DNA of 64,000 nucleotides. Source: Methanospirillum hungatei JF-1. GTDB lineage: Archaea > Halobacteriota > Methanomicrobia > Methanomicrobiales > Methanospirillaceae. The DNA lies in contig NC_007796.1 of the NCBI RefSeq assembly GCF_000013445.1, positions 558,001-622,000 on the forward strand, in the 5' to 3' direction. Under the pieces are notes generated by a model, which saw only the letters and a program-made list of their open reading frames with translations, did no database searches and was not told the origin of the DNA. Within the stretch, counting starts at the first letter, position 1; each line of letters opens with the position of its first letter. The translations under genes and the position numbers were made by a program. Shown in pieces: positions 1 through 64,000 of the stretch.

Positions 1-2
1 CA

Positions 3-647
3 ATGACTGCGTTTGAAGGAGCAGCATCTGGAGCAATGGAAGATGAGCAGGTTATTGTTACAGGATTTGACGAGGTCAAGACCTCTTATGCAAACTTGAC
101 TGCTGCAGCTGATACCATGTTTGTTTCATTTGAAACGGAAGGAAAACCCGTAATGGATGATGTTATTGCCTTTGAGGCGTCTGTGGATATAGTTTTTGAT
201 ACAACTGACAAGGTATGGGATGAGTATAACGTTGACGGTCCTGCAACTGTTGATGCCAGTGTCCGTTCTCTGTATGGCCGGTTACTTGCTGCGGTACAGG
301 AATCATATGCCTATCCGGTCCTTGGAGATATGATTGAAAAAGAGGATGCTCTTGCTGACTTTGCCGATTTTGACACTGTTATTGCACAATATGAGCAGAA
401 ATATCCTGACGCATCATATGATGATATTAAAGCAATGAAGGCGGAGATACAGGCAGCAGCAGAGGCAATGTTTGCATCATTTGAGGAGAATGGCACGGCT
501 GATCCAGCGGATGTAGCCGCTCTTGAAACCCTCGTTGAAGAAATGAATGAAAAGGCCCTCAAACTCTTTGACACATCATCTGAAGAGACAGTGGTCATCG
601 AAGAGAGTTCTGAAATTGAAGAAACAGCAGTGAATACCACTGCATAA
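3..647 (+). CDS. Acidic helical repeat protein, probably 5'-truncated by window edge
   Basis: I do not recognise this protein. The first visible ATG is at the very edge of the window, so the true start may lie upstream. The product is acidic, predicted helical and rich in Ala, Glu and Asp. It holds an internal duplication: AADTMFVSFETEG followed by an acidic helix ending in VFD recurs later as AAEAMFASFEENG followed by a helix ending in LFD, about 110 residues apart. The tail is Glu/Thr-rich (SSEETVVIEESSEIEETA) and probably disordered. There is no signal peptide or membrane segment in the visible part, though an N-terminal one could be missing. A T-run follows the stop. Confidence 0.6.
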   Translation: MTAFEGAASGAMEDEQVIVTGFDEVKTSYANLTAAADTMFVSFETEGKPVMDDVIAFEASVDIVFDTTDKVWDEYNVDGPATVDASVRSLYGRLLAAVQESYAYPVLGDMIEKEDALADFADFDTVIAQYEQKYPDASYDDIKAMKAEIQAAAEAMFASFEENGTADPADVAALETLVEEMNEKALKLFDTSSEETVVIEESSEIEETAVNTTA

Positions 648-648
648 T

Positions 649-662
649 TTTTTTTCTTTTCT
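649..662 (+). terminator. T-rich archaeal terminator
   Basis: Two runs of T (seven and four) separated by one C follow directly on the stop codon of the repeat protein. Such oligo-T tracts end archaeal transcripts. No hairpin precedes it. It lies between two converging genes. Confidence 0.5.
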
Positions 663-665
663 CTA

Positions 666-938
666 TTATCCTGCCCATCGTAACCGGGCAGTTGGAACCA
701 GCGTTAATTGACCCTGACGAACCGTTATCAGGTGGGACCAGGTCATGTATCCGTCATGAGTTATCGTAATCTCATGAGTTCCGGCAGGAATGCCAGCCCT
801 CTCGAGTGGCGTGGAACCAATCATCTCACCGTCAAGGAATACTGTTTCGTTCTCCGGTGTTGAATTGACCATCAGCACTCCGTTCGGTAAGGTTACATAT
901 TTTTGACCTTTCACATACCTAAGAAAGAGAATGAACAT
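666..938 (-). CDS. PEGA-domain protein, possibly a 5'-truncated remnant
   Basis: The C-terminal 70 residues form a PEGA domain: a small beta-sandwich seen in archaeal surface and exported proteins, recognisable here from NSTPENETVFLDGEMIG, the STPLERAGIPAG turn and the ITHDGYMTW strand. No signal peptide is visible in front of it, which is unusual for the family and suggests the 5' part has been lost. I chose the internal ATG preceded by AGGT; the longer frame would run deep into the divergent gene on the other strand. The two starts would then overlap head to head, so at most one of the two is likely to keep a normal promoter. The function is unknown beyond a likely extracellular role. Confidence 0.5.
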   Translation of the reverse strand: MFILFLRYVKGQKYVTLPNGVLMVNSTPENETVFLDGEMIGSTPLERAGIPAGTHEITITHDGYMTWSHLITVRQGQLTLVPTARLRWAG

Positions 939-1130
939 ATACCTGCGAAACGGACTATTTGGGCTATTACTTCTTATTTCTACAATAGGAATTGTTGTTG
1001 GTGCAGAACCTTCAGGATACACCGTGTATGTACAAGGTGCAGAGAGCAGTATTGACAGAACCTCGGATGGGATATATAAGATAACGATTCAGGACGTCAT
1101 TCCCTTCTCCACGATTTTTGAAGGGGATGA

Positions 1131-1146
1131 GAGGCTGTTGCACAAA
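1131..1146 (+). repeat. Left terminal inverted repeat of the insertion sequence
   Basis: Reads GAGGCTGTTGCACAAA and pairs with the right end at 14 of 16 positions. The 4-bp target duplication ATGA sits directly outside it. Confidence 0.85.
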
Positions 1147-1212
1147 CACAAAAAAAGCTTAATATAAATTATTAAAGCTTAATTATATATATTATTAAGA
1201 TCAATATATTAT

Positions 1213-2823
1213 ATGTCTCATCGCTATAACATGATTAGAGGATATGGTAATGAACAACAATTTTTACTCCCTGTCAATGCGATGGACTGGCTATCTGAAA
1301 ATGATATTACTTATGGCATATTAGAAATTCTTTCGATTCTCGATATTAGTCCATTTATTAATAAATATCGTGACGATGGTCGCGGTTCTGCCTTTTTTGA
1401 TCCTCGTTCAATGCTTGGAATAATAATTTATTCAATGATTCGTGGAGAAAAATCTAGCAGAAAAATTGAGATGTGCTGCCATTATGATATTGGATATCGG
1501 ATCGTCGCCAATAATCTTACACCTGACCATACAACGATCTATCGTTTCAAGAAGAATAATTCAAAAGAAATCAAATCCCTTTTTAAACAATTATCTCAAA
1601 TTATCGTAGAATCCGGGATAGCAAGAATCGGTGTCCTAGCCCTCGATGGATCAAAATTTGGCTGTAATGCCTCTTTATCAGCCAATAAAAAATTAAAATA
1701 CCTTGAAGCAGAGCTAGGTCGGCTTTTTGATGAATCACAGGAAATTGATGAGTTAGAAAACGATGATATAAATATTCAGGATATGGAGATTAACCGACTA
1801 CCTGAGCATCTTTCAACAAAAGAAAAACGAAAGGAAGTTCTTAATCGGGCTAAAGAGAAATTAATTGAACGACATGATATCGAATCTAAAAAACAAGAAG
1901 AAAAGATTCTGGACCGCGAAAAAGAAGAATTAGAATCGGGTAAAAAGAAACGAGGTAGAAAGCCTTTAGAGCCTAAAAAAGAGCCATCTTCAGATTCAAA
2001 AGTAAATCTCACTGATCCTGAAAGTCAGATAATGTCAACCACCAATGGCTGGATTCAAGGGTATAATGGGCAGATTATCGTTTCTGAAAATCAATTTATC
2101 CTCGCTGCAATGATATCAGATGAGCAAAACGATAAAAAATTATTAATACCTATGCTAAATGAACTCGAAGACCTTTTTACGGGTATTCATCCATCAATTT
2201 CGCCTAATATACTACTATCTGATGCAGGTTATTTCTCATACCCGAATTCTTTAGCAGAATTGGATTATGGCATTCAACTCATCATCCCTCCTTCTAAAGA
2301 AAGAAAAATTCCAGAATATTCAGATAATGATGGGTATATCTCACGAATGGAAATGATATGTCGGGCGATTTGTATGGGAGAAATAATCACATTTCCGGAA
2401 TTGCAAAGTATCGGGACGTTTGTTTGGCAATCTTTTATGAACAGAGAGAAACAAGCAACAACTCAGGAAATTTGTAAACGAGTTATGGAAGTACGTGTGA
2501 AATCCCCCACTGGTAGAGAGTTATATCGAAAACGAAAATACATGGTCGAACCAGTTTTTGGTAATATGAAACATAATATGAGGTTTAGGAGTTTCTCTCA
2601 AAAAGGGAAAGAGAATTGCGAGGGAGAATTCTTTTTAGCTGCATTAGTGCATAATATAAAAAAACTTATCAGATTTGAGGGTATAGTTAAAATTAAAGAA
2701 TTTGCTACGAATATTATAAAACCGTCAAGAGGTTCAGGTTTTTCCTATATTTTTGCAAACACAGTATGTAAAGTGGGAATTGATACATGCAGGTTCATAC
2801 ATCAATTAGTCTATTTTGGTTGA
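1213..2823 (+). CDS. DDE transposase, IS1182-like (IS4/IS5 superfamily)
   Basis: This 536-residue protein catalyses excision and insertion of the element. The N-terminal 150 residues match the DUF772-type domain (FDPRSMLGIIIYSMIRGEKS and a YRFKKNN helix). The catalytic triad can be placed at D145 (LALDGSKFG), D337 (LLSDAGYFS) and E446 (MVEPVFGNMK). A long charged coiled-coil insert at about residues 160-270 (Lys/Glu-rich) separates the first Asp from the rest. The C-terminal region with NMRFRSFSQKG and the AALVHNIKKL helix is typical of IS1182 proteins. The frame is intact, so the copy may still be active. The start ATG follows an A+T-rich stretch with no clear ribosome binding site. Confidence 0.88.
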   Translation: MSHRYNMIRGYGNEQQFLLPVNAMDWLSENDITYGILEILSILDISPFINKYRDDGRGSAFFDPRSMLGIIIYSMIRGEKSSRKIEMCCHYDIGYRIVANNLTPDHTTIYRFKKNNSKEIKSLFKQLSQIIVESGIARIGVLALDGSKFGCNASLSANKKLKYLEAELGRLFDESQEIDELENDDINIQDMEINRLPEHLSTKEKRKEVLNRAKEKLIERHDIESKKQEEKILDREKEELESGKKKRGRKPLEPKKEPSSDSKVNLTDPESQIMSTTNGWIQGYNGQIIVSENQFILAAMISDEQNDKKLLIPMLNELEDLFTGIHPSISPNILLSDAGYFSYPNSLAELDYGIQLIIPPSKERKIPEYSDNDGYISRMEMICRAICMGEIITFPELQSIGTFVWQSFMNREKQATTQEICKRVMEVRVKSPTGRELYRKRKYMVEPVFGNMKHNMRFRSFSQKGKENCEGEFFLAALVHNIKKLIRFEGIVKIKEFATNIIKPSRGSGFSYIFANTVCKVGIDTCRFIHQLVYFG

Positions 2824-2874
2824 TAGCTTAAGGGGTAGAGATCGATCATTTGTGATCCTGCATGATATTGATCA

Positions 2875-2890
2875 TTGGTGCAACACCCTC
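2875..2890 (-). repeat. Right terminal inverted repeat of the insertion sequence
   Basis: Read inward it is GAGGGTGTTGCACCAA, differing from the left end at positions 5 and 14. The second copy of the ATGA duplication follows immediately. Confidence 0.85.
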
Positions 2891-3260
2891 ATGAGCTGTT
2901 CCTTTTCCAGACAAAACATATTGTAAATGAAACCAATCCGATGAATGCAGTTCTTATACTGAGCGGTTCTGAAATGGAGCTGAAATCTCTGATTGAGATA
3001 TCCAGTATCTCCATGGATACAGAACAGAATATCATTACCTTCCTGGCACACCCCTTGGAGTTCAATTCAGGGGAACTTCTCAAACCTTTCCTGAATGGTA
3101 TGGGAGATCTGGATATGGCAACAGGAAAGAGAGCAAATCTGACTGCTTTGTATCTTGAAATTATTCATCCGGTTGCTGAAAATAAATGGAATCCGCAGTT
3201 CCCGTGTTGTGTTGAGGGTCCTGGTGGTCAGTGTTATATGAAGTGTTAATATTCTGATAC

Positions 3261-3270
3261 TTTTTTTTTT
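3261..3270 (+). terminator. T-tract terminator
   Basis: Ten consecutive T residues lie 12 bases after the stop of the interrupted exported-protein gene, consistent with an intrinsic archaeal terminator. Confidence 0.5.
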
Positions 3271-3375
3271 CATCAACTCAATTGTTCATTATGAAGCTTC
3301 TTCTGGCCAGTGAAGAAACTTCATGATTCAGCACATCAGATATCTGGTATTCATATCTTCTGTGGGGGAGTATCC

Positions 3376-5604
3376 ATGAATTTTTCAGAAAAAAATATCC
3401 TATATGCAGGAATTGGAATAAGTATCCTGCTGTGTCTCCTGATACCATCGGTATGTGCAGGACCGTCTGATAACTGGTTCCCTGACAATCGATGGATCCA
3501 GCAAATTTCAGGTCAGAATTATCAGAATACCATCCAGATATCTGAAGAACATGCACCTGACCGGCTTATTGTCCGGTATAAACCAGAATCGATGAAAAGC
3601 CAGTCTGCCATGATGTCGGTACAGGCGATGGCACATGCAGAGGCAGGATCCCGGGTAGTTCGTGATCTCAGCACAAGCGGGGTTGTGGGGATGCAGGTCG
3701 TACAGGTGACTGGAACGAGCCTTACACGTGCCATGGAGATCTATGAAACAAATCCTGATGTCCTGTACGTGGAGCCCGATTACCGGATATCACTTAGTCC
3801 GATTGAAAAAACCGGGACATCTGCTCCAATTCAGGCCCAGAGTTTTCGTGCAGCAGGAACGGGGTGGCCAAATGATCCTGGATATTCCCAGCTCTGGGGT
3901 CTTGAAAATACCGGTCAAACTCCCTTTTATGGAAAAACAGGGGCAGATATCAAGGCTCCTTTAGCCTGGGGGGCAACAACCGGATCATCATCGGTTGTGA
4001 TAGCGCTCATTGATACCGGCGTTGATTATTCCCACCCGGATCTTTCTTCTAATATCTGGCAAAACCCGGGTGAGTATTCAAACGGGGCTGATGATGATGG
4101 AAATGGGTATATTGACGATATCAGGGGCTGGAATTTTGTCTCAAAAAATAATGACCCTATGGATGATAACGGACATGGAACACATTGTGCCGGGACCATG
4201 GCAGCCGTCGGGAACAATGGAATCGGCGTGACTGGTGTTAGCTGGAATACAAAGATCATGCCATTGAAGTTCCTTGACTCCAAGGGGTCCGGGTATACAT
4301 CCGATGCTATTTCAGCAATCCTCTATGCAACCCAGAAGGGAGTCCCCATCATCTCCTGTTCATTCAGCGGTCCGGGAGAGTCCCTTGCCCTCAAAGAAGC
4401 GATAGATTCCTCTTCTGCACTCTTTATCTGTGCAGCGGGGAATGCTGGTGCAAATTCTGACATTACTCCCCAGTACCCGGCTGCATATCCAAGTTCGCAG
4501 ATAATCTCCGTTGCAGCCTCTACCTATCATGACACTCTGGCTACGTTCTCCAATTACGGAACGAGTTCAGTTGATCTTGCCGCTCCGGGAGTCAGCATCT
4601 ACAGTACGACAAAAGCCGGAGGGTATTCTTATCTGAACGGTACGTCGATGGCTGTTCCCTATGTCACCGGAACAGCCGCCCTGCTCAAAGCCAGAAATCC
4701 CTCAATCTCTACACCACAGATGAAGAGTAAGATTCTGGGTTCATGCGATGTTCTTGCATCCCTTTCAGGAAAAGTTGCGACAGGCGGGAGGCTAAATGCG
4801 GCAAAAGCGCTTGATGTGTCCATTCCTACGCCGACTCCGACAATCACTCCTGTTCCCACGGTAACCCATACTCCAACTCCAAGCCCGACTCCGACATTTA
4901 CTCCTGTTCCTACGGTGACCCGCACTCCAACTCCCAGTCCGACTCCGACATTTACCCAGATTCCTACGGTGACCCGTACTCCAACTCCAAGCCCTACTCC
5001 GACATTTACCCCGGTTCCTACGGTGACCCGCACTCCAACTCCCAGTCCGACTCCAACGTTCACTCCTTCACCAACACAAGGGCCGGTCCCTCCGTGCGGC
5101 GTTTATAAAAAAGATATCCAGTCTGGTTTTCTCAGGCAGGGACAAGCAGCAGTGTACGGTTACTATATTCCGGTTGATGGACGGTCAAAGATTGAGTGGT
5201 CATTAACAGTCCGTGGAACATGTGGTGCTGGTCAGGGGATTGCAACCGCAGCAAAAACAGGAGGATTGAAGGATAATAACAATGCATGTGCCGGTTCATC
5301 AGTATTTGATCTGTATGTGTGCAGGGATTGTAATCCGCAGAATTCACGGTGTTATGCTAATTATTATGCCTATGGGCCGAATGCATACACCTCCATAACA
5401 AAGCCGGCGTCTGGTTCAACGTACTTTGTGATGATCTATGCCAGATCCGGAAATGGTATATATGACCTGCAGATGAACAGTTACAAATGTACAGGGAATA
5501 CTCCCATTATTGTAGCCTCTGCTGAACAGGGGATGCAGATGGCCGGAACTGACAGTGGGGCATCTCCTGCTTCCATCCCGGTCCCGACAGCCGAGTTTGT
5601 GTAG
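3376..5604 (+). CDS. Secreted subtilisin-like serine protease (S8) with C-terminal domain
   Basis: An extracellular endoprotease of 742 residues. The start ATG is preceded by GGGGGAG and opens a signal peptide (about residues 1-28); a longer frame begins 66 bases upstream but lacks a site. A pro-domain follows (about 60-145, DRLIVRYKPESM to VLYVEPDYRI). The S8 catalytic domain spans about 165-480 with D213 (LIDTGVDYSHPDL), H267 (NGHGTHCAG) and S424 (NGTSMAVP). Next comes a Thr-Pro linker made of four 18-residue repeats and a partial fifth, then a Cys-containing beta domain (about 575-700) resembling bacterial pre-peptidase C-terminal domains. The tail has no obvious membrane anchor. The gene converges with the binding-protein genes and probably forms its own transcript. 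Confidence 0.93.
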   Translation: MNFSEKNILYAGIGISILLCLLIPSVCAGPSDNWFPDNRWIQQISGQNYQNTIQISEEHAPDRLIVRYKPESMKSQSAMMSVQAMAHAEAGSRVVRDLSTSGVVGMQVVQVTGTSLTRAMEIYETNPDVLYVEPDYRISLSPIEKTGTSAPIQAQSFRAAGTGWPNDPGYSQLWGLENTGQTPFYGKTGADIKAPLAWGATTGSSSVVIALIDTGVDYSHPDLSSNIWQNPGEYSNGADDDGNGYIDDIRGWNFVSKNNDPMDDNGHGTHCAGTMAAVGNNGIGVTGVSWNTKIMPLKFLDSKGSGYTSDAISAILYATQKGVPIISCSFSGPGESLALKEAIDSSSALFICAAGNAGANSDITPQYPAAYPSSQIISVAASTYHDTLATFSNYGTSSVDLAAPGVSIYSTTKAGGYSYLNGTSMAVPYVTGTAALLKARNPSISTPQMKSKILGSCDVLASLSGKVATGGRLNAAKALDVSIPTPTPTITPVPTVTHTPTPSPTPTFTPVPTVTRTPTPSPTPTFTQIPTVTRTPTPSPTPTFTPVPTVTRTPTPSPTPTFTPSPTQGPVPPCGVYKKDIQSGFLRQGQAAVYGYYIPVDGRSKIEWSLTVRGTCGAGQGIATAAKTGGLKDNNNACAGSSVFDLYVCRDCNPQNSRCYANYYAYGPNAYTSITKPASGSTYFVMIYARSGNGIYDLQMNSYKCTGNTPIIVASAEQGMQMAGTDSGASPASIPVPTAEFV
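4834..5066 (+). repeat. Tandem 54-bp repeats coding a Thr-Pro linker
   Basis: Four full 54-bp units (starting at 4834, 4888, 4942 and 4996) and a partial fifth encode TPTFTPVPTVTRTPTPSP with small changes. The unit length is a multiple of three, so copy-number change would keep the protease frame. It acts as an extended spacer between the catalytic and C-terminal domains. Confidence 0.9.
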
Positions 5605-5689
5605 TTATGACTTGACTGAACCGTACATATACACTCTTTTTTTGGACAATGCACCGGTTATCCCGCTCATCATACAAACCTTAAAAAAG

Positions 5690-6925
5690 TCAGACCAGTG
5701 AAATGGTCATGAGTTCAAATCTTCCATCCTTAAATCCCCACCGGTCCATAGCACTGGTAGGTGCATGATTCATATCAAAAATCTTCGGGCCGGTCACCCC
5801 ATAGTATCTGGAGTTATCAAGACCCTCTTTGATCATTTCAGCCGTGATATTCTCCTCTCCGTTTCCATTCCTGAATGCATCGGCGATAAGCATCATGGAA
5901 TCATACCCATATCCTGCAAGGGTTTTCGACGGATCATTCCCAAATGCCTCCTGGTATGACTGAACAAACCGGTCAGAGTGGTCGCCTGGCACGAGATTTG
6001 TGTAGGCAGAGATGGTAAACAGGGGAAACCGGGAGAGTGCATCAGTCTCTTCTTTCTCCAGATTCTCAAGGCATGATGATTCGGTCAATAATACCTGTCC
6101 CCGGTATCCTGCTTCAGAAATATTCCGGATAAGAGGAATCTGCCGTGTATCATACATGATGATGACAATCGCATCCGGAGCTTTATCGAGGATTGTCCGG
6201 GTAAATGATGAAAAATCATTCTCCTCCGGGAGAACCGGGTATGTCCCTGAAATCTGGAAATCTTGCTCTATTAGGCCCTTTAGGATGTGATTCAGGACCG
6301 ATTCTCCGTATTTATCCTGAACATACACCAGGGCAGGACGGTCTGATGTGTAGGCCAGCCATTCTGAAACAAATTGTGCAAGGGCGAATATCGGAGGGTT
6401 GACCTGGTAAAAGAGCGGTGATATGCCATAAAGAGATTCTCCGTTCGCCTGGGGGGATATGAGGAGCGTGGTATCTGATTTTCCGGTTTCCCGTGCCATC
6501 GGAAGGGTCAGGGTAGTTGTATAGGATCCGATAACCACAGGAATAGAATCGGTCTGCATCTCCTTGAAAAGAGTCAATGCTCTGTCCGGGTCTCCGGTAT
6601 CATCAGCAACCTGGAGATCTACCTGATATCTGCATGTTTCGTCAGCGTTTATCTCATCTGCTGCAACCTGAATACCCTGAAGAAGATGAGAACCGGCCAC
6701 ACTATCATCGCCGCTCAATGGAAGAATGACTCCGATAGTAATTTTTGCCTTCTCTGGTTCAAGAGCAGAAACCGGAACAATGCAGCAAAGCAGGATGAGC
6801 ATAAGAAAGCCGGCAACGGAAATATGCCTGCAATTAATATTGATATCTAAAATACAGGATTGCTTCATTCCGGTTGTTCCACATTGGATGTTTGCATGAA
6901 TTTTATTTTGTTTATTCGGATGCAT
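5690..6925 (-). CDS. Exported branched-chain amino-acid-type binding protein (Peripla_BP_6)
   Basis: A type I periplasmic binding protein of the LivK/receptor-family class, about 411 residues. The hydrophobic export segment (SVAGFLMLILLCCIVPVSA) lies unusually far in, near residues 38-56. The mature domain starts with KITIGVILPLSGDDS and contains the family's VVIGSYTTTLTLPMA hinge and LAGYGYDSMMLIADA. I chose the ATG at 6925 because GGAGGAACATACG precedes it and it overlaps the end of the upstream protease-fusion gene by 14 bases, so the two are translationally coupled. No permease or ATPase genes lie nearby, so it is more likely a sensor or ligand-capture protein than part of a transporter. 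The ligand is unknown. Confidence 0.85.
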   Translation of the reverse strand: MHPNKQNKIHANIQCGTTGMKQSCILDININCRHISVAGFLMLILLCCIVPVSALEPEKAKITIGVILPLSGDDSVAGSHLLQGIQVAADEINADETCRYQVDLQVADDTGDPDRALTLFKEMQTDSIPVVIGSYTTTLTLPMARETGKSDTTLLISPQANGESLYGISPLFYQVNPPIFALAQFVSEWLAYTSDRPALVYVQDKYGESVLNHILKGLIEQDFQISGTYPVLPEENDFSSFTRTILDKAPDAIVIIMYDTRQIPLIRNISEAGYRGQVLLTESSCLENLEKEETDALSRFPLFTISAYTNLVPGDHSDRFVQSYQEAFGNDPSKTLAGYGYDSMMLIADAFRNGNGEENITAEMIKEGLDNSRYYGVTGPKIFDMNHAPTSAMDRWGFKDGRFELMTISLV

Positions 6926-9092
6926 CGTATGTTCCTCCAAAGAAGAGAGTTAAAGGTAAGTCAATTGACTCACACCCCCTGGATATCGTCGGATGGGATG
7001 ATCTGACATTATAATAAACATTCTGGTACAAATGTCTGATCGATCCGTCAAATTCGGGCTCTCTCAAAATTGTAATCAACCGGGAGGTAAATTCGTCTGA
7101 AAGCCAGTTTGAGAGTTCTGAGTCATAAGTTGCAGCCTTTGATGTCTCATCCGGTGCAGCAGCAGTTATTATGACCACTCCGGGAGTGGTAATCTCTGAT
7201 GCAATAACTCCGGAAAAACATGACTCAAGGACTAAAAGCAGCTGTCCAAACCTCCCTGACTCTTTCATTTCTGTCAGGGCATCGGCGAGTTCTTTCGGTG
7301 AGATATATTTACTCCCATCTCCGACGACAATATCTCCTCCCGGTTGTCCATGAGAGGATAGGTAGATAAGAACGGTAGAGTTTTCGTCGGATTTGAGCAA
7401 AGGGTCTCCGGCCTGTGAGCCCTTTCCGGTAAGGATGTCAAGGAACATGCCTTTATTCACCAGCTCTCCCGTAAGGTCAGGAATTGCATCCTTTCGAACT
7501 TCCTCAACAGATGGAGTATGATACACCTCCCCGGGCTTTTTGTTTCTTGTATCGGTCGGAATGTCATCATATACGAGCAGGGTAATATGATCATCAGGCA
7601 CTCCCTGGTCCCGGATATACTGGTACATGGTCAGGGCATCTGCCTGATGCCGGTAATTCTCCCAGTTATGGGATAGGCTTCCGATAACTGCCCAGAATTC
7701 ACCGGGTGGATGAGGGGTTGGATCAGGAGCCGGATCTGGAGATTCATTCAATCCGAGGAGTAGTCCGACATCAGACTTTGTTGTTCTCGTGTAAGCAATC
7801 GGATCTTCACGGACCATTCCCTCCTGTATCTGATAGGTTTCGTACCAGGGAATCAACCGGTCTGTACCTTCTTCCCTGAAGGTAAGAGGGCCGGTTGCTC
7901 CGGTGAGGATCGGTATATCCCCTGCAAGAATCTCATCCAATGCTGCCTGAATACCCTGCACTGTTCGTGGAATTGAATCTCCCGTCCCTTTTGTCAGGAC
8001 GGTCATAGCAGCAGTCTTTGGGGATATATCCGGAAAAGCCATAAACCGTGCCATAACCTGTGCACCGGCAAGAACCGCATCATAGGCCTCTGGGACATAT
8101 CCGGAGGTGTCGCCATGTGCGATTGCCTGATACTCTTCAGAAAATTGTAAATCCCAAGGCTTTTGCATAAGGATAAGGGTGTCATCAGGAACTTTGGTTG
8201 ATACTGTACTGACCGTGTCAATCTTCCAGAGTCCGGAGTCTAAAAGAGCCTGTAATGTCTCACTATCTGCCCGCTCCCATACCCGGCTGTCTGAATCGAT
8301 ATCAGGATAGACCAGATACAGTTTGGGCGGGGATGGCACATTTTTGAGAGAACTGATGACCTCACGTATCTCACTTCCTTCTCCTGAATGGATGAATATC
8401 AAAAAATCCGGATTATCTGTCAGTAATCGTCCGACTGCATCAGGAATCTCCTCCGTGGTGTTATATGTTTCTGCTCCCGTAACGGCTATCCCCTGTTCTA
8501 TGGCCCAGTAGGGAATCCAGTCATAAAATGTCTCTCCATATGAACTGTTTATGGTGAGGATCGAGACATACTTCCCGTCATGGGCTTTGATATGCTGCAT
8601 CATGACTGCAGTGGTCTCCCCGTCATTTGTTATGGTCCGCCATACCCCTCCGGTTCCTGCATAGGCACGATACATCTCATCAGATGAAGCAGTCGGTGAG
8701 ATGAGCACCCTATGATTTTTTATGAATATTTCTGATACCTGAAAGACTTCATCTGAAGTATATGGGCCGATAACCACCCGTATCCTGGGATCACGGACAA
8801 AATAATCCGCATACGTCATGATATCACCAAGCCGTGTATCCCGGAGAATTAACTCAAGCGGTCTTCCACCAATTCCTCCTCCTGCATTGATCTGGTCCCT
8901 GGCAAGGGTTATGGCATCATATAAGGGCTGCCCCTCCGGTCCGGAAAGGGGGAGAAGTACTCCCATGTATATTGGTTCAGTATCGGCACAAGCCGTCGAT
9001 GAGCAGAGAATGAATAAGAAAAAAAGTTGAATGCACCAAAATGAGGATATTATAACTGATTTATTATGCATAGATGGTCCATTGTCTTTCAT
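6912..9092 (-). CDS. Binding-protein domain fused to a C13 (legumain-like) cysteine protease
   Basis: A 726-residue exported protein with a signal peptide (about 8-36). Residues 38-445 form a Peripla_BP_6 domain (MGVLLPLSGPEG, VVIGPYTSDEV). A Pro/Asp-rich linker (DPAPDPTPHPPG) leads into a peptidase C13/caspase-fold domain, about 466-726. Catalytic residues are visible: H581 in YLSSHGQPGGD and C625 in LESCFSG, 44 residues apart, close to the spacing in legumain and GPI8. The strand before the Cys (QLLLVLES) and the strand after it (VVIITAAA) fit the clan CD fold. The product should act outside the membrane, where ligand binding could control the protease. It is co-transcribed with a second binding protein. 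The start is uncertain: an internal ATG at 9071 also fits. Confidence 0.85.
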   Translation of the reverse strand: MKDNGPSMHNKSVIISSFWCIQLFFLFILCSSTACADTEPIYMGVLLPLSGPEGQPLYDAITLARDQINAGGGIGGRPLELILRDTRLGDIMTYADYFVRDPRIRVVIGPYTSDEVFQVSEIFIKNHRVLISPTASSDEMYRAYAGTGGVWRTITNDGETTAVMMQHIKAHDGKYVSILTINSSYGETFYDWIPYWAIEQGIAVTGAETYNTTEEIPDAVGRLLTDNPDFLIFIHSGEGSEIREVISSLKNVPSPPKLYLVYPDIDSDSRVWERADSETLQALLDSGLWKIDTVSTVSTKVPDDTLILMQKPWDLQFSEEYQAIAHGDTSGYVPEAYDAVLAGAQVMARFMAFPDISPKTAAMTVLTKGTGDSIPRTVQGIQAALDEILAGDIPILTGATGPLTFREEGTDRLIPWYETYQIQEGMVREDPIAYTRTTKSDVGLLLGLNESPDPAPDPTPHPPGEFWAVIGSLSHNWENYRHQADALTMYQYIRDQGVPDDHITLLVYDDIPTDTRNKKPGEVYHTPSVEEVRKDAIPDLTGELVNKGMFLDILTGKGSQAGDPLLKSDENSTVLIYLSSHGQPGGDIVVGDGSKYISPKELADALTEMKESGRFGQLLLVLESCFSGVIASEITTPGVVIITAAAPDETSKAATYDSELSNWLSDEFTSRLITILREPEFDGSIRHLYQNVYYNVRSSHPTISRGCESIDLPLTLFFGGTYDASE

Positions 9093-9200
9093 ATAGTAAT
9101 GCGGACCTTTCAGATAAATTTCCCTGTTTTACATGATTATAAATACATGGAAAATATCAGAGAAAATAGAAAATAAAGAAGAGTCAGGGATTTACCCCCT

Positions 9201-11138
9201 TCATCGGGCGATGGCAGTATACTGCCCACTATCCTCATCAGGTGTAACGACAACCCTGATCGTACGCTTACTCCCGTCTGCCGTCTGTTTTGGTGAATAA
9301 TATCCCAGCGTGTATGTATGTGTAATAATCCCCTGGATATTGTTGAGAATTGTTGAAAATTCTTCCCCATGAATGTCAATAAAGAGACCACTTCCGCCGA
9401 GGGCCTTTACCAGCTCCCTTTTATCATTCTGCTCGTTAAATGCACCAGAGACGGTCGTCGGCCCGACAAGGACAAAACTTGTTCCGTTATTGAGCAAATT
9501 CTCCGCAGTTTCAGAGATGATATACTGTGAAAATGGAGAGCCATCACCCCGGTAGTGGGTCAGGTCATCGGTTATATCAATGATCATATGCTGTGCATCT
9601 GACCTGAATCCCATCTCCAGGGCAGCTTCAATGGCATCAAGGTTTGCTTCCGGTGCATCAAACCCTTCGCTGGCATGTAATCCGTCAACGGCCTGCTGTA
9701 TGACCAAGGGATCGGAAGTCCATTCCTGGTTTATGGTAACCGTGTCTTTAAAGCTGATGAGTGCATACCTGCAGTCAATCCCGGCGAGAGCGATACTTTT
9801 CGTCAGCCCCATAACTTTTTCTTTGGTTTCATTGATCTCGTCACTCATACTGCCGGTATCGTCAAAGAGGATGGCAAGATCTAGTTTTGATGTCGTGGAC
9901 TGGTCTGAAAACGCGAATGAGGTGATATTCATGAGTTCATTATCCTCAAACACCTGGAAATCCTCCTGTTTGAGTGCCCCGTTCTTTCCTGCAGTGCTGT
10001 TAACCGTGACATAGGTCATGATATAGGGAAAGTTCACCCCGTTAATGCCGGTAATGTCTACAACAGAAGTTCCATACGTGCTGATGTCATCAATGTCCCG
10101 GATTTGTTGCTGGCCCTGCATTCCTGAAGTGTCTTTGGTCTCTGACGGTGCAGGAGAGAATATACGGTCTTTCTGAACTTTGAAAAGTCCGGTTGCTGAA
10201 TCTGCACCAACTCTGATCTCAAGGGTGATTTTCTGGTCCTCGCCATACATTCGTGGAGTGAAATAACTGATGGTATAGGTATGGGTGATTATGGACTGGA
10301 TTCTATCAAGGATGGTGGAGAATTCATCTCCATGGATGTCGATAAAGAGACCACTGCCTCCAAGTGCTTTCACGATCTCTTTTTTATCGGTATGCACGTT
10401 AAATCCGCCTGATACTGATGAAGGCCCGACCAGAATGTAACTGGTTCCGTTCTGCAGCAGGTGACTTGCGGTTTCAGGAATAGTATACTGAGAAAATTCT
10501 GTTCCGTCGCCCCGGTAATGGGTTATGCTGTCGGTGATGTCAAGGATCATGTGCTGGGCATCAGGCCTGAACCCTGACGAAAGGGCAGTTTCAATGGCAT
10601 CAAGGTTTACTTCCGGTGCATCGTCTCCTCCATCCGCCTCAAGACTGTCAACAGCCTGTTTGATAAGACTCGGATCAGACGTCCATCCCTGCCGGACGGT
10701 GAGGGAATCGCGAAAACTAATGAGCATGTACCTGCTGTCAATATTCGCACTGTCGATGGCATCCGTCAGTTCATTAACCCGTGCTTTCATATCGGCAATC
10801 TCTTCGCTCATGCTCCCGGTCTCATCAAAGAGAATGGCAAGATCCAGTTTGGTCCGTGATGAAGTATCCGGAAACTGAACGGAGGTTATCTCCATCAGAT
10901 CACCGTTTTCAAAGACCTGAAAGTCATCTGCAGTCAGGCTCCCCTCTCTTCCTTCCGGAGTGTTAACCGTGACATAGGTGATCACGTTGGGGAAGTTTAC
11001 CGCGTTAATTCCGGTTATGCCAAGAACCTGTGATTCAGTGTCATTTGATCCTTCAGATGCAGCCACAATATGGGCTGTACAGGCAAGGATGCAGAGTCCG
11101 ATGATAAGTATGATACGTGCTGCCGTTTTTTGATGCAT
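9201..11138 (-). CDS. Exported protein with two tandem VWA domains
   Basis: About 645 residues with a signal peptide (AARIILIIGLCILACTAHIV). It consists of two copies of one long unit, each with a short beta-rich lead (GITGINAVNFPN...TYVTVN, DDFQVFENGDLMEITS) and a von Willebrand A domain. Both MIDAS motifs are present (LAILFDETGSMSEE and LAILFDDTGSMSDE), so metal binding should be intact. The copies also share the HMILDITDS/HMIIDITDD and KALGGSGLFIDIHG blocks, which indicates internal gene duplication. The ATG at 11138 has an AAGGAGGT site six bases upstream; the ORF extends 11 codons further without one. A role in surface adhesion or complex assembly is likely, but the partner is unknown. 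Confidence 0.85.
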   Translation of the reverse strand: MHQKTAARIILIIGLCILACTAHIVAASEGSNDTESQVLGITGINAVNFPNVITYVTVNTPEGREGSLTADDFQVFENGDLMEITSVQFPDTSSRTKLDLAILFDETGSMSEEIADMKARVNELTDAIDSANIDSRYMLISFRDSLTVRQGWTSDPSLIKQAVDSLEADGGDDAPEVNLDAIETALSSGFRPDAQHMILDITDSITHYRGDGTEFSQYTIPETASHLLQNGTSYILVGPSSVSGGFNVHTDKKEIVKALGGSGLFIDIHGDEFSTILDRIQSIITHTYTISYFTPRMYGEDQKITLEIRVGADSATGLFKVQKDRIFSPAPSETKDTSGMQGQQQIRDIDDISTYGTSVVDITGINGVNFPYIMTYVTVNSTAGKNGALKQEDFQVFEDNELMNITSFAFSDQSTTSKLDLAILFDDTGSMSDEINETKEKVMGLTKSIALAGIDCRYALISFKDTVTINQEWTSDPLVIQQAVDGLHASEGFDAPEANLDAIEAALEMGFRSDAQHMIIDITDDLTHYRGDGSPFSQYIISETAENLLNNGTSFVLVGPTTVSGAFNEQNDKRELVKALGGSGLFIDIHGEEFSTILNNIQGIITHTYTLGYYSPKQTADGSKRTIRVVVTPDEDSGQYTAIAR

Positions 11139-11289
11139 GAAATACCTCCTTGAATTACAGGAGTATTGCATGTGGGCTGCATATATATTTCGAAATCATC
11201 CTGATGATCAATCATATAAAATTTAATTTTCTCCGGATTTTTTAAGATTCGAATGAAATTATAATTGTTCGGGACACTAAATATTATGC

Positions 11290-11706
11290 ATGTCACAGGG
11301 CATCAGGTATATACAACGTCTTCAAAACTATAACCGTGCCCTTTTGATGGTACAGGAAGGGGTTCAATCATATACCTCGCGTCCTCTATCAAATATGGAA
11401 AAACAGGGGTTCATCAAATCCTTCGAATTTACGTATGAATTAGCTTGGAATCTGATGAGAGATTACTCTCTCTATCAGGGGCATCAGGAGATTCGAGGTT
11501 CTCGTGATGCCATCCGGCTTGCGTTATCAATGGATCTAATTTCTGATGGTGAAATATGGATGGATATGCTTGAATGTTGTTATATTACCTCACATACATA
11601 TGATGAAAATACCGCAGAAGAGATTATGCAAAAGATAGCTTTCCGGTATTTCCCTGCTATGGTAGCATTTCAGGAGAAGATGAACAGGATTGCCAATGAA
11701 GGATAA
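11290..11706 (+). CDS. HI0074-family nucleotidyltransferase partner (HEPN-like helical bundle)
   Basis: A 138-residue all-helical protein of the nucleotidyltransferase substrate-binding family, paired with MNT-type nucleotidyltransferases in toxin-antitoxin-like modules. Family marks are FIKSFEFTYELAWNLMRDY, EIRGSRDAIRLAL and TSHTYDENTAEEI. In related proteins the segment before TSHTY normally reads R-N-x, giving an R-x4-H motif; here it is C97-Y-I before T-S-H102, so the arginine is missing. The stop overlaps the nucleotidyltransferase gene by 11 bases. The ATG lacks a ribosome binding site and may be leaderless. Confidence 0.82.
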   Translation: MSQGIRYIQRLQNYNRALLMVQEGVQSYTSRPLSNMEKQGFIKSFEFTYELAWNLMRDYSLYQGHQEIRGSRDAIRLALSMDLISDGEIWMDMLECCYITSHTYDENTAEEIMQKIAFRYFPAMVAFQEKMNRIANEG

Positions 11707-12034
11707 ATCTTCTTTCGGATTATCAGAGATCCAATTAGAACGAATCCGAAATTCATTAGCCCGATGTCCCCGATTAAATCAGGCCTTTATTTTTGGTTCA
11801 CGGGCTCTTGGAACATATCGGAACGGTTCTGATATTGATATTGCCCTTGATGGAGAGGAACTGACGTTTGAGGATATACTCAGGCTCCATACCCGGATAG
11901 ATGATCTGAATCTTCCATACTTTGTAGATCTTGTCCATATTCAGCGAATTGAAAACTCTAACCTTCTGGATCATATCAGGAGGGTTGGGAAAAAAATATT
12001 TTCTCGGTGGCCGAATTCTCATGATTGCCTATGA
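11696..12034 (+). CDS. MNT-type minimal nucleotidyltransferase
   Basis: A 112-residue protein of the Pol beta superfamily. The signature FIFGSRALGTYRNGSDIDIAL contains the GSRA loop and the metal-binding D-I-D pair, and a third acidic residue appears in VDLVHI. Such proteins adenylylate and neutralise the HEPN-like partner encoded just upstream. I prefer the ATG at 11696; a TTG two codons earlier is also open. It overlaps the upstream gene, so the pair forms one translational unit. Confidence 0.83.
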   Translation: MKDKSSFGLSEIQLERIRNSLARCPRLNQAFIFGSRALGTYRNGSDIDIALDGEELTFEDILRLHTRIDDLNLPYFVDLVHIQRIENSNLLDHIRRVGKKIFSRWPNSHDCL

Positions 12035-12131
12035 ATATTTGGTTTTTTTGGGAGTGCTTTTTTTGGTAGTCGGGTCTGATATTCCTAAATTTTCTTACCA
12101 TTTCCTATACGCTCATGGAATGTGTTTGGAA

Positions 12132-12767
12132 TTATCTGACTACATCTGGCATTTTTATCACCATAAGGTATGGCTGCGTCCTTTTTGCATATTCAACATA
12201 TACCACAGTCTCATTAGAGATATCTGGCCATGCCTCATTATCCGGTCCTGATGAAATCTGGTATTCTTTCCGGGAAGAGAGATTATACCCATACATATAC
12301 CAGTTTCCATTCCGCTCATCAATCCAGACAACCTGATCCCCCGATATACGGGGCAGCCACTGTCTGGAGGGATCTGTTGTTATTTGTACCTCTTGTCTGG
12401 TGGTCAGATTCATATCGAAAATATCAAAATTTCCATACTTTTGCGACTGCCAGACTACCCATTCTGATGAAACGCCCGGGAACCAGTCTCCCCAGGATGT
12501 ATCGGTGACCTGTACCTCTGTCCTGGTTGGAAGGTGAAAGGCATAGATATCTCCCCGTGAATGGGCACCATCTCGCCAGTCCTCCCAGACTATCCAGTCT
12601 TTATCGATATCCGGCTGCCATTGAATATCAGGAACATGACTGATTATCTCCTCTTCACCGGATGAGAGGTTGATAAGGACAATGTCTTCATAACCGTATA
12701 GTTCATCCACGAACACCACATTATTACCCGATACATTTTTCTTCAGGGGGAATAATAGTCCAGACAT
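12132..12767 (-). CDS. TolB-like beta-propeller protein, probably a fragment
   Basis: The 211 residues are built from about four repeats of roughly 45 residues with the pattern W-x-D-x-R-x(4-8)-D-I-Y, as in VVWIDERNGNWYMYGYNLSS and IVWEDWRDGAHSRGDIYAF. This is the TolB/six-bladed propeller pattern common in secreted methanogen proteins. There is no signal peptide, and the frame starts in the middle of a repeat, so it is probably the 3' part of a larger gene, or a fragment left after a deletion. It lies 84 bases downstream of the REC-kinase gene on the same strand. Confidence 0.6.
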   Translation of the reverse strand: MSGLLFPLKKNVSGNNVVFVDELYGYEDIVLINLSSGEEEIISHVPDIQWQPDIDKDWIVWEDWRDGAHSRGDIYAFHLPTRTEVQVTDTSWGDWFPGVSSEWVVWQSQKYGNFDIFDMNLTTRQEVQITTDPSRQWLPRISGDQVVWIDERNGNWYMYGYNLSSRKEYQISSGPDNEAWPDISNETVVYVEYAKRTQPYLMVIKMPDVVR

Positions 12768-12851
12768 CAGACTTTCTCAGGCTTTCCTGCGTCATAATTC
12801 TGGAAATTGCAATTAAATGAGCTTTGTTTCACTATCTAAAAAAGGATTCAA

Positions 12852-14174
12852 TCAGATATCTTTGTCAGAGAACCGTATCGTTCCATCAGGGCAGATGATC
12901 TCAAATCGTGCCCCTTCATTGAAAACACCAGTCTCTTCGATCATAATACCGGTGATGGATAGTATCTCACGTGAAAGAAATAATCCCTGACCGGTGTTTT
13001 TCCCATACTGATACTGGAATATCTTTTTCTTTTCGTCTGATTCTATACCAGATCCGTCGTCTTCACAGATGATCCGGTTGGTCCCGTTCTCTCTCTCAAA
13101 CCTGATACATATTTTTGAGATCTTGCCTCCATATCTGACTGCATTTTCAATGAGATTTGAAAAGACCTTTTCAATGAGGGGATCTGCATATATTTCCAAA
13201 TCTTCTGGAATCTGATTTTCCAGATGTACGTGATGCAATGAGGTATGTTTCAGCGATTTAGAGACAAGGTTCTTGCAATTATGCCATATCGGGGTTTTTA
13301 TTCCGATCTCCTGATATTCCTTGGTGAATTTCACCGTATTGACGGTCTGTCCAAGAATTCCCACGGCTTTGTCAATATAAGACCATGCCAGATCAGGATT
13401 TTCTTTTCGGTCCATGGTCGCCAGCTCAAGATATCCCTGCAGTGAGTTAAGCTGATTTAAAAGGTCATGCCTGGTGATACTTGCCATCAGTTGTAGTTTC
13501 TTATTTGCATTCCCAAGAGCCGTCTCAACCATCCTTCTCTCATGGTTCTCGACTGATAGGTCATGGTTACTTTTTTGCAATTCTTCAAGGGTTTTTTGCA
13601 TTTGGTCATTCAGATAATGAAGTTTCTCCTGGGCTACCTGCAGATCTGAATTATTCTTAATCGCCACCTCATAGGTTGAGAGGAGAATGTTTATTATCTG
13701 CAGACGGGTGGCGGTAATGGTATACGATCGATCAGAAAATATTACATTAAGCGGTGTTGGTCGATCATTCGGGTCTGGTTTATTAATGGCTTGCAGAATG
13801 CTTCCAATGCGGGTGTGGATAACTTCGGGCGTATAGGGTTTGATGATAAAATTGTCTGCGCCAGCTTCCAGACCCTTGATGACATCCACCGGATTGAAAA
13901 GATGGGTGACCAGGATGACTGGAATATCTGATGTCGCAGGATCATTTTTTATTGCTGAACAGAGTTCATACCCGTCCATTTCAGGCATCATGACATCAGT
14001 CAATACAAGATGGGGACGGCTTTTGCTCATAGAGATGAGCGCCTCCTTCCCGTTGGTAGCAATGGTTACCGGATAGCCCTCTTTTTCGAGGACATAACGC
14101 AAATACTCGCCCTGTGTTCGGTTATCCTCTACCACGAGTATGGGGACCGATGAGTTTTGAACCATATCAGCCAT
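12852..14174 (-). CDS. Response-regulator/histidine-kinase hybrid
   Basis: A 440-residue cytoplasmic signalling protein. An N-terminal REC domain (about 10-130) has the acidic pair in VVEDN and the phospho-acceptor D60 (LTDVMMP), with the conserved Lys in IIKPYTP. A coiled coil (about 175-225) leads to a kinase core with the H-box ITRHDLLNQL (H236), typical of methanogen kinases, then N-box (NLIENAVRYGG) and G-box (DDGSGI, GQGLFLS) motifs. There is no membrane segment or sensor domain, so input must come through the REC domain, most likely from the CheA-like protein encoded upstream. It ends the chemosensory operon and lies 97 bases after cheA. Confidence 0.9.
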   Translation of the reverse strand: MADMVQNSSVPILVVEDNRTQGEYLRYVLEKEGYPVTIATNGKEALISMSKSRPHLVLTDVMMPEMDGYELCSAIKNDPATSDIPVILVTHLFNPVDVIKGLEAGADNFIIKPYTPEVIHTRIGSILQAINKPDPNDRPTPLNVIFSDRSYTITATRLQIINILLSTYEVAIKNNSDLQVAQEKLHYLNDQMQKTLEELQKSNHDLSVENHERRMVETALGNANKKLQLMASITRHDLLNQLNSLQGYLELATMDRKENPDLAWSYIDKAVGILGQTVNTVKFTKEYQEIGIKTPIWHNCKNLVSKSLKHTSLHHVHLENQIPEDLEIYADPLIEKVFSNLIENAVRYGGKISKICIRFERENGTNRIICEDDGSGIESDEKKKIFQYQYGKNTGQGLFLSREILSITGIMIEETGVFNEGARFEIICPDGTIRFSDKDI

Positions 14175-14271
14175 ATCTATCCTGAAATCAGACTATTCCG
14201 GTCACAGACCATGATCCTGATTACATTATTATTGTGTACTAATAGATGCAACCCTGTATGAACTTTAGGAT

Positions 14272-16668
14272 TTATGCTAATAATCCTTTCACCGTCCTGA
14301 CCAGTTCACTTCGTTCAAATGTGCCTTTCAGAATGTACGCATTTGCCCCTGATGAGAGCCCGTGTTCCCGATCTTCCCTCGAATCAAGTGCGGTGACCAG
14401 AACAACAGGCAGATGGGAGAGCCGTTCATCATTCCGAATCTTCTCGGTAAGGGAAAACCCGTTCATCCTGGGCATATCCACATCAGAGACAACGATATCC
14501 ACCTCTTCTTCAAGAAGGATACTAAAAGCCTCCATTCCGTCACTGGCAGTTGTCACCTGAAAACCGGCATTCTCAAGGGTCCTGCGTAAGAGTGCACGGG
14601 AAGTAACCGAGTCTTCAACAATAAGGACCTTTCCGGATGTCTTTCTTGGCGGCAGGGGGGCAGGTGCCTGGCCTGATAACCGCAGCCCTTCTTGGATCAG
14701 TTCGGGAGGGTCAAGGACCAGTGCAAGTTTTCCATCTCCAAGGACGGCAGCTCCGGTGATCTTCTTTACTCTTCGCAATTGTGTTCCGAGCGGGCGCACA
14801 ACGATCTCCTGAACCTGGATTACTTCATCTACGGCGTATGCGATTTTTCCTGCACCATACGCAACTATCAATACCGGGATTTCTTTGGACGGGTCATCTG
14901 TCCCGAAATCCAAAACCTTCAACGCTTCTGAAAGTCTGATTATCGGGAGCATCTCTCCCTTATAGTGGATCATCTGTCTGACGTTCTTTTTGTGTTCCTG
15001 ATCCAGTGGCACCCTGATAACCTGGAGGATCTGCTGGACCGGAACGACATAATACGATGTACCGCTCCTGATAACCAATCCGCGTAGGGTTGCAAGTCTG
15101 ATCGGGAGAATGAGTGAGAAAGTAGTTCCTTTCCCCTTTTCAGAGGTAACTAGAACCTCTCCTCCCATACGGGTGATGGTATCTTCGACGATGGCAAGAC
15201 CAAGACCCCGTCCGGAGAGGTCAGTGATCATCGGGCTGGTGGTAAGACCTGACTTAAAAATCAGCCAGATTGCCTCATCATCATCAATGGCGGTTCCTTC
15301 TTCATCGGAGAGCAGCCCTTTTTCAATAGCCGTCTTTTTGATTTTTTCCCGGTCAATTCCCCTGCCATCATCAGAGAGGGTAATTTCAACTTTACTACCA
15401 GAATGAGCCGTAATTTTTATGCGGATCTGGCCTCGTGGTGGTTTCCCGTTCGCCTCCCGTTCATCAGGATATTCAATCCCATGATCAACACTATTATTGA
15501 TAAGATGCATCATGGGAACTTTCAGCATGTCCAGGAGACGACGATCCATCTCTATCTCGCCCCCCTCGGTCTTCAGATCAACTTCTTTTCCAAGACCCCG
15601 TGAACTCTCACGGATCTGTCCGGATATCGGTATAAGAATGCTTGAAACGGGGACAAGAACCGCATCATGGATAAGATCTGCGATCTCGGTCGTGCTGGCT
15701 TCAAGAGCTGATCGGTCAAGGTCAGTAGCATGAATATGGGCAGCAAGGTCATGCTGCAGGTTGGTAACAAATTCCCTGTCATATTCCAGAAAATCACAGA
15801 CCCGTTCAAGAAATAACAACAGTTCAGGCGGAAGGGAAGTCCGGTTTAACCCATACATGGCATCCCTGATAAGATGCATATCATTAAACACAAGGCTATG
15901 ATTCCATCTCCAGAGAGAAAACCTGCTTATCATCTCCTCAAGTTCTTGCATCCGGTGAGTCAGAAAGAGCCGTGTCGAGAGGAGATTATCAGATCCGATA
16001 ATCAGGCGGTCAAGTTTTTTTGCTGCTATCCTGACGGTACCGGAATCGGATGCTGGCGGGCCATGGTAGGCATCACTCCCATATTGTGCAGAATGAAGGG
16101 CTGGTTTTACTTCAAGAAAAGTACTGGGAGCAGCAAATACGGCCGGATCAGGATTCAAAGGAATAACCGGTTTTTTCTCTTCACTCCCCTGCCTCATTAT
16201 TGATGGGGTCTGAAAAAAAGGTCCTTCTTCAGTCTGAACGGAAAATACTTCCTCATTCTTTTCTGTCGGTTTTCGTTCTGCAAGTGATGCCCGTAGTTTT
16301 TGGATGATATCAACCGGCTGTGGACTTTTCTTCTCTCCATCTGAAAGGAAGTTTCTGATACTTTTTACTGCATCATGAAAGAGATCAAATTCTGCTGCAG
16401 AGGCAAAAAACTCCTCTCTCTTCATTAACGAGAAGATATTCTCCAGATTCAGACAAACCGATTCTATCTCACGCAGATTTACCGCCCGTGCTGCACCTTT
16501 CAGACTGTGTGTCTTTCTGAACACTTCTTCTATGAGGAATGGTTCAGGATGATCCTCAGCCTGCTCCAGTTTTATCAACCCGTCAGTTATACCGGTGAGC
16601 AGTTCTTCTGCATCCTCCCGGAATGTTGCCAGGAGGATTGCATAAAACTCATCATCTGAATCTGTCAT
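14272..16668 (-). CDS. cheA: CheA-type histidine kinase with C-terminal receiver (CheA-REC hybrid)
   Basis: A 798-residue hybrid. The Hpt domain carries H54 (FRKTHSLKGAARA). After a Pro-rich linker come a dimerisation/helical region (about 215-350), the ATP-binding domain with LINNSVDHGIEYPDER, DDGRGIDREK and GRGLGLAIV, a CheW-like regulatory domain (about 535-660), and a C-terminal REC domain with D729 (VVSDVDMP) and the VLIVEDS acidic pocket. This layout matches WspE/FrzE-type kinases, which serve pathways other than flagellar steering. The P2 CheY-binding domain is not recognisable. The start lies 8 bases after the receptor gene, so the two are co-translated. Confidence 0.92.
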   Translation of the reverse strand: MTDSDDEFYAILLATFREDAEELLTGITDGLIKLEQAEDHPEPFLIEEVFRKTHSLKGAARAVNLREIESVCLNLENIFSLMKREEFFASAAEFDLFHDAVKSIRNFLSDGEKKSPQPVDIIQKLRASLAERKPTEKNEEVFSVQTEEGPFFQTPSIMRQGSEEKKPVIPLNPDPAVFAAPSTFLEVKPALHSAQYGSDAYHGPPASDSGTVRIAAKKLDRLIIGSDNLLSTRLFLTHRMQELEEMISRFSLWRWNHSLVFNDMHLIRDAMYGLNRTSLPPELLLFLERVCDFLEYDREFVTNLQHDLAAHIHATDLDRSALEASTTEIADLIHDAVLVPVSSILIPISGQIRESSRGLGKEVDLKTEGGEIEMDRRLLDMLKVPMMHLINNSVDHGIEYPDEREANGKPPRGQIRIKITAHSGSKVEITLSDDGRGIDREKIKKTAIEKGLLSDEEGTAIDDDEAIWLIFKSGLTTSPMITDLSGRGLGLAIVEDTITRMGGEVLVTSEKGKGTTFSLILPIRLATLRGLVIRSGTSYYVVPVQQILQVIRVPLDQEHKKNVRQMIHYKGEMLPIIRLSEALKVLDFGTDDPSKEIPVLIVAYGAGKIAYAVDEVIQVQEIVVRPLGTQLRRVKKITGAAVLGDGKLALVLDPPELIQEGLRLSGQAPAPLPPRKTSGKVLIVEDSVTSRALLRRTLENAGFQVTTASDGMEAFSILLEEEVDIVVSDVDMPRMNGFSLTEKIRNDERLSHLPVVLVTALDSREDREHGLSSGANAYILKGTFERSELVRTVKGLLA

Positions 16669-16676
16669 GGAGGAGG

Positions 16677-19064
16677 TTATACCTGGTACTGGAGAGTTAT
16701 CTTCTTAAGTCTGATACCCAGTTCATGCAGATCTTCTGCTGTCTTTTCTGCTTTATGGGTGATTTCAAGATTCTTTTGTGCAGCATTCCTGATATTTTCA
16801 ATTGCTTCTGATATTTGATCCATACCGGCTACTTGATCCTGTATGGATGCTGTAATCTCGATCGCCTCGTGTGAGGAGTCTGCAATTGACCTTGTCAACA
16901 CTTCTATGGCTTTTCGTGCATCAGTTGTCAGCCGGACTGCATCAGCGACCGTATTTGAACCACGCTCGGCTGATACCACGGTGGATGAAACACCACGCTG
17001 GATATCGGTCAGGATAGTTCTGATTGTTCCTGTTGCCTGCTTTGACTGCTGGGCAAGATTATGAATTTCATGAGCAACCACGGCGAACCCTTTCCCAAAG
17101 TCTCCGGCCTTTGCTGCTTCAATAGACGCGTTCACGGCAAGAAGGTTGGACTGCTCTGAAATGTCAGTGACGGTTGCGATAATCTCTCCGATAGCCTGGC
17201 TCTGCTCGGATAATTTCACAACATTCATACTGATCATGTCCATCTGTCGCTGAATATGATTCATTCCATCAAGGATCTCCTGAACCGACTGCTGACCGGT
17301 CTCTGAAACCTCTATGGCCTTCATCGCCTTTTCTGACATTGATTTTGTCTTCAGGTTGACGAGATCGGTCTTCTTTCTGACCGTCTCTACCGTGTCAGAT
17401 GTCTCATTAACGGTATTTGCCGTCTGACTGCTAGCAGAAGAGAGCTGGGATGTGACGGTCAGAATTTCACTGGATGCAACTGACAGTACTGATACTCCCT
17501 CAAAGAGTTCCTCGGTTATCAATTTCATGAGTCGTGAGAGTTCGATACCGATGGTGTTTAGTGCATCCCGATATGCCACAAATTCCCCTGCAACCGGGAT
17601 CTTCTCATCAAATCTCGCGGTAAAGTCACCTGATGCATAACAGCCTGCAAGACGCATGGCTTCATTAACCGGTTCTGTGATCGTCTCAAGGGTTTTATTA
17701 AATCCGGCAATAATTCTCCGGTAACCGCCTCGGAAGGCCTTCTCATCGCCACGTATGGAGAGATCTCCGGCCCGTGCTGCATCGGTAAGTTTTATGGTCT
17801 CTTTATGCAGGTGATCAAAGGACTCAACCAGAAGCTGCAGGGATGGACGGATCTGGTCCAATTCATCGACCGGCCCGGTGAACTCCTGAATATATTCACC
17901 ATTTGCAATCTTGACAATATTTCCTACAACATTTTTCTGCAAGTCATCGGCAAATTCATCCATAGTGGTGGCCATGATACCGATCTCATCTTTTCTCCTG
18001 ATGTTCAGTCTGGCTGATAAATGACCATTCCTGAGCTCTTTGATCATGACGACGACCTGTTGAAGGGGTCCTGCAATTGATTGACCGAAGAGGATGGCAA
18101 TGACTGCACCGATGACTATGGATGCGATAACAATGGCAAGGATGGTATTTCTGATAGTGTTAATCGGCCCATCAAAATCTGACATTTCTGCCCGCGATAC
18201 AATATACCAGTCAAGGGGCTCAAAATAGGTATATGCATCAAGGATTGTTGTTCCATTAACCTGATGGATGATGGCTCCTTCCTTTTTCTCCATCATCTCC
18301 TTGACATATTCCATGTCCGACCAGTTTACATTATCAAGTGTCGGATGGACAAGGACCATTCCATTCCCGTCAAGAACATACATGTATCCATTCTTGCCGA
18401 CGACCGTATCACGGATACTCTTTTTTACGACATCAAGGGTCTGTTCTTCTTCAGTCCCGACAAATAATACTCCGATGACCGTGCCATTCCGGTCCCTGAT
18501 TGGTTCATACGCCGTCACATAGTTGACTCCGAACAGATCACGTCTGCCATAATAGGTTTCACCCTGCTTTACCGCAACTTCATAGACATTATCAGTAAGG
18601 TGGGTCCCGACGGCACGTTCCCCATCAGTCCCTTTGACATTTGTGGATATTCTGACTGCATAGGTGTTATTGTATACCTGAAAAACCGTTGCCGCCCCGC
18701 CGACCAGATCCCTGACCCCGTCAACAATTTCAAAATTATCATTGACAACAAACTCTTTTCCGTTTTTGTCGATAAGGGTCATATTATTGTTGATAATTTC
18801 AGGTGTCCCTTTCGCGTAAAAGTTCTGTCGCAGCACATTCAGGTCACTGTTAACCTTATTCCGCGTAAGTTTGTAGACATCATTGGTCCATCCTTTCATA
18901 TCCTGGACCTGTGTTTCGAGCAAAGTTTCAATCTGCTCGTTAATTACGTTGACAGAACTGGAATATGATATCAGTCCCAGAAGCAATGTAGGGATAATTG
19001 CCAGAAATAGTGATATTACAAGAATTTTTGTTCCAACCTTCATATCCGAAAAAAACTGAATCAT
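16677..19064 (-). CDS. Membrane chemoreceptor with Cache sensor domain
   Basis: A methyl-accepting chemotaxis protein of 795 residues. The first membrane helix ([20 protein letters not shown]) is followed by an extracytoplasmic Cache domain (about 40-300, with [20 protein letters not shown] and [19 protein letters not shown]) and a second helix ([20 protein letters not shown]). HAMP segments follow, then a coiled-coil signalling domain whose tip reads [17 protein letters not shown] and [17 protein letters not shown]. The Cache fold suggests a small-molecule ligand. It lies directly before cheA and 87 bases after the CheW-like gene, so it is probably the dedicated input of this pathway. No CheR or CheB is encoded in the window to methylate it. 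Confidence 0.93.
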
Positions 19065-19151
19065 AATGCCTCCTTCATGCGGCGGACTCTTCCATGCTTC
19101 ATACTGTACGATCTTTGAGACGAGTAGAGATTACCCGTAATGTGATCTGTG

Positions 19152-20156
19152 TCAGGTTTCCGTGTCATCGATTATCATCCTGGGATCCGTCAATAATGCC
19201 TGTACATTCAGTACATGAAGGGAATCGATCGTTCCACAAATGTAGTTCTGCCATGCAGTTTGTTCTTTCCTGACTGTCCTGACAATATCCCCGGTCTTGA
19301 GTGTGCCAATACCGGTTATCTGATCTGCCAGGAGGCCGAAGGTAAGATTTCCGTCGGTAAGAACAATAACCCGGTTCAGATCAGTCAGTCCCTTCTCGGG
19401 TATGGAGAGCAGAGTCCTGAGATCTACAAGTGAGATGATCTCACCCCTGACAGAGCATATCCCTGCTATAAAATCAGGTGTCCCGGGAACCGGGGTGATC
19501 TCTGATGTCTGGATCACCTCCCTGATGTATTTCATATCCACAGCAAACTCCTGGTACATCAGGTTAAACCGGATCACCTCGATTACCGGAGGCCGTTTCA
19601 CCTCTTCTTTCGGAAGTGCAAGTTGCTCTGCACGCTCCCTCAGCACCCGGTCAATTTCCTGGTAATCGCGCACTGATGAAATATGGGGGGTATCATTGCC
19701 TCCCGTGGGGTCAATAAGAATGTCAATAAGCCGTGTCTGGCCAATTAATCCATAATCCAGGAATTCAATAAGATCAAAAATGACTACCAGGTCTGATGTG
19801 ATGATCCGCATCCCGGGAATGATTGTCTGCAGATGCTCATTCATAAACCGGTCTTCAGGTTCCAGATCCCCACCCTGAATGACATATGTCTCATCTACCC
19901 AGAGGGCAACGTTTTCAAGTCCTTTTCTGACAATGATGAGGTTATCTGAAGGGAGGGGAGGGCGCTCTTTGAACCCGAACAGTTCCCGTATCGAATAGAC
20001 CTCTAATATCTCTCCATGAAGGTTAATCGTGCCGGCTTTTCCTTTTCCATTCCTGTTTTCTGTGTTGATACTAACCATTCTGATCATAAAAATCGCATCT
20101 GAAAACGGTATCCCGCACCTGATATGCCCGACAGAAAAGAACAGGTAATGATCCAT
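19152..20156 (-). CDS. cheW: Double-domain CheW-like adaptor
   Basis: This protein carries two CheW folds in tandem. The first (about 1-150, HYLFFSVGHIRCGIPFSDAI) is weakly conserved. The second (about 190-335) has the classic VIRFNLMYQEFAVDMKYIRE opening and the GTPDFIAGICSVRGEIISLV core. It would bridge the receptor and the CheA hybrid encoded next. An ATG at 20186 gives ten more residues; I prefer the internal ATG because the CheW strand starts directly after it. It is the first gene of the chemosensory operon, and its upstream region is shared with a divergent HTH regulator. Confidence 0.88.
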   Translation of the reverse strand: MDHYLFFSVGHIRCGIPFSDAIFMIRMVSINTENRNGKGKAGTINLHGEILEVYSIRELFGFKERPPLPSDNLIIVRKGLENVALWVDETYVIQGGDLEPEDRFMNEHLQTIIPGMRIITSDLVVIFDLIEFLDYGLIGQTRLIDILIDPTGGNDTPHISSVRDYQEIDRVLRERAEQLALPKEEVKRPPVIEVIRFNLMYQEFAVDMKYIREVIQTSEITPVPGTPDFIAGICSVRGEIISLVDLRTLLSIPEKGLTDLNRVIVLTDGNLTFGLLADQITGIGTLKTGDIVRTVRKEQTAWQNYICGTIDSLHVLNVQALLTDPRMIIDDTET

Positions 20157-20324
20157 GGCTGACCAACTATACAGATTATTCAGCATTTGTCTTTTTTCAT
20201 TATAATACTGCAGTATTTGTTGCCTGCATATCTGATCTTTGAAAAACCCTTTAATTTTATTAAATGAGATAAAAATGGAATTTTATCTCCTTATAGGGGA
20301 AAAAGTCGAGAAAATTTTAAGATA

Positions 20325-20358
20325 ATCGGGTGACCGATATAATAATAATATAATAAAA
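20325..20358. promoter_or_regulatory. Dyad operator and A+T-rich promoter between chemosensory operon and HTH gene
   Basis: A dyad ATCGG-GTGA-CCGAT is followed by a TATA-like tract (ATATAATAATAATATAATAA) 20-40 bases before the HTH gene. The dyad could let the HTH protein regulate itself and the divergent chemosensory operon. This is inferred from position and symmetry only. Confidence 0.45.
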
Positions 20359-20377
20359 ACAATGGAATGAATCAGGG

Positions 20378-20776
20378 ATGGGGATGGGTCCGGATACAGT
20401 AGTTCATCTTTCGGATACCGATATTGAGATAATTGATATCCTTTCTGACGTTGGTTTGAAGAGTGGGGAAGCACGGGTGCTGGTTGTGCTCTTTAAGGGG
20501 TATGACCTGACCTCGCGTGAGCTTGAGCGGATATCTGATCTCCGGCAGCCAGAAGTCAGTATCGCAATAAATCAGCTTATTAAACGAAGCTGGGTGTATG
20601 TTACCAGTCATATCACCGAGAAAAAAGGGCGTCCGGTCAAGGTTTACAGTCTTCAGCGTTCGATTGATGAGATCCTTGATCAGATCAAAGGTGAGATTGA
20701 AGGAGACTACCGCAGAAAGATTGAGGTTATTGAGCGGGTCAGAGTGATGGTCCGTGAGGCAAAAGAAACCGAATAA
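20378..20776 (+). CDS. Small winged-HTH transcription regulator
   Basis: A 132-residue ArsR/TrmB-like DNA-binding protein. Residues about 25-100 form a winged helix: GLKSGEARVLVVLFKG (helix 1), TSRELERISDLRQPEVSIAI (recognition region) and KKGRPVKVYSL (wing). The C-terminus is a charged helix (about 105-132) suited to dimerisation. No ligand domain is present. It is divergent from the chemosensory operon, with a dyad in the shared spacer, so it is a natural candidate regulator of that operon. ATGs at 20378 and 20384 are both possible. Confidence 0.82.
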   Translation: MGMGPDTVVHLSDTDIEIIDILSDVGLKSGEARVLVVLFKGYDLTSRELERISDLRQPEVSIAINQLIKRSWVYVTSHITEKKGRPVKVYSLQRSIDEILDQIKGEIEGDYRRKIEVIERVRVMVREAKETE

Positions 20777-20942
20777 CTTTCCCTTTTCAATTATCTCCTG
20801 TATCGGGGAACAATACATTGATCCGGATTAACCGGATACCCATTTTTTTGCAGATCATAATACGATATATCCGGGGAGTTTCTTCCACCAGAAATATCAG
20901 GGACTGATGTCATACCATACTGCATATATCTGGTGATCATCT

Positions 20943-22586
20943 GTGAAAATGGCGTTCTGGGTAGCATCCATCATTCTTGTTCTGATCTTTTCTGCTGGTG
21001 TGGTCGCTGGCGAAGATATGACCGACCGGATTCAATATGCTGAATACTGGTATCAGCAGGGAGTTTCTGAGTTCCTCTTAAAGCACTATGACCGGGCGCT
21101 CTATCTGCTGGATACTGCTGTCGCCCAGGATCCGGATCTTGCCGATGCCTGGTACTGGCGGGGGGTGGTTCTCAGTGCTCTTGGTGATAGTGCGGGTTCA
21201 GCTGAATCCATAGCAAAAGCAAAAGCCATGAACCCCATGATAGATGATCCCTTTCATCGTCGTGTCGGACCTCTTGCAGAGCTGGTTATTACTCCTGTTC
21301 CAACACCCCGGACTGTCAGGGATGAAGAACAGCCACAGATGGTGGAGACAAAGATTGATCTCTCCAAGCAACCAGATCCGACCGGACCTGATATGGTTAT
21401 GACTTCATTTACCCCCCTGGTCAGGGAAGGAAATCCACAGCTTGAGGTGAAGGCCACTGTTGTAAACCAGGGATACCGGCCATCCACGGACTTTTTCATT
21501 ACGTTCTATGCGTCAGATGATGCAACCATCACCCGGGATGACACGCCAATCGGGTATTATCTTATTCCGAACCTGAAGCAGGATATGGAGAAGAAACTTA
21601 TCGGATACTTTCCGATGGAGCGGATGCAGCCTGGAACCTTTTACCTTGGGGCCATTGCAGATCCGGCAAATGAGATAATGGAGGTTTCAGAGGATAATAA
21701 TGTGATAGTTTCAGCCTCAAAAGTGACCATTCCTGATGTGAAGAGTTCGGCATTCCTGGTCACAACCGGTTCTGTGCCATTTGTGTCAGAAGAGACAAAC
21801 GAAGATACACGATTTACCATTACTCGGCCGGATCTTGTGATCAGTAAGGTAACCAGCCAGCAGTCTGCAGTACAGGGGGGAACCCTGAATGTCAACACGA
21901 CGGTGAAAAACCAGGGTTCAGCCTCTGCAGGACCATTCAGGATCTCGCTTTATCTCTCACCAGATGCCCTGATTACTGAAAAGGATCGTGAGATTGGATA
22001 TGGGGAGGTTACGGATCTCGGGGTTGGGATGCTCCGCGACGGAACCGCCATTGCAACCATTCCGGCAGATCTCATCCCCGGCACGTATTACCTGGGGGTG
22101 ATGGTAGATTCAGGGAAAGTCATATCTGAAGAGAATGAAGCAAATAATGTCCTCTTTGCCGATAAGATGGTAAAGATCTCCGCCGGGACCCAGCCGGTCG
22201 TGACAGAGACTCCACAACCACTCACACTTCCGGATCTTACCATCCCTGATATCAGTTCAGATACTGAAGGAACCCCGGGCGGAGTTATGAATGTCTCCAC
22301 ATCAATACGAAATGTTGGAACAGGTGATGCAGGTTCCTTTATTGTAGAGCTTTATCTCTCCACTGATGCTGAACTATCTGATGAGGATATTCTCTTAGGT
22401 ATGGGTGAGATACCAGAACTCCCTGCAGGGACTCAGTCTGATGGGAATGCACCAACCCCGATTCCGGTGAACATGACTCCGGGAATATATTACTTCGGTA
22501 TCCTGGTGGATGGTGAGGATGATGTCATCGAATCAGATGAAACCAATAATATGAGGTTTGCAAAAATCCCGGTAACTATCAAATAA
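20943..22586 (+). CDS. Exported TPR protein with three CARDB domains
   Basis: A 547-residue secreted protein. A signal peptide (AFWVASIILVLIFSAGVVAG) precedes two TPR-like helical pairs (about 28-95: YWYQQGVSEFLLKHYDRAL and DAWYWRGVVLSALGDSAGS). Three CARDB (cell-adhesion-related Ig-like) domains follow, each opening like PDLVISKV and containing the VNTTVKNQG or VSTSIRNVG strand and an ALITEKDREIGYG-type turn. It is likely a cell-surface adhesin or scaffold. The GTG at 20943 has GGTGAT upstream; an ATG two codons later is equally possible. The gene is followed by a hairpin that overlaps the ribosome binding site of the soluble receptor gene. Confidence 0.85.
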   Translation: MKMAFWVASIILVLIFSAGVVAGEDMTDRIQYAEYWYQQGVSEFLLKHYDRALYLLDTAVAQDPDLADAWYWRGVVLSALGDSAGSAESIAKAKAMNPMIDDPFHRRVGPLAELVITPVPTPRTVRDEEQPQMVETKIDLSKQPDPTGPDMVMTSFTPLVREGNPQLEVKATVVNQGYRPSTDFFITFYASDDATITRDDTPIGYYLIPNLKQDMEKKLIGYFPMERMQPGTFYLGAIADPANEIMEVSEDNNVIVSASKVTIPDVKSSAFLVTTGSVPFVSEETNEDTRFTITRPDLVISKVTSQQSAVQGGTLNVNTTVKNQGSASAGPFRISLYLSPDALITEKDREIGYGEVTDLGVGMLRDGTAIATIPADLIPGTYYLGVMVDSGKVISEENEANNVLFADKMVKISAGTQPVVTETPQPLTLPDLTIPDISSDTEGTPGGVMNVSTSIRNVGTGDAGSFIVELYLSTDAELSDEDILLGMGEIPELPAGTQSDGNAPTPIPVNMTPGIYYFGILVDGEDDVIESDETNNMRFAKIPVTIK

Positions 22587-22588
22587 AA

Positions 22589-22617
22589 CCCTCAACTTTT
22601 TTATACTATTGAGGGGG
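22589..22617 (+). promoter_or_regulatory. Hairpin that encloses the ribosome binding site of the next gene
   Basis: CCCTCAA (22589-22595) and TTGAGGG (22609-22615) form a perfect 7-bp stem around a T-rich loop. The 3' arm contains the GAGGGGG ribosome binding site of the receptor gene starting at 22625. Folding would hide the site. The T-run in the loop could also act as a terminator for the upstream gene. Confidence 0.55.
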
Positions 22618-22624
22618 AAACACT

Positions 22625-25459
22625 ATGCAGACGAGTAACAATAGTGTGGGAGTTATAATGACAGATCAACTTCGTGATATTCTTATACACATCCTCTCTG
22701 ACGATCCAAGTCCCGATATTCCGGGTACTGACATACTTCCAGGAGAGGGTGACCGCGAGCTGTTAACATCGTTCGTACAAAAAAGGGCCGTTCTCCAGAA
22801 GAAAAAGAACAGGATGGATGCTATTTTTGCTCATAGTCCCCAGCCGATACTCATCCTGAACCCAGAGGCACGGATAACCGAAGTAAACCCATCATTTCTC
22901 CAAATCAGCGGATTTTCTCCAGAAGCATGTATCGGAAAACCGATCCAGACCATAGTGCCTGGATTTGTCCTTCCTGGTCATGGATATAATGAGAGTAGGA
23001 GAGATTCAGAAATTTTCACTCTGGATTTCCCCCATGGAAGGCGAATACTTGAGCAGTATCCTATCCCGGTTCGAGATGAGTCTGGCACTCTTACTGAGAT
23101 AATCCTTGTCTTTAAAGATATCACTATCCGGGTTCAGGCAGAACAGAAGGCAGAGGAGATACGGGAAAAACTGGCACATGATTATGGTGAACGTGTCAAG
23201 GAACAGAAGGTTTTTTACTCGGTTGCATCACTTATCCAGGAAGATACTCTGTCTGTACCGGATGTGCTCAGCAAAGTGGCATTTTTAATTCCTCCTGGCT
23301 GGCAGTACCCGGAAGAGACCGTTGCACGCATCCTGTATGGTAATGAGGTATATACAACTCCTGATTTTATCGAAACCCCCTGGATTCAGCGGGCCCTCTT
23401 TCAGACCCGGCGGGGGACAGAGGGCATCATCGAGGTAGCCTACCTGTCAGAAAAGGCTCCAGAATATGAAGGCCCGTTCCTACTTGAGGAGAGAAATCTC
23501 ATTAATTCACTTGCCGAGATGCTCAAGACCTATATTGACCGAAAGGAAGGTGAGCAGGAACTTGAGAAAAAGATGCATGATCTTGGCGAGCGTGTGAAAG
23601 AACAGCAGCTTTTCTACAAAACCTCATCGCTTATACAGGACGATTCAAAGAAGATAACCGAAGTTTTGCAGGATGTTGTTCTCCTCCTTCCTCCCGGCTG
23701 GCAGTATCCTGAGATCACCGGCGGCCGGATTCAGTACGGCGATACTGCACTGGCAACCCCTAATTTCCGGGAAAGTCCATGGATTCAGACATCGTCATTT
23801 ATTACCCGTGCCGGGATGACCGGAAAGATAGATGTTGTCTACCTTGAAGAAAAACCTCCGGAATATGAGGGGCCATTCCTCAAAGAGGAGCGCAATCTGA
23901 TAAATTCTCTTGCAGATATGCTAAAGACCTATATTGATCGCAAGGAGGGAGAACAGGAACTGGAACGTAGGATGATGGAGATTGAGGAGCTGGAACACCT
24001 GAATAATACGATAGTCCAGCAGATCCCAATGCCTGTGCTGCTTATTGATGAGAACCAGCAGATTCTGGTGACGAATGATGCATATATCCGATTAACGGGA
24101 TATACCAGGGAAGAACTCCTCCATATGACCCCCCGTGATATTACCGTCCTTGAATATTCAGGAGAAGGTTTAAAGGAGTTATTATCCACAATGAAGCCCA
24201 CTTTTGGTGAGCTTACATGCAAATTTCCTCTTGGGATCAGGATTCTTGAACAGTATGGTATCCCGATATTCTCCAGGTCAGGATTGCTTGAAAATTACCT
24301 GATCGTATATAATGATATCACCGAGCGAAAACGGCAGGAAGAAGAGGTTCAGAAATTACTGACCGATTCCAGAACCATGTCTGAAACACTCTCAAAAAGT
24401 GCTGAGGATCTTGAAACCGGTATGGCACGGATGGCAGAAGGAGATCTCAGATATCGTGCACCGGTCATGGAGCAGGATCCCCTCTCAAAGATAAAAAATG
24501 ATTATAATACCGCTCTTGCTGCCATCTCGCTTCTGATAGAAGAACTTGAAGGTTCAATATCTCTCCTGACCGGAACATCAGAGAAAACACTTTCGCAGAC
24601 TGATAATATCAAGAAGGCAATACGTGATATTGCAGATGACGTCCAGAATTCAACTGCCGGAGCACGTGAGCAGATGGAGGAGACAAGGCGGATATCTGAT
24701 GACATCCGACTCCTTTCTGAACGTATTAGTCAGATTGTTGATATCACCACACGGCTCATGGAACTTGCGGCACAAACAGCCAGCCAGGGAGTAGAGGCCG
24801 GACAAATAGGGGGTGTTGCCAGTGAGAAGATGGAGTCGGTCGGGAAGATAAGTGCAGATAATATGAAGCAGATTACCGGACTGAATGAACAGATGGCAGA
24901 GATTGATAAGATAGTCAGGCTCATTTCAGATATCTCCAGTCAGACAAACCTTCTTGCACTCAATGCGGCAATAGAGGCCGCACGGGCCGGTGAACATGGC
25001 AGGGGGTTTGCCGTGGTTGCCCAGGAAGTAAAAAACCTGGCTGGTCAGTCAAAATTAGCAACCACCCAGATTGAAGAACTTATCCGGACTATCCAGTCAA
25101 AATCGGCCGATACGGTTACCTCAATTGAAGCAGCTTATAAGGAGATCCATGAGGGCATTGCAAGTGTGAATAAGACGATTGATGTTCTTTCCTCAATAAC
25201 ATCTCATGTGACCGAGATATCTGATGGTATCAGCCAGGTTATGGTTGCGACGAAGGATGAAGAGGTACTGATGAATCGTGTCCAGGAAGGTATCGGGGTA
25301 ATGAACTCAGAGAGTGAGAAGAATCTGGCACGTATGGAAGAGATATCACACCGAATGGATGAGAGCAGGCATGCCACGGATGATATTGCATCCTCCTCAC
25401 TGGAGATAGCCCGTCTCTCTGGAAATCTAAAAAAGCAGGCTGACAGGTTTTTCCTTTAA
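22625..25459 (+). CDS. Soluble PAS chemoreceptor with duplicated sensor modules
   Basis: A 944-residue methyl-accepting protein without membrane segments. An N-terminal PAS domain (about 60-180, [20 protein letters not shown]) is followed by two nearly identical modules (about 195-315 and 320-440). Each opens with ERVKEQ, has PPGWQYPE and ends in [27 protein letters not shown] second PAS domain (about 450-570), a HAMP-like helix ([12 protein letters not shown]) and the signalling domain follow, with tip [18 protein letters not shown] and [14 protein letters not shown]. It presumably senses a cytoplasmic or redox signal. The start has GAGGGGG eight bases upstream, within a hairpin. Confidence 0.9.
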
Positions 25460-25499
25460 GAGGAGTACCCTTATATTGAACCGGGTGAAACCTTCAGGT

Positions 25500-25973
25500 A
25501 TGAACATTCGAGTCCTTACCGGGTTATGTACCCTTCTTTCTCTTTTCATCCTGGTACAGATCGTATCAGCCGGGCCGGCTCTGACTGATGATGACACGGC
25601 ATTTCTTTCTGACATTCTCACCTCCGGAATCCCGATGTTATACCAGACTCCGGAAGCGATGAATATCGGGGTTTATTATGGACGGGATTCCGCGATTGCC
25701 GACATTGCATCCAAAAAGAGTGAAGCACTTCTTTCTTTTACCGAGAAGATTAAGGGGTATACTTTGAGCCCTGAAACGACGAAAATTCGTGACTCCTGGC
25801 TTATTGCTGCTGATAAACTGAAAGCTGATCTAGAGGAGTATGGGACACTTATCCCAGGATGTGGATCCTGTGTGGCTGCAATGAATGAGATGTATCCTGA
25901 TCTGCTTGCTTCCGCTTCATCATTCCAGAAAGAATTCATAGCATTTTATAAGAAAAATCAGGTTACTCCCTGA
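25500..25973 (+). CDS. Small exported protein of unknown function
   Basis: About 157 residues. The signal peptide MNIRVLTGLCTLLSLFILVQ is followed by IVSAG, a good cleavage site. The mature part is helical, with a C-G-x-C motif (PGCGSCVAAM) that could form a disulfide. I do not recognise the family. An in-frame TTG at 25476 has an AGGAG site about ten bases upstream and gives eight extra residues; the ATG is preceded only by AGGT. It lies 40 bases after the soluble receptor gene and could be co-transcribed with it. Confidence 0.7.
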   Translation: MNIRVLTGLCTLLSLFILVQIVSAGPALTDDDTAFLSDILTSGIPMLYQTPEAMNIGVYYGRDSAIADIASKKSEALLSFTEKIKGYTLSPETTKIRDSWLIAADKLKADLEEYGTLIPGCGSCVAAMNEMYPDLLASASSFQKEFIAFYKKNQVTP

Positions 25974-25976
25974 TTC

Positions 25977-26465
25977 TCATTCTATTCTTTTACATAAGAC
26001 TTCGATTGCTTCCTGAAATGTCCTGCTGTCAGGTCGCACGATTACGACCGGGATGTCAACGATCCGCTCTATCAGGGTTGCAAGAATGGGAGCACAGATG
26101 ATTCCACCTGCTCCTTCTTTTTCTGCCCGGACCGCTGCAACGATGCAGTCTTCCATGGTATTGGCAGTATATCCTTTGATTCTGATCTTTCTCCCGTTCA
26201 TTTCGATGGTCCCGGCCCCAATTTCATCAAGGAGAAATTTTGCAGCGATTATGGCGATCATGTCCTGTTCATAGGGTTCCAGTGCCTGCACAATGGCCCG
26301 GACCGTTGATAACCGGGGATCGCGTTCTCCTGAGGTTATCTTATACAGGGTCGCTGGTGGAATCCCCGCAAGTTCTGCAAGTTCCTTCAGGCTCATCTGA
26401 CGGCGGTCAAGTGCCTCTTCAAGGGCAGATTTAAAATCTTGTCTGAAGACGGAGCGGGAGAACAT
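25977..26465 (-). CDS. XRE-type HTH regulator with C-terminal ligand-like domain
   Basis: A 162-residue DNA-binding protein. The N-terminal HTH (about 12-70) has the Cro/XRE pattern LKELAELAGIPPATLYKITS followed by GERDPRLSTVRAIVQAL. The C-terminal half (about 75-162) contains GYTANTMEDCIVAAVRAEKE, GIICAPILATLIER and VVIVRPDSRTFQEAIE, which recall the alternating fold of PrpR-type sensory domains. It is divergent from hypD by 111 bases, so it may control hydrogenase maturation, but no operator stands out. The effector is unknown. Confidence 0.8.
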   Translation of the reverse strand: MFSRSVFRQDFKSALEEALDRRQMSLKELAELAGIPPATLYKITSGERDPRLSTVRAIVQALEPYEQDMIAIIAAKFLLDEIGAGTIEMNGRKIRIKGYTANTMEDCIVAAVRAEKEGAGGIICAPILATLIERIVDIPVVIVRPDSRTFQEAIEVLCKRIE

Positions 26466-26576
26466 ACTTACAGGTATGAGTTTTCTCCTCTATGACTGTT
26501 CAGGTAGGTCCTTTATATACTCAATAATTCTGATATCTGTTCCAGTTCCTGATGAGTATCTTTTTCACGTTTCAGG

Positions 26577-27623
26577 TTGACTTTTGAGAGATTTATGCCC
26601 GGGAAGAATCCGATAGCAGAGAAAATTCATGAGCTGACTGACCGCGATCTTACGTTTATGCATGTATGCGGAACGCATGAGGCCGCTATTGCACGTCATG
26701 GAATCCGAAGCCTTCTTCCAAAGAATCTGAAGATTGTGATGGGACCCGGATGTCCGGTCTGTATCACTCCACAGGGAGAGATAGATGCAGCCCTTGAGTT
26801 TGCGGAAAAAGGGTGCATCATTGCGACATATGGTGATCTGCTCAGGGTGCCTGGTTCAAATGTTTCACTGGAAAGCTCTGGAGCCGATGTCCGTATTGTT
26901 CAGGGTGTGCATAAGGCTGTTGAGATAGCAAAGAATACCGATAAAGAAGTGGTTTTCATTTCGGTCGGATTTGAAACAACCGCACCAACCGTTGCAGCAA
27001 TGCTTCTGACAAATCCTCCGAAGAATTTCTCCATATTGAGTTGTCATCGCCTGGTTCCCCCCGCAATGGAGTGGTTGCTATCCCAGGGTGAGGCAGCACT
27101 GCACGGATTTCTCCTTCCCGGCCACGTACTGACCGTTACCGGTCTTGAGGGTTATCGAAGGTTTCCGGTCCCCCAGGTGGTAGCGGGTTTTGAGCCTGAT
27201 GATATTCTGCTTGGTCTTCTTATGCTGGTACAGCAGATCAGGGAAGGCGTCGCACGGGTCGATAATGCGTATCCACGAGCGGTTTCTGATGAGGGAAATC
27301 CGAAGGCCATGGCGGTGATGAATATGGTCTTTGAACCATGTGATGTTGAGTGGCGGGGATTCCCGGTTATTCCTCAGTCAGGACTCCGGCTTCGTGAAGA
27401 GTTTTCTGCGTGGGATGCCCAGAAGAAATTTGATGTAACGATTAAACCGACGAAGAAACAAGCCGGATGTATCTGTGATAAAATCCTCCGGGGTATTGCA
27501 ACTCCGGTTGATTGTAAACTCTTTGATAAGACATGTACGCCACGGACACCGGTCGGTCCGTGTATGGTCAGTCATGAAGGAGCGTGCAAGATTTGGCACC
27601 ATTACCACATTCGGAAAGTTTAA
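26577..27623 (+). CDS. hypD: [NiFe]-hydrogenase maturation protein HypD
   Basis: HypD acts with HypC to assemble the Fe(CN)2CO group of [NiFe]-hydrogenases, which Methanomicrobiales need for growth on H2. The 348-residue product shows all conserved blocks: HVCGTHEAAIARHGIRSLLP, GPGCPVCITPQGEID, YGDLLRVPGS, SVGFETTAPT and LLPGHV. The C-terminal [4Fe-4S] cysteines lie in CICDKILRG and DCKLFDKTC...GPCMVSHEGAC. The listed start is a TTG preceded by CAGG; the ATG at 26595 is an alternative that would cost six residues. The other hyp genes are not in the window. Confidence 0.95.
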   Translation: MTFERFMPGKNPIAEKIHELTDRDLTFMHVCGTHEAAIARHGIRSLLPKNLKIVMGPGCPVCITPQGEIDAALEFAEKGCIIATYGDLLRVPGSNVSLESSGADVRIVQGVHKAVEIAKNTDKEVVFISVGFETTAPTVAAMLLTNPPKNFSILSCHRLVPPAMEWLLSQGEAALHGFLLPGHVLTVTGLEGYRRFPVPQVVAGFEPDDILLGLLMLVQQIREGVARVDNAYPRAVSDEGNPKAMAVMNMVFEPCDVEWRGFPVIPQSGLRLREEFSAWDAQKKFDVTIKPTKKQAGCICDKILRGIATPVDCKLFDKTCTPRTPVGPCMVSHEGACKIWHHYHIRKV

Positions 27624-28052
27624 TTTCGATATTTTAACCATGACTCGCGTGTCATGATCTCTCTTTTGTTTTTTGTGAACTCTCGATGGACCTCTAACAC
27701 CGAGGGGGCAGTACCGGTAAATTTACTGCTTAATTTTTGAGCGCCTGTCTGGGGTGACGTATGAGGGCAGGTTCAGATCAGACGATCATGTTACTCACAT
27801 GGACTGATCTTAGATGTAATGTCAGTTTTCCAGAGACGGGCTGATCAAGCAGTTGTTAGAATTTGAAAAGTACACACCTGAATAGTTAGAATACGGGGCA
27901 CAGTCTGTCGGGTATTATTAAAATATGAACATAATTCAACCGTCACGGAAAACAAGGGGTGGCTGCTGTGGAAAAAAATCTCAATAATATGAAATCTTCA
28001 TTTATTAGAGAATAATTAAGACTATATGATACATTGGAGATAATAGATTATT
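27624..28052. other. Gene-free stretch after hypD
   Basis: About 430 bases without a convincing reading frame on either strand. It holds a TTTTGTTTTTTG tract shortly after hypD that may end its transcript, and A+T-rich sequence just before the antitoxin gene that may be its promoter. I see no repeat or RNA gene in it. Confidence 0.5.
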
Positions 28053-28334
28053 ATGGCAGTCACCGTATCGTTGAGCGAATCAGACTACAAATTCGTTCAA
28101 ATACTGAAAGATCGTGACGATGCATCAACTGATGGCGAAGTTCTTCAAAAATGCCTCATAGACGCAATCGATCCTAATGAAGCTGAAATCATCGCAGAAA
28201 TCATGGGTCAGGCGAACGAACCGGATGAGCCTATTAATGAGGAGACTATGGAGGGAATCCGCCGGGGGCTTGAAGATGTGAAGCAGGGAAGATACCGGCC
28301 TCTTGATGAGATTTCCAAAGAGATGGGGATCTGA
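28053..28334 (+). CDS. RelB-like antitoxin
   Basis: A 93-residue acidic protein in the position and size of a RelB-type antitoxin. The N-terminal strand and helix (VTVSLSESDYKFVQIL) resemble a ribbon-helix-helix start. The C-terminal half (GIRRGLEDVKQGRYRPLDEI) has the typical toxin-binding form seen before RelE genes. The toxin reading frame begins directly after its stop codon, so the two were translated together. The toxin frame now carries a stop codon, so the protein may be an orphan. Confidence 0.72.
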   Translation: MAVTVSLSESDYKFVQILKDRDDASTDGEVLQKCLIDAIDPNEAEIIAEIMGQANEPDEPINEETMEGIRRGLEDVKQGRYRPLDEISKEMGI

Positions 28335-28604
28335 TTGCATTATCATGTCTCTTTCTCTTATTAAGCAGAGAGCAATCTAAAACAACTTCAGCGGGATATT
28401 GCGATAAGAATACGAGATAAAATCAAATGGCTTGAGAAGGTAAATAATCCCAGAAAATATCTGCGGAAGGTTGAAGGAATTAGTGACGTTCCAACGTATA
28501 GATACCGGGTCGGAGACTATCGGGCGTTTCTTACTTTTGAAGATGACAAACTCATTATCATCGTTAACGAAATCGGCAAACGGGAAAATATTTTCACAAA
28601 ATAG
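28335..28604 (+). pseudogene. RelE-type toxin gene with an in-frame stop codon
   Basis: Read from the TTG directly after the antitoxin stop, the frame gives HYHVSFSY, then TAA at 28362-28364, then AESNLKQLQRDIAIRIRDKI and on to RYRVGDYRAFLTF and NEIGKRENIFTK. The part after the stop is a normal RelE/ParE-fold mRNA interferase, including the basic R-Y-R-V-G-D-Y-R strand. RelE proteins usually have S/T-K-S-A-E here, so the TAA most simply comes from AAA (Lys) by one change. The rest of the frame is undamaged, so inactivation looks recent. Only 80 or so residues would be made by internal initiation. Confidence 0.75.
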
Positions 28605-28864
28605 TTCTCTCCCCATAATAAATGTTATGTATTAATTTATTGAAATAAATTCGGGCTTTTATCTAATTAACAAGTTGGATAAAAATTTTTGGAGTTATTC
28701 ATATTAATATTCAGAGATATCAGCCAATGTTCCGCGTGTTATATCAACGGTAGAAAATTTGTCTGATATGGTGGTAGTCATTCAATTTTTCTCTCTAATT
28801 ATCGCTGAAAAATCATTGAAAAACCAGAGCCTTTATCTGTGTTTAGTGAGTATATAGTAAGGTT

Positions 28865-28936
28865 GCCCCGGTAGGGTAGAGGATATCCTTGGAGCCTCCG
28901 GAGCTTTAGACCTGGGTTCAAGTCCCAGCCGGGGCG
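28865..28936 (+). tRNA. tRNA-Arg (anticodon CCG)
   Basis: A 72-nt cloverleaf can be drawn: acceptor stem GCCCCGG/CCGGGGC with discriminator G; D arm GGGT/ATCC; anticodon stem GGAGC/GCTTT with two G-U pairs; loop CTCCGGA giving anticodon CCG with T33 in front; T arm CTGGG/CCCAG with loop TTCAAGT. No CCA is encoded and there is no intron. A TATA-like GAGTATATAG lies about 15-25 bases upstream. The gene sits at the edge of the accessory region, where tRNA genes often serve as integration points, but I see no repeat of its 3' end downstream. Confidence 0.9.
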
Positions 28937-29488
28937 TAAATATTAAAGTTCAAATTCTCTGATGAAACAGAGTGGTTTACTTTTTCTCTTTTCTGATATC
29001 TGTTTTCATGTGTTGAAAATTTCTGGTATTGTCGTATGGTCACGATGACCATGCAGCACTTGAGAAAAATATCATTTACACAGAAGCTTCAGCCATGATA
29101 AGTATCGTCTGAAAAAAATAACGCCTTTTAGGTACCTTTTGGTGAAGTTTTTTGGTGAGATGAAAGAAAAATATCATTCCATCCCTTTTGACTGTCTGTA
29201 ATATTTTCCCTCTTCAGTTATTCAGGCAACATAGGGACCAAACATAAGGGACCATGCGAAGAGCATCGTCAAGTAGCAAACCACCAGGGGAGATCAGGAT
29301 AATCGAAAAAACAGTGGATACTGAATTGTATCACAACCGACATGACAAGGATAATGATAATACTAACCGGAAGAATGGAAAGCCATACGTTCCATGGAAA
29401 CTTTGAAAACCTTCTCTTTATCCGATACTCGGCAGCAACGTGTGTCGGATTACAGATGGTTTCTTAATATTTTTCATGAATCATTATA
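28937..29488. other. Gene-poor stretch between tRNA and miniature element
   Basis: About 550 bases. A 51-codon frame (29254-29409, +) has no recognisable features. On the opposite strand hydrophobic stretches in two frames (VSIIIILVMSVVIQF; YLTMLFAWSLMFGPYVA) suggest a broken membrane-protein gene, but stops and frame changes prevent a firm call. Nothing else is visible. Confidence 0.4.
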
Positions 29489-29618
29489 GAGGTTGTTGCA
29501 CAACTAAAATGTTGGTTCCTCAAGAGCATAATTTCCATTCGGTTGGAAGGTTAATTGACAATGAAATTTATGGGATTTGCCTCATTATACTATCGGTTTG
29601 AAGTTATGCAACAGTCTC
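29489..29618. mobile_element. 130-bp miniature inverted-repeat element (MITE)
   Basis: Terminal inverted repeats GAGGTTGTTGCACAACT and, read inward from the right, GAGACTGTTGCATAACT match at 14 of 17 positions. A perfect 4-bp duplication TATA flanks the element (29485-29488 and 29619-29622). It has no coding capacity. The ends resemble those of the IS at 1131-2890 (GAGGCTGTTGCACAA), and the duplication length is the same, so that family of transposase probably mobilised it. Confidence 0.82.
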
Positions 29619-29633
29619 TATAAGCCAATTTTT

Positions 29634-30275
29634 TTACGAATTAAATTCTTTTAGGTAAGCGGATGCCAAATCATATGCCCTAATCACCGTCTCTTTCTCA
29701 ATGTTTGGGACACCACATGACACAATATGAATTGTTTTCGTACCCGGAGTAATCTTCGTTCCATCCGAGTCCCGGTAGGGATACACTGCAATAATCTCTT
29801 TCTCATCTATAAGGATTACCTGGTTGCTTTGTAGGTTGATAGGTTTCTCCATCCCTATCCCCAGAAATTCCTCACCTTCCTGTGCAAATCGCATCGAAAG
29901 CTCCCCATGGAGGAGATCAGCATCAAAGGCTCCAATTGGTACACCTGTCCGGATTGATGCCAGATTATATGCATCCACGGCAGTATTGATAGAAGGGAGC
30001 GGTTTTCCGGCAAGAATCCTTCGTATCAGGGCTTCAGAAGCAGGCCTGGTCTTCGTCGGGTCCACTCCGACGCTCCAGAAGAAATCCCGGTAAGCCCTGA
30101 AGAGTGGTTCGTCTTTCACCTGTTCCAGAGTGTATCGTTCATTCACTTCGGTGATGATCGTTTGTTTCAACATTTCCAGGTTTGCATTGTTCTTTTCAAT
30201 AGAAACCGGCCCGACATCTCCTTCGACGACGAAGAGACCCGGAAAGGTAGTAATGATATCCTCGTGAAAAATCAT
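29634..30275 (-). CDS. B3/B4 domain protein (PheRS beta-like)
   Basis: A 213-residue stand-alone protein carrying the B3/B4 fold of the phenylalanyl-tRNA synthetase beta chain, where the domain edits mischarged tRNA. Family marks are DPTKTRPASEALIRRIL, LPSINTAVDAYNLASI and GVPIGAFDADLL. Free-standing copies are widespread in archaea and bacteria and may act on tRNA or free amino acids, but their role is unproven. Its stop lies 12 bases inside the edge of the TATA duplication of the miniature element, so that insertion is just beyond the coding end and may supply its terminator. Confidence 0.82.
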   Translation of the reverse strand: MIFHEDIITTFPGLFVVEGDVGPVSIEKNNANLEMLKQTIITEVNERYTLEQVKDEPLFRAYRDFFWSVGVDPTKTRPASEALIRRILAGKPLPSINTAVDAYNLASIRTGVPIGAFDADLLHGELSMRFAQEGEEFLGIGMEKPINLQSNQVILIDEKEIIAVYPYRDSDGTKITPGTKTIHIVSCGVPNIEKETVIRAYDLASAYLKEFNS

Positions 30276-30368
30276 ATAATGTACTGAGCCGGGCAGGATA
30301 ATAACCAGCTCGTGTAGCGAATAAGAAAGATAGTATAATATAATTGAGGATATAAAATAGGATTAATC

Positions 30369-30653
30369 ATGCGATATATATCTTCAGCAGAGATCAGATC
30401 AAATCCTGCCCTGTTATGGAAAGAGGGTGAAGATAAAGAGACAATAATTACCGTAAATGGTAAACCTAAAGTGATAACGCTCACATTCAATGGTGATCCT
30501 GAAAAGGTTCTGGATCTTATCAGAAGACTCCGTGCCGAGCAGTCAATTGAACACATGTGGGAAAAATCTATACAGTCAGGTTTGAATATGATGACACTTC
30601 CTGAGATAAATAGTGAGATCAATAATGCAAGAAAAGAATTAACAAATGAATAA
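30369..30653 (+). CDS. Antitoxin of a PIN-domain pair (Phd-like)
   Basis: A 94-residue protein placed directly before a PIN toxin, with an 8-base overlap. The N-terminus (RYISSAEIRSNPALLWKEG and an ITVNGKPKVITLTF strand) has the Phd/YefM layout: a small DNA-binding fold followed by a charged helical tail that wraps the toxin. Such pairs repress their own promoter; an A+T-rich tract lies immediately upstream. Confidence 0.78.
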   Translation: MRYISSAEIRSNPALLWKEGEDKETIITVNGKPKVITLTFNGDPEKVLDLIRRLRAEQSIEHMWEKSIQSGLNMMTLPEINSEINNARKELTNE

Positions 30654-31053
30654 CCTTGTCATCATCGATACAAATGTCCTAGTATCAGGTCTTTTAAACC
30701 CGAATGGAAAACCAGCAGTCATTATCCGGATGATGATAACAAATTTCCTTCGGATCGTTCTTGACAACCGGATCTTTCAGGAGTACCGGGTTGTTCTTTC
30801 AAGAACTAAATTTCAGTTTTCTCCTGATGACATAGAGCCCCTGCTCTCATTTTTTAAAACCAACGGGTTGTGGATTCTCCCTCCTCCAATGTTGTTACAT
30901 CTTCCAGATCCTTCAGACCTGCCTTTTATTGAGTTAGCTCATCATACCCATGCACCGGTAATTACGGGCAATAGAAAGCATTTTCCTGATGATATTATAG
31001 TTATGACACCGTCTGAATTTTTACAACAGAAAAGCATGAATAATACCAAATAA
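30646..31053 (+). CDS. PIN-domain ribonuclease toxin
   Basis: A 135-residue PIN-domain protein of the PIN_3 type. Metal-binding acids are visible: D8 in VIIDTNVLVSGLL, E46 region in FQEYRVVLSRTKF, and the late acids in PDPSDLPFIELA, with VITGN in place of the usual x-T-x-D strand. It would cleave RNA when freed from the antitoxin. Reading frame and active-site residues look intact, unlike the RelE toxin 2 kb upstream. Confidence 0.85.
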   Translation: MNNLVIIDTNVLVSGLLNPNGKPAVIIRMMITNFLRIVLDNRIFQEYRVVLSRTKFQFSPDDIEPLLSFFKTNGLWILPPPMLLHLPDPSDLPFIELAHHTHAPVITGNRKHFPDDIIVMTPSEFLQQKSMNNTK

Positions 31054-31157
31054 CCTTCTATGGCCCAAATTCTTTCAAATGATTATCAAAAGCAGATTCA
31101 GAAATTTTCTCATAACAATACTTTTTAATAATCTTGATTTATGTATACCTGAAAAAT

Positions 31158-32168
31158 TTATCCGATGTCATGATAATTTATATGCTTTATCAGTTCAATA
31201 CAGACGAAAAACGCCGCAACCAGACTGATGATGATACCCAGAGAAGGGCTGATGGAGGGGTAAAGTAGAATAATACCTCCCCAATGAAGGTATCTGGGAG
31301 CAGAACCGTTGCAAGGGCTGCTATTACTGTCAGAAGGATTACATACCCGGAAGGCCAGGTTGTTTTATAGAATGGTAGTTTTGTCCTGATAGAGAAGAGG
31401 AAAATGAGTTCGGTGAGGATACTCCCGATAAATCAGTTCGTCTGCAGGACATTGTCTCGTTCGTGCATGAAAAATGCAAAGAACATGAGATCAAATACGG
31501 TAACGACAACACCAAGCAACGTTGTAACCAGCATTATCTCCCTGACCTCATACTTTCTCGGTTTTTTGACCTCTGTAGAGTCCACCGTATCGGTTGCGAT
31601 AGATATCATAGGAAAATCTGACAACAGATTGACCAGGAGTATCTGTATCGGGAGCATCGGGAGAAATGTGATGAACATGGAACCGATTGCAATCACGTAA
31701 AAAATGGCTAAGGAAAAAGTGCAACATTGATAGGGGCAAATCCCACGATGATTGCTGCATCGATCTGCTCCCCGATCGCAAAGACAATACATGCGGTGGC
31801 CAAGAGCAGATAGATAAACGGAGAGGTGAATGCCGGATTGCAATCTCCCATTATCTGACCTGGGTGGCCGATATCTCCTTCAATTCGTCTCTCTGAAGGA
31901 TTGCTACGGCTTTGTTTTCTGACAGGCCTTCTGATAACGGGGTGTGAAACTTCTCCTGAATATTTTCAAGAGTGAATGATGCAAAGGAGAAAATATCCTG
32001 TGTTCTCTGTGTATCAGGGTCATGATTTTTCACAGTATCCCCTGGCCAAATGAAAAATCCGGACACGTTACGAACAATGATAGATCCCTCCTTCATGGTT
32101 CGCATCCGGAAGGAACGAAATCCGACTTTCTCATGAAAATCGGGATCAAGTAGGTTGACATGAACCAT
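31158..32168 (-). pseudogene. P-type cation ATPase, catalytic core deleted and frame broken
   Basis: The 5' part encodes the cytoplasmic N-terminus of a type II/III P-ATPase (FHTPLSEGLSENKAVAILQRD, then ISATQVR). An in-frame TAA follows at 31851-31853. In a shifted frame the first membrane pair continues (FTSPFIYLLLATACIVFAIG, then IDAAIIVGFAPINVALFP). Then about 500 residues, including the phosphorylated DKTGT and both large cytoplasmic domains, are missing, and the sequence jumps to the C-terminal membrane region (FLPMLPIQILLVNLLSDFPM, ATDTVDSTEVKKPRKYEV, VVVTVFDLMFFAFF). A TGA at 31433 and a frameshift near 31250 break the end (FIGSILTELIFLFSIRTKLP, LGIIISLVAAFFVCIE). It resembles MgtA-like magnesium pumps. 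It cannot function. Confidence 0.82.
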
Positions 32169-32994
32169 TAATTCGCATAATCTCCTTACCTTCCTCTTGA
32201 ACAATTATCTCAGCTCCCCTGGACAAAAGCTGAATAATCTTTGCGATTCCAACTCTCTCAATTTTTTCTGGAAACTTGGGTATCTTAACAGTTTTCACTC
32301 TAGGAATTCCATCTTCAAATATTTCATTATTGATGAGAAGATGCCAAACAATCCGTAAAATCTTACGAGCAACAGCAACAATTGCTTTTTTGTAACCCTT
32401 TCTGGGTAAGAGACCGTTGAAATAGTCATTCAATTTCCCTGGTCTTCTAATTGCAGAGTGTGCTGCTTCAATAAGAGCCCATCGAAGATATTTGGAACGC
32501 TGTTTCGTGATGGGTCCAGTGTAATTGGTATTTGCAGACTGGTAAACAGATGGGGTAAGTCCTGCCCATTTGGCTAATTTATCTGCGGTTGGAAAATCAT
32601 GGACATCACCTATTTCTGCCAACAAATTAGATCCAATTACTATTCCAATCCCTGGAACTGACATCAAAATACGTAATTCATTCTCTTTATCCTTGAGGTA
32701 AAATTTGATTCTTTCCTCGATCCTTTTAATCTCAACTTGGAGGTTGTCATATATTTTTAACATCGAATCTATGAGGAATATAGCTGAATCAGGAATATAC
32801 TCAGGAATCTGCTCAAAAAAGACAGGTGCAATCTTTCTTGTTTTAGCGGGTAATGCTTTTACGATCTCATCCTGAGTTTTTCCCATGAAAAAAAGAAATG
32901 GTCCATGTAATCCTGATATATGATCTCGTATCCTGGAGAGTTCACCTGTTCCCTGGTAATATTTTAATGGAGATGCCAGAACTCGTGGCTTCAC
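32146..32994 (-). pseudogene. Chimeric ORF: start of a glycerol-dehydrogenase-like gene joined to an IS110 transposase end
   Basis: The first 30-60 residues (RVLASPLKYYQGTGELSRI, GPFLFFMGKTQDEIV) read like the start of a GldA-type polyol dehydrogenase. From about residue 70 the sequence is IS110/IS1111 transposase: the DNA-binding half with VPGIGIVIGSNLLAEIGDV, FPTADKLAKWAGLTPSVYQS, SKYLRWALIEAAHSAIR and KKAIVAVARKILRIVWHLL. The N-terminal DEDD catalytic half of IS110 is absent. The frame is open throughout, starting at a GTG with AAAGGA upstream, which is probably the old dehydrogenase start. A deletion or one-sided insertion event would explain it. Neither enzyme activity is expected. Confidence 0.78.
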
Positions 32995-33134
32995 TTATCT
33001 TTTTCCTTTCTAACGGGTGTACCCTTCTGGTTGATATCAACTGTGAAATGACTGAAAAACCCTGAGTATAGATTTAAGAAGAATAAGAGTTCAGATGAAA
33101 AAGAGATTGGGGGATATAAGCAGTGTTATGCACA

Positions 33135-33428
33135 TCAGACGGTTGCGATCGGAAATTCCATTCTTCTTTGAAAGCCTTGAGAGTTTCCCGGAGTAACAAG
33201 CCAGGTTGTACTGTTTGAGTAACTGTATCGCTCAATGGTGAAGTCAGGACAGATTTCTGAGAGTATTGCCATGTTAGTTCCGACTTCCTTGGAAGATAAG
33301 CCAAGCTCTTTTGCTATATATTTGGACTTCAGGAAACATCTTCCGTTGTGAAGCTGTGTTTTCAGATAGTTGATAAGGGTTATCTGGTTTTCATTGTACT
33401 TTGTGCTGAATCTGCTTTTTGTTAACAT
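33135..33428 (-). CDS. Small helix-turn-helix protein (DUF7123-like)
   Basis: A 97-residue protein with a winged-helix core: TLINYLKTQLHNGRCFLKSK, YIAKELGLSSKEVGTNMAIL and a short wing (FTIERYSYSNSTTWLVT). The KSKYIAKELGLSSKEVG block matches a small archaeal family known mainly from euryarchaea. It is probably a DNA-binding regulator, with an unknown target. It stands alone between the chimeric transposon remnant and a long gene-free stretch. Confidence 0.7.
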   Translation of the reverse strand: MLTKSRFSTKYNENQITLINYLKTQLHNGRCFLKSKYIAKELGLSSKEVGTNMAILSEICPDFTIERYSYSNSTTWLVTPGNSQGFQRRMEFPIATV

Positions 33429-33956
33429 TTTTTACCTCTGTTCTGATTAGGGGTGGAGCGTTCAGAATGCCCAGTTTGTAGGAGGAAAGCCTGACATCCT
33501 GCCAGGCCATGGGTGTTTTCTGTCTGTTCCGGTGCGAATTTTGTGGGAGTAGTAACGGGCAGATACCCGGTTTGTCTCTCCGTTAATGAGAAGGGTTCTG
33601 ATTATTGCAATGTAGGAGGACATGCAGAACGCAGGTCACATCTTCTCATCCGGAGAGTGAAGCACAGATGATCCAGACCTGAACGCCCGGAAATGTTCTA
33701 TGCCTGCTCGGTCTCCCCGTGACATATCAGTATTGAATGAAACAGTGTATAAGATCTGTAGATAAAACCGTTTAAAAACAATCTGAAATTATTTTCGTAT
33801 GAAATTATTCAGATAAATGAAGAACCATGAATCCTGCGAATGAATCCGGGGGAATCCTTACGTTGGTGTCTGTTGTTACTAGTCCGGACAGAAGAAAGTT
33901 TATCGCAGGTTCATCGTCTGCACTGATTCACTCCTGGTGAAATAACTGAAATGAAT

Positions 33957-33976
33957 AGTTGCAACCGGTTGCAACT
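33957..33976. promoter_or_regulatory. Perfect 20-bp palindrome
   Basis: AGTTGCAACCGGTTGCAACT is self-complementary over all 20 bases with no spacer. It has the form of a site for a dimeric regulator. No gene starts directly beside it, and its role is unknown. Confidence 0.5.
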
Positions 33977-34171
33977 GGTTTTTGAGAAGTTTTCGATGAG
34001 AAGATAATATTTCTCTGCCGGTACTGATGGTGGGGGCGGTTTACTTCAGTGAAGAAGAATCCTTATACTGGGAGTCTAGAAATGGTGTCGTTGAAGAGAA
34101 GAAAAATGCCGACGGTGAATTGTCAGATGTGTCTCGACCCTTGCAAGTACTTCTTATTGTATTACCAAAAT

Positions 34172-34190
34172 TGATTTGTACAACAGCCTC
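34172..34190 (-). repeat. Solitary insertion-sequence end
   Basis: Read on the minus strand the site starts GAGGCTGTTGTACAAATC, close to the terminal repeats of the IS at 1131-2890 and of the miniature elements. No matching opposite end was found upstream, so it is probably a relic. It lies 40 bases beyond the stop of the zinc-ribbon gene. Confidence 0.5.
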
Positions 34191-34229
34191 ATGTGTAATT
34201 AAAAAATAGCTTTTACAAAAGGGCCGGTG

Positions 34230-35186
34230 CTATATATCTTCATCTGATTTCGTCTCTATCAAGGTCCCCTTTTTCACCAGATTTTCCAGACAGAACCTGA
34301 TATTCCACCCACGGTTCTGATTCAGTCCTGTAATAAAATATGGACGATCACGGCCGTCAATGACAATTTCAACTCCATCCGGATTCATCGTAAGTTTTGT
34401 TATCCGTGCATTGAGGAAGACAAATGGGTATGTGCCGTCTGATTGAAGTGGAATTATCCGTTCTGATGAGACAACCACTGTCCCCCGATAGATCTCATAA
34501 TACTCCCATTCGGTCTCTTCACCAGCTTTGGCATGAGAGTAAATCCGATCTCTCCCCCAGGTCAGAGTAAAAAGTTTCCCGGTTTTTTTCTTTTTGAACA
34601 CTTCTTTCTGATCATAAATTATCATGGTGTCAATGTAATGAATCATCTCTCCCGGTTTTCTGATCTCCCGAAGGCCAACCGGTATTTCAGTACACCATCG
34701 TGGTAATAATCCGGGTTTGGTAGTAAATTCTTTTAAATACCGGGGATAGAAAGTCTCGAAAAAGTAATTAGTATCTGTTGGAATCTGAAGGAGTTCTACA
34801 AAATATCTGACCAGTCCGAGTGTTTCTTTTTGACCGATGTCGGTTTTTACTTGAAAAAATCTGAAGAGGAGATTGTATTTTTCCTGGTCAGTCAGAGATA
34901 TTAAAAATGGGATTTCATTAGAACTAATCTTCTCCAACCGGACTGCTTTTTTAAAAAGATATTCCTCAACGAGGCATTTATCTGATTCCATCTTCTGAAG
35001 GCATGAGTCACATACATGGGTATGTTGAAATAATTGCGATTTTAGTTTAGCATTTCCACATACGGGACATTCGTGTCCATTATGAGTCTCTTTTAAAATT
35101 CGCTGCGATGTATAGTAATCTGAAAGAATAGTTTCATATGAACGACTTTCATCTTCAGAAGGTTCATTATGATGAGGAATGTGCAT
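34230..35186 (-). CDS. Zinc-ribbon protein of unknown function
   Basis: A 318-residue protein. Two CxxC pairs (ECPVCGNAKL and HVCDSCLQKM, about residues 39-62) form a zinc ribbon. The middle is helical. The C-terminal 120 residues are beta-rich (KLFTLTWGRDRIYSHAK, GTVVVSSERIIPL, FVFLNARITKLTMNPDGVEI, PYFITGL) and look like a small PH-type barrel, a resemblance I hold only loosely. There is no signal peptide or membrane segment, so it is probably cytoplasmic. I do not recognise the family. Confidence 0.7.
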   Translation of the reverse strand: MHIPHHNEPSEDESRSYETILSDYYTSQRILKETHNGHECPVCGNAKLKSQLFQHTHVCDSCLQKMESDKCLVEEYLFKKAVRLEKISSNEIPFLISLTDQEKYNLLFRFFQVKTDIGQKETLGLVRYFVELLQIPTDTNYFFETFYPRYLKEFTTKPGLLPRWCTEIPVGLREIRKPGEMIHYIDTMIIYDQKEVFKKKKTGKLFTLTWGRDRIYSHAKAGEETEWEYYEIYRGTVVVSSERIIPLQSDGTYPFVFLNARITKLTMNPDGVEIVIDGRDRPYFITGLNQNRGWNIRFCLENLVKKGTLIETKSDEDI

Positions 35187-35328
35187 GATATCAGAATCTG
35201 GTTTTGTGATCGGACCGATGATGACGGATGAACCGGATGCACCTACCTTCGGAAAATTATTTCATCCATAGGTAATCATCGGACACATTTCGTAAATTAT
35301 TAGTGTCTGGGTATTATAGATACCACCT

Positions 35329-35574
35329 ATGGGTATGCGTGATGAATTGTTCTCCAAGTGGATCGAAGCGATGAAAGAGGTAAAATTTCCGGTATCATCC
35401 GTGGATGAAGTCTATGCCGGATTACCGAAGGGTGCAGAAAGCAATATTTCTGTCGGCGGACTTGTCGTCTGCAATACCGGAGACCTGTTTGGACGGTTCA
35501 TAAAACCCACCGATTTCCCAATCGAATCCGCCCAGGCCCTTGCAAACCTTATACTGGATCGCGCCGGTCTGTAA
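35329..35574 (+). CDS. MTH865-like small protein
   Basis: An 81-residue protein of the MTH865 family, known only from methanogens and related archaea as an EF-hand-like four-helix fold. Matching blocks are FPVSSVDEVYAGLPKGAE, CNTGDLFGRFIKPTDFPI and SAQALANLILDRAGL. The function of the family is unknown and the calcium loops are not conserved. It is a single-gene unit; a second in-frame ATG lies two codons in. Confidence 0.85.
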   Translation: MGMRDELFSKWIEAMKEVKFPVSSVDEVYAGLPKGAESNISVGGLVVCNTGDLFGRFIKPTDFPIESAQALANLILDRAGL

Positions 35575-35637
35575 TATGGCCGAATAATCACGAATCAATC
35601 ATGGAAAAAAAATTGGAATTCAGCTAAAAAGGGTTTA

Positions 35638-36336
35638 TTAATCCCGACGTTCCACAATCCAGGATTCATTGTCTTCCCTGACAAAAAGAACCGGACTGTG
35701 ATTAATCCTCATTGGCTGGGGGAACTTTCGAAACCGGACTTCTCCTGAGTCAATTGATCTTCCGTCAAGTGAATATACTGCAGGAATTCCTGCATCATGA
35801 ATCGCAGAAATCTCTGCCTGACCCTGCAGGGTTCTGATCTTTCCAACCTGTATATATCTCCCGTCTGATCCACCTGCCGCCAGGCCCACGGCTGCAAGAG
35901 ATCCGATAATGCCCCCTTTTGTGCCATCAAGCCCGATGAGTCGGACTCCTGTGTGTGATGCCATTGTAATCGCCTGGTCCTGGGTGAGGACAGTAGATTT
36001 TGCTTCTTTTCCAAAGAGAATGAGAGCTGGTGTGACAGACTCATGGTCAGTCATACAGACTCCCGGATCACTCCCCTTCGCTGCCCGGGATTGAACAAAT
36101 TGTGCTACCTCTTCAAAAAGTGCATCTCGTTCTTCATGAGGAACTGCATGAACATGAATGACTGCAGCACTATTATGTGACGTGTATGGAATGTCCGGGT
36201 GAACATAGAGCTGGTGCCGGGTAATCCCAAGAAGATGGTATCGATGTTCGAGCAGACTGAACAAATCCCTGGCAAGTCTGCCGGTTCCCGGGCTGTCAGG
36301 CATATCGGTATCATCCAGTGCAATATATACAGTCAT
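35638..36336 (-). CDS. TiaS-N-domain-like protein
   Basis: A 232-residue protein whose opening (VYIALDDTDMPDSPGTGRLA) matches the N-terminal kinase-like domain of TiaS, the enzyme that makes agmatidine in archaeal tRNA-Ile. Further matches are HPDIPYTSHNSAAVIHV and a Gly-rich segment (GTKGGIIGSLAAVGLAAGG). The catalytic and OB-fold parts of full-length TiaS (over 400 residues) are absent, so it is unlikely to be TiaS itself. It may act on a nucleotide or a related substrate. The function remains open. Confidence 0.72.
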   Translation of the reverse strand: MTVYIALDDTDMPDSPGTGRLARDLFSLLEHRYHLLGITRHQLYVHPDIPYTSHNSAAVIHVHAVPHEERDALFEEVAQFVQSRAAKGSDPGVCMTDHESVTPALILFGKEAKSTVLTQDQAITMASHTGVRLIGLDGTKGGIIGSLAAVGLAAGGSDGRYIQVGKIRTLQGQAEISAIHDAGIPAVYSLDGRSIDSGEVRFRKFPQPMRINHSPVLFVREDNESWIVERRD

Positions 36337-36653
36337 GTTATATGTCCTGTCACCCGGATGCGTGGGTGATAATTCTTCTTACAGGTACACTGAGTAGGGT
36401 ATCATTCTTCTGATTTGAATCACGAAAAAATAGTTTAGACAAGGAAAGACCATTAATATGAGTTCTGCAATATCAATTGGATATCACTTGATATATTCTT
36501 ATTAACTATGTTTGTAAATGTAAATAATTTTCATGTTGCCTGACACAGTATAGGTGAGGATGAGAAGTCAGAATATGGCTCTTGAGATCCATCGGGAACC
36601 GGAACATTACAATCCGATCCACTTTCCGGACTTTTTGGGTTTCTTCTCACTCC
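36337..36653. other. Intergenic stretch of about 320 bases
   Basis: No gene. It contains TTGGATATCACTTGATATA at 36477-36495, which resembles half of the dyad in front of the storage-protein gene, and T-rich sequence that may be promoter for the gene at 36336. I see no RNA gene. Confidence 0.4.
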
Positions 36654-36998
36654 TCATTTTGTGACCTTTAATATTTCATCAAACATGGCTGATCCAATCA
36701 GGGATGCACTCTCTTCCGGATGAAGATCAGACATGACTGAAACAATTTTTTGGGTCCCCTTGCTGGTTGTCAGTATTCCCACCCGCTCAGCTCGTGTTAC
36801 CAGTTCCTGTTCTTCCATCATGGCAAAGTACGGTAGTATATAGTAGTGAGGTACCTCGAGGTACTCGGCAAGGCGCCGGGTAGTTGGAAACCTGATATGA
36901 ATCCCTTCTTTAGAAAATGTGATTGAAATCGCGTTATCTTCGAAAAGGAAAATTTTTACTGCAGATTCGAAGAGGCCTTCGATTGAGAGCGATGGCAT
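36654..36998 (-). CDS. Small HTH-like protein, conserved-looking
   Basis: A 114-residue protein with a likely winged-helix core: FPTTRRLAEYLEVPHYYILP (helix-turn-helix) followed by MMEEQELVTRAERVGILTTS (wing). The first 40 residues form a short beta unit (KIFLFEDNAISITFSKEGIH). It may be a regulator or a small structural partner; I cannot name a family. It lies 45 bases downstream of the 67-residue gene on the same strand, so the two may be co-transcribed. Confidence 0.68.
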   Translation of the reverse strand: MPSLSIEGLFESAVKIFLFEDNAISITFSKEGIHIRFPTTRRLAEYLEVPHYYILPYFAMMEEQELVTRAERVGILTTSKGTQKIVSVMSDLHPEESASLIGSAMFDEILKVTK

Positions 36999-37043
36999 AT
37001 AATAAGTTTTAGGGTTCGAGCTATAAAGAATAGAGGAAAGAAA

Positions 37044-37247
37044 TTAGTGTTTTTTCTTCTGGTCATCAGGGACAGGCTCAAGCCAGACAATTTCAGCGCC
37101 GACTTCTTTTGCAATCATTTCAAGTTCTATCTTTCTGAAATGGGTTGCAACAACCTGGATCTGTCCACCGGTAACTGCCACAATCCGATACTTCGGGCTT
37201 TTAACTCCTGCCCCGACCTTTTGTCTTTCACGTACAAAAATTTTCAT
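37044..37247 (-). CDS. 67-residue basic protein
   Basis: A small soluble protein with beta strands RIVAVTGGQIQVVATHF and EIVWLEP around a helix (KIELEMIAKEVGAE). The ATG has AGGTGACC upstream. The size and the neat start support a real gene. I do not know its function. It is divergent from the Mo-storage-like gene, and the dyad in the shared spacer could serve both. Confidence 0.68.
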   Translation of the reverse strand: MKIFVRERQKVGAGVKSPKYRIVAVTGGQIQVVATHFRKIELEMIAKEVGAEIVWLEPVPDDQKKKH

Positions 37248-37266
37248 TTTTGGTCACCTCTTGGAA

Positions 37267-37301
37267 CCAATTGATATATGCTCAAGTGATATACCAGTTG
37301 G
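37267..37301. promoter_or_regulatory. Inverted repeat between two divergent genes
   Basis: Arms CCAATTGATATAT and, read inward from the other side, CCAACTGGTATAT match at 11 of 13 positions around a 9-base centre. It lies 60-90 bases before the storage-protein start. Similar sequences (ATACCAATTG, ACTGGTATTTCA) lie upstream of the tungstate transporter, so a common metal-responsive regulator is possible. Confidence 0.5.
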
Positions 37302-37357
37302 TTTTCAACAATTTATCTATATGATCTTCACGTATTTATATATTGTTGTGGTGATCC

Positions 37358-38173
37358 ATGCACGAGCGACATGAAATTTTTAACAAACTCCAGGGCGAAA
37401 CTCTGGTTCGAAAAGGATTATTTGACCGGTATAATGAGCGCCCGCTCATGCGAATTCTTCCTGAACTGAATGTCATCAAGATCGGCGGACATGGGATCAT
37501 TGATTATGGCCGCGATGTTGTTCTCCCCCTGGTAGATGAGATTGGTGCTCTCTCAAAGGAACATCAGGTGATGATCATCACCGGAGGAGGAGTCCGCGTC
37601 CGGCATATCATGGATATCGGGCTTGACCTTGGAATGCCAACCGGGGTACTCGCAGAACTGACCAGTAAGATCTCTGAACAGAACGCAATGATGCTTGCAA
37701 CACTTCTCGCGCCTTACAAAGCGAAACGAATACACACCAGTGATCTTCTGGAGCTCCCGACACTTCTTGGCATGGGCGCTCTCCCGGTTACGCATGGAAC
37801 TCCCCCTTATGGTTTGTATGAACACCCTTCAGAGCGCACGAATGGTGGTATCCCTCCCCACCGGACTGATACCGGTGCCTTTCTTGCAGCAGAAGTCCTC
37901 GGGGCGAAAAGCTGTATTCTTGCAAAGAATGTAGACGGGCTCTATGACAAGCATCCCCTGAAATTTCCTGATGCAGAACTCATTCCTGATATTTCCGCAA
38001 GTGAATTGATTGCAATGGATATGGAAGATCTTGTTCTTGAACGAAAACTCGTCGAACTGATGCTTGAGTGTCGGAATGTCAAAGAAGTTCAGATAGTGAA
38101 CGGACATAAACCCGGAATGATAACCAGGGCAGTCAAAGGCGAAAAGGTTGGAACCATTATCCGTGCTCAGTAA
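37358..38173 (+). CDS. Molybdenum/tungsten storage-type protein (MosA/MosB-like amino-acid kinase fold)
   Basis: A 271-residue protein of the amino-acid-kinase superfamily. Its closest recognisable relatives are the two subunits of Azotobacter molybdenum storage protein, which use ATP to pack polyoxomolybdate or tungstate inside a cage. Shared blocks are RILPELNVIKIGGHGIIDYG, PLVDEIGALSKEHQV, ITGGGVRVRH, GMPTGVLAELTSKISEQNA, PPHRTDTGAFLAAE, NVDGLYDKHP and the ending VQIVNGHKPGMITRA with GEKVGTIIRA. Only one gene is present, so the cage would be a homo-oligomer. A uridylate-kinase-like enzyme is the alternative, but the N-terminal match and the nearby transporters favour storage. Confidence 0.78.
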   Translation: MHERHEIFNKLQGETLVRKGLFDRYNERPLMRILPELNVIKIGGHGIIDYGRDVVLPLVDEIGALSKEHQVMIITGGGVRVRHIMDIGLDLGMPTGVLAELTSKISEQNAMMLATLLAPYKAKRIHTSDLLELPTLLGMGALPVTHGTPPYGLYEHPSERTNGGIPPHRTDTGAFLAAEVLGAKSCILAKNVDGLYDKHPLKFPDAELIPDISASELIAMDMEDLVLERKLVELMLECRNVKEVQIVNGHKPGMITRAVKGEKVGTIIRAQ

Positions 38174-38323
38174 TAGACACCTGGTGTGTTACCCAAATCG
38201 GGACTATTCATAGTCCATTTTCTGAACCTGCGGGTATGCCGGTTCAGCCATCAGGTGATGTTGATTGATGATTTCATTTTTAATTCTAAACACTCCTATA
38301 AGCGTAAGGAACAAATATCTGAT

Positions 38324-38605
38324 ATGGATATGCTGCTCTATACCGGATACATCGGGGGGATATGCACAACAATTGCATTTCTTCCCCAGGTTGTCAAGAC
38401 ATGGAAAAGCAGGTCGGCACATGACCTCTCCTGGGGACTCTTATTCCTGCTTCTTATCGGTGTCTTTCTCTGGATGATTTACGGAATAGTCAGTGCCGAT
38501 ATTCCGGTCATGCTTGCAAATGGAGTAACAAGTGTATTCATCGTCTCAATCGTGGGGATGAAATGGTGGTTTGATCACCGGTTGGCTGGGAAAGCAGGTA
38601 AATAA
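38324..38605 (+). CDS. SemiSWEET/PQ-loop membrane protein
   Basis: A 93-residue protein with three membrane helices: LLYTGYIGGICTTIAFLPQV, LSWGLLFLLLIGVFLWMIYG and PVMLANGVTSVFIVSIVGMK. This is the MtN3/SemiSWEET triple-helix unit, including the PQ motif (FLPQVVKTWKSRSAHDLS). Such units dimerise to carry sugars or other small solutes. I chose the ATG next to the first helix; the upstream extension is not hydrophobic and lacks homology-like features. Its stop directly abuts the stop of the convergent MOT1-like gene. Confidence 0.83.
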   Translation: MDMLLYTGYIGGICTTIAFLPQVVKTWKSRSAHDLSWGLLFLLLIGVFLWMIYGIVSADIPVMLANGVTSVFIVSIVGMKWWFDHRLAGKAGK

Positions 38606-39736
38606 CTACTGCTGTCTCGTTTTCAGATGTTCTTTTCGGTATATCAGTATCCAGGCCAGAATCAGCCCTGCACAAAACCCTATCGCAAGACCAAACAGGA
38701 CCGCTAGTACCGCAATAAGGCCGGTAATCCAATAATTATCTGTTTTTAGTCCGTGCTTTGCAAGTTCAACGGCAACCACAATGAGAAGGACTCCGAACAT
38801 CCCAACAGGAAGGGCATCGGTAATTTCCGGGTCTGCACAGAGTATTCCTATAAGAAAAAGAAGTATTCCCCCAAGTATTAATGAAAGCCCGCCCCTGGCA
38901 CCAAACCGGTAATGGGCCGCCAGCCCTCCTGCTCCATGACACATGGGAAATCCTCCGAATAGTGATGCTGACAGACTCATCATGCCGACCGTTTTACAGA
39001 TTTTATCCGGGTTCATCTCTCTTTTAAACAAATCATGTGCCAGAAGAGATGTCGCAAGTATTGCATTTGTCAGGGTCAGGGGGAGCTGAGGAGGAACAAA
39101 ATGAATTGTTGCATTAAAAAAATCTTCAGGTGATGGAATCTGAAGATTGGGGACAGGAATGGAGATGAAGGTTGGAAATCCTGCACTGAGGAAAGCTACG
39201 ATAAAGCCTGAAATAATGATGGTCAGCGCAGAGAGATCCGGAATTTTTACAAATCTCGTACTAATTAAAAATCCGGCTACAATCCCTACCGATATGAGTG
39301 CAAAAGGTATATCCGGGAGAATAAATCCCGGAATTGCGCTTTTAATGAAAATCAGTGCCAGGCCCAGCTGAACTCCCCTGATAACCGGTTCAGGAATAAT
39401 CTGTCTGACACGGTCCATCCAACCAAAAAACCCGATGCACAGACATATGATACCCATTACAATACCCGACGCTGCTATCAGGTGAGGGGTGACAGACTCA
39501 GCAATGGCAATGGCACCGACTGCTTTGAGCGGTTCAACCGGGATGGGAATTCGATAGTAGAGCCCCGTAATTATGTACCATGCAGCAGCCCACAGAAGCA
39601 TAAGGGAGATATTCATTCCGCATGATACCGAAACGGCAAAAAGAAGTGGAAGGACAGTTCCAAAATTACCTGCCGAACCGGCCAGCTCTGAAAGAAAATA
39701 TGAATATCGGGGAACTGACTGATCAGAGACAGGCAT
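38606..39736 (-). CDS. MOT1-like molybdate/sulfate permease
   Basis: An integral membrane protein of about 376 residues with some ten helices, related to the SulP superfamily and closest to MOT1-type molybdate transporters. Family blocks: ELAGSAGNFGTVLPLLFAVS near the start, PVEPLKAVGAIAIAE, PVIRGVQLGLALIFIKSAIP and GGFPMCHGAGGLAAHYRFGA. The ATG at 39736 has GGAAGA upstream and overlaps the tungstate ATPase gene by 14 bases. It is therefore translated from the same message as the ABC transporter, giving two routes for oxyanion uptake in one operon. Confidence 0.85.
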   Translation of the reverse strand: MPVSDQSVPRYSYFLSELAGSAGNFGTVLPLLFAVSVSCGMNISLMLLWAAAWYIITGLYYRIPIPVEPLKAVGAIAIAESVTPHLIAASGIVMGIICLCIGFFGWMDRVRQIIPEPVIRGVQLGLALIFIKSAIPGFILPDIPFALISVGIVAGFLISTRFVKIPDLSALTIIISGFIVAFLSAGFPTFISIPVPNLQIPSPEDFFNATIHFVPPQLPLTLTNAILATSLLAHDLFKREMNPDKICKTVGMMSLSASLFGGFPMCHGAGGLAAHYRFGARGGLSLILGGILLFLIGILCADPEITDALPVGMFGVLLIVVAVELAKHGLKTDNYWITGLIAVLAVLFGLAIGFCAGLILAWILIYRKEHLKTRQQ

Positions 39737-40817
39737 TATCGTTCTCTTCCGGCATGATGTGGACTGACGGAGCTTTAAATGAAAGCACAACCTCCACCCC
39801 TGGTTTCAGGTCCAATTCACGAATTGACTGCCAGGTTACCTGAACTGAAAGGGCAAGTTCTCCGGATTTTACACTGATAAGGCTGATAATACCAAATGGT
39901 CGCACTGCATCGATTGTTCCAAAGAGAACATTCCGGGCACTTGACCATCGGTCCGGGCCGGTATGCAACGTGATCTCTTCGGGCCGTATGGCCATCCTGA
40001 TCTGGGTTCCTACGGGGATGTCACCAATTGCATGGATCTCGATTCCATGTGACAGAATAACTGACATTCCCTCTTCCTTTCTTATGACTTTTCCAGGGAG
40101 AATGTTCCCCATCCCGATAAATTTTGCAACGTCAACAGAACAGGGACGGGTAAATACATCAAAAATGGTCCCGGACTGAATAAATCGTCCATTCATCATG
40201 ACCGCGACCCGATCAGCAAGCCGTTGCCCCTGCATGAGGTCATGGGTAGACATGATGACAGTCGTGCCAAGTTCCTTATTATAATAGCGGATGAGATCTT
40301 CGATAATATCGGTTGAAACAGGATCAAGGTTGGCAGTAGGCTCATCAAGAATCAGGATATCAGGTTCGGTTACCATTATCCTGGCCAAAGATATCCGTTG
40401 TTTTTCTCCACCGGAGAGGGTCGTTGCTTTCCGGTTTTCATACCCTGAAAGCCCGATTTCATCCAGCTTCTGCAGGATTTTCTCATTTATCGCCTCTTTT
40501 CCAAAACCCCGGTACCAAAGACCGATCGCGATGTTATGGTACACCGATTCCCTGAAGGCAATAGGATTTTGAAAGACCATACCGATGCGTCTTCGGACCG
40601 GGTCAGTCTCCGAAACATGGGTGAGGGATTTCCCTTCTAACAGGACCTCTCCTGATGTTGGTTTTTGAAGAAGTCCGAGAATTCTCAGCAATGTGGTTTT
40701 TCCCTGTCCTGAAGGTCCGATGATTGCAAAGATCTCTCCTTTCCTGATTGTTTCAGTTACACCGGTCAGGACGGGATTTCCATCAAATTCTTTCGTGATA
40801 TTTCTGATGTCAATCAT
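39723..40817 (-). CDS. tupC: Tungstate/molybdate ABC transporter ATPase with TOBE domain
   Basis: The ATP-binding subunit drives tungstate import. It has Walker A (GPSGQGKTT), the signature LSGGEKQR, Walker B (DILILDEPTANLDP) and the switch histidine (MSTHDL). After about residue 240 a C-terminal TOBE/MOP-like region (MAIRPEEITLH, VLFGTIDAVRPFG, ALSVQVTWQSIRELDL) could bind oxyanion and shut the pump when the cell is replete. The start has AGGAACGAG upstream and lies 7 bases after the permease stop. Sequence alone does not separate Tup from Wtp types; the permease and binding protein favour Tup. Confidence 0.88.
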   Translation of the reverse strand: MIDIRNITKEFDGNPVLTGVTETIRKGEIFAIIGPSGQGKTTLLRILGLLQKPTSGEVLLEGKSLTHVSETDPVRRRIGMVFQNPIAFRESVYHNIAIGLWYRGFGKEAINEKILQKLDEIGLSGYENRKATTLSGGEKQRISLARIMVTEPDILILDEPTANLDPVSTDIIEDLIRYYNKELGTTVIMSTHDLMQGQRLADRVAVMMNGRFIQSGTIFDVFTRPCSVDVAKFIGMGNILPGKVIRKEEGMSVILSHGIEIHAIGDIPVGTQIRMAIRPEEITLHTGPDRWSSARNVLFGTIDAVRPFGIISLISVKSGELALSVQVTWQSIRELDLKPGVEVVLSFKAPSVHIMPEENDNACL

Positions 40818-40824
40818 CTCGTTC

Positions 40825-41511
40825 CTACCTGTTCTGTACCAGTCCCATGAAGAGATTGATAATAAGCGCAATGGCCAGAAGAATAATTCCAAGAGCCAAT
40901 GAAAGATTAAAATTTCCCATTGATGTCTGCAGGGATATTGCGGTGGTAAGCACTCGTGTATGACCTTTAATATTACCACCAATCATAATTGCTGTGCCGA
41001 CTTCAGAAATCGCCCGTGAAAAACCCACAATAACTGCAGCCATGATGGCAAATCGCGCTTCACGAAGATGACTTTTTAAAAACTGGAACCGTGATGCTCC
41101 AAGTGATCGGATGGTATCGGTAATAATCGGGTCTATCGCCTGAAGTGCTGCAATTGTGAGGCCGGCCATAATCGGGATGATAAGGATGGTTTGACCAAAT
41201 ATCATACCATTCGGTGTAAATAACCATTTTAAATCTCCAAGTGGTCCGGATCTTGAAAGAAGCATATAACAGAGGAGACCAACAATGACCGTAGGAAGTG
41301 CATACAGAGTTTGTATAACACTAATCAGTGCCTTTTTTCCATGAAATTCCCTGAAGGTGATAGCTGCTCCAAGCGGTATTGCAATAATGGTACTGATCAA
41401 TACCGAAGAAAAGGTTATATGCAGAGTTCTGATTGTTATGTTCAGCACTTCAGGATCTGCGGTCAGTATGAGATGAAATGCAGTCTCAATACCGGTAAGC
41501 AGATCGTTCAT
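40825..41511 (-). CDS. tupB: Tungstate ABC transporter permease
   Basis: A 228-residue inner-membrane permease with about five helices. The ABC permease loop that docks on the ATPase is visible as EARFAIMAAVIVGFSRAISEVG, with the EAA-type Gly. The opening (LNITIRTLHITFSSVLIST) and LLSRSGPLGDLKWLFTPNGM fit the TupB class. It lies 37 bases after the binding-protein gene and just before the ATPase, so the three genes form one operon. Confidence 0.9.
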   Translation of the reverse strand: MNDLLTGIETAFHLILTADPEVLNITIRTLHITFSSVLISTIIAIPLGAAITFREFHGKKALISVIQTLYALPTVIVGLLCYMLLSRSGPLGDLKWLFTPNGMIFGQTILIIPIMAGLTIAALQAIDPIITDTIRSLGASRFQFLKSHLREARFAIMAAVIVGFSRAISEVGTAIMIGGNIKGHTRVLTTAISLQTSMGNFNLSLALGIILLAIALIINLFMGLVQNR

Positions 41512-41548
41512 AATAATAATTGTTGTGAAAAGAAAAGAACGGTGTGGA

Positions 41549-42472
41549 TTATGCCACCTTGTCGGTGGTCTCTTCCACGGTCACGCCCATTACTTCTGCA
41601 CTACCCCGTCCGGGGTTAAAGTATGGTACCCCGTTCTTTTCGACTCCATAGGTCGAGAGGATATCCTGGACTTCATCACTGATCATGAAGTTGATCCACT
41701 TCTTTGCCATCTCAGTGTTGACATCCGGACATTTCTCTTCAGATACACGCATGACCGCATAGACATTCAGGAAGTTCTCATCATTTTCAACCAGTGGGAC
41801 AAGTGAGAGGTTGCTCTCGAAGGTTCCCCAGGAGGCTGAGTCAGTTAAGGTGTACCCCTGAAGTTCGTCTGTCATGGTAAGGGTTGGGCCCATACCTGCG
41901 CCAGCTTCACGGTACCATTCTGAGGAGTTGATCTCTGCATAGTCATACCCGCCCCATTTCCACAGGAGTTTCTCACGTGAATGGGTTCCGGAATTATCTC
42001 CACGGGATACGAAAACGACGCTTGGATCCTCTGCAGTTGCCTTCTCAATTGCCATGAAGGCTGCTGTTCCGTTCAGTCCGGCTACCTTTGCCGGGTCATT
42101 TTCCGGTCCGACTAAAAGGAAGTAGTTGTACCCGAAGACACGACGATCGACACCGAATCCTTCATCAATAAACTTGTCTTCTGCAACACGGTCGTGAACC
42201 ATCACAATATCTGCATCACAGTTTTTTGCAATTTCAATAGCCTGGCCGGTTCCAACAGCTACATGTTCTACTGTTGCACCGGTCTCTTCCTTGAATTTCT
42301 CTTCAAGAAGATCAAGAAGCTTGGTTGCGTCAAGACTCGTTGTGGTTGCGATGAGAAGACGGTCTGCACTATGTTCTCCGAGATTATCAACCTTTTCTGC
42401 AGATACTGCCCCACAGAAAAGCATTGCCCCCAGCACAAGAGCAATGATCCCAAACGATAATTTACCGATCAT
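41549..42472 (-). CDS. tupA: Tungstate-binding protein TupA
   Basis: The extracytoplasmic substrate-binding protein, 307 residues, with a signal peptide (IGKLSFGIIALVLGAMLFCG then AVSA). The TupA oxyanion-binding motifs are present: TTTSLDATKLLD and SRGDNSGTHSREK. These bind tungstate very tightly and distinguish it from molybdate- and sulfate-binding ModA and CysP. It heads the operon tupA-tupB-tupC-MOT1. There is no ribosome binding site, and a TATA box about 30 bases upstream suggests a leaderless message. Confidence 0.92.
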   Translation of the reverse strand: MIGKLSFGIIALVLGAMLFCGAVSAEKVDNLGEHSADRLLIATTTSLDATKLLDLLEEKFKEETGATVEHVAVGTGQAIEIAKNCDADIVMVHDRVAEDKFIDEGFGVDRRVFGYNYFLLVGPENDPAKVAGLNGTAAFMAIEKATAEDPSVVFVSRGDNSGTHSREKLLWKWGGYDYAEINSSEWYREAGAGMGPTLTMTDELQGYTLTDSASWGTFESNLSLVPLVENDENFLNVYAVMRVSEEKCPDVNTEMAKKWINFMISDEVQDILSTYGVEKNGVPYFNPGRGSAEVMGVTVEETTDKVA

Positions 42473-42823
42473 GCAATACGAGATCGTCGTGTAATAATAT
42501 ATATTTGTTTAATTGTCCTCTTGAGTAAAACAATTGTTCAATCAACTGTAATACCAATTGATTTTAATGTCGGGTGACAGAAAATACCGAATAATTCTCC
42601 ATATATTCTTCATATTTTCCCGCTCATTATGAATTCATGGGTATGGATCATTCCTGCTCAATGAATAAATTTTTATTATTCCTTGTTGACTGGTATTTCA
42701 TACCGAAAAAGACATCCTGTTAAGAGGTATTATGAGATACTCTGGAAAAAAATTCATGCGTTCTATTGATATTATAAATTTCTTTAAATTATAGTATGGG
42801 AGATCCAGTCTGTTTAGCTGCAT
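42473..42823. promoter_or_regulatory. Divergent control region between tupA and alkA
   Basis: A 350-base A+T-rich spacer. It holds ATACCAATTG (42551-42560) and the dyad GGTAT-TTC-ATACC (42692-42704) inside ACTGGTATTTCA (42689-42700); both resemble parts of the inverted repeat before the storage-protein gene. These are candidate operators for a tungstate/molybdate regulator. No gene is seen here. Confidence 0.45.
42495..42506 (-). promoter_or_regulatory. TATA box of the tungstate operon
   Basis: Read on the minus strand it is AAATATATATTA, centred about 28 bases before the tupA ATG. That spacing would start transcription only a few bases before the start codon, so the message should be leaderless. 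Confidence 0.55.
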
Positions 42824-43753
42824 ATGAACCCGATCCCATTGTATCCAAAATACCCCTTCTCTCTGCATTGGAGCGCGATTATTTTCTCAAACCATGATCC
42901 CATGGTCCGCACCTATAGTAATCATGCTTTCAGTTTTACGGCTCTTCTTTCAAATGGCCCGTTTGTTCTAACTGTGAATCAGACTGACCCTTTTGAAAAA
43001 ACTCCACTTACTCTCTCAATATGGTCAGATAAAGCGGTACGTGCGCAAGATACCTGTGAAGCATCAGACCTCATCACCTGGTATTTTGCCTTAAATGATA
43101 ATCTTATGGATTTTCTGGATGCCATATGTTCTGATCCGGTTATGAAAAGTCTTGCTCACCGGCTGGATGGCCTTCGTAGTCCGGCTACACCTACCGTATT
43201 TGAAGCACTCATAGATTCGGTTATAGAACAACAGATCTCCCTGTCTGTTGCACGCTCTCTTGAGTACCGGTTTATCAGACAATTTGGGAGAACCTGCTTT
43301 GTGAATGGAGATCTGCATTATTGTTATCCTCTTCCAGAAGATCTTGCCGGACTAGAACCATCAGACTTTCGAAGATGTGGATTTACGTCGCGTAAAGGTG
43401 AATATATCCGGGATATCTCAAGGAGTATCGAGAAAGGAAACCTTGATCTGGAATCATTCAAAAAAGTCAGAGACAATGCTGATATCGTTGAGGCTCTTTG
43501 TCAGATTCGAGGGATTGGCAGATGGACTGCTGAACTGACGATGCTTCGGGGACTTCACCGGATGGATGCATTTCCTGCAGATGACATCGCTCTTCGCCGG
43601 ATGATATCCCGTTGGTATCATAATGGTAAAAAAATATCTGCATCTGAAGCTGTAAAAACTGCTGAACAGTGGGGCGAATATAAAGGACTCGCGTCATTTT
43701 ACCTGGAAGTTGCCGAGTATTGCGGTATTATTCCTGGTGTCCGGTCTATCTGA
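42824..43753 (+). CDS. DNA-3-methyladenine glycosylase II (AlkA-like)
   Basis: A 309-residue base-excision repair enzyme that removes alkylated purines. The N-terminal 110 residues form the AlkA beta domain. The HhH-GPD domain follows, with VIEQQISLSVARSLEYRFI, the hairpin QIRGIGRWTAELTMLRGL, and the catalytic Asp in DAFPADDIALRR. A short C-terminal helix ends the protein. It is a single-gene unit, divergent from the tungstate operon. Whether it accepts other lesions cannot be told from sequence. Confidence 0.9.
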   Translation: MNPIPLYPKYPFSLHWSAIIFSNHDPMVRTYSNHAFSFTALLSNGPFVLTVNQTDPFEKTPLTLSIWSDKAVRAQDTCEASDLITWYFALNDNLMDFLDAICSDPVMKSLAHRLDGLRSPATPTVFEALIDSVIEQQISLSVARSLEYRFIRQFGRTCFVNGDLHYCYPLPEDLAGLEPSDFRRCGFTSRKGEYIRDISRSIEKGNLDLESFKKVRDNADIVEALCQIRGIGRWTAELTMLRGLHRMDAFPADDIALRRMISRWYHNGKKISASEAVKTAEQWGEYKGLASFYLEVAEYCGIIPGVRSI

Positions 43754-43791
43754 GAACACTCTTTCAATATCCGAAGAGACGAAATGATATC

Positions 43792-43965
43792 ATGGATGTG
43801 AAAACTTCAAACATCATCACCATGGTAGCCGGTGTCATATTCGTTCTCCTCGGAATAAATAACATCATGCAGGGAACAGCCTGGTGGCGTTATATCACTT
43901 TTGTTATCGGTATTATTATCCTTGCTCTCGGAGCCTATGGATATAAAACAGGAAAGAGGTTTTAA
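43792..43965 (+). CDS. Small two-helix membrane protein
   Basis: A 57-residue protein with two membrane helices (IITMVAGVIFVLLGINNIMQ and YITFVIGIIILALGAYGYKT). I do not recognise a family. The start is preceded by the end of alkA by about 40 bases, so it could be co-transcribed with it. Its stop overlaps the stop of convergent moaE by 4 bases. Confidence 0.62.
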   Translation: MDVKTSNIITMVAGVIFVLLGINNIMQGTAWWRYITFVIGIIILALGAYGYKTGKRF

Positions 43966-44369
43966 CTTCCCTCTTCCTTTGAAAAATGCCAGGACTCTCC
44001 GTTTTTACAGATGTCTTTCTTCCAGATAGGGACGAATGCTTTAATCTGCTCTAATATCCATGAACAGGCTGCAAATCCTTCCTGCCGGTGAGATACACCA
44101 ACGACGATGACCAATATCGTCTCGGTCAGTTCCATCCGTCCGACCCGGTGCACGATATCAACGGTATTCAGGTGATAATCGGCGGTTGCCTGCTTTGCTA
44201 TCGTATTCAGGTCAGATAATGCAACCTCTTCACACACATCAAGGTCAAGTGCTTCTATGCCATCATCCCTGACCGTTCCGATAAAGGTAACAATCCCTCC
44301 GGTCTCGGGTTTCTTTGCTGATTCAATGAATTTGTACGGATCAATCGGGTCACGGGTAATCGCAATCAT
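43962..44369 (-). CDS. moaE: Molybdopterin synthase catalytic subunit MoaE
   Basis: MoaE transfers sulfur from thiocarboxylated MoaD to precursor Z, making molybdopterin (tungstopterin in many methanogens). The 135-residue protein has GGIVTFIGTVRD, VHRVGRMELTETILVIVVG, SHRQEGFAACSWILEQIK and the active-site lysine motif PIWKKD. It is the last gene of the ycaO-tfuA-moeB-moaD-moaE operon, 2 bases after moaD. Confidence 0.93.
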   Translation of the reverse strand: MIAITRDPIDPYKFIESAKKPETGGIVTFIGTVRDDGIEALDLDVCEEVALSDLNTIAKQATADYHLNTVDIVHRVGRMELTETILVIVVGVSHRQEGFAACSWILEQIKAFVPIWKKDICKNGESWHFSKEEGS

Positions 44370-44371
44370 CG

Positions 44372-44647
44372 TTATCCTCCTGAAACCGGCGGGAAGAGAA
44401 TGATCAGATCACCATCTGCGAGTGGAACTGATTCTGCCTCCATCGGTGAAATACGGGTATCATGATGCATGATCATAACATAACTTCTGATATTGTGTGC
44501 AGTATCAACGAGCAGCTCAGCATCCGGACCATCTCCTGCAAGAGCTCTGACCGCATCATGAATCGTTGATCCTTCCGGAAGGTCAAGGGTTTGTTCTTCT
44601 CCAAATGCATCCCTGAATCGTGCATAACACCGAATCGTAACCTTCAT
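44372..44647 (-). CDS. moaD: Molybdopterin synthase sulfur carrier MoaD
   Basis: A 91-residue ubiquitin-fold protein whose C-terminal Gly-Gly (LFPPVSGG) is adenylated by MoeB and then carries sulfur as a thiocarboxylate to MoaE. The beta-grasp strands VTIRCYARFRDAFGE and DGDLIILFPP are clear. It overlaps moeB by 4 bases (ATGA). The same C-terminus could in principle donate sulfur to other acceptors. Confidence 0.92.
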   Translation of the reverse strand: MKVTIRCYARFRDAFGEEQTLDLPEGSTIHDAVRALAGDGPDAELLVDTAHNIRSYVMIMHHDTRISPMEAESVPLADGDLIILFPPVSGG

Positions 44648-45396
44648 TCATTATCTCCTTTATAAGAACATACCGGACAGTTCTTCCGCTTACCAATCGT
44701 TAAAAATTCACTTCTACCCGCCTGTCCGTCCCAGAGGAATAACCTTCCTGATATCATAGACCCGGTTCCGGTCAGGTATTTTATTGCCTCCATTGCCTGT
44801 ATGGATCCAATAACTCCTGCAACGGCGCCAATAACCGGAACTTTCCCGCCAGGAGGTGCAGCGGGGATAAGGCAGGAAAGGCAGGGGGACTGACCGGGGA
44901 GGATGCTCGTCATCTGGCCTGAAAATCCTTCTATCGCTCCATGAATAAATGGAATATCTGCGTTCCAGGCTGATTCATGCAGAATGAACCGTGTTTCATA
45001 GTTATCCAGGGCATCAATGACCACATCTGCGTCTGCAACAAGCCGATCTGCTGATCCCTCATCAATCCGCCCAGGATATGCAACAACCGATGTATCCGGT
45101 GCGAGGCTGCCAAGAGTTGCCTCAGCTGAATATACCTTCTGGAGACCGACAGATGCAGCGGCGTGCAGAAACTGCCGGTTCAGGTTTGACTCCTGAATAC
45201 GATCATCATCGACAATAATCAGTTCTCCAATACCTGCCAGGGCAAGATAGGTTGCTGCAGGTGATCCAAGTCCTCCTGCCCCGGCAATGAGGATTGTGGA
45301 ATTTTCCAGTTTCTTCTGTCCCTCATGGCCGATAAGAGGCAATTGCCTCTCAAATCGGCTGGATAGATATGATGGCGGTATTTTTTTCATGAACAA
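44644..45396 (-). CDS. moeB: MoeB/ThiF-type adenylyltransferase
   Basis: An E1-like enzyme of 250 residues that activates the C-terminus of MoaD with ATP. It has the nucleotide loop AGAGGLGSPAATYLALAG, the arginine finger SNLNRQFLH, DALDNYETR, and two zinc CxxC pairs (CLSC and CPVC). No rhodanese domain is attached. It overlaps the end of tfuA by 10 bases and moaD by 4, so all three are translated as a block. ThiF or HesA function is an alternative, but the neighbours favour MoeB. Confidence 0.9.
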   Translation of the reverse strand: MFMKKIPPSYLSSRFERQLPLIGHEGQKKLENSTILIAGAGGLGSPAATYLALAGIGELIIVDDDRIQESNLNRQFLHAAASVGLQKVYSAEATLGSLAPDTSVVAYPGRIDEGSADRLVADADVVIDALDNYETRFILHESAWNADIPFIHGAIEGFSGQMTSILPGQSPCLSCLIPAAPPGGKVPVIGAVAGVIGSIQAMEAIKYLTGTGSMISGRLFLWDGQAGRSEFLTIGKRKNCPVCSYKGDNE

Positions 45397-46028
45397 AACC
45401 TGTCTCTGATGTACGCAAGGGTTTCTTTTGCGTCTTCCTGCTTTTGATCAATCCGATGTTCTCTGATCCATTTCATCATCTCGTCTGTCCGGTCTGGATC
45501 AAAGGTGCATTCTTTCAGGATGCGTGGCCATGACCGATCCGGATACCAGAGTGACTGTCCGGTTCTCAGGATCTGTTCTGCTTCATCTTCCGTGAAAAAT
45601 CCAGTTCTGACCCCATGCCGGAGGGTGATCCGGATATTTACCAGCGCCTCAGAAAAGGCCATGTTTGTTGTGGGGTCACATATCAGGGCCACTTCATCAT
45701 CTGATTCGATCTCCCCGTCCCGGTACATTCTGAAGATCTCACCAATTCCAATCATGCCAAATGGTTCAAGTTCTGCGGCACGGAGCGCGCCCATGCTTGA
45801 GGCACCGATGACGGTAATTCCATGTTTCATCACTTCAAGGACTTCCCGGTGACCAACGGCGGCATCCTCAAAGAACACTCCATCAATGATTCCAACCACT
45901 CTGGGTCTTATATGTATGATCTCAAGGAGATCAACCCGTCTTACCGGTGGACGGTATTCGGCTGCAAGGATCCTCAGAGCTTCAGGAATCGACAGGCTTG
46001 GTCCCAGGAATATAATTACGTCGTGCAC
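45387..46028 (-). CDS. tfuA: TfuA, partner of YcaO thioamidation
   Basis: TfuA works with YcaO to change the peptide backbone of a glycine in methyl-coenzyme M reductase into a thioamide, probably by handling sulfide. The protein has the family opening DVIIFLGPSLSIPEALRIL, then GIIDGVFFEDAAVGHREVLE, GASSMGALRAAEL and GEIFRMYRDGEIESDDEVAL. The start is unclear: I chose a GTG directly before the conserved region. ATGs at 46067 and 46088 would extend it inside the ycaO coding end. It overlaps ycaO by about 47 bases. Confidence 0.88.
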   Translation of the reverse strand: MHDVIIFLGPSLSIPEALRILAAEYRPPVRRVDLLEIIHIRPRVVGIIDGVFFEDAAVGHREVLEVMKHGITVIGASSMGALRAAELEPFGMIGIGEIFRMYRDGEIESDDEVALICDPTTNMAFSEALVNIRITLRHGVRTGFFTEDEAEQILRTGQSLWYPDRSWPRILKECTFDPDRTDEMMKWIREHRIDQKQEDAKETLAYIRDRFCS

Positions 46029-47202
46029 GTCTACACCGTTCTCCGATACGTTCGGGATCCATTGCATAGTGTTCAAGTCCAGGCACAATTACTCTGACAA
46101 CCGGCACCCCAATCTCCGGTCTGGTCAGGTCATGTACGATCACCCGGTCAAGTCCTGCTGCTTTCAAGCGGTCAAGAACGATGTGAATGTCATCCAGAAA
46201 GTCATCGGTATGGTATGATGGCATATCTTTGTATGCGATTTCCGCTTCGGTGGTAAACCATTTTTTATTCAATCGCTTGGCGCGGTCGTATCCGACTTTT
46301 GAGAGGAAATGAGTTGTTTTTGTATCTTCCCGTGCTCCATGGATCTGTGTGGCCCTGCTCTGGGCTACTTCTGTAAGGGCTCTGAGAATTGCAATCTCAC
46401 TGCAGAGATGTGATCCCATTCCGATGCACAGGAGCGTCGGATCGCGAAGCTGGAGATCATCTGATACTGCCGCGACGGTCGGGATTCCAAGGTCACTTGT
46501 GATATCGCGCAAAATTACATCTACCCCGGCCTCTTTAAACTTGTCAAGAAGTTCACGGGCAACCGGGTGGGTCACGTCTGTTATCGCCGGACCTGCATTC
46601 TGTGATGCTTCTACCAATGACCAGGCGTCCCGCTCTATAAGTTCACACAGGCTGTGAAAGACTGCTTCTTCATAGGTATTGCCTGATGCGATTCCGTTTG
46701 TACTGGTCCTGAATAACTTCCCCATGATCCGGGGTACCGGATGAAAGACTGCATGTGCAGGAACCCAAACCTCTTCGTTGCGGAGGATATCATATCCCTG
46801 CCACCAGGGAATAGGCCATTCCGGTTCTGCATATTCGGGAAGAATGAGAGTATCTGGTCGTATTGCATTCTTCTCCATACGAATCTGGTCATAGGTCATG
46901 GTCTGCGGGCTGCGGTCATGGACCTCTGCTGAATATCGTTCAAGACCTTCCATAATTGCCGATACTCTTGCAGCGATGGGGGTTGCTCCTTTCCCATTAT
47001 ATACCGTTATGGCGCCTTCGGCAGCAACCGGACGAATACAGGAAAAAACAGGGATGCCTATTCTGTCAAGACCGGTGATATCAGCAACCCTGGTAATTCC
47101 GGCCGGCCCGGTGAGGTCATGGACTGCTTCATAAGTCTCTTCTGGAGATCTGGTCCGATGAGTCTCCTTTTGGTAGAGTTTTTTGCAGGACGAGAGTATC
47201 AT
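45982..47202 (-). CDS. ycaO: YcaO-domain thioamidation enzyme
   Basis: A 406-residue ATP-dependent YcaO protein. In methanogens it phosphorylates the amide of a conserved McrA glycine so that sulfur can replace oxygen. Family blocks: KGATPIAARVSAIMEGLERYSAE (ATP/Mg region), TNGIASGNTYEEAVFHSLCELIERDAW and RALTEVAQSRATQIHGAREDT. The C-terminus is Pro-poor and ends in GTKPVDS. It opens an operon with tfuA, moeB, moaD and moaE. McrA itself is not in the window. A role in making a ribosomal peptide is less likely, as no precursor peptide is visible. Confidence 0.9.
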   Translation of the reverse strand: MILSSCKKLYQKETHRTRSPEETYEAVHDLTGPAGITRVADITGLDRIGIPVFSCIRPVAAEGAITVYNGKGATPIAARVSAIMEGLERYSAEVHDRSPQTMTYDQIRMEKNAIRPDTLILPEYAEPEWPIPWWQGYDILRNEEVWVPAHAVFHPVPRIMGKLFRTSTNGIASGNTYEEAVFHSLCELIERDAWSLVEASQNAGPAITDVTHPVARELLDKFKEAGVDVILRDITSDLGIPTVAAVSDDLQLRDPTLLCIGMGSHLCSEIAILRALTEVAQSRATQIHGAREDTKTTHFLSKVGYDRAKRLNKKWFTTEAEIAYKDMPSYHTDDFLDDIHIVLDRLKAAGLDRVIVHDLTRPEIGVPVVRVIVPGLEHYAMDPERIGERCRRARRNYIPGTKPVDS

Positions 47203-47332
47203 GTGCTCATATACGTTTATATTGGGATCGTAAAGAGTAACATGGTTGCATGCTCAGAGGTCTGGTTCTTCTCCAGATAAAAATGAACAGATTTATACGA
47301 ATGAAATCATAACACTCCAACGAGGGATCTCG

Positions 47333-47650
47333 ATGGACGTTTTCAACACCTTTGTCCGGGATTTAAAGAAACTCCCGGCAGAAGAACGGGACAAGATCAT
47401 TGAGGAAAAAAAGACAAAATGCATCTGTCCGACCTGTCCGAGTTATAATAAATGCGCAATTGTGGAGCGCGAAAAACTCTTCTGTATGATCGGTCAGAGT
47501 TTTCTCTGCATATCATTTGAAGAGGGATGTAAGTGTGAGGATTGCCCGATTGCTAAAGAATATGGGCTTGAATACAAGTATTTCTGTACACGCGGGGACG
47601 AAAAAGGTCAGCGATACCTTAATTCAGTCTGGGGTTCTACCCTGGAATAA
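47333..47650 (+). CDS. Cysteine-rich DUF2769 protein
   Basis: A 105-residue protein of the methanogen DUF2769 family with ten cysteines: CICPTCPSYNKC, FCMIGQSFLC, CKCEDCPIAKEYG and YFCTRGDE. The spacing suits an iron-sulfur or zinc site. I chose the ATG with GAGGGA eight bases upstream over the longer frame. The family has no known function. It is divergent from ycaO by about 130 bases. Confidence 0.83.
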   Translation: MDVFNTFVRDLKKLPAEERDKIIEEKKTKCICPTCPSYNKCAIVEREKLFCMIGQSFLCISFEEGCKCEDCPIAKEYGLEYKYFCTRGDEKGQRYLNSVWGSTLE

Positions 47651-47671
47651 CCCTCTCTCCTTGTATTCTTA

Positions 47672-48943
47672 TTATTGTTCCAGCTGGTGATTCTCCAGAA
47701 TTGGGAATTCTGATGATCTGAAGAGTTCTACCAGATTTTCTCCTGATCCATTACATGCTTCGGTAATCACATTCCTGACCTCATTCCACATATCCTTAGC
47801 AACATCTCCTGGAACCGGAGTCAGACCGTGGGCAAGAATCGAATCATTCCTGATCATGATGTATTGCTGGAGATCAGAGTACCACCGATCAGCTCCTTTC
47901 ATACCAAGGTCTTCTAAAAGGAGGAATTTATACCGAAGTCCTATCCTGATGATACCATTCCGGTCAGACTTTCTGGCATATGTTGAAATATCCTGTTTTC
48001 GAAGCATTTTTTTGAGATCAGCAAACCGGATCTTCTCTTCATTGTCATCAATCCCGTAACTGAGCAGTAACACCTGGGAGATGAGTTCAACAACCCGGTA
48101 CAGCCGTGCAAGTGCGTCATCGTACCGCTCACCATCGATCCGTCTCTTCGCGTTGTGGAGAAGGTCAATCAGCATGTAAATATATTTCTGTTGTCTGACT
48201 CGAAGTCGTTCTTTCCTATTTAATATCGTATCATCCATCCGGTCAAGTTCCAGAAGTTTTTTCAGAAATTTCCGGTTCTGAGGGATCAGGATATCAAGAT
48301 CTGGCACATGTTCAAGGTATTTATAAGCCTTTTCATAGTCCATCTTGTCCCAGTGCCAGTATCCATTAAAAAGTGTGTAATAGATATCCCGTTCAGGCAG
48401 ACTGGTAATCCCTTCCAAAAGTCTGAGAGAGCTGCCAAAATGATTTTGATTAAACGCATAAATTGCCCGGTGCAGCTGGAGCCGGTCATATGCAGCAAAG
48501 AGCACCATCTCCCTGATCCTCTCTGTTCCGGGGATGATCATTCCTCCTGACTTCTCGCCGGTCACATGAGAAACAGGGTTTCTGGTCAGGAATGAGACAA
48601 TTTCAGCAGCCATGATCATCTCTCTGGTTCCGGATGAAGCTTCTATCACGACTTCTTCTTCATGATACAGAGAGGCAACACCATAGATCAGTTCAAAACA
48701 TCCGGTAAAATCGTTCGGATCAGAGATCATGCAGATTGAGAATGGAGGAGGTGAAATCCCAAATTGATCGGTGAGTGCCTGGTGTACTGGTTCAATGGTT
48801 CCTTCACTTTTTTCTGAACAAAAATATATGACCCGTGCTGGACGGTATGAATGTATTGCAAAACTGCAGGATCTGACAAGCCGGGACAGGGCATCCTCAT
48901 CGGATGTACCAATACCGGTCCCGAGTGTCATGAGAAGAAGCAT
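47672..48943 (-). CDS. CARF-HEPN protein of the Csm6/Cas02710 type
   Basis: A 423-residue protein. The N-terminal 150 residues form a CARF-like Rossmann domain (LLLMTLGTGIGTSDEDAL, RPARVIYFCSEKS, VVIEASSGTREMIMAAEI), which in this class binds cyclic oligoadenylate. The middle is helical (GYWHWDKMDYEKAYKYLEH, YDDALARLYRVVELISQ) and matches the Cas_Cas02710 family. Near the C-terminus R365-NDSILA-H372 gives an R-x6-H motif typical of HEPN ribonucleases. The protein would be a signal-activated RNase. No Cas10, other cas genes or CRISPR repeats are in the window. The stop of DUF2769 faces its stop. Confidence 0.8.
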   Translation of the reverse strand: MLLLMTLGTGIGTSDEDALSRLVRSCSFAIHSYRPARVIYFCSEKSEGTIEPVHQALTDQFGISPPPFSICMISDPNDFTGCFELIYGVASLYHEEEVVIEASSGTREMIMAAEIVSFLTRNPVSHVTGEKSGGMIIPGTERIREMVLFAAYDRLQLHRAIYAFNQNHFGSSLRLLEGITSLPERDIYYTLFNGYWHWDKMDYEKAYKYLEHVPDLDILIPQNRKFLKKLLELDRMDDTILNRKERLRVRQQKYIYMLIDLLHNAKRRIDGERYDDALARLYRVVELISQVLLLSYGIDDNEEKIRFADLKKMLRKQDISTYARKSDRNGIIRIGLRYKFLLLEDLGMKGADRWYSDLQQYIMIRNDSILAHGLTPVPGDVAKDMWNEVRNVITEACNGSGENLVELFRSSEFPILENHQLEQ

Positions 48944-49027
48944 AGGATTTATTTCAGCACATTTATGATATCTTTCTTCTGATCGGTTACACAGAAATTT
49001 ATCTTGATACAGGTCCTATGAGTTGAT

Positions 49028-49585
49028 ATGTCAACACGTGCAGGATTCTTACTTGGTCTTATGATGGTCTGCCTTGTCTGTATATCATCTGCAGCAGCAG
49101 CTCCGGCAGCTGACGGGGTCATCAGTAAAGGGGAGTATGAACATGCGGAGACATTTGATAATGGGAATTACCAGCTCTTCTGGACGATTTTTGATGACCG
49201 TATCTATGTCGGTCTTCAGGGGAAGACAACCGGATGGGTAGGTATCGGGCTGAAACCAACTCAAATGATGAAGGATGCAGATATTATTCTTGCAGGTATT
49301 GCAGATGAGGAGGTGTACTGGGTTGATTCATTCTCTACCGGAAATTTCGGACCACACCCGGCAGATACTGAACTTGGCGGTACTGATGATATTGTAAATC
49401 TCTCAGTGACCGAAGAAGAAGGTGTGACCATTGTTGAGTTTGAACGAGCACTTGATACCGGTGATGCATATGATGCAGTCCTTTCTCCAGGGGACGAGGT
49501 ATCCTTCATCTGGGCAATGGCAACTGACGATGACCCGGCATTTAAACACGATACCCCCAAGGGAAAGGGTACTGTTACTTTGTAA
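49028..49585 (+). CDS. Exported DOMON-domain protein
   Basis: A 185-residue secreted protein. After a signal peptide (residues about 1-27, LGLMMVCLVCISSAAA) comes one DOMON beta-sandwich: GVISKGEYEHAETFDNGNYQ, LFWTIFDDRIYVGLQGK, GWVGIGLKP, MKDADIILAGI, and HDTPKGKGTVTL at the end. DOMON domains bind heme or sugars in redox proteins; a Met (TQMMKDAD) and a late His could serve as ligands here. There is no membrane anchor. Its partner is unknown. Confidence 0.87.
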   Translation: MSTRAGFLLGLMMVCLVCISSAAAAPAADGVISKGEYEHAETFDNGNYQLFWTIFDDRIYVGLQGKTTGWVGIGLKPTQMMKDADIILAGIADEEVYWVDSFSTGNFGPHPADTELGGTDDIVNLSVTEEEGVTIVEFERALDTGDAYDAVLSPGDEVSFIWAMATDDDPAFKHDTPKGKGTVTL

Positions 49586-49587
49586 CC

Positions 49588-49872
49588 TCAGGTATCTCCA
49601 TTTTTTATATAATCCACAAATGCTGCAATAAATGAGAACAAGAGCAGCGTCATCCCCATAAGGCTGATAATCTGCCATGTTCCGGTCATCTGTGGTCCGT
49701 GGGTGAGAAGATTCATTCCATAACTGATGATCCAGAATACAAGGCTGATATCCAGAAGGAGTAAATACCGAAGTCGTGGCTTACCGGTTATGATATATAA
49801 GATAATACTGGCATTGAGCATGATAACGCCGAGTACCAGTAACGCAGCTTCAGCTCCCATCTGTTCCGGCAT
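49588..49872 (-). CDS. Small membrane protein, three helices
   Basis: A 94-residue protein with three predicted helices: AALLVLGVIMLNASIILYII, LLLLDISLVFWIISYGMNLL and IISLMGMTLLLFSFIAAFVD. I recognise no family. It is convergent with the DOMON gene, with stops 2 bases apart, and lies just downstream of the bactofilin-like gene on the same strand. Confidence 0.65.
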   Translation of the reverse strand: MPEQMGAEAALLVLGVIMLNASIILYIITGKPRLRYLLLLDISLVFWIISYGMNLLTHGPQMTGTWQIISLMGMTLLLFSFIAAFVDYIKNGDT

Positions 49873-49939
49873 CAGTGTCTCCTGATATACAGGTAAATAG
49901 TGCTGTAATGACTTGAATTAAACGGTCAGAAAAAAAGGA

Positions 49940-50974
49940 TTAGAGTCCTGAGTCTGCATATGCTTCATAGCAGGTAAGAACCAGCATTCCAAATCCGAGG
50001 AATACAGATACAACCCAGAAGATGAATCCGATATAGGGGATAAAGAACAATGCATTCAGTACAATAAATCCGACAACGAATCCCCAGATTAAACTGACCT
50101 CTTTTTTGGCAAGCTGTTGTATCCATTCACCAACCAGGGCTCCGGTGAGAATATTCGCCAGCATAAGTCCCAGGAGTATCAGAAGGAAGAGAAAGAATGC
50201 AAGGGGTATGCCGATAATGGTTATCAGAAGAATAACACAGAGTATACATCCGATTAAAAGCCCTGCAATCCCGGCAACTAATGAGATGATGGTCTTTTCT
50301 TTCCCGGTTTTAACAAGGGAGGTATAAAAGGCGGGGCAGAGTTTTACAAAGATGATGCCCAGGATTAAAAACCCAAAGAAGCAGAGGATCATCGCAAAGG
50401 TAATGAATGCTTGAATTATATTTCCAATTTCTTTCATGCTAAATCCGCAATCCCCGTTCTGCTCGTCCTCTACAGTCAGATTTCCAAGAATCCTTGCCTG
50501 GGTAGTGTACCCTGAAGCACTGATGATAGCATCTTTTGAGATGACTGAGTTTTTCCCAAGAACAACCGTTCCTCCGGTGGCAGCGATATTTTCAGCATTT
50601 CCTGACATGGTTATCGATCCACCAAAGGCCATGACCTTCCCGCCGACGTCCCCATTGATGTCAATGTTTCCACCAAAAACAATAAGATCAGTCCCGATGG
50701 GTGCATTCACCTGAATGGTGGCACCGGCTGCAATGAGATTCTTCTCAACCGGTTCGTTGACAATCAGTGTTCCCCCGGCCCAGGTAATACTTTTCACAGG
50801 AGCATTGACGATCATTGACCCGCCTGACGCAACCAGGTCGTCATCAATCGGTTCATTAATGACAATATTATCTCCGGATCTTGTGTCAAAGGCAGTAACC
50901 GGAGAAATGATGAGCCCTGCAGTAATGATGAGGGCTATGAGGATCATAATCTTATGTGCCATCAGGTTTGTCAT
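49940..50974 (-). CDS. Bactofilin-like membrane protein
   Basis: A 344-residue protein with a signal peptide (IMILIALIITAGLIISPVTA). Residues about 35-170 are a right-handed beta-helix of about 17-residue turns (DLVASGGSMIVNAPV, NLIAAGATIQVNAPI, KVMAFGGSITMSG), the bactofilin-like polymer-forming pattern. Four membrane helices follow (for example FITFAMILCFFGFLILGIIF and LIGCILCVILLITIIGIPLA). The beta-helix would lie outside the cell. It may help to organise the envelope or sheath. ATGs five and ten codons in are alternative starts. Confidence 0.82.
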   Translation of the reverse strand: MTNLMAHKIMILIALIITAGLIISPVTAFDTRSGDNIVINEPIDDDLVASGGSMIVNAPVKSITWAGGTLIVNEPVEKNLIAAGATIQVNAPIGTDLIVFGGNIDINGDVGGKVMAFGGSITMSGNAENIAATGGTVVLGKNSVISKDAIISASGYTTQARILGNLTVEDEQNGDCGFSMKEIGNIIQAFITFAMILCFFGFLILGIIFVKLCPAFYTSLVKTGKEKTIISLVAGIAGLLIGCILCVILLITIIGIPLAFFLFLLILLGLMLANILTGALVGEWIQQLAKKEVSLIWGFVVGFIVLNALFFIPYIGFIFWVVSVFLGFGMLVLTCYEAYADSGL

Positions 50975-51032
50975 GTGTATAACCTCTTCTCGTTTTTATT
51001 TTCAGCAGAATTAAAAAAAAGTATCTGTCTGA

Positions 51033-51455
51033 TTATTCCTGTGCTGGGACCGCGGCTTTCATATACATGCCAAAGTATTCTGTAAACCAGTCTGCCTTAT
51101 CAAGTGCTGCAATTTCAGGTAGTCCTGCCCAGCGGTACTCAACATGCTCCTTACTGATGGAAAGGCCGCCGGAGAGGATACTTCCAACCATAACAAGGTT
51201 GACCACCCGGTATTCATTAGTCTCTTGCATGGCAGTCCCTGCAGCGGTGTGGATCGCCACGGTAAATCCGGTCTCTTTCAGAATTTCTCGCTTTAATGCT
51301 TCATCAAATACTTCACCCGTATCAATTTTTCCCCCGGGGAGTTCCCATTTCCCTGGATTTGTCTTTGACTGGGGAGATCGTCTCAGGACCAGGATATGAC
51401 CGTGCTGATCAAATAATATCAGCCTGACACAGAGTGCGAATGGTTTTACTGTCAT
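51033..51455 (-). CDS. NUDIX hydrolase
   Basis: A 140-residue nucleoside-diphosphate-linked hydrolase. The Nudix box reads GGKIDTGEVFDEALKREILK followed by ETGF; relative to the consensus the first Glu of the EE pair is Lys, and the second is kept. KWELPGGK and the RVVNLVMVGSIL strand fit ADP-ribose or mutT-like members. I chose the ATG before TVKPFALCVRLILFD, since the longer start adds 15 residues without a site. Substrate unknown. Confidence 0.85.
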   Translation of the reverse strand: MTVKPFALCVRLILFDQHGHILVLRRSPQSKTNPGKWELPGGKIDTGEVFDEALKREILKETGFTVAIHTAAGTAMQETNEYRVVNLVMVGSILSGGLSISKEHVEYRWAGLPEIAALDKADWFTEYFGMYMKAAVPAQE

Positions 51456-51547
51456 ATAAAAATGTCTACCTGTATCCTGAAAAGGATTAGGAACCCTCAC
51501 GAAATTTAATCAAAGACCGGAAAATGATTAACTATACCGGTGCGAGA

Positions 51548-52150
51548 ATGTATGTGAATATCTTTCTCATTCTGGCATATCCAAACCCTCATAGTTTCAA
51601 TCACGCCATAGCAGACGTTGCAAACCGTGCTCTCTTAAATGCGGGTCATACGGTCTTGTTTCATGATCTGTATCAGGAAGGTTTTGATCCTGTCCTTACA
51701 TCAGATGAGATCCCGCGTGACGGTTCTCTTTCTCATGAAGTTTTTATTCATTGTGATGAGATTGCAATGGCGGATGGTATCATTGTGGTCCATCCGAACT
51801 GGTGGGGAATGCCCCCTGCTATAATGAAAGGGTGGATTGATCGGGTTATCAGGCCGGGTGTTGCATACCGGTTCCTCGAAGGAGATAATGGAGAGGGCGT
51901 TCCGGTTGGTCTTCTGCAAGCACGAGCGGCAATTGTATTCAATACAGCGAATACTCCGGAACACCGGGAAAATGAAGTATTTGGTGATCCGCTGGAACAA
52001 ATATGGAAGGACTGTGTGTTTGGTCTGTGTGGTGTTACCAATTTTTGGCGGGATATCTTCCGGGTCGTGGTTACCAGCGATGATATTCAGCGAAAAAAGT
52101 GGCTGGACCAGGTTCATGACCGGGTTATGCAGGTTTTTCCGGGGGTGTAA
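51548..52150 (+). CDS. Flavodoxin-fold NAD(P)H oxidoreductase
   Basis: A 200-residue FMN-dependent reductase of the NQO/MdaB/KefF type (Flavodoxin_2). It has ILAYPNPHSFNHAIADVA at the phosphate loop, VVHPNWWGMPPAIMKGWIDR in the substrate and flavin region, and FNTANTPEHRENEVFGDPLE. It would reduce quinone-like or other electrophilic compounds with two electrons. The longer frame from 51524 adds eight residues. The neighbours (NUDIX, HerA-like ATPase) give no hint of its substrate. Confidence 0.86.
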   Translation: MYVNIFLILAYPNPHSFNHAIADVANRALLNAGHTVLFHDLYQEGFDPVLTSDEIPRDGSLSHEVFIHCDEIAMADGIIVVHPNWWGMPPAIMKGWIDRVIRPGVAYRFLEGDNGEGVPVGLLQARAAIVFNTANTPEHRENEVFGDPLEQIWKDCVFGLCGVTNFWRDIFRVVVTSDDIQRKKWLDQVHDRVMQVFPGV

Positions 52151-52151
52151 A

Positions 52152-53657
52152 TTATTTCTTCTTCAGCCAGGATCCAAGCATTCCCCTGACAATCTCTTTT
52201 CCTATCTGTGTTCCGATATGAGTGGCAGTCCTGACGGCAATGGTGCTTACAACATCCCCGACATCTTTTGTATTTTTTCTTCGAGTGGGAGACGGTGTAG
52301 TGGTTTTCGGTTTTGCCTGGGTTCGTACCGGTGGCAGAGGTTTTTGAGCCTCACTCTCTATCTGCCGTTTTGTTAACTCTTCCGCTGCAGAATGTCGGTT
52401 TATCATCATTTCATACTTGCCAAACAATGGCGATGACCGAATCTCTGCCTGAATATCTGCTACCGGAAGAGGAGAAAGACTGCTATGGGGTGGATAGACA
52501 AAGGCCCGGTCAACAGGGGTCGGGACTCCTGCCCTGTCAAGAACAGATATCAGGGCCTCCCCTATTCCCAATTCACCAATTACTTTTTCAGTGTCAATCT
52601 TCGGGTTCTGTCTGAACGATTTTGCAGCGGTTTTCACTGCCCGCATCTCTCCGGGTGTCGTCGCCCGAAGTGCATGCTGAACACGGTTTCCCAGCTGACC
52701 AAGAACATCTTCCGGTATGTCGCCAGGATTCTGAGTAATAAAGTATACTCCCACGCCCTTTGACCTGATAAGTCGGACAATCTGGACGATCTTCTCTTCA
52801 AGTGCTTTTGGCGTATCAGAAAAGAGCAGGTGTGCTTCATCAAAGAAGAGAAGGAATTTAGGTTTTTCCATATCGCCCACTTCAGGCAGGGAATCATAGA
52901 GTTCGGAGAGCAGCCAGAGTAAAAAGGTTGAATAGATCTTTGGTGCCTTCATCAGAGCTGCAGCAGAGAGAATGTTTATAGTCCCCTTTCCGTCCCTGAC
53001 TTCCATAATGTCCTCAAGCATGAGGGACGGTTCACCAAAGAAGAGATCTCCCCCCTGCTCTTCGAGGGTAAGAATTGCCCGTTGGATGGCCCCGAGCGAT
53101 GCAGGAGTCATGTTTCCGTATTTTCCTTTTATTTCAGCGGTATTTTCGAGGGCGAAGGTGATGAGCGAGATAAGATCGGCAATGTCAATGAGGAGTAATT
53201 GTTGATCATCGGCGTACCGAAAGAGCATTGATAAAATACCTGCCTGGGTGTCGTTCAGGCCCAGAATCCGGGATAGGAGCAGAGGGCCCATCTCTGATAT
53301 TGTAGTCCGGACCGGATGCCCCTCCTTTCCATACAGGTCCCAGAATCTGACCGGATATCCTTCATATGAGAAGTCTTTCAGACCCAATAATGCAGTACGT
53401 TCCTCAATCTTTTTGTTCCCACCACCCGGTCTGCACATTCCGGAGAGGTCACCTTTGATATCTGGTAATAAAACCGGGATCCCCATGGAGCTAAATTGTT
53501 CTACCAGCACCCTGAGAGTAACGGTCTTGCCGGTTCCGGTCGATCCGGCGATAAGACCATGACGGTTTGCCATGGAGGGTTCGATGAAGATATCTGTCTC
53601 ACCTTTTGCTACTGGTGAGGAAATGGGAACTGCCATACGTGAATATTTGGTAGTCAT
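52152..53657 (-). CDS. HerA-like ATPase (DUF853)
   Basis: A 501-residue FtsK/HerA-superfamily ATPase of the DUF853 family. It has Walker A (GSTGTGKTVTLRVLVEQ), Walker B (LLFFDEAHLLF), VYFITQNPGDIPEDVLGQLG, and the helix VQHALRATTPGEMRAVKTAA. A basic Pro/Thr-rich linker (about 425-455) precedes a short C-terminal helix. Members may translocate DNA or act as hexameric motors, but no substrate is proven. The ATG at 53657 is chosen because the extension to 53684 is encoded by the inserted miniature element. The stop lies one base from the convergent oxidoreductase stop. Confidence 0.87.
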   Translation of the reverse strand: MTTKYSRMAVPISSPVAKGETDIFIEPSMANRHGLIAGSTGTGKTVTLRVLVEQFSSMGIPVLLPDIKGDLSGMCRPGGGNKKIEERTALLGLKDFSYEGYPVRFWDLYGKEGHPVRTTISEMGPLLLSRILGLNDTQAGILSMLFRYADDQQLLLIDIADLISLITFALENTAEIKGKYGNMTPASLGAIQRAILTLEEQGGDLFFGEPSLMLEDIMEVRDGKGTINILSAAALMKAPKIYSTFLLWLLSELYDSLPEVGDMEKPKFLLFFDEAHLLFSDTPKALEEKIVQIVRLIRSKGVGVYFITQNPGDIPEDVLGQLGNRVQHALRATTPGEMRAVKTAAKSFRQNPKIDTEKVIGELGIGEALISVLDRAGVPTPVDRAFVYPPHSSLSPLPVADIQAEIRSSPLFGKYEMMINRHSAAEELTKRQIESEAQKPLPPVRTQAKPKTTTPSPTRRKNTKDVGDVVSTIAVRTATHIGTQIGKEIVRGMLGSWLKKK

Positions 53658-53664
53658 GTCTTTT

Positions 53665-53785
53665 GAGGTTGTTGCATGAATCAATTTTAGCGATACAATC
53701 AGGGAAAAATATCGCTATGAATTATAGACATAAGAGTGTGAACTGGTCTCATTCTACTCATAATAATCATTTGTGTAACAGCCTC
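53665..53785. mobile_element. 121-bp miniature inverted-repeat element
   Basis: Ends GAGGTTGTTGCATGAATC and, read inward from the right, GAGGCTGTTACACAAATG match at 13 of 18 positions and resemble the IS ends at 1131-2890. The flanking four bases differ (TTTT and ATGT), so no target duplication remains. It begins 8 bases before the HerA-like start codon and so replaces most of that gene's upstream region. Confidence 0.62.
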
Positions 53786-53848
53786 ATGTGCTGTAATGCA
53801 TGTCTTATCACGTAAAAAAATAAGGATAAGATATATTTCGTTATATTA

Positions 53849-56581
53849 TCAGCATTCGGATTTTTGTGATGATTTCAGGAATTTCTTAAAGATCTCCCCG
53901 GTGAAGAATAACACAACTCCAGGAATAAGACACAGTAGCCATTGATCTGCAGTCAGTCCGACGGTATGGAATATTGTCTGAAAGAGCCTGGTTTCCGTTA
54001 TCAGTATGGTCCCGATGATTACCCAAAGGTATGCATATAAAAGCCTGACATTAGAGAAGGTGGATATATGAAATGCCGTATCATGGGGGAAACGAAGGTT
54101 GAGAGCAACAAAAATATTCATGAGTGAGAGCGATACGAGCCCCATGGTCTGACCAATGCCCGGAGATTCATACACTATCTGACCAATCTGGTACATGATG
54201 AGCGTTGCAGCAGCCATACCTGCTCCGATAACAAATAACCTGACATACATCCTGAGTGAAATGATCGGTTCATCAGACCGTCTCGGTTTCCGGGCCATAA
54301 TACCGGGTGATGCAATATCCATTCCCAGTGCAGCCCCAATCGGAGCTACCGTGAGTATATGAATCCAGAGGACCTGTCCAGGGGTAAAAAGAGCAGTTCC
54401 GGCTATTGCAAATACTGACGATCCAAGGAAGGCAAGGATAAACATGAACAGGTTCGCGATCTGGATCCGTAAAAATTTCTGCAGGTTATCGTAAATTTTC
54501 CTCCCTTCTTCAATAGCAGCCACAATGGTTGCAAAGTTATCATCGGTCAGGATCATCCGGGCAGCCCCTTTTGCTACATCAGTCCCGGTAACCCCCATGG
54601 CAATGCCGATATCCGCTGCTTTTAAAGCCGGGGCATCATTGACTCCGTCCCCAGTCATCGCAACGATATTCCCTGCTCTTTTCAGAACCTGTACAAGTCT
54701 GACTTTGTGCTCCGGAGCAACTCTTGCAATAACACCGATATCATCGATCTGCTCGAGAGCCTCCTCATCACTCATCGCAGCAAATTCAGCACCGGTGATG
54801 GCACGTCCTTCAATGCCGAGTTCACGTCCGATTGCGGCAGCAGTCACGGCATGGTCACCGGTGATCATCCGAACCCGGATACCAGCAGCGGTTGCCTTTG
54901 CAATAGCCTCTTTCGCTTCAGCCCTGGGAGGATCCACTTCTCCGACAAATGAACTGATCGTCAAATCCTGCATCAGGGGCATGAGATCTGCTTTTGAATC
55001 AAAGGTTGCAGGATCAAAGTCTTTTCTGGCAAAAGCGAGAACACGAAGACCTTCCTGTGCGATTCGTTCATTCTCACCCAGAATTTTAGTCCGATCTTCT
55101 TCGGTGAGTTTTTTCGAAGATCCATCAGCCAAAAGACCGAAGGAGGATCGGGAGAGGATAACATCCGGAGCACCTTTGACATAGGCCCGTATGATTGCCC
55201 GGCCATCTGCATCTTTCATCTCATGGAATGTTGCCATGAATTTATAGTCTGAATCAAAAGGGATACTTGCAATTCTGGGATAATTCTTCCGAAACTCCTG
55301 GACCTGTATTCCTCCTTTTTCTGCAAGAGCATACAATGCCCCTTCGGTTGGATCTCCTATGACCTGCCCGTCCCTGATATCCGTGTCAATGCATAGAGCA
55401 CAGGGAAAGAGCACATGATCCAGATTCTCGTCTGCATCCCCTTCCGTTCGTTTAATTATTCCTTCAAAACTGTATCCTTCACCTGAGACCTGGTACCGGT
55501 GCTGAACGGTTGAGATAACCCTGACCGTCATCTGGTTCATGGTCAGCGTCCCGGTTTTATCGGAATTGATAGCCGATGTGGATCCAAGGGTCTCTACAGC
55601 AGGAAGACTCTTGATGATTGCATTTTTATTTGCCATTGCAACGGTGCCCATGGCGAGGATACTGATGACAACAGCAGGTAACGCATCAGGAATGGAGCCA
55701 ATTGCAAGCGAAACGCCGATATTAAAGAGTTTATCAAATGATTCACCCTGCGTTAGACCAAGAATGACAATACTGAGAAATGCAAGTACTGCCATTCCGA
55801 TGATAAAGAGGGTAACCCGATCTATCTGAACGGTAAGAGGTGTCTTCTCTGCTTTTTGTTCCTGAAGCATCGTTGCAATATGACCTACTTCAGAGTTCAT
55901 CCCGGTATCAGTGACCAGGATCTCACCATGACCTCTTGTCACATTGGTGTTCATATAGGCCATGTTGAAACGGTCTCCCAGAGGCAGGTCGGGTTTTTCT
56001 ATAGTATCAGAGGTTTTCTCGACAGGCGTGCTCTCACCGGTCAGGGCTGATTCTTCAATCTGCAGGTTTGCTGCCAGAATTATCCGTCCGTCAGCAGGAA
56101 CCCGGTCCCCGGCATCGACAATGACAATATCTCCCGGGACAATCTCCTCTGCTTCAACCTGCGTGATCTCTCCATCCCGTCTCACTTTTGCAACGGTCTT
56201 CATCATCTTATTTAATGCAGCAACACTTGCGGCAGCTTTTGCTTCCTGACGATAACCCAAAGAGGCATTGAAAACAGTGAGGATGAGCAGAAGGAGAAAT
56301 GTGTGGTACTCCTGAATGTACAGACTTACAAACGCTGCAATGACCAGCACTATCTGCATATAGGATTTGTACTGCTCTAAAAACCTGATAACTGTAGATT
56401 TTTCCTTCTCTTCCTGAAGAATATTTTTACCGTATTTTTTCAACCGGTCGGTTACTTCAGATGATTTCAGCCCTGATTCCTGTGAAGTGCCCAAAAAATC
56501 CACCGTTTCGTTGGTGCTGACTGCATACCATAATTTCTTCAATTCGGGCTTTTCATCCTCTTTTAGAATAATTTCTACCAT
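53849..56581 (-). CDS. P-type cation-transporting ATPase (Ca2+/Na+-type)
   Basis: A 910-residue type II P-ATPase. The actuator loop is LTGESTPV, the phosphorylation site SDKTGTLTMNQM, the nucleotide region VKGAPDVILSRS, and the hinge MTGDGVNDAPALK. There are ten membrane helices. In helix 4 the usual PEGLP is IPDALP, keeping the acid as Asp. The N-terminus lacks heavy-metal CxxC motifs. It would export Ca2+ or a related cation. A broken relative, the Mg-type pseudogene, lies near 31.5 kb. It is a single-gene unit with its own spacer on both sides. Confidence 0.9.
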   Translation of the reverse strand: MVEIILKEDEKPELKKLWYAVSTNETVDFLGTSQESGLKSSEVTDRLKKYGKNILQEEKEKSTVIRFLEQYKSYMQIVLVIAAFVSLYIQEYHTFLLLLILTVFNASLGYRQEAKAAASVAALNKMMKTVAKVRRDGEITQVEAEEIVPGDIVIVDAGDRVPADGRIILAANLQIEESALTGESTPVEKTSDTIEKPDLPLGDRFNMAYMNTNVTRGHGEILVTDTGMNSEVGHIATMLQEQKAEKTPLTVQIDRVTLFIIGMAVLAFLSIVILGLTQGESFDKLFNIGVSLAIGSIPDALPAVVISILAMGTVAMANKNAIIKSLPAVETLGSTSAINSDKTGTLTMNQMTVRVISTVQHRYQVSGEGYSFEGIIKRTEGDADENLDHVLFPCALCIDTDIRDGQVIGDPTEGALYALAEKGGIQVQEFRKNYPRIASIPFDSDYKFMATFHEMKDADGRAIIRAYVKGAPDVILSRSSFGLLADGSSKKLTEEDRTKILGENERIAQEGLRVLAFARKDFDPATFDSKADLMPLMQDLTISSFVGEVDPPRAEAKEAIAKATAAGIRVRMITGDHAVTAAAIGRELGIEGRAITGAEFAAMSDEEALEQIDDIGVIARVAPEHKVRLVQVLKRAGNIVAMTGDGVNDAPALKAADIGIAMGVTGTDVAKGAARMILTDDNFATIVAAIEEGRKIYDNLQKFLRIQIANLFMFILAFLGSSVFAIAGTALFTPGQVLWIHILTVAPIGAALGMDIASPGIMARKPRRSDEPIISLRMYVRLFVIGAGMAAATLIMYQIGQIVYESPGIGQTMGLVSLSLMNIFVALNLRFPHDTAFHISTFSNVRLLYAYLWVIIGTILITETRLFQTIFHTVGLTADQWLLCLIPGVVLFFTGEIFKKFLKSSQKSEC

Positions 56582-57042
56582 TATACTCCCCTTTTATCTT
56601 CAACCATCCAATGATATGCGGACATCGGTCAAGGATGGAATTGATATGCTGGATGATAAAACCCAATAGAAGACCCATCTATATATTCATTTTGAAATGA
56701 TCAGCAGTGGGATATATCAGAGTTGGTGAAATCTGTATGCATGGCATTGTTGAACGGCAGACCCGCTCTTCAGTTTTGATTGGCTAATTTTTAACATTTT
56801 TCCTATTCTATGTAGGATCACCCCTGTATTGCATTATTTTTATCCTATAACTCTGCAATTGAGTGCGATCCCTATAATGCAGAAGTATTGTATAATCGTG
56901 AAGCGACCATGAAAAAGAACGGAGCGATTGAAGAAGGGTTTGTGATATCCGGAAGGGTATTTCACTTGCAATGGGTGAGATATAACAATTTTTATAATTT
57001 TGAAATCATCCAATTTTTAAAAAGAGATATTCTTTATTCTCT
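56582..57042. other. Gene-free stretch of about 460 bases
   Basis: No convincing coding frame. The part near 56582 is A+T-rich and should hold the promoter of the cation ATPase. A 61-codon frame at 56888-57073 overlaps the end of the next gene and has no recognisable features. I see no repeat or RNA gene. Confidence 0.45.
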
Positions 57043-57498
57043 TCAGATTCTTCTACCCGGACGCAGATGGTGATGCCCCTTTCTTCGAAGAACGGGACGA
57101 ATAGGGATAATTTTACACTTTGTCTCCCCAAGCTGCGTATACATGGTGGTATCCCGATGCGCATCAGGAGAAATTCCTGAAGCTGAGCGATTCAGGAATA
57201 TTTTGAGTGATTCAAGTGTCCGTTTCACTTCTGCCTTGATATCCTGATCTCGTTCAATCCTGGCCCGCTCCTCAAGTTCGGGGATTGCCTCCTTCCACTT
57301 CAGCTTCTTTATTGTTTTTAATGAAAAAATCCGGTATTTCCGAAGAGGGTGATGGAGATATCGTATCATCAGTTCAGCATACTGCTTCTCTGTTAAGAAC
57401 TTCTCGGCAATCCCACATGACGGACAGTTTTTCTGGTAAACCGGGCTTACATATCCGCATGCCACGCAGTAATAGGCATTAACCTCTTCTTTTTCCAT
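57043..57498 (-). CDS. Zinc-ribbon protein with HEAT-like helices
   Basis: A 151-residue protein. The N-terminus carries a zinc ribbon (YYCVACGYVSP and NCPSCGIAEKF). Residues about 40-95 form helices with a HEAT-like pattern (YAELMIRYLHHPLRKYRIF, ELEERARIERDQDIKAEVKR). The C-terminal tail is basic (RPVLRRKGHHHLRPGRR) and may contact nucleic acid. I recognise no family. Confidence 0.68.
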   Translation of the reverse strand: MEKEEVNAYYCVACGYVSPVYQKNCPSCGIAEKFLTEKQYAELMIRYLHHPLRKYRIFSLKTIKKLKWKEAIPELEERARIERDQDIKAEVKRTLESLKIFLNRSASGISPDAHRDTTMYTQLGETKCKIIPIRPVLRRKGHHHLRPGRRI

Positions 57499-57560
57499 GT
57501 ATGTGTTCTTTTCTGTATGGGAGATTATTCAGGATAATGTATCGGCTAATGTATTAGGCA

Positions 57561-57896
57561 CTATTCCCGAATCATAGTCAGCATCATTTTAAATCTGGTC
57601 ACTGCCCGGACTGCATGAGGGGCATGTGCCGGGAATATTATCGTCTCACCTTCTTTCAACCGGAAATTTTCATCGCTTAGAGTTACTTCACATTCACCAT
57701 CAAGAACGGTGAGAACCGCGTCATATGGAGCGGTATGCTCCGAGATTTCTTCACCAGCATCAAAAGAGAAGAGGGTTATCGATCCTGCTTTTGATACGAC
57801 CACCATGCGGCTCGCAATCGTCCGGTCCTGATATGCAATGATATCTTTTAATTTGATGACTTTTCCAAGCAGTTCTTCACGGTTTTTATCGGTCAT
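57561..57896 (-). CDS. Cupin-domain protein
   Basis: A 111-residue single-domain cupin. Motif 1 reads GEEISEHTAPYDAVLTVLDG, in which the usual two His are reduced to one, and motif 2 is FPAHAPHAVRA. The fold is a small beta barrel that often holds a metal. With the incomplete first motif, a metal site of reduced strength or a non-enzymatic role is possible. The substrate is unknown. Confidence 0.83.
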   Translation of the reverse strand: MTDKNREELLGKVIKLKDIIAYQDRTIASRMVVVSKAGSITLFSFDAGEEISEHTAPYDAVLTVLDGECEVTLSDENFRLKEGETIIFPAHAPHAVRAVTRFKMMLTMIRE

Positions 57897-58055
57897 GATG
57901 AGAAATCTCCTATTCTGACAATAGGTAATGATCAGGTATGCTTGTTTCGAATGGGTTTAGAGGTATAAGAAAACCTGGGTTTTTGATGGATAATGTATCT
58001 GATGATGAATTGAGGAATATAAGATTATAAAAATAAAGCAATTATAAATCATACT

Positions 58056-59348
58056 CTAACGTGTTGCCATATACATTATCCGGGGACCTGATCCTTTCTT
58101 CTCGATAAGTCCGAGATTTTCAAGTTTATCAATTCTTTTGAGTATTGTATTTTTTGAAACATTGAGTCTTACAGCAATTTCCCCGCTTTTGGTAGGAACC
58201 TGTACCAGTTTAAGGATTTGATTGTCCATTTCGTCAAGTAAAGATGTGATATCTTTTCTGAATATGACGGTAAATGAAGAGGGCGAAGCCTTAAATTCAA
58301 CAGAGCAGAATGGATGACTTGAGACTTCCTCTTCTATCATTTTTATTCCAAATCCATATCTCTCAATGTACCCTGAATCAAATAACAAATTTGATAATGA
58401 TGGATTTCGGGGGATATGTTCAGGATCAGATATTTCAACTCCTGGCATAAGGGAACCGGGATTTTTTATCTCCAACCGATCAGGATATACAAGTATCTTC
58501 ACATCCGCACTAATGGTATAATTTCTATGAGCCACGGCGTTAATCAATGCTTCTCGAATAGCACGTGGAGGGTATTCCTCAACTTTTACCCTTCTTGTTC
58601 CGGAAACGATATCCAGTCTTTTTAATTCTCGAATGAGACCTTTATATGCTTCTTCAATCACTTTCCATACAGGTCCCTCGTATTCTTCACTCCATATCGG
58701 ACCTCCTTCATTCATACCAACTTTCCTAATTCTGGCTGATGAAATATGTTCAGTAGCGTCAGTAAAAAAAAGTATTCCTGCATTTGTTAATTTATCGTCG
58801 TTTTGAGCACCGGCACTACGTAAATATCTGTCACGGTTTCCTTTAGCGATAGTTTTCCCTCTTGTTTCCTCAATTCTTTTAAAGAACCAGTCGATATATT
58901 CAGGTCTGGCCTCCTTTTTTGTGAGCATCGGAATCTCATCCCAGTGGATAGCTCCCATCTCTGAGGAAAGCATAATGATCTCCTGAAGAGAAAGGGGTCT
59001 GACTCCTGTCCCTGCTCTGAAATATACGACTCCTCCAATTGAGCAGAGTGTGGAACTTTTATCAACATCGACCACAAGGATATCCTTCCCATCTATGGAA
59101 ATTTTCTGCGTTTTTATTTTTGGTGGTGGGATTATCGATTGGATGGAACTGGTTATCTTTTCAATTGCTTCTTTTGCCTGTGTGCCGATTATCTTTCCTG
59201 AGTCTGATATTCCTATCAATATCTTTCCTCCATCAGAATTCGCAAAAGCAGCAATTTCATGATGAACATTTTTCCCTATTGTCTCTTTAAATTCTAATAA
59301 TTCAGACTCTCCGGATTTTATCAAATAAATAAGTTCTTCAATATCCAT
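58056..59348 (-). CDS. AlbA/Schlafen-domain regulator with winged helix
   Basis: A 430-residue protein. The AlbA_2 (Schlafen AAA-like) domain at about 10-130 has ELLEFKETIG, GGKILIGISDSGKIIG and SSTLCSIGGVVYFRAG. A central ATPase-like HATPase_c_4 domain follows (YPPRAIREALINAVAHRNY, VYPDRLEIKNPGSLMPG), and a C-terminal winged helix (TKSGEIAVRLNVSKNTILKR) that should bind DNA. Proteins of this type are annotated as transcription regulators or RecG-like helicases, though no helicase motifs exist. The spacer upstream holds nine related short motifs, which suggests it controls itself. Confidence 0.85.
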   Translation of the reverse strand: MDIEELIYLIKSGESELLEFKETIGKNVHHEIAAFANSDGGKILIGISDSGKIIGTQAKEAIEKITSSIQSIIPPPKIKTQKISIDGKDILVVDVDKSSTLCSIGGVVYFRAGTGVRPLSLQEIIMLSSEMGAIHWDEIPMLTKKEARPEYIDWFFKRIEETRGKTIAKGNRDRYLRSAGAQNDDKLTNAGILFFTDATEHISSARIRKVGMNEGGPIWSEEYEGPVWKVIEEAYKGLIRELKRLDIVSGTRRVKVEEYPPRAIREALINAVAHRNYTISADVKILVYPDRLEIKNPGSLMPGVEISDPEHIPRNPSLSNLLFDSGYIERYGFGIKMIEEEVSSHPFCSVEFKASPSSFTVIFRKDITSLLDEMDNQILKLVQVPTKSGEIAVRLNVSKNTILKRIDKLENLGLIEKKGSGPRIMYMATR

Positions 59349-59351
59349 ATG

Positions 59352-59610
59352 TATCGTTCAAATCTAATACGAGAAAAAGGTGACGATAAAGGGGTTACTG
59401 TTCAATTTTTATAATGAACGATCTGAACAGTAGAACAAAAAATTTTCATGTGCAAATAATCGCTAAATTTTAATGATCGCTCATATTTGTTACAATAATT
59501 TTTTTGGGTACTCTTTATCGTTCAATAATTTCATCTGAATTCTGAACGATACGCTATCTACTGTTCAGTTTTTTCCGTGAACAGTATGAACAGTAATGAA
59601 AGGAACGATA
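59352..59610. promoter_or_regulatory. Array of repeated operator-like sites
   Basis: Nine related 8-9-base sites lie upstream of the AlbA/Schlafen gene: TATCGTTCA (59352, 59516), ACTGTTCA (59397, 59560), TGAACGAT (59415, 59543), TGAACAGT (59424, 59578, 59587), plus GGAACGATA (59602). Several pair into dyads: TATCGTTCA/TGAACGATA and ACTGTTCA/TGAACAGT. The core TGAAC is shared by nearly all. Such a cluster suggests cooperative binding, most simply by the winged helix of the neighbouring gene product. Confidence 0.6.
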
Positions 59611-59686
59611 CACGGTATCTTATATCAATTATTACACGTATAGAAAAAGTCAGGAAATAGGGACATAAGGCATAGGAAGAATTTGT

Positions 59687-59860
59687 CGCCTGGCACTAAC
59701 AAATATGGATCACAAGTGGCTTTTGCCGTACTTCACCTATTAAACGCCCTCAGCCAGGCGGTGCCATAAAATGTACCGTTTCCGGGTTGTCCCGTGGATC
59801 ACCCTATGAGACCTCATCGTATCACCCGGGGACCTATGGAAACGAGGAGAGGCACTACAA
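59687..59860. ncRNA. Possible structured RNA, two adjacent hairpins
   Basis: CGCCTGGC (59687-59694) pairs perfectly with GCCAGGCG (59753-59760). Directly after it, GTGCC (59761-59765) pairs with GGCAC (59851-59855) and CGTTTCC (59777-59783) with GGAAACG (59838-59844). Inside the first stem a second hairpin (AAGT-GGC, loop TTTT, GCC-GT-ACTT) forms. Near-identical stretches GGCACTAACAAATAT and GGCACTACAAATATA flank the region. Either strand could be transcribed. No known RNA family is recognised, so this is a candidate only. Confidence 0.4.
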
Positions 59861-59872
59861 ATATATTGGCAT

Positions 59873-61168
59873 TTAGAGGCTATAACCTCTTCCTTGAATC
59901 CAGAGTCTGATGCCCGAGTAATCTTCAGACAAATCAGGCTTGAAAAACTCTCCGGAATCAAATACCACAGTTCCACCAAGGATTGTCTTTTCTGGAAATA
60001 CTGCCGTCATTCCTTCATACGGTGACCATCCCGCAGCACTATGAAGATTGTCCGCTGATATGCGGGTCAGGGTATCTGGATATATTGCAAAGTCCGCCCG
60101 ATCTCCGGGTGAGAAACCCGCTTTTGTGATCCCAAGAATTTCCGATGGCCTGAAGGATGTCTTGGCGATGACATCTGCAATGCTTACCTTCTTCTCAAGA
60201 ACCCGGCCCATGAGCAGAGGAATCATCGTCTCAACTCCGGGAATACCTGAAGGAGCATGCTCAAACTCCTTTCCTTTCTCTGCTCTCGTGTGAGGTGCAT
60301 GATCAGATCCGATGATGTCAATCTGATCCCAGCAGGAGAATAACTCCCGCCGGACTTTTTCAGAACGGAGCGGAGGATTTACCTTTCCCTGTGCATCTTC
60401 CGGGTCAAATAACTCATAACTGAGAAAGAGATGATGGGGGGTAACCTCACGGGACGCTCCCCCGCCAGGAATGGCCCGGATGGCATCAGCCGAAGAGAGG
60501 TGACAGAAATGCAGGTTACAACCATGGGTATTCATAGTCAGCACATCCTGAATTGCCCGAACTTCACCGCTGACTGAACGGAGATGATCATGATCGGCTA
60601 GTGTCCTGTCCGGCCCTTCTGTCACCTGTTCGGCATGGATAGTCATGAGCCCATCCCATCCGGCAACCTGCTCCATGGTATACCGGAGAACAGAGGAAGA
60701 TACAGCCTCACCATAACTTGAAGGGCCGGCAAATGTCTCACCAAAGGCAAAAATCCCCGCCCTCCACATTCCAATAAGATCTGCATCACTGGTAACCCCG
60801 CCGTTTATCGCAAATCGTGTATATGCCTGTGACTCGGCTAACATCACCCGGTCACGTATCAGGTCAGACGTTGTAAGAGGCGGGATGGTATTTGGCTGAT
60901 CCACAACAACCGTAACCCCGCCGGCTATTGCACTTTTTGTCCCGCTTTCCCAGGTTTCCTTCGCTTTTTGCGGCCCGTCCCTCATATGGACATGCAGGTC
61001 GGTCCCTGCCGGAAGAACGAATTTTTCCCGGCAGGAAATCTCCAGATCACCCTTTCCTGCTGCACCAGTATGCATAACCTGCCCATTTGAGATGGTAATA
61101 TCCGCTACCCGCCCGCCTGGAATGAGTACATCCCTGAGTACCACGATCTCTTGTCCCTTCTCCAACAT
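59873..61168 (-). CDS. pyrC: Dihydroorotase
   Basis: Dihydroorotase closes carbamoyl-aspartate to dihydroorotate in pyrimidine synthesis. The 431-residue protein is a class I amidohydrolase: metal motif DLHVHMRDGP, VVVDQPNTIPPLT, the catalytic histidine regions MTIHAEQ and FCHLSSADAI, and the metal Asp in GSDHAPHTRAEKGKEF. GIPGVETMIPLLMG and GDRADFAIYP are also typical. The other pyrimidine genes are not in the window. The close DUF4349 gene upstream is 30 bases away and may share the transcript. Confidence 0.94.
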   Translation of the reverse strand: MLEKGQEIVVLRDVLIPGGRVADITISNGQVMHTGAAGKGDLEISCREKFVLPAGTDLHVHMRDGPQKAKETWESGTKSAIAGGVTVVVDQPNTIPPLTTSDLIRDRVMLAESQAYTRFAINGGVTSDADLIGMWRAGIFAFGETFAGPSSYGEAVSSSVLRYTMEQVAGWDGLMTIHAEQVTEGPDRTLADHDHLRSVSGEVRAIQDVLTMNTHGCNLHFCHLSSADAIRAIPGGGASREVTPHHLFLSYELFDPEDAQGKVNPPLRSEKVRRELFSCWDQIDIIGSDHAPHTRAEKGKEFEHAPSGIPGVETMIPLLMGRVLEKKVSIADVIAKTSFRPSEILGITKAGFSPGDRADFAIYPDTLTRISADNLHSAAGWSPYEGMTAVFPEKTILGGTVVFDSGEFFKPDLSEDYSGIRLWIQGRGYSL

Positions 61169-61198
61169 CGCTCCTCACATATTACCTGTATGAAATGA

Positions 61199-62086
61199 TT
61201 ACTCTGACCGGTTCTTCCATCGCTGGTAGACCCAGTACCCTACACCACCAAGAATGATAAGGGGCAGCAGTGTCAGGATGGCTATAAAGAGCCAGACTAC
61301 AGTATCGACAAACCCGGCAATCCCGTCACTGATAACTACCGGAAGTGAATACCCTCCCGGTGCCTCAACCTGTGCAGGTTCTGATAAGCTGACGGTTATG
61401 GTAGAGAAGGATGTTATGCTGTCCAAGTACTTCATTCTCCCCACAATCCGGTCAAGTTGCACCTGAACACGTTCGATCTCCTTTTGAACATCGAGAATCT
61501 CAGATACATTCTGTCCTTTTTCCAGCAACCGGTTGTATTGGGCTAACTGATGAGTCAGCGAATCGCGTTGCGCTGCAAGATCAACATACTCTTCAGTTAC
61601 ATCATCAGCTTGCACTGAACTTGACAGAACTCTTCCTATGGAAGATATTTCTGCAAGGGCATGGTCAAAACGCTCAGCAGGGACCCGTATTGTAACCATT
61701 CCTGAATACCTGTTCTGATTACCGGCATAGATGGATGATGACTGTATTATGCCATCGTACCGCTTTGCCACCTCTTTTACCCGCTCTGCCGATTCGGTAA
61801 CATTAATCACCTCTACCTTGATATCAGCAGTCCTGATAATCTTCTGTTCAGAGAGTGAGACGCCTGTTTTGTCCGATGAAATTTCGTCATATCCACCAGC
61901 TGCCCGTGTAGCCTGAGGGGCAGGGGCCGGAGCGTAGACATAATTTTCACTTTCGTATGCAGCTTTTGAGCGGTAGAGCGTGTCATCGGTGACACTCGCC
62001 TGTTGTGTACCCTCAAATGCAGTGCACCCGGCGGTAACCATAGCTCCTATAAGCAGGAGCAACATGAGTACAGAAAGTTTCTTCAT
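61199..62086 (-). CDS. DUF4349 lipoprotein
   Basis: A 295-residue membrane-anchored exported protein. The N-terminus is a lipoprotein signal peptide ending in VTAGC. The DUF4349 core (about 85-255) has KIIRTADIKVEVINVTESA, MVTIRVPAERFDHALAEI and a coiled coil (about 160-225, RDSLTHQLAQYNRLLEKGQ then EIERVQVQLDRIVG). A C-terminal helix (VVWLFIAILTLLPLIILGGV) with a basic tail anchors it to the membrane. The family's function is unknown. Confidence 0.88.
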   Translation of the reverse strand: MKKLSVLMLLLLIGAMVTAGCTAFEGTQQASVTDDTLYRSKAAYESENYVYAPAPAPQATRAAGGYDEISSDKTGVSLSEQKIIRTADIKVEVINVTESAERVKEVAKRYDGIIQSSSIYAGNQNRYSGMVTIRVPAERFDHALAEISSIGRVLSSSVQADDVTEEYVDLAAQRDSLTHQLAQYNRLLEKGQNVSEILDVQKEIERVQVQLDRIVGRMKYLDSITSFSTITVSLSEPAQVEAPGGYSLPVVISDGIAGFVDTVVWLFIAILTLLPLIILGGVGYWVYQRWKNRSE

Positions 62087-62153
62087 GCATTATACTATAC
62101 GAACGGAGATAAAAGAGCGATGGTAACTTCAGATCAATCCGAAGTTAAAAAAC

Positions 62154-62597
62154 TTACCTGACAACAACGGTGGTAACTTTTGCATGGGTCAGAATATATG
62201 TACTGACACTCCCAAGCAGAATTCTGGCACCCAGTCCTTTTCCGGTTGATCCGACAGCGATCAGATCTGCCCCGACTTCTTCCGCGGTTTGTAATATCTC
62301 ACTTCTCGGATCACCGGTCCGTACAATGATTTCAATATCAACATTCCGGTCATGTGCCAGCTCTTTGATCCGGTTTATGACCTGCTCCTTCTCATCATGC
62401 ACCAGTTTTTCCCGAATTTCATGGAGAGTTGAAATGCCCTCATACCCGGCAGCTCCATCGATGGCCGCATACTTGGCTGGAGAAATAACATACAGTGCAC
62501 AGGCCCTTCCTTCCTCTTTTATGTGCTCTAAAACCCAGATAAGAGCATTATATCCTTCAGGAGATCCGTCTACTGCAACAAGCATTGTCCCAGACAT
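62154..62597 (-). CDS. Universal stress protein (UspA family)
   Basis: A 147-residue single-domain UspA protein. MLVAVDGSPEGYNALIWVLE opens the fold, and the ATP-binding loop GSTGKGLGARILLGSVSTYI has the G-x2-G-x9-G-S pattern, so it should bind ATP and form dimers. It is usually linked to stress survival, but its target is unknown. It stands alone. Confidence 0.92.
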   Translation of the reverse strand: MSGTMLVAVDGSPEGYNALIWVLEHIKEEGRACALYVISPAKYAAIDGAAGYEGISTLHEIREKLVHDEKEQVINRIKELAHDRNVDIEIIVRTGDPRSEILQTAEEVGADLIAVGSTGKGLGARILLGSVSTYILTHAKVTTVVVR

Positions 62598-62830
62598 AAT
62601 TGCAAGAGTATTGTTCCGGTTACGTATCAGTATACCGGATTATCTGTTGAGGTCCATGTACCAGTATTGATGGCGATTTTATCTTTTTTCAGTGTCCATT
62701 TTATATCCTGTTCGTTCTTTTTTTTAACGATGAGTGAAATATATGTCCATTTACAGATGGTATAACACCATTCAGTTATCATTTCCAGTAACTATAATAT
62801 GACAGGGACCTGAGTATTCAATTGATCCTT

Positions 62831-63433
62831 ATGGATGTCGGGTTTCTCTCATCTGATCTCTTTACATTTGGATTGATCCCGGTACTCATATTTCTGGCCC
62901 GTATATGCGATGTCTCCATCGGTACCATCCGGTATATCATGATTTCACGGGGTTTTAAGTTTATAGCTCCGGTATTTGGATTTTTTGAAGTAACTATCTG
63001 GCTGCTTGCCATCGGACAGGTTATGGCTAATATTACCAATCCCATCTGTTATATTGCATATGGTGCGGGATTTGCAGCCGGAACCTACATAGGGATGGAA
63101 CTCGAAGAACGAATGAAACTGGGCATGGCGATCATTCGTCTGATAACTCCGCTCCCGACCGAAGATTTTATCGCCCGATTACGGCAGTACGGCTATGGAG
63201 TGACAAATATTACTGCACAGGGAGCCAATGGTGAGGTTACTATCATCTTCATGGTGGTAAAACGGGCTAAAATTCCTCATCTGGCGATCCTGATTCGTGA
63301 CTTTAACCCCCATGCATTTTATACTATTGAAGATGTCAGATCAGCAAGTGAAGGAATCTACCCGATAGAGGACAAAAACAATCCATTTTCAATCTTTAAA
63401 CGACCCTTCTTATTTATTGGTAAGAGAAAATAA
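62831..63433 (+). CDS. DUF2179/UPF0316-type membrane protein
   Basis: A 200-residue protein of the DUF5698/DUF2179 (UPF0316) group. Three membrane helices (LIPVLIFLARICDVSIGTIR, PVFGFFEVTIWLLAIGQVM, and ICYIAYGAGFAAGTYIG) precede a cytoplasmic DUF2179 domain (about 120-180, VTNITAQGANGEVTIIFMVV, VRSASEGIYPI). Some relatives bind small ligands at that domain, but its role is unknown. The listed ATG is favoured over an upstream TTG at 62822. Confidence 0.85.
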   Translation: MDVGFLSSDLFTFGLIPVLIFLARICDVSIGTIRYIMISRGFKFIAPVFGFFEVTIWLLAIGQVMANITNPICYIAYGAGFAAGTYIGMELEERMKLGMAIIRLITPLPTEDFIARLRQYGYGVTNITAQGANGEVTIIFMVVKRAKIPHLAILIRDFNPHAFYTIEDVRSASEGIYPIEDKNNPFSIFKRPFLFIGKRK

Positions 63434-63439
63434 TCCAGG

Positions 63440-63691
63440 CTATCTGGCCATCCACATTTTCTGGTTCATCAGTGGCTTATTCTCTAATCCTGGGTTCTGT
63501 TCGATAAGTTCCATAATCTCATCGGGGGTAAAATGATACGGGCACGGTAATGTAGGATCTTCACGCTCCCATCGCTGCAGTCTTTCCCCATACAATGCTT
63601 CATCATGCAAGGTACAGAATTCTTCCAGGGTATTGAAAAATATGCATTCTTCGCATGAACGAATCTGTCTGACAAGAATCGGCGGTATCAT
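63440..63691 (-). CDS. Small Cys-containing protein
   Basis: An 83-residue protein with four cysteines in the pattern C-x2-C (SCEECIFFN), then C in EFCTLHDEA and C in LPCPYHFTP. The arrangement may bind a metal. The C-terminal half is helical and acidic. I know no family. Its stop lies 6 bases from the convergent DUF2179 stop. Confidence 0.62.
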   Translation of the reverse strand: MIPPILVRQIRSCEECIFFNTLEEFCTLHDEALYGERLQRWEREDPTLPCPYHFTPDEIMELIEQNPGLENKPLMNQKMWMAR

Positions 63692-63853
63692 AGAACTGAA
63701 TACCCTTTTCTGATAATCATCGTATTAAAATTGAATCGGTTCATATATGGGCACTGTTTTTTAAATTTTATGAATGATCACCGGACATCTATTCAAACTC
63801 AGGGAAGCCTTTAATAATTTAGAATTTGTTAGGTATAATAGGGGGAGTTCTTC

Positions 63854-64000
63854 ATGTCCGGATCCGATGATTTCTATCAGGTACTCTGTGTTGATGATGA
63901 GGAATTCCTGCTTGAACTCTGTAAACTGTTTCTTGAACGGAGCGGCAGCCTTAAGGTCGATACGGCTTTATCTGCTTCTGATGGCCTGGAAAGATTAAAA
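63854..64000 (+). CDS. Response regulator, N-terminal part (runs off the window)
   Basis: The first 49 residues of a receiver domain: YQVLCVDDEEFLLELCKLFL has the acidic pocket (V-D-D-E), and LKVDTALSASDGLERLK continues the fold. The phospho-acceptor Asp and any output domain lie beyond the window. The ATG has GGGGGA upstream. The kinase partner cannot be named. Confidence 0.75.
   Translation, partial: MSGSDDFYQVLCVDDEEFLLELCKLFLERSGSLKVDTALSASDGLERLK

Follow-up and report, generated by a model that had tools for sequence, protein, structure and literature searches.

A recurrent prokaryotic fusion of a Venus-flytrap domain and a legumain-type peptidase in Methanospirillum hungatei, with a second flytrap gene adjoining

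Among described systems, the closest to the locus analysed here are the asparaginyl endopeptidase legumain (MEROPS C13, PF01650), the catalytic subunit of GPI transamidase (also C13), the flytrap domains of LivJ/HAAT-type proteins (PF13458) and of ANF-receptor/mGluR proteins, and the BMP/PnrA-type binding proteins (PF02608). Eukaryotic legumain is silenced by a C-terminal prodomain. The zwitterionic S1 pocket of the human enzyme is formed by Arg44, His45, Ser216 and Asp231 (PMC4357240). No description of a prokaryotic legumain or of a fusion between a substrate-binding protein (SBP) and a C13 peptidase was found in the open-access literature, and NCBIfam holds no model for such a fusion; the novelty of the present case is that known families are joined in a recurrent architecture.

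The window, a stretch of 64,000 nucleotides of the genome of Methanospirillum hungatei JF1 (contig NC_007796.1, positions 558,001 to 622,000), contains this fusion as a single open frame with an ATG start and no internal stops. Its features, in window coordinates, are as follows.

6912..9092, minus strand: SBP-C13 fusion gene, 726 aa, exported product (open reading frame; PF13458 and PF01650; AF2 model, fold match)
8985..9071, minus strand: signal peptide or signal anchor, residues about 8-36, ...FFLFILCSSTACA followed by DTEP (sequence; model helix 11-33)
7803..8981, minus strand: type I periplasmic-binding (Venus-flytrap) domain, residues about 38-430 (Pfam, fold match)
7707..7802, minus strand: Pro-rich linker of low model confidence, residues about 431-462 (pLDDT 40-55; sequence varies across the family)
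6918..7706, minus strand: C13 legumain-fold peptidase domain without C-terminal prodomain, residues about 463-725 (Pfam, phmmer, alignment, fold match)
7350..7352, minus strand: codon of the catalytic His, H581, in SSHGQ (sequence; invariant in 50/50)
7218..7220, minus strand: codon of the catalytic Cys, C625, in ESCFSG (sequence; 49/50)

Both halves of the protein were recognized by Pfam. PF13458 (Peripla_BP_6) matches residues 40-237 (E 4e-19, 69.8 bits against a cut-off of 31.7), PF01094 (ANF_receptor) matches residues 58-422 (E 3e-10), and PF01650 (Peptidase_C13) matches residues 467-700 (E 8e-47, 160.4 bits against a cut-off of 22.8). An AlphaFold2 (AF2) model built from a 50-sequence alignment reached pLDDT 85 and pTM 0.85, with low confidence at flytrap residues 266-304; in this model residues 37-430 superpose on periplasmic-binding proteins with Z about 32, and Foldseek agrees. 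The earlier note, which was made from the letters of the sequence, had read residues 38-445 as a periplasmic binding protein and residues 466-726 as a C13 protease. Both assignments are borne out with slightly shifted borders (about 38-430 and about 463-725), the second by the 160-bit match and the legumain fold. The proposed catalytic residues H581 and C625 lie exactly where they had been placed, and export of the product is likewise supported by computational tools.

The key residues of the C13 domain are N479, R481, H482, H581, E623, C625, S651 and D666. In 50 diverse aligned fusions N479, R481, H482, H581 and S651 are invariant, C625 is kept in 49 and replaced by Ser in one (L149), position 623 is Glu or Asp, and position 666 is Asp or Asn. 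N479, present in all 50, is the equivalent of Asn42 of legumain, and R481, H482, S651 and D666 are the equivalents of the four S1-pocket residues of the human enzyme, all of them in place. The Ser-bearing protein (L149:6043-7986) still has a BMP gene adjoining it, and its genome bin also contains another fusion (L135); judged by this substitution, it is possibly a pseudo-enzyme. The best solved relative is legumain (4nok; phmmer E 2e-31 across fusion residues 444-697), and in the AF2 model residues 463-725 superpose on human legumain over about 257 residues with Z 39 and an rmsd of 1.6-1.8 A, with which Foldseek agrees. The chain ends at residue 726, together with the peptidase domain, so the C-terminal prodomain is absent. 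No fixed self-cleavage Asn was found in the linker: 38 of 50 linkers contain an Asn, the position of which is not constant. The M. hungatei genome (3,544,738 bp, single contig) has no C13 gene besides the fusion.

The same fold comparison places the catalytic subunit of GPI transamidase (8imx_K, Z 37.9) and the peptide asparaginyl ligases (Z about 36) near legumain (Z 39). The C13 domain could thus be a transpeptidase or transamidase, like GPI transamidase subunit K or the plant asparaginyl ligases, and attach or sort exported proteins instead of breaking them down. We consider this improbable, since the best sequence match is animal legumain and not GPI transamidase, and the clustered neighbouring genes show no conserved sorting-signal family.

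Fusions of this kind form a prokaryotic family of wide distribution, which spans archaea and several bacterial phyla. The first recovery gave 29 fused proteins with the same domain order from 26 genomes. When all of GTDB was scanned with the alignment of fused proteins as query, 304 stretches matched; the analysis uses the best 80 of them, which correspond to 79 loci. These best 80 of 304 come from Methanospirillum, Methanoregula, Methanocalculus, Myxococcota, other former deltaproteobacteria, Actinomycetota, Bacteroidota (Bacteroides, Prevotella, Muribaculaceae) and Fibrobacter, and nearly all of them are one frame of 650-800 aa with both halves present. An assembly artefact or a one-genome curiosity is ruled out by the fused relatives in so many genomes. 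The bacterial fusions have lipoboxes and are predicted lipoproteins; the archaeal ones have signal anchors or signal peptides. The earlier note had framed the architecture as archaeal; it does occur in archaea, and a restriction to them does not hold, since bacteria carry the family too. In the tree of fusions the methanogens fall into one supported clade, which includes two bacterial rows, and the Methanospirillum-type fusions sit on a long branch of this clade. Genome bins may contain foreign contigs, and the direction of transfer is therefore left unclaimed. Viral contigs were scanned without finding any relative, which gives no backing to a viral or mobile origin, and a defence-system reading was dropped as PADLOC gave no match for the locus. 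In four genomes (G027, G085, G094 and G231, at L062, L058, L061 and L064) the C13 part lies in a short frame that starts within the flytrap; they point to a frameshift, the edge of a contig or gene decay, and G027 is a one-contig genome.

The fusion gene of M. hungatei is followed by a second gene.

5690..6925, minus strand: partner flytrap gene, Peripla_BP_6 (PF13458 E 1.9e-39; kept in all Methanospirillum-type loci)
6934..6938, minus strand: GGAGG Shine-Dalgarno of the partner gene, within the last codons of the fusion gene (sequence)

Its true start is likely ATG 6925, 8 nt past the GGAGG, and not TTG 6940 of the ORF listing. With this start the two genes overlap by 14 bp, and this overlap, together with the GGAGG embedded in the 3' end of the fusion gene, suggests translational coupling. 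The overlapping downstream binding-protein gene that the earlier note reported is therefore real (Peripla_BP_6, E 2e-39). A Peripla_BP_6 flytrap gene occupies this slot in all six Methanospirillum-type loci (M. hungatei and five orthologous loci), and no PF02608 gene is present in the whole M. hungatei genome. The partner forms a clade of its own (support 99), separate from the flytrap of the fusion, with which it shares about 25% identity, and a recent duplication that would make it a decoy copy of that flytrap is accordingly unsupported. Flytrap proteins also occur elsewhere in this genome: a Peripla_BP_6 lipoprotein gene overlaps a large PAS/histidine-kinase-like gene (L085:4617-8542) and is possibly used for signalling, and a 793-aa protein has two flytrap domains in tandem (L082:3458-5839).

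Clustering of neighbouring genes, with no family chosen beforehand, revealed a recurrent gene of about 330 aa beside the fusions. Pfam identifies it as BMP/PnrA-like (PF02608), with a Bacteroides example falling below the cut-off (E 5e-4). By profile search of the best 80 of 304 matches, 47 of 79 loci have a BMP-type gene that adjoins the fusion on the same strand, and in 43 of them the two genes overlap; the BMP gene lies downstream in archaea and in one Bacteroidetes bin, and upstream in the remaining bacteria. Loci with neither type of partner exist as well, chiefly several Methanoregula copies and most Myxococcota, which means that some members lack a partner or may have it encoded elsewhere. 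The overlapping second gene nevertheless belongs to the fusion system. The position of the partner is conserved and its occupant differs, most simply through an exchange in the Methanospirillum lineage. Three roles had been offered for the second gene, those of partner, decoy and ligand deliverer. The first is favoured, because the slot is conserved by position though its occupant depends on the lineage; no evidence was found for the other two.

Further information on the pairing comes from several Methanomicrobiales genomes (L070-L074 and L076-L081), in which a flytrap of this family is joined to a BMP flytrap in one frame with no C13 domain. In the tree these flytraps fall inside the SBP-C13 family (support 100), where they make up at least two separate groups. 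The fusions link the flytrap and the BMP protein functionally and show that this pair does not always include the protease. Most simply, though this is not proven, they would have arisen through a deletion that removed the C13 part of a fusion gene next to a BMP gene, and we read the protease output of the putative two-flytrap receptor as detachable.

Other genes near the fusions were recorded too. Just upstream of the M. hungatei fusion, on the same strand, window positions 9201-11171 encode an exported protein in which two von Willebrand A domains, near-duplicates of each other, stand in tandem; it was rejected as a part of the system as it was not found in the loci of the fusion's relatives. 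Facing the fusion operon, positions 3310-5604 encode an exported subtilase (PF00082) that contains a long region of Thr-Pro repeats, and a similar subtilase gene lies beside the fusion locus of M. stamsii (L089). Overlapping NTase_sub_bind (PF08780) and nucleotidyltransferase (PF18765) genes at 11290-12034 form a toxin-antitoxin-like pair, and overlapping genes at 44644-47202 form a ThiF-TfuA-YcaO cluster. In Bacteroidota a lipoprotein family is found near the fusion in 10 loci, often with two members per locus (L151, L152, L157, L170, L174, L175, L177, L180, L182 and L183); the members that were scanned contain MACPF (PF01823) and BACON domains. These lipoproteins are possible substrates or functional partners of the fusion protease.

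As for the ligand, residues S113, T/S136 and D264 of the flytrap are kept in 45, 49 and 48 of the 50 aligned fusions, and align with the amino-acid-contacting Ser, Thr and acidic sites of LivJ-type proteins. This family-wide conservation suggests an amino-acid-like ligand, and the sequence profiles of the flytrap match amino-acid SBPs and mGluR domains; for most of the family we infer an alpha-amino acid or a similar compound. In the Methanospirillum group the acidic site D264 varies and Q160 is not retained, which, with the low model confidence at residues 266-304, means that the ligand may differ or the binding may be weakened there.

Of 99 locus records, some overlapping, 3 contain ABC transporter parts, and no ABC permease or ATPase gene lies beside the fusion within the window. 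This near-absence makes uptake an unlikely role and bears on two other explanations. That the fusion is an ordinary transporter SBP with an acquired protease domain and no shared function agrees with the matches of its SBP domain to transporter SBP families. We hold this to be very improbable, because archaea and bacteria alike retain the fusion, 49 of 50 members have an intact active site, the methanogen members share one supported clade, and hardly any transporter genes lie nearby. The flytrap could also dock or target a constitutively active protease for nutrition or envelope turnover, with the second flytrap catching the products and no gating involved; by binding a fixed surface ligand, a peptide or the partner, it would confine the protease to one site. 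The flexible linker, with its low model confidence and variable sequence, suits such tethering, and anchoring signals are found throughout the fusion family. This explanation deserves weight but appears unlikely to us, since captured products would have no obvious uptake route and flytrap-BMP fusions have survived with no protease attached, which points to a sensing core.

The reading that we favour, and judge evenly balanced between right and wrong, is a surface-anchored, ligand-controlled cysteine protease in which a two-flytrap receptor gates its attached C13 peptidase. The fused flytrap would pair with the co-translated second flytrap protein outside the cytoplasmic membrane, this second subunit being of the BMP type in most lineages and a Peripla_BP_6 protein in Methanospirillum. 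Opening or closing of the pair by ligand would expose, activate or aim the legumain-type peptidase, which would cut extracellular or cell-envelope proteins, probably after Asn or Asp. The flytrap would then stand in for the prodomain that holds eukaryotic legumain inactive. The earlier note had suggested a receptor that controls extracellular proteolysis; the cross-phylum fusion, the intact site, the few ABC genes, the coupled second flytrap and the protease-free flytrap-BMP proteins all speak for this, and the control itself we infer. More tentatively, and as a somewhat doubtful generalization, the family may comprise cross-domain heterodimeric flytrap receptors in which the sensing of a small molecule outside the cell directly turns a fused legumain-type protease on or off; the partner would be exchangeable between lineages, and the protease would be absent where the output has changed. 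If the proposal is true, it would reveal a widespread prokaryotic extracellular receptor-protease, present in gut Bacteroides and in methanogens, in which a GPCR-like flytrap pair directly controls a caspase-fold enzyme, a signal output that we have not found described in the open-access literature. It would also give the legumain/GPI-transamidase fold a prokaryotic setting, with a control device unlike the legumain prodomain.

Compared with known systems, the usual second gene of the fusion loci is a member of the BMP/PnrA-type family (PF02608), but here it is paired with an SBP-protease fusion and not with an ABC importer, and it is missing in M. hungatei. The flytrap of the fusion shares its fold (Z about 32) with LivJ/HAAT-type proteins and with ANF-receptor/mGluR ligand-binding domains, from which it differs in being covalently linked to a protease, with transporter genes nearly absent nearby. 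The catalytic subunit of GPI transamidase resembles the peptidase half in fold (Z about 38), a kinship known here from fold similarity alone; unlike that subunit, the fusion carries a flytrap, and its sequence match to it is weaker than that to legumain. Legumain itself shares the complete peptidase fold (Z 39, about 30% identity), with equivalents of the catalytic His, Cys and Asn and of the S1 residues Arg44, His45, Ser216 and Asp231 (PMC4357240). In contrast to legumain, the fusion has neither an activation peptide nor a C-terminal LSAM prodomain, and it is a prokaryotic, exported or anchored protein whose flytrap lies N-terminal to the peptidase.

Follow-up and report, generated by a model that had tools for sequence, protein, structure and literature searches.

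MoSto is a classic case of biological polyoxometalate chemistry, and the locus described here raises the question of whether a methanogenic archaeon, Methanospirillum hungatei JF-1, possesses a storage protein of the same family and, if so, which metal it would hold and which enzymes it would serve. According to two reports, MoSto stores both molybdenum and tungsten in an ATP-dependent manner (PMC6448029, PMC4504029); the first, a 2019 study, states that MoSto supplies nitrogenase molybdenum in Azotobacter vinelandii and calls it a unique protein for which the databases contain no known homologue (PMC6448029). Our own search of the literature, which had most subscription papers outside its reach, found no account of a MoSto homologue from archaea or methanogens, and the conserved archaeal variant set out below is apparently undescribed so far.

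The window, that is, the whole stretch of 64 kb of JF-1 DNA that was analyzed and to which all coordinates refer, had received a first-pass annotation that placed a MoSto-like protein, a MOT1-like carrier, and TupABC within 5 kb. Here we consider the family membership of the MoSto-like protein, its gene neighbors, and two further genes that accompany it across related genomes. Taken together, the locus is likely to be a module for molybdenum and tungsten homeostasis that combines uptake, a single-gene store, a small partner, and a winged-helix regulator.

Family Membership of the MoSto-Like Protein

The open reading frame at 37358..38173 (forward strand) encodes a MoSto-like storage protein of 271 residues, and a search of the complete 3,544,738-bp genome returned this one copy only. 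Its best matches among PDB sequences are MosB (E 1.2e-59, 205 bits) and MosA (E about 1e-51, 178 bits), with the highest UMP kinase match at E 9e-10 and 42 bits (phmmer), and it is 47% identical to MosB and 43% identical to MosA of A. vinelandii, being homologous over 240-258 residues. Profile libraries see less: Pfam reports the amino-acid-kinase fold only (PF00696), and NCBIfam reports pyrH_arch at 80.7 bits, about half of the cut-off of 158.05, so that automatic annotation would probably label the protein a kinase.

Such a label would make the protein a plain nucleotide kinase, for uridylate or another substrate. The amino-acid-kinase fold is indeed shared with archaeal UMP kinase (PyrH), and the PF00696 and pyrH_arch matches speak for this reading. 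However, the pyrH score lies below its cut-off, the MosB and MosA scores far exceed that of any UMP kinase, and a PPY...IPPxR(T/A)D insert present in the MoSto-like protein, MosA, and MosB is missing from the three UMP kinases compared. The same genome, moreover, carries a separate UMPK-like gene. In an alignment of 57 archaeal, 79 MosA, and 77 MosB rows (237 family ORFs having been reduced to 213 by removing identical C-termini), the core columns common to all three include K41, G43, G44, D49, R80, R82, H83, P149, R169, and D171.

Phylogeny agrees with this picture. Archaeal rows more than 90% identical were thinned, and an 81-protein tree with UMP, isopentenyl-phosphate, acetylglutamate, and MfnE kinases as outgroups separates 43 archaeal, 15 MosA, and 15 MosB rows from the other kinases with branch support of 95/93; two later trees used smaller subsets. 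The first-pass annotation would have counted a firm place inside the uridylate kinases as a refutation, but when UMP kinases alone serve as outgroup the MoSto rows fall outside them: a branch supported at 100/97 has all 28 MoSto-type rows on one side and the three UMP kinases on the other. In these trees the branches leading to the outgroup are very long, and a quick tree in which UMP kinases were joined by isopentenyl-phosphate kinases did not keep the outgroup together; membership therefore rests more on the scores and the insert than on the trees. A tree constrained to group the protein and the UMP kinases is worse by 3.6 log units, which the AU test alone does not reject (p 0.057). Scores, insert, and tree nevertheless all favor the first-pass view of a MoSto-like protein, and UMP kinase identity was rejected on the sub-cut-off pyrH score, the MosB and MosA bit scores, the insert, and the tree; we regard the nucleotide kinase reading as scarcely credible. 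Judged from its sequence, the product of 37358..38173 is a MoSto-family homologue that stands outside the UMP kinases.

One Gene in Place of a MosB-MosA Pair

Among 392 genomes sampled in this phylum, 67 contain MoSto, and a single match is found in 59 of these 67, one of them partial with an in-frame stop. Seven positive genomes, all of one genus, carry two tandem copies, and in the remaining one MoSto appears as three pieces on three contigs. The earlier suggestion of a single subunit gene thus holds both in JF-1 and in most MoSto genomes of its phylum. Bacterial loci are organized differently, since mosB and mosA lie side by side in 79 of 80 loci (kept from 372 confirmed genome stretches), the exception being a short, cut contig. 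Whereas the A. vinelandii alpha3-beta3 cage is built from two paralogues, the archaeon has one gene, whose product would thus probably form a homo-oligomer, namely a homohexamer.

The archaeal protein shares the insert and core residues of A. vinelandii MoSto but differs at the metal cluster. His140 of MosA is a residue that we take to be a cluster ligand. Glu129 and His156 of MosA are named as cluster ligands in one report (PMC4504029). These positions are nearly invariant in 79 bacterial MosA proteins (E in 77, H in 79, and H in 79, in the order 129, 140, 156), whereas among 57 archaeal rows the first is His in 40, the second Leu in 49, and the third Gly in 54; the JF-1 protein has H126, L136, and G152 at these positions. 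Because the MosA ligands are replaced, the cluster chemistry in archaea may differ or be absent, and because there is also only a single gene, the protein is better described as a variant than as an alpha-beta MoSto. Other candidate residues are well conserved among the 57 archaeal rows, namely H45 (55), D129 (57), H146 (43), E155 (57), and H250 (56).

This loss of three MosA cluster ligands might suggest that the homologue is no bulk polyoxometalate store at all and instead acts as a buffer or sensor of single oxyanions that signals to a regulator, and the tight genetic link to a regulator described below would fit such a role. However, the protein still has the insert and the core residues of MoSto, and the regulator is missing from five genomes that have MoSto, which makes the buffer or sensor role a rather improbable one compared with storage.

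Whether the single-gene form reflects a state that preceded the bacterial duplication is a related matter. MosA and MosB form one group in the preferred trees (100/99 in the 81-protein tree, 94/99 in the tree with the UMP kinase outgroup). In the UMP-kinase-outgroup set, however, alternatives that join the archaeal rows to either MosB or MosA survive the test (p 0.30 each), and so does the grouping with MosB in the quick tree (p 0.52); for this reason, we make no claim that the bacterial alpha/beta duplication postdates the archaeal split.

Uptake Genes and the Metal Probably Stored

Downstream of MoSto, a MOT1-like molybdate carrier is encoded at 38606..39739 (reverse strand; PF16983, 172 bits against a gathering cut-off of 30). 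It is followed, on the same reverse strand, by a TupC-like ABC ATPase with a TOBE domain at 39723..40817 (PF00005 and PF03459; WtpC, 263 bits, cut-off 440), a TupB-like permease at 40825..41511 (NF041773, 173 bits, cut-off 320), and a TupA-like tungstate-binding protein at 41549..42472 (PF12849; NF041772, 196 bits, cut-off 400). As the best specific NCBIfam matches of the three genes, WtpC, TupB, and TupA indicate their kind, and the order tupA-tupB-tupC fits, yet all three score below the NCBI equivalog cut-offs. The carrier and the TupABC-like genes lie where the first-pass annotation placed them. A SemiSWEET transporter gene (38321..38605, forward strand; NF037968, 91.4 bits, cut-off 80) sits between MoSto and MOT1.

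Gene context was compared in 40 loci that we chose among the 67 positive genomes, and most of these loci lie on long contigs. MOT1-like carriers are frequent there, with 31 gene matches in the 40 loci. SemiSWEET matches occur in few of them, and the SemiSWEET gene is probably outside the metal system; neither it nor the MoaE, MoaD, and MoeB neighbors show general conservation with MoSto in these loci.

The proposed association with tungstate uptake extends well beyond JF-1, as TupA is present in 64 of 67 MoSto genomes and in 123 of the 325 others. The corresponding figures for nifD are 9 of 67 and 66 of 325, both comparisons being uncorrected for relatedness, and no nifD was found in the JF-1 genome. 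A published description likewise lists no nif genes for this strain, whose genome measures 3.54 Mb with 45.1% G+C (PMC11346949). The first-pass remark that MoSto cages are known from diazotrophs holds for A. vinelandii but is incomplete here, where no tie to diazotrophy appears.

Supply of molybdenum to nitrogenase as in Azotobacter, which is what MoSto does in A. vinelandii according to the study cited above (PMC6448029), would be another function to consider. The scarcity of nifD together with near-universal TupA makes storage for nitrogenase unlikely; given that JF-1 itself has no nifD, a nitrogenase link was set aside on the nifD counts, and we consider it very improbable. Unlike A. vinelandii MoSto, the archaeal protein has molybdenum and tungsten uptake genes for neighbors, along with the genes of a candidate small partner and a candidate regulator. 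Methanogenesis depends on pterin enzymes that contain tungsten or molybdenum, namely formylmethanofuran and formate dehydrogenases. The TupA and nifD counts, combined with the known capacity of MoSto for both metals, make a reserve of molybdenum or tungsten for such pterin enzymes the most likely function. A preference for tungsten over molybdenum is only suggested, because MOT1-like carriers also lie near MoSto.

A cytoplasmic tungstate store beside TupABC has a parallel in the Tub/Mop protein proposed for Eubacterium limosum (PMC11980592). That protein has an unrelated fold, a TOBE hexamer that binds eight tungstates, and the passages on it make no mention of ATP-driven loading (PMC11980592).

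A Small Protein that Accompanies MoSto

Divergent from MoSto, at 37044..37247 on the reverse strand, lies a gene for a 67-residue protein of no known family, which is a candidate MoSto partner. The two genes most tightly linked to MoSto, this one and the winged-helix gene considered below, fall outside the interval 37358-42472 covered by the first-pass annotation.

A profile search of the 392 genomes gave 70 positives, comprising all 67 genomes with MoSto and 3 of the 325 others. These three belong to one genus and are incomplete (70-85%), and the other positive members of that genus have MoSto. The small gene is also the most constant neighbor of MoSto, being found in 38 of 40 loci with 42 copies. 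When the MoSto, small-protein, and TupA listings were compared by hand, at least eight genera proved to mix genomes that bear the pair with genomes that have neither, so that the co-occurrence is not merely the legacy of one shared ancestor. In the genus with tandem MoSto copies, all 7 MoSto-positive genomes have two copies of each gene; in the three genomes compared, every small copy is closer to its counterpart in other species (0.77-0.94) than to its sister copy (0.59-0.64). One further genome has two small genes and one MoSto.

No Pfam or NCBIfam family matches the small protein at usable E-values, and nothing among PDB sequences falls under E 0.18. Its AlphaFold2 model is moderately confident (pLDDT 82.6) and has the order E-E-H-E, and seven residues are invariant, i.e., R6, R8, P18, A24, H36, R38, and E43. 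Foldseek gave no convincing match to the model (best E 0.083), a weak result that is not evidence for a new fold, and the best structure alignments were to complex I chains (Z 4.1, rmsd 6-7 Å). The profile that matched 70 archaeal genomes matched none of 16 bacterial MoSto genomes in a separate search that had no positive control of its own, which suggests that bacterial cages do without this protein; in bacterial mosBA loci, no convincing homologue of either the small or the winged-helix protein was seen (best E 0.03). The small protein is most likely a dedicated partner of MoSto, as its co-occurrence would lead one to think, and it is the most novel part of the archaeal MoSto system.

A Candidate Regulator and an Operator-Like Palindrome

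The gene at 36654..36998 (reverse strand) encodes a protein of 114 residues, predicted by AlphaFold2 and Foldseek to be a winged-helix DNA-binding protein and a candidate regulator. The model is of high confidence (pLDDT 94), its top Foldseek matches are DtxR/IdeR proteins (E 1.5e-3), and VIA-align superposes it on 2it0_A with Z 8.1 and 2.5 Å over 76 aligned residues; no Pfam family matches. The predicted fold is closest to that of DtxR/MntR/IdeR repressors, but the sequence match to them is weak (E 1.2), and a Z of about 8 may merely reflect the common winged helix.

This gene is present in 35 of 40 MoSto genomes, near the small gene in 31 of the 40 loci and elsewhere in four more, one of these four displaced genes carrying an in-frame stop. 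In one genome (G373) the gene and tupA are no more than 1 kb apart, and the same arrangement is seen in G355, which has no MoSto. Among 25 genomes of the order that lack MoSto, two (G285 and G355) have the gene, so the regulator is not exclusive to MoSto genomes.

The shared motif announced, though not spelled out, in the first-pass annotation can be identified with the operator-like palindrome ATACCARYTGGTAT, which occurs at 37291..37304 (forward strand) in the divergent promoter that MoSto shares with the small gene. About 27 bp away lies another, degenerate copy (37264..37277, reverse strand) with two mismatches and a PWM score of 10.4, and a third copy, with one mismatch and a score of 13.8, lies about 85 bp upstream of tupA (42551..42564, forward strand). 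Within the window alone the palindrome is not significant, with 5 matches against 2.95 expected and 24 of 100 shuffles equaling it. Across homologous regions it is conserved: 28 of 37 intergenic regions (those with the small gene divergent and at most 450 bp from MoSto, JF-1 included) contain it at up to two mismatches vs. 0.17 expected from order-1 random sequence, with none in 12, one in 9, and two in 7. At PWM scores of at least 13 there are 58 sites in 721 kb, as against 2 in one random set of the same size, and 47 of the 58 lie upstream of the small gene at a distance of up to 300 bp.

Palindrome and regulator are conserved jointly. A palindrome is found upstream of the small gene in 35 of 35 genomes that have the winged-helix gene and in 0 of 5 that lack it; because the loci scored with the PWM had also furnished its training sites, it is this contrast, and not the score, that constitutes the evidence. 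The winged-helix protein would accordingly be the one to bind ATACCARYTGGTAT, as we infer from this pattern. In six loci where the pair is separated or non-divergent, it is the small gene that keeps the palindrome, MoSto having none, so that MoSto may not be the main target. Sites scoring at least 13 occur upstream of tupA in 3 of 28 cases, including the JF-1 copy (4 of 29, with 0.06 expected, before one locus was dropped for a coordinate artefact at its end); these are weaker sites in few genomes. No site scoring at least 13 was found upstream of MOT1 (0/31) or tupC (0/30). Genome-wide, perfect 12-mer sites number two, one at the MoSto locus and one inside an ORF of 1329 residues, and inspection by eye of 20 out-of-window regions, a subset for the 69 sites with at most one mismatch, revealed no clear molybdenum or tungsten gene.

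That the palindrome tracks the small gene rather than MoSto once the two are separated, and that 31 of 40 loci have the regulator gene close to the small gene, raises the possibility that MoSto stores metal while the 67-residue protein acts on the winged-helix protein, as a co-factor or as an inhibitor, and so couples metal status to transcription. However, five genomes keep the small protein and MoSto without the regulator, and G285 and G355 have the regulator with neither MoSto nor the small protein. The tandem genus, moreover, doubled the small gene together with MoSto, whereas just one regulator copy was found in each of three loci examined. Assignment of the small protein to the regulatory branch is thus unlikely, though less so than the buffer or sensor role, and we favor a partner that acts on the store itself.

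Proposed Mechanism

In the mechanism that we propose, MOT1 and TupABC would bring in molybdate and tungstate, and the MoSto-family protein, probably a homohexamer since a single gene encodes it, would spend ATP to load the oxyanion and then hold it as polyoxometalate clusters. The stored molybdenum or tungsten would then serve the pterin enzymes of methanogenesis, and not nitrogenase. The 67-residue partner would most likely assist in the loading, gating, or unloading of the cage. Metal status might be sensed by the winged-helix protein, which would act on the promoter between MoSto and the diverging small gene, on the gene for itself that lies downstream of the latter, and to a lesser degree on tupA.

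A bolder formulation, which we put forward tentatively and would not yet back at even chances, is that of a two-part archaeal MoSto, in which a one-gene cage works with an obligate 67-residue subunit or gatekeeper under its own regulator and operator, holds tungsten for methanogenesis, and maybe represents a single-subunit state from before the duplication.

Concluding Remarks

Methanogens may stockpile molybdenum or tungsten by means of a system not described before. If this is so, it would explain how these organisms build up a reserve of a trace metal on which they depend, and it would offer a simpler cage in which to study the ATP-driven entry of oxyanions into a protein shell. In addition, two uncharacterized protein families would gain specific and testable roles.

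Copy Number of the Unit

The unit formed by the MoSto gene (37358-38173, +) and the divergent 67-aa small gene (37044-37247, -) is tandemly duplicated in the archaeal genomes G140, G153, G172, G237, G252, G295, and G389, and in tandem units the palindrome is kept at just one of the two promoters (observed at loci L046, L047, and L070). Locus L067 (genome G305) has one MoSto gene beside two adjoining, diverged copies of the 67-aa gene.

Neighboring Genes

A SemiSWEET transporter gene (38321-38605, +), flanked by MoSto and the MOT1-like gene, is also found in the two nearest relatives (L031 and L032). On the other side, a TiaS TCKD domain/methanogenesis marker 11-like protein (35638-36336, -; both matches below cut-offs) is preceded by a weak upstream palindrome at 36480, and such genes recur close to MoSto, with 12 gene matches in the 40 context loci.

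Directly beyond tupA, at 43962-47202 (all -), a MoaE-like gene, a ubiquitin-like gene of MoaD type, and a ThiF/MoeB-like gene come before TfuA and YcaO, which belong to McrA thioglycine modification; MoaE and TfuA were checked with profiles, and the MoaD-type, ThiF/MoeB-like, and YcaO genes were named from sequence.

Possible Loss of MoSto

In genome G331, a partial MoSto match (C1:954018-954341) contains an in-frame TGA and the small gene is still detected, which perhaps reflects a recent loss of MoSto with the small gene retained.
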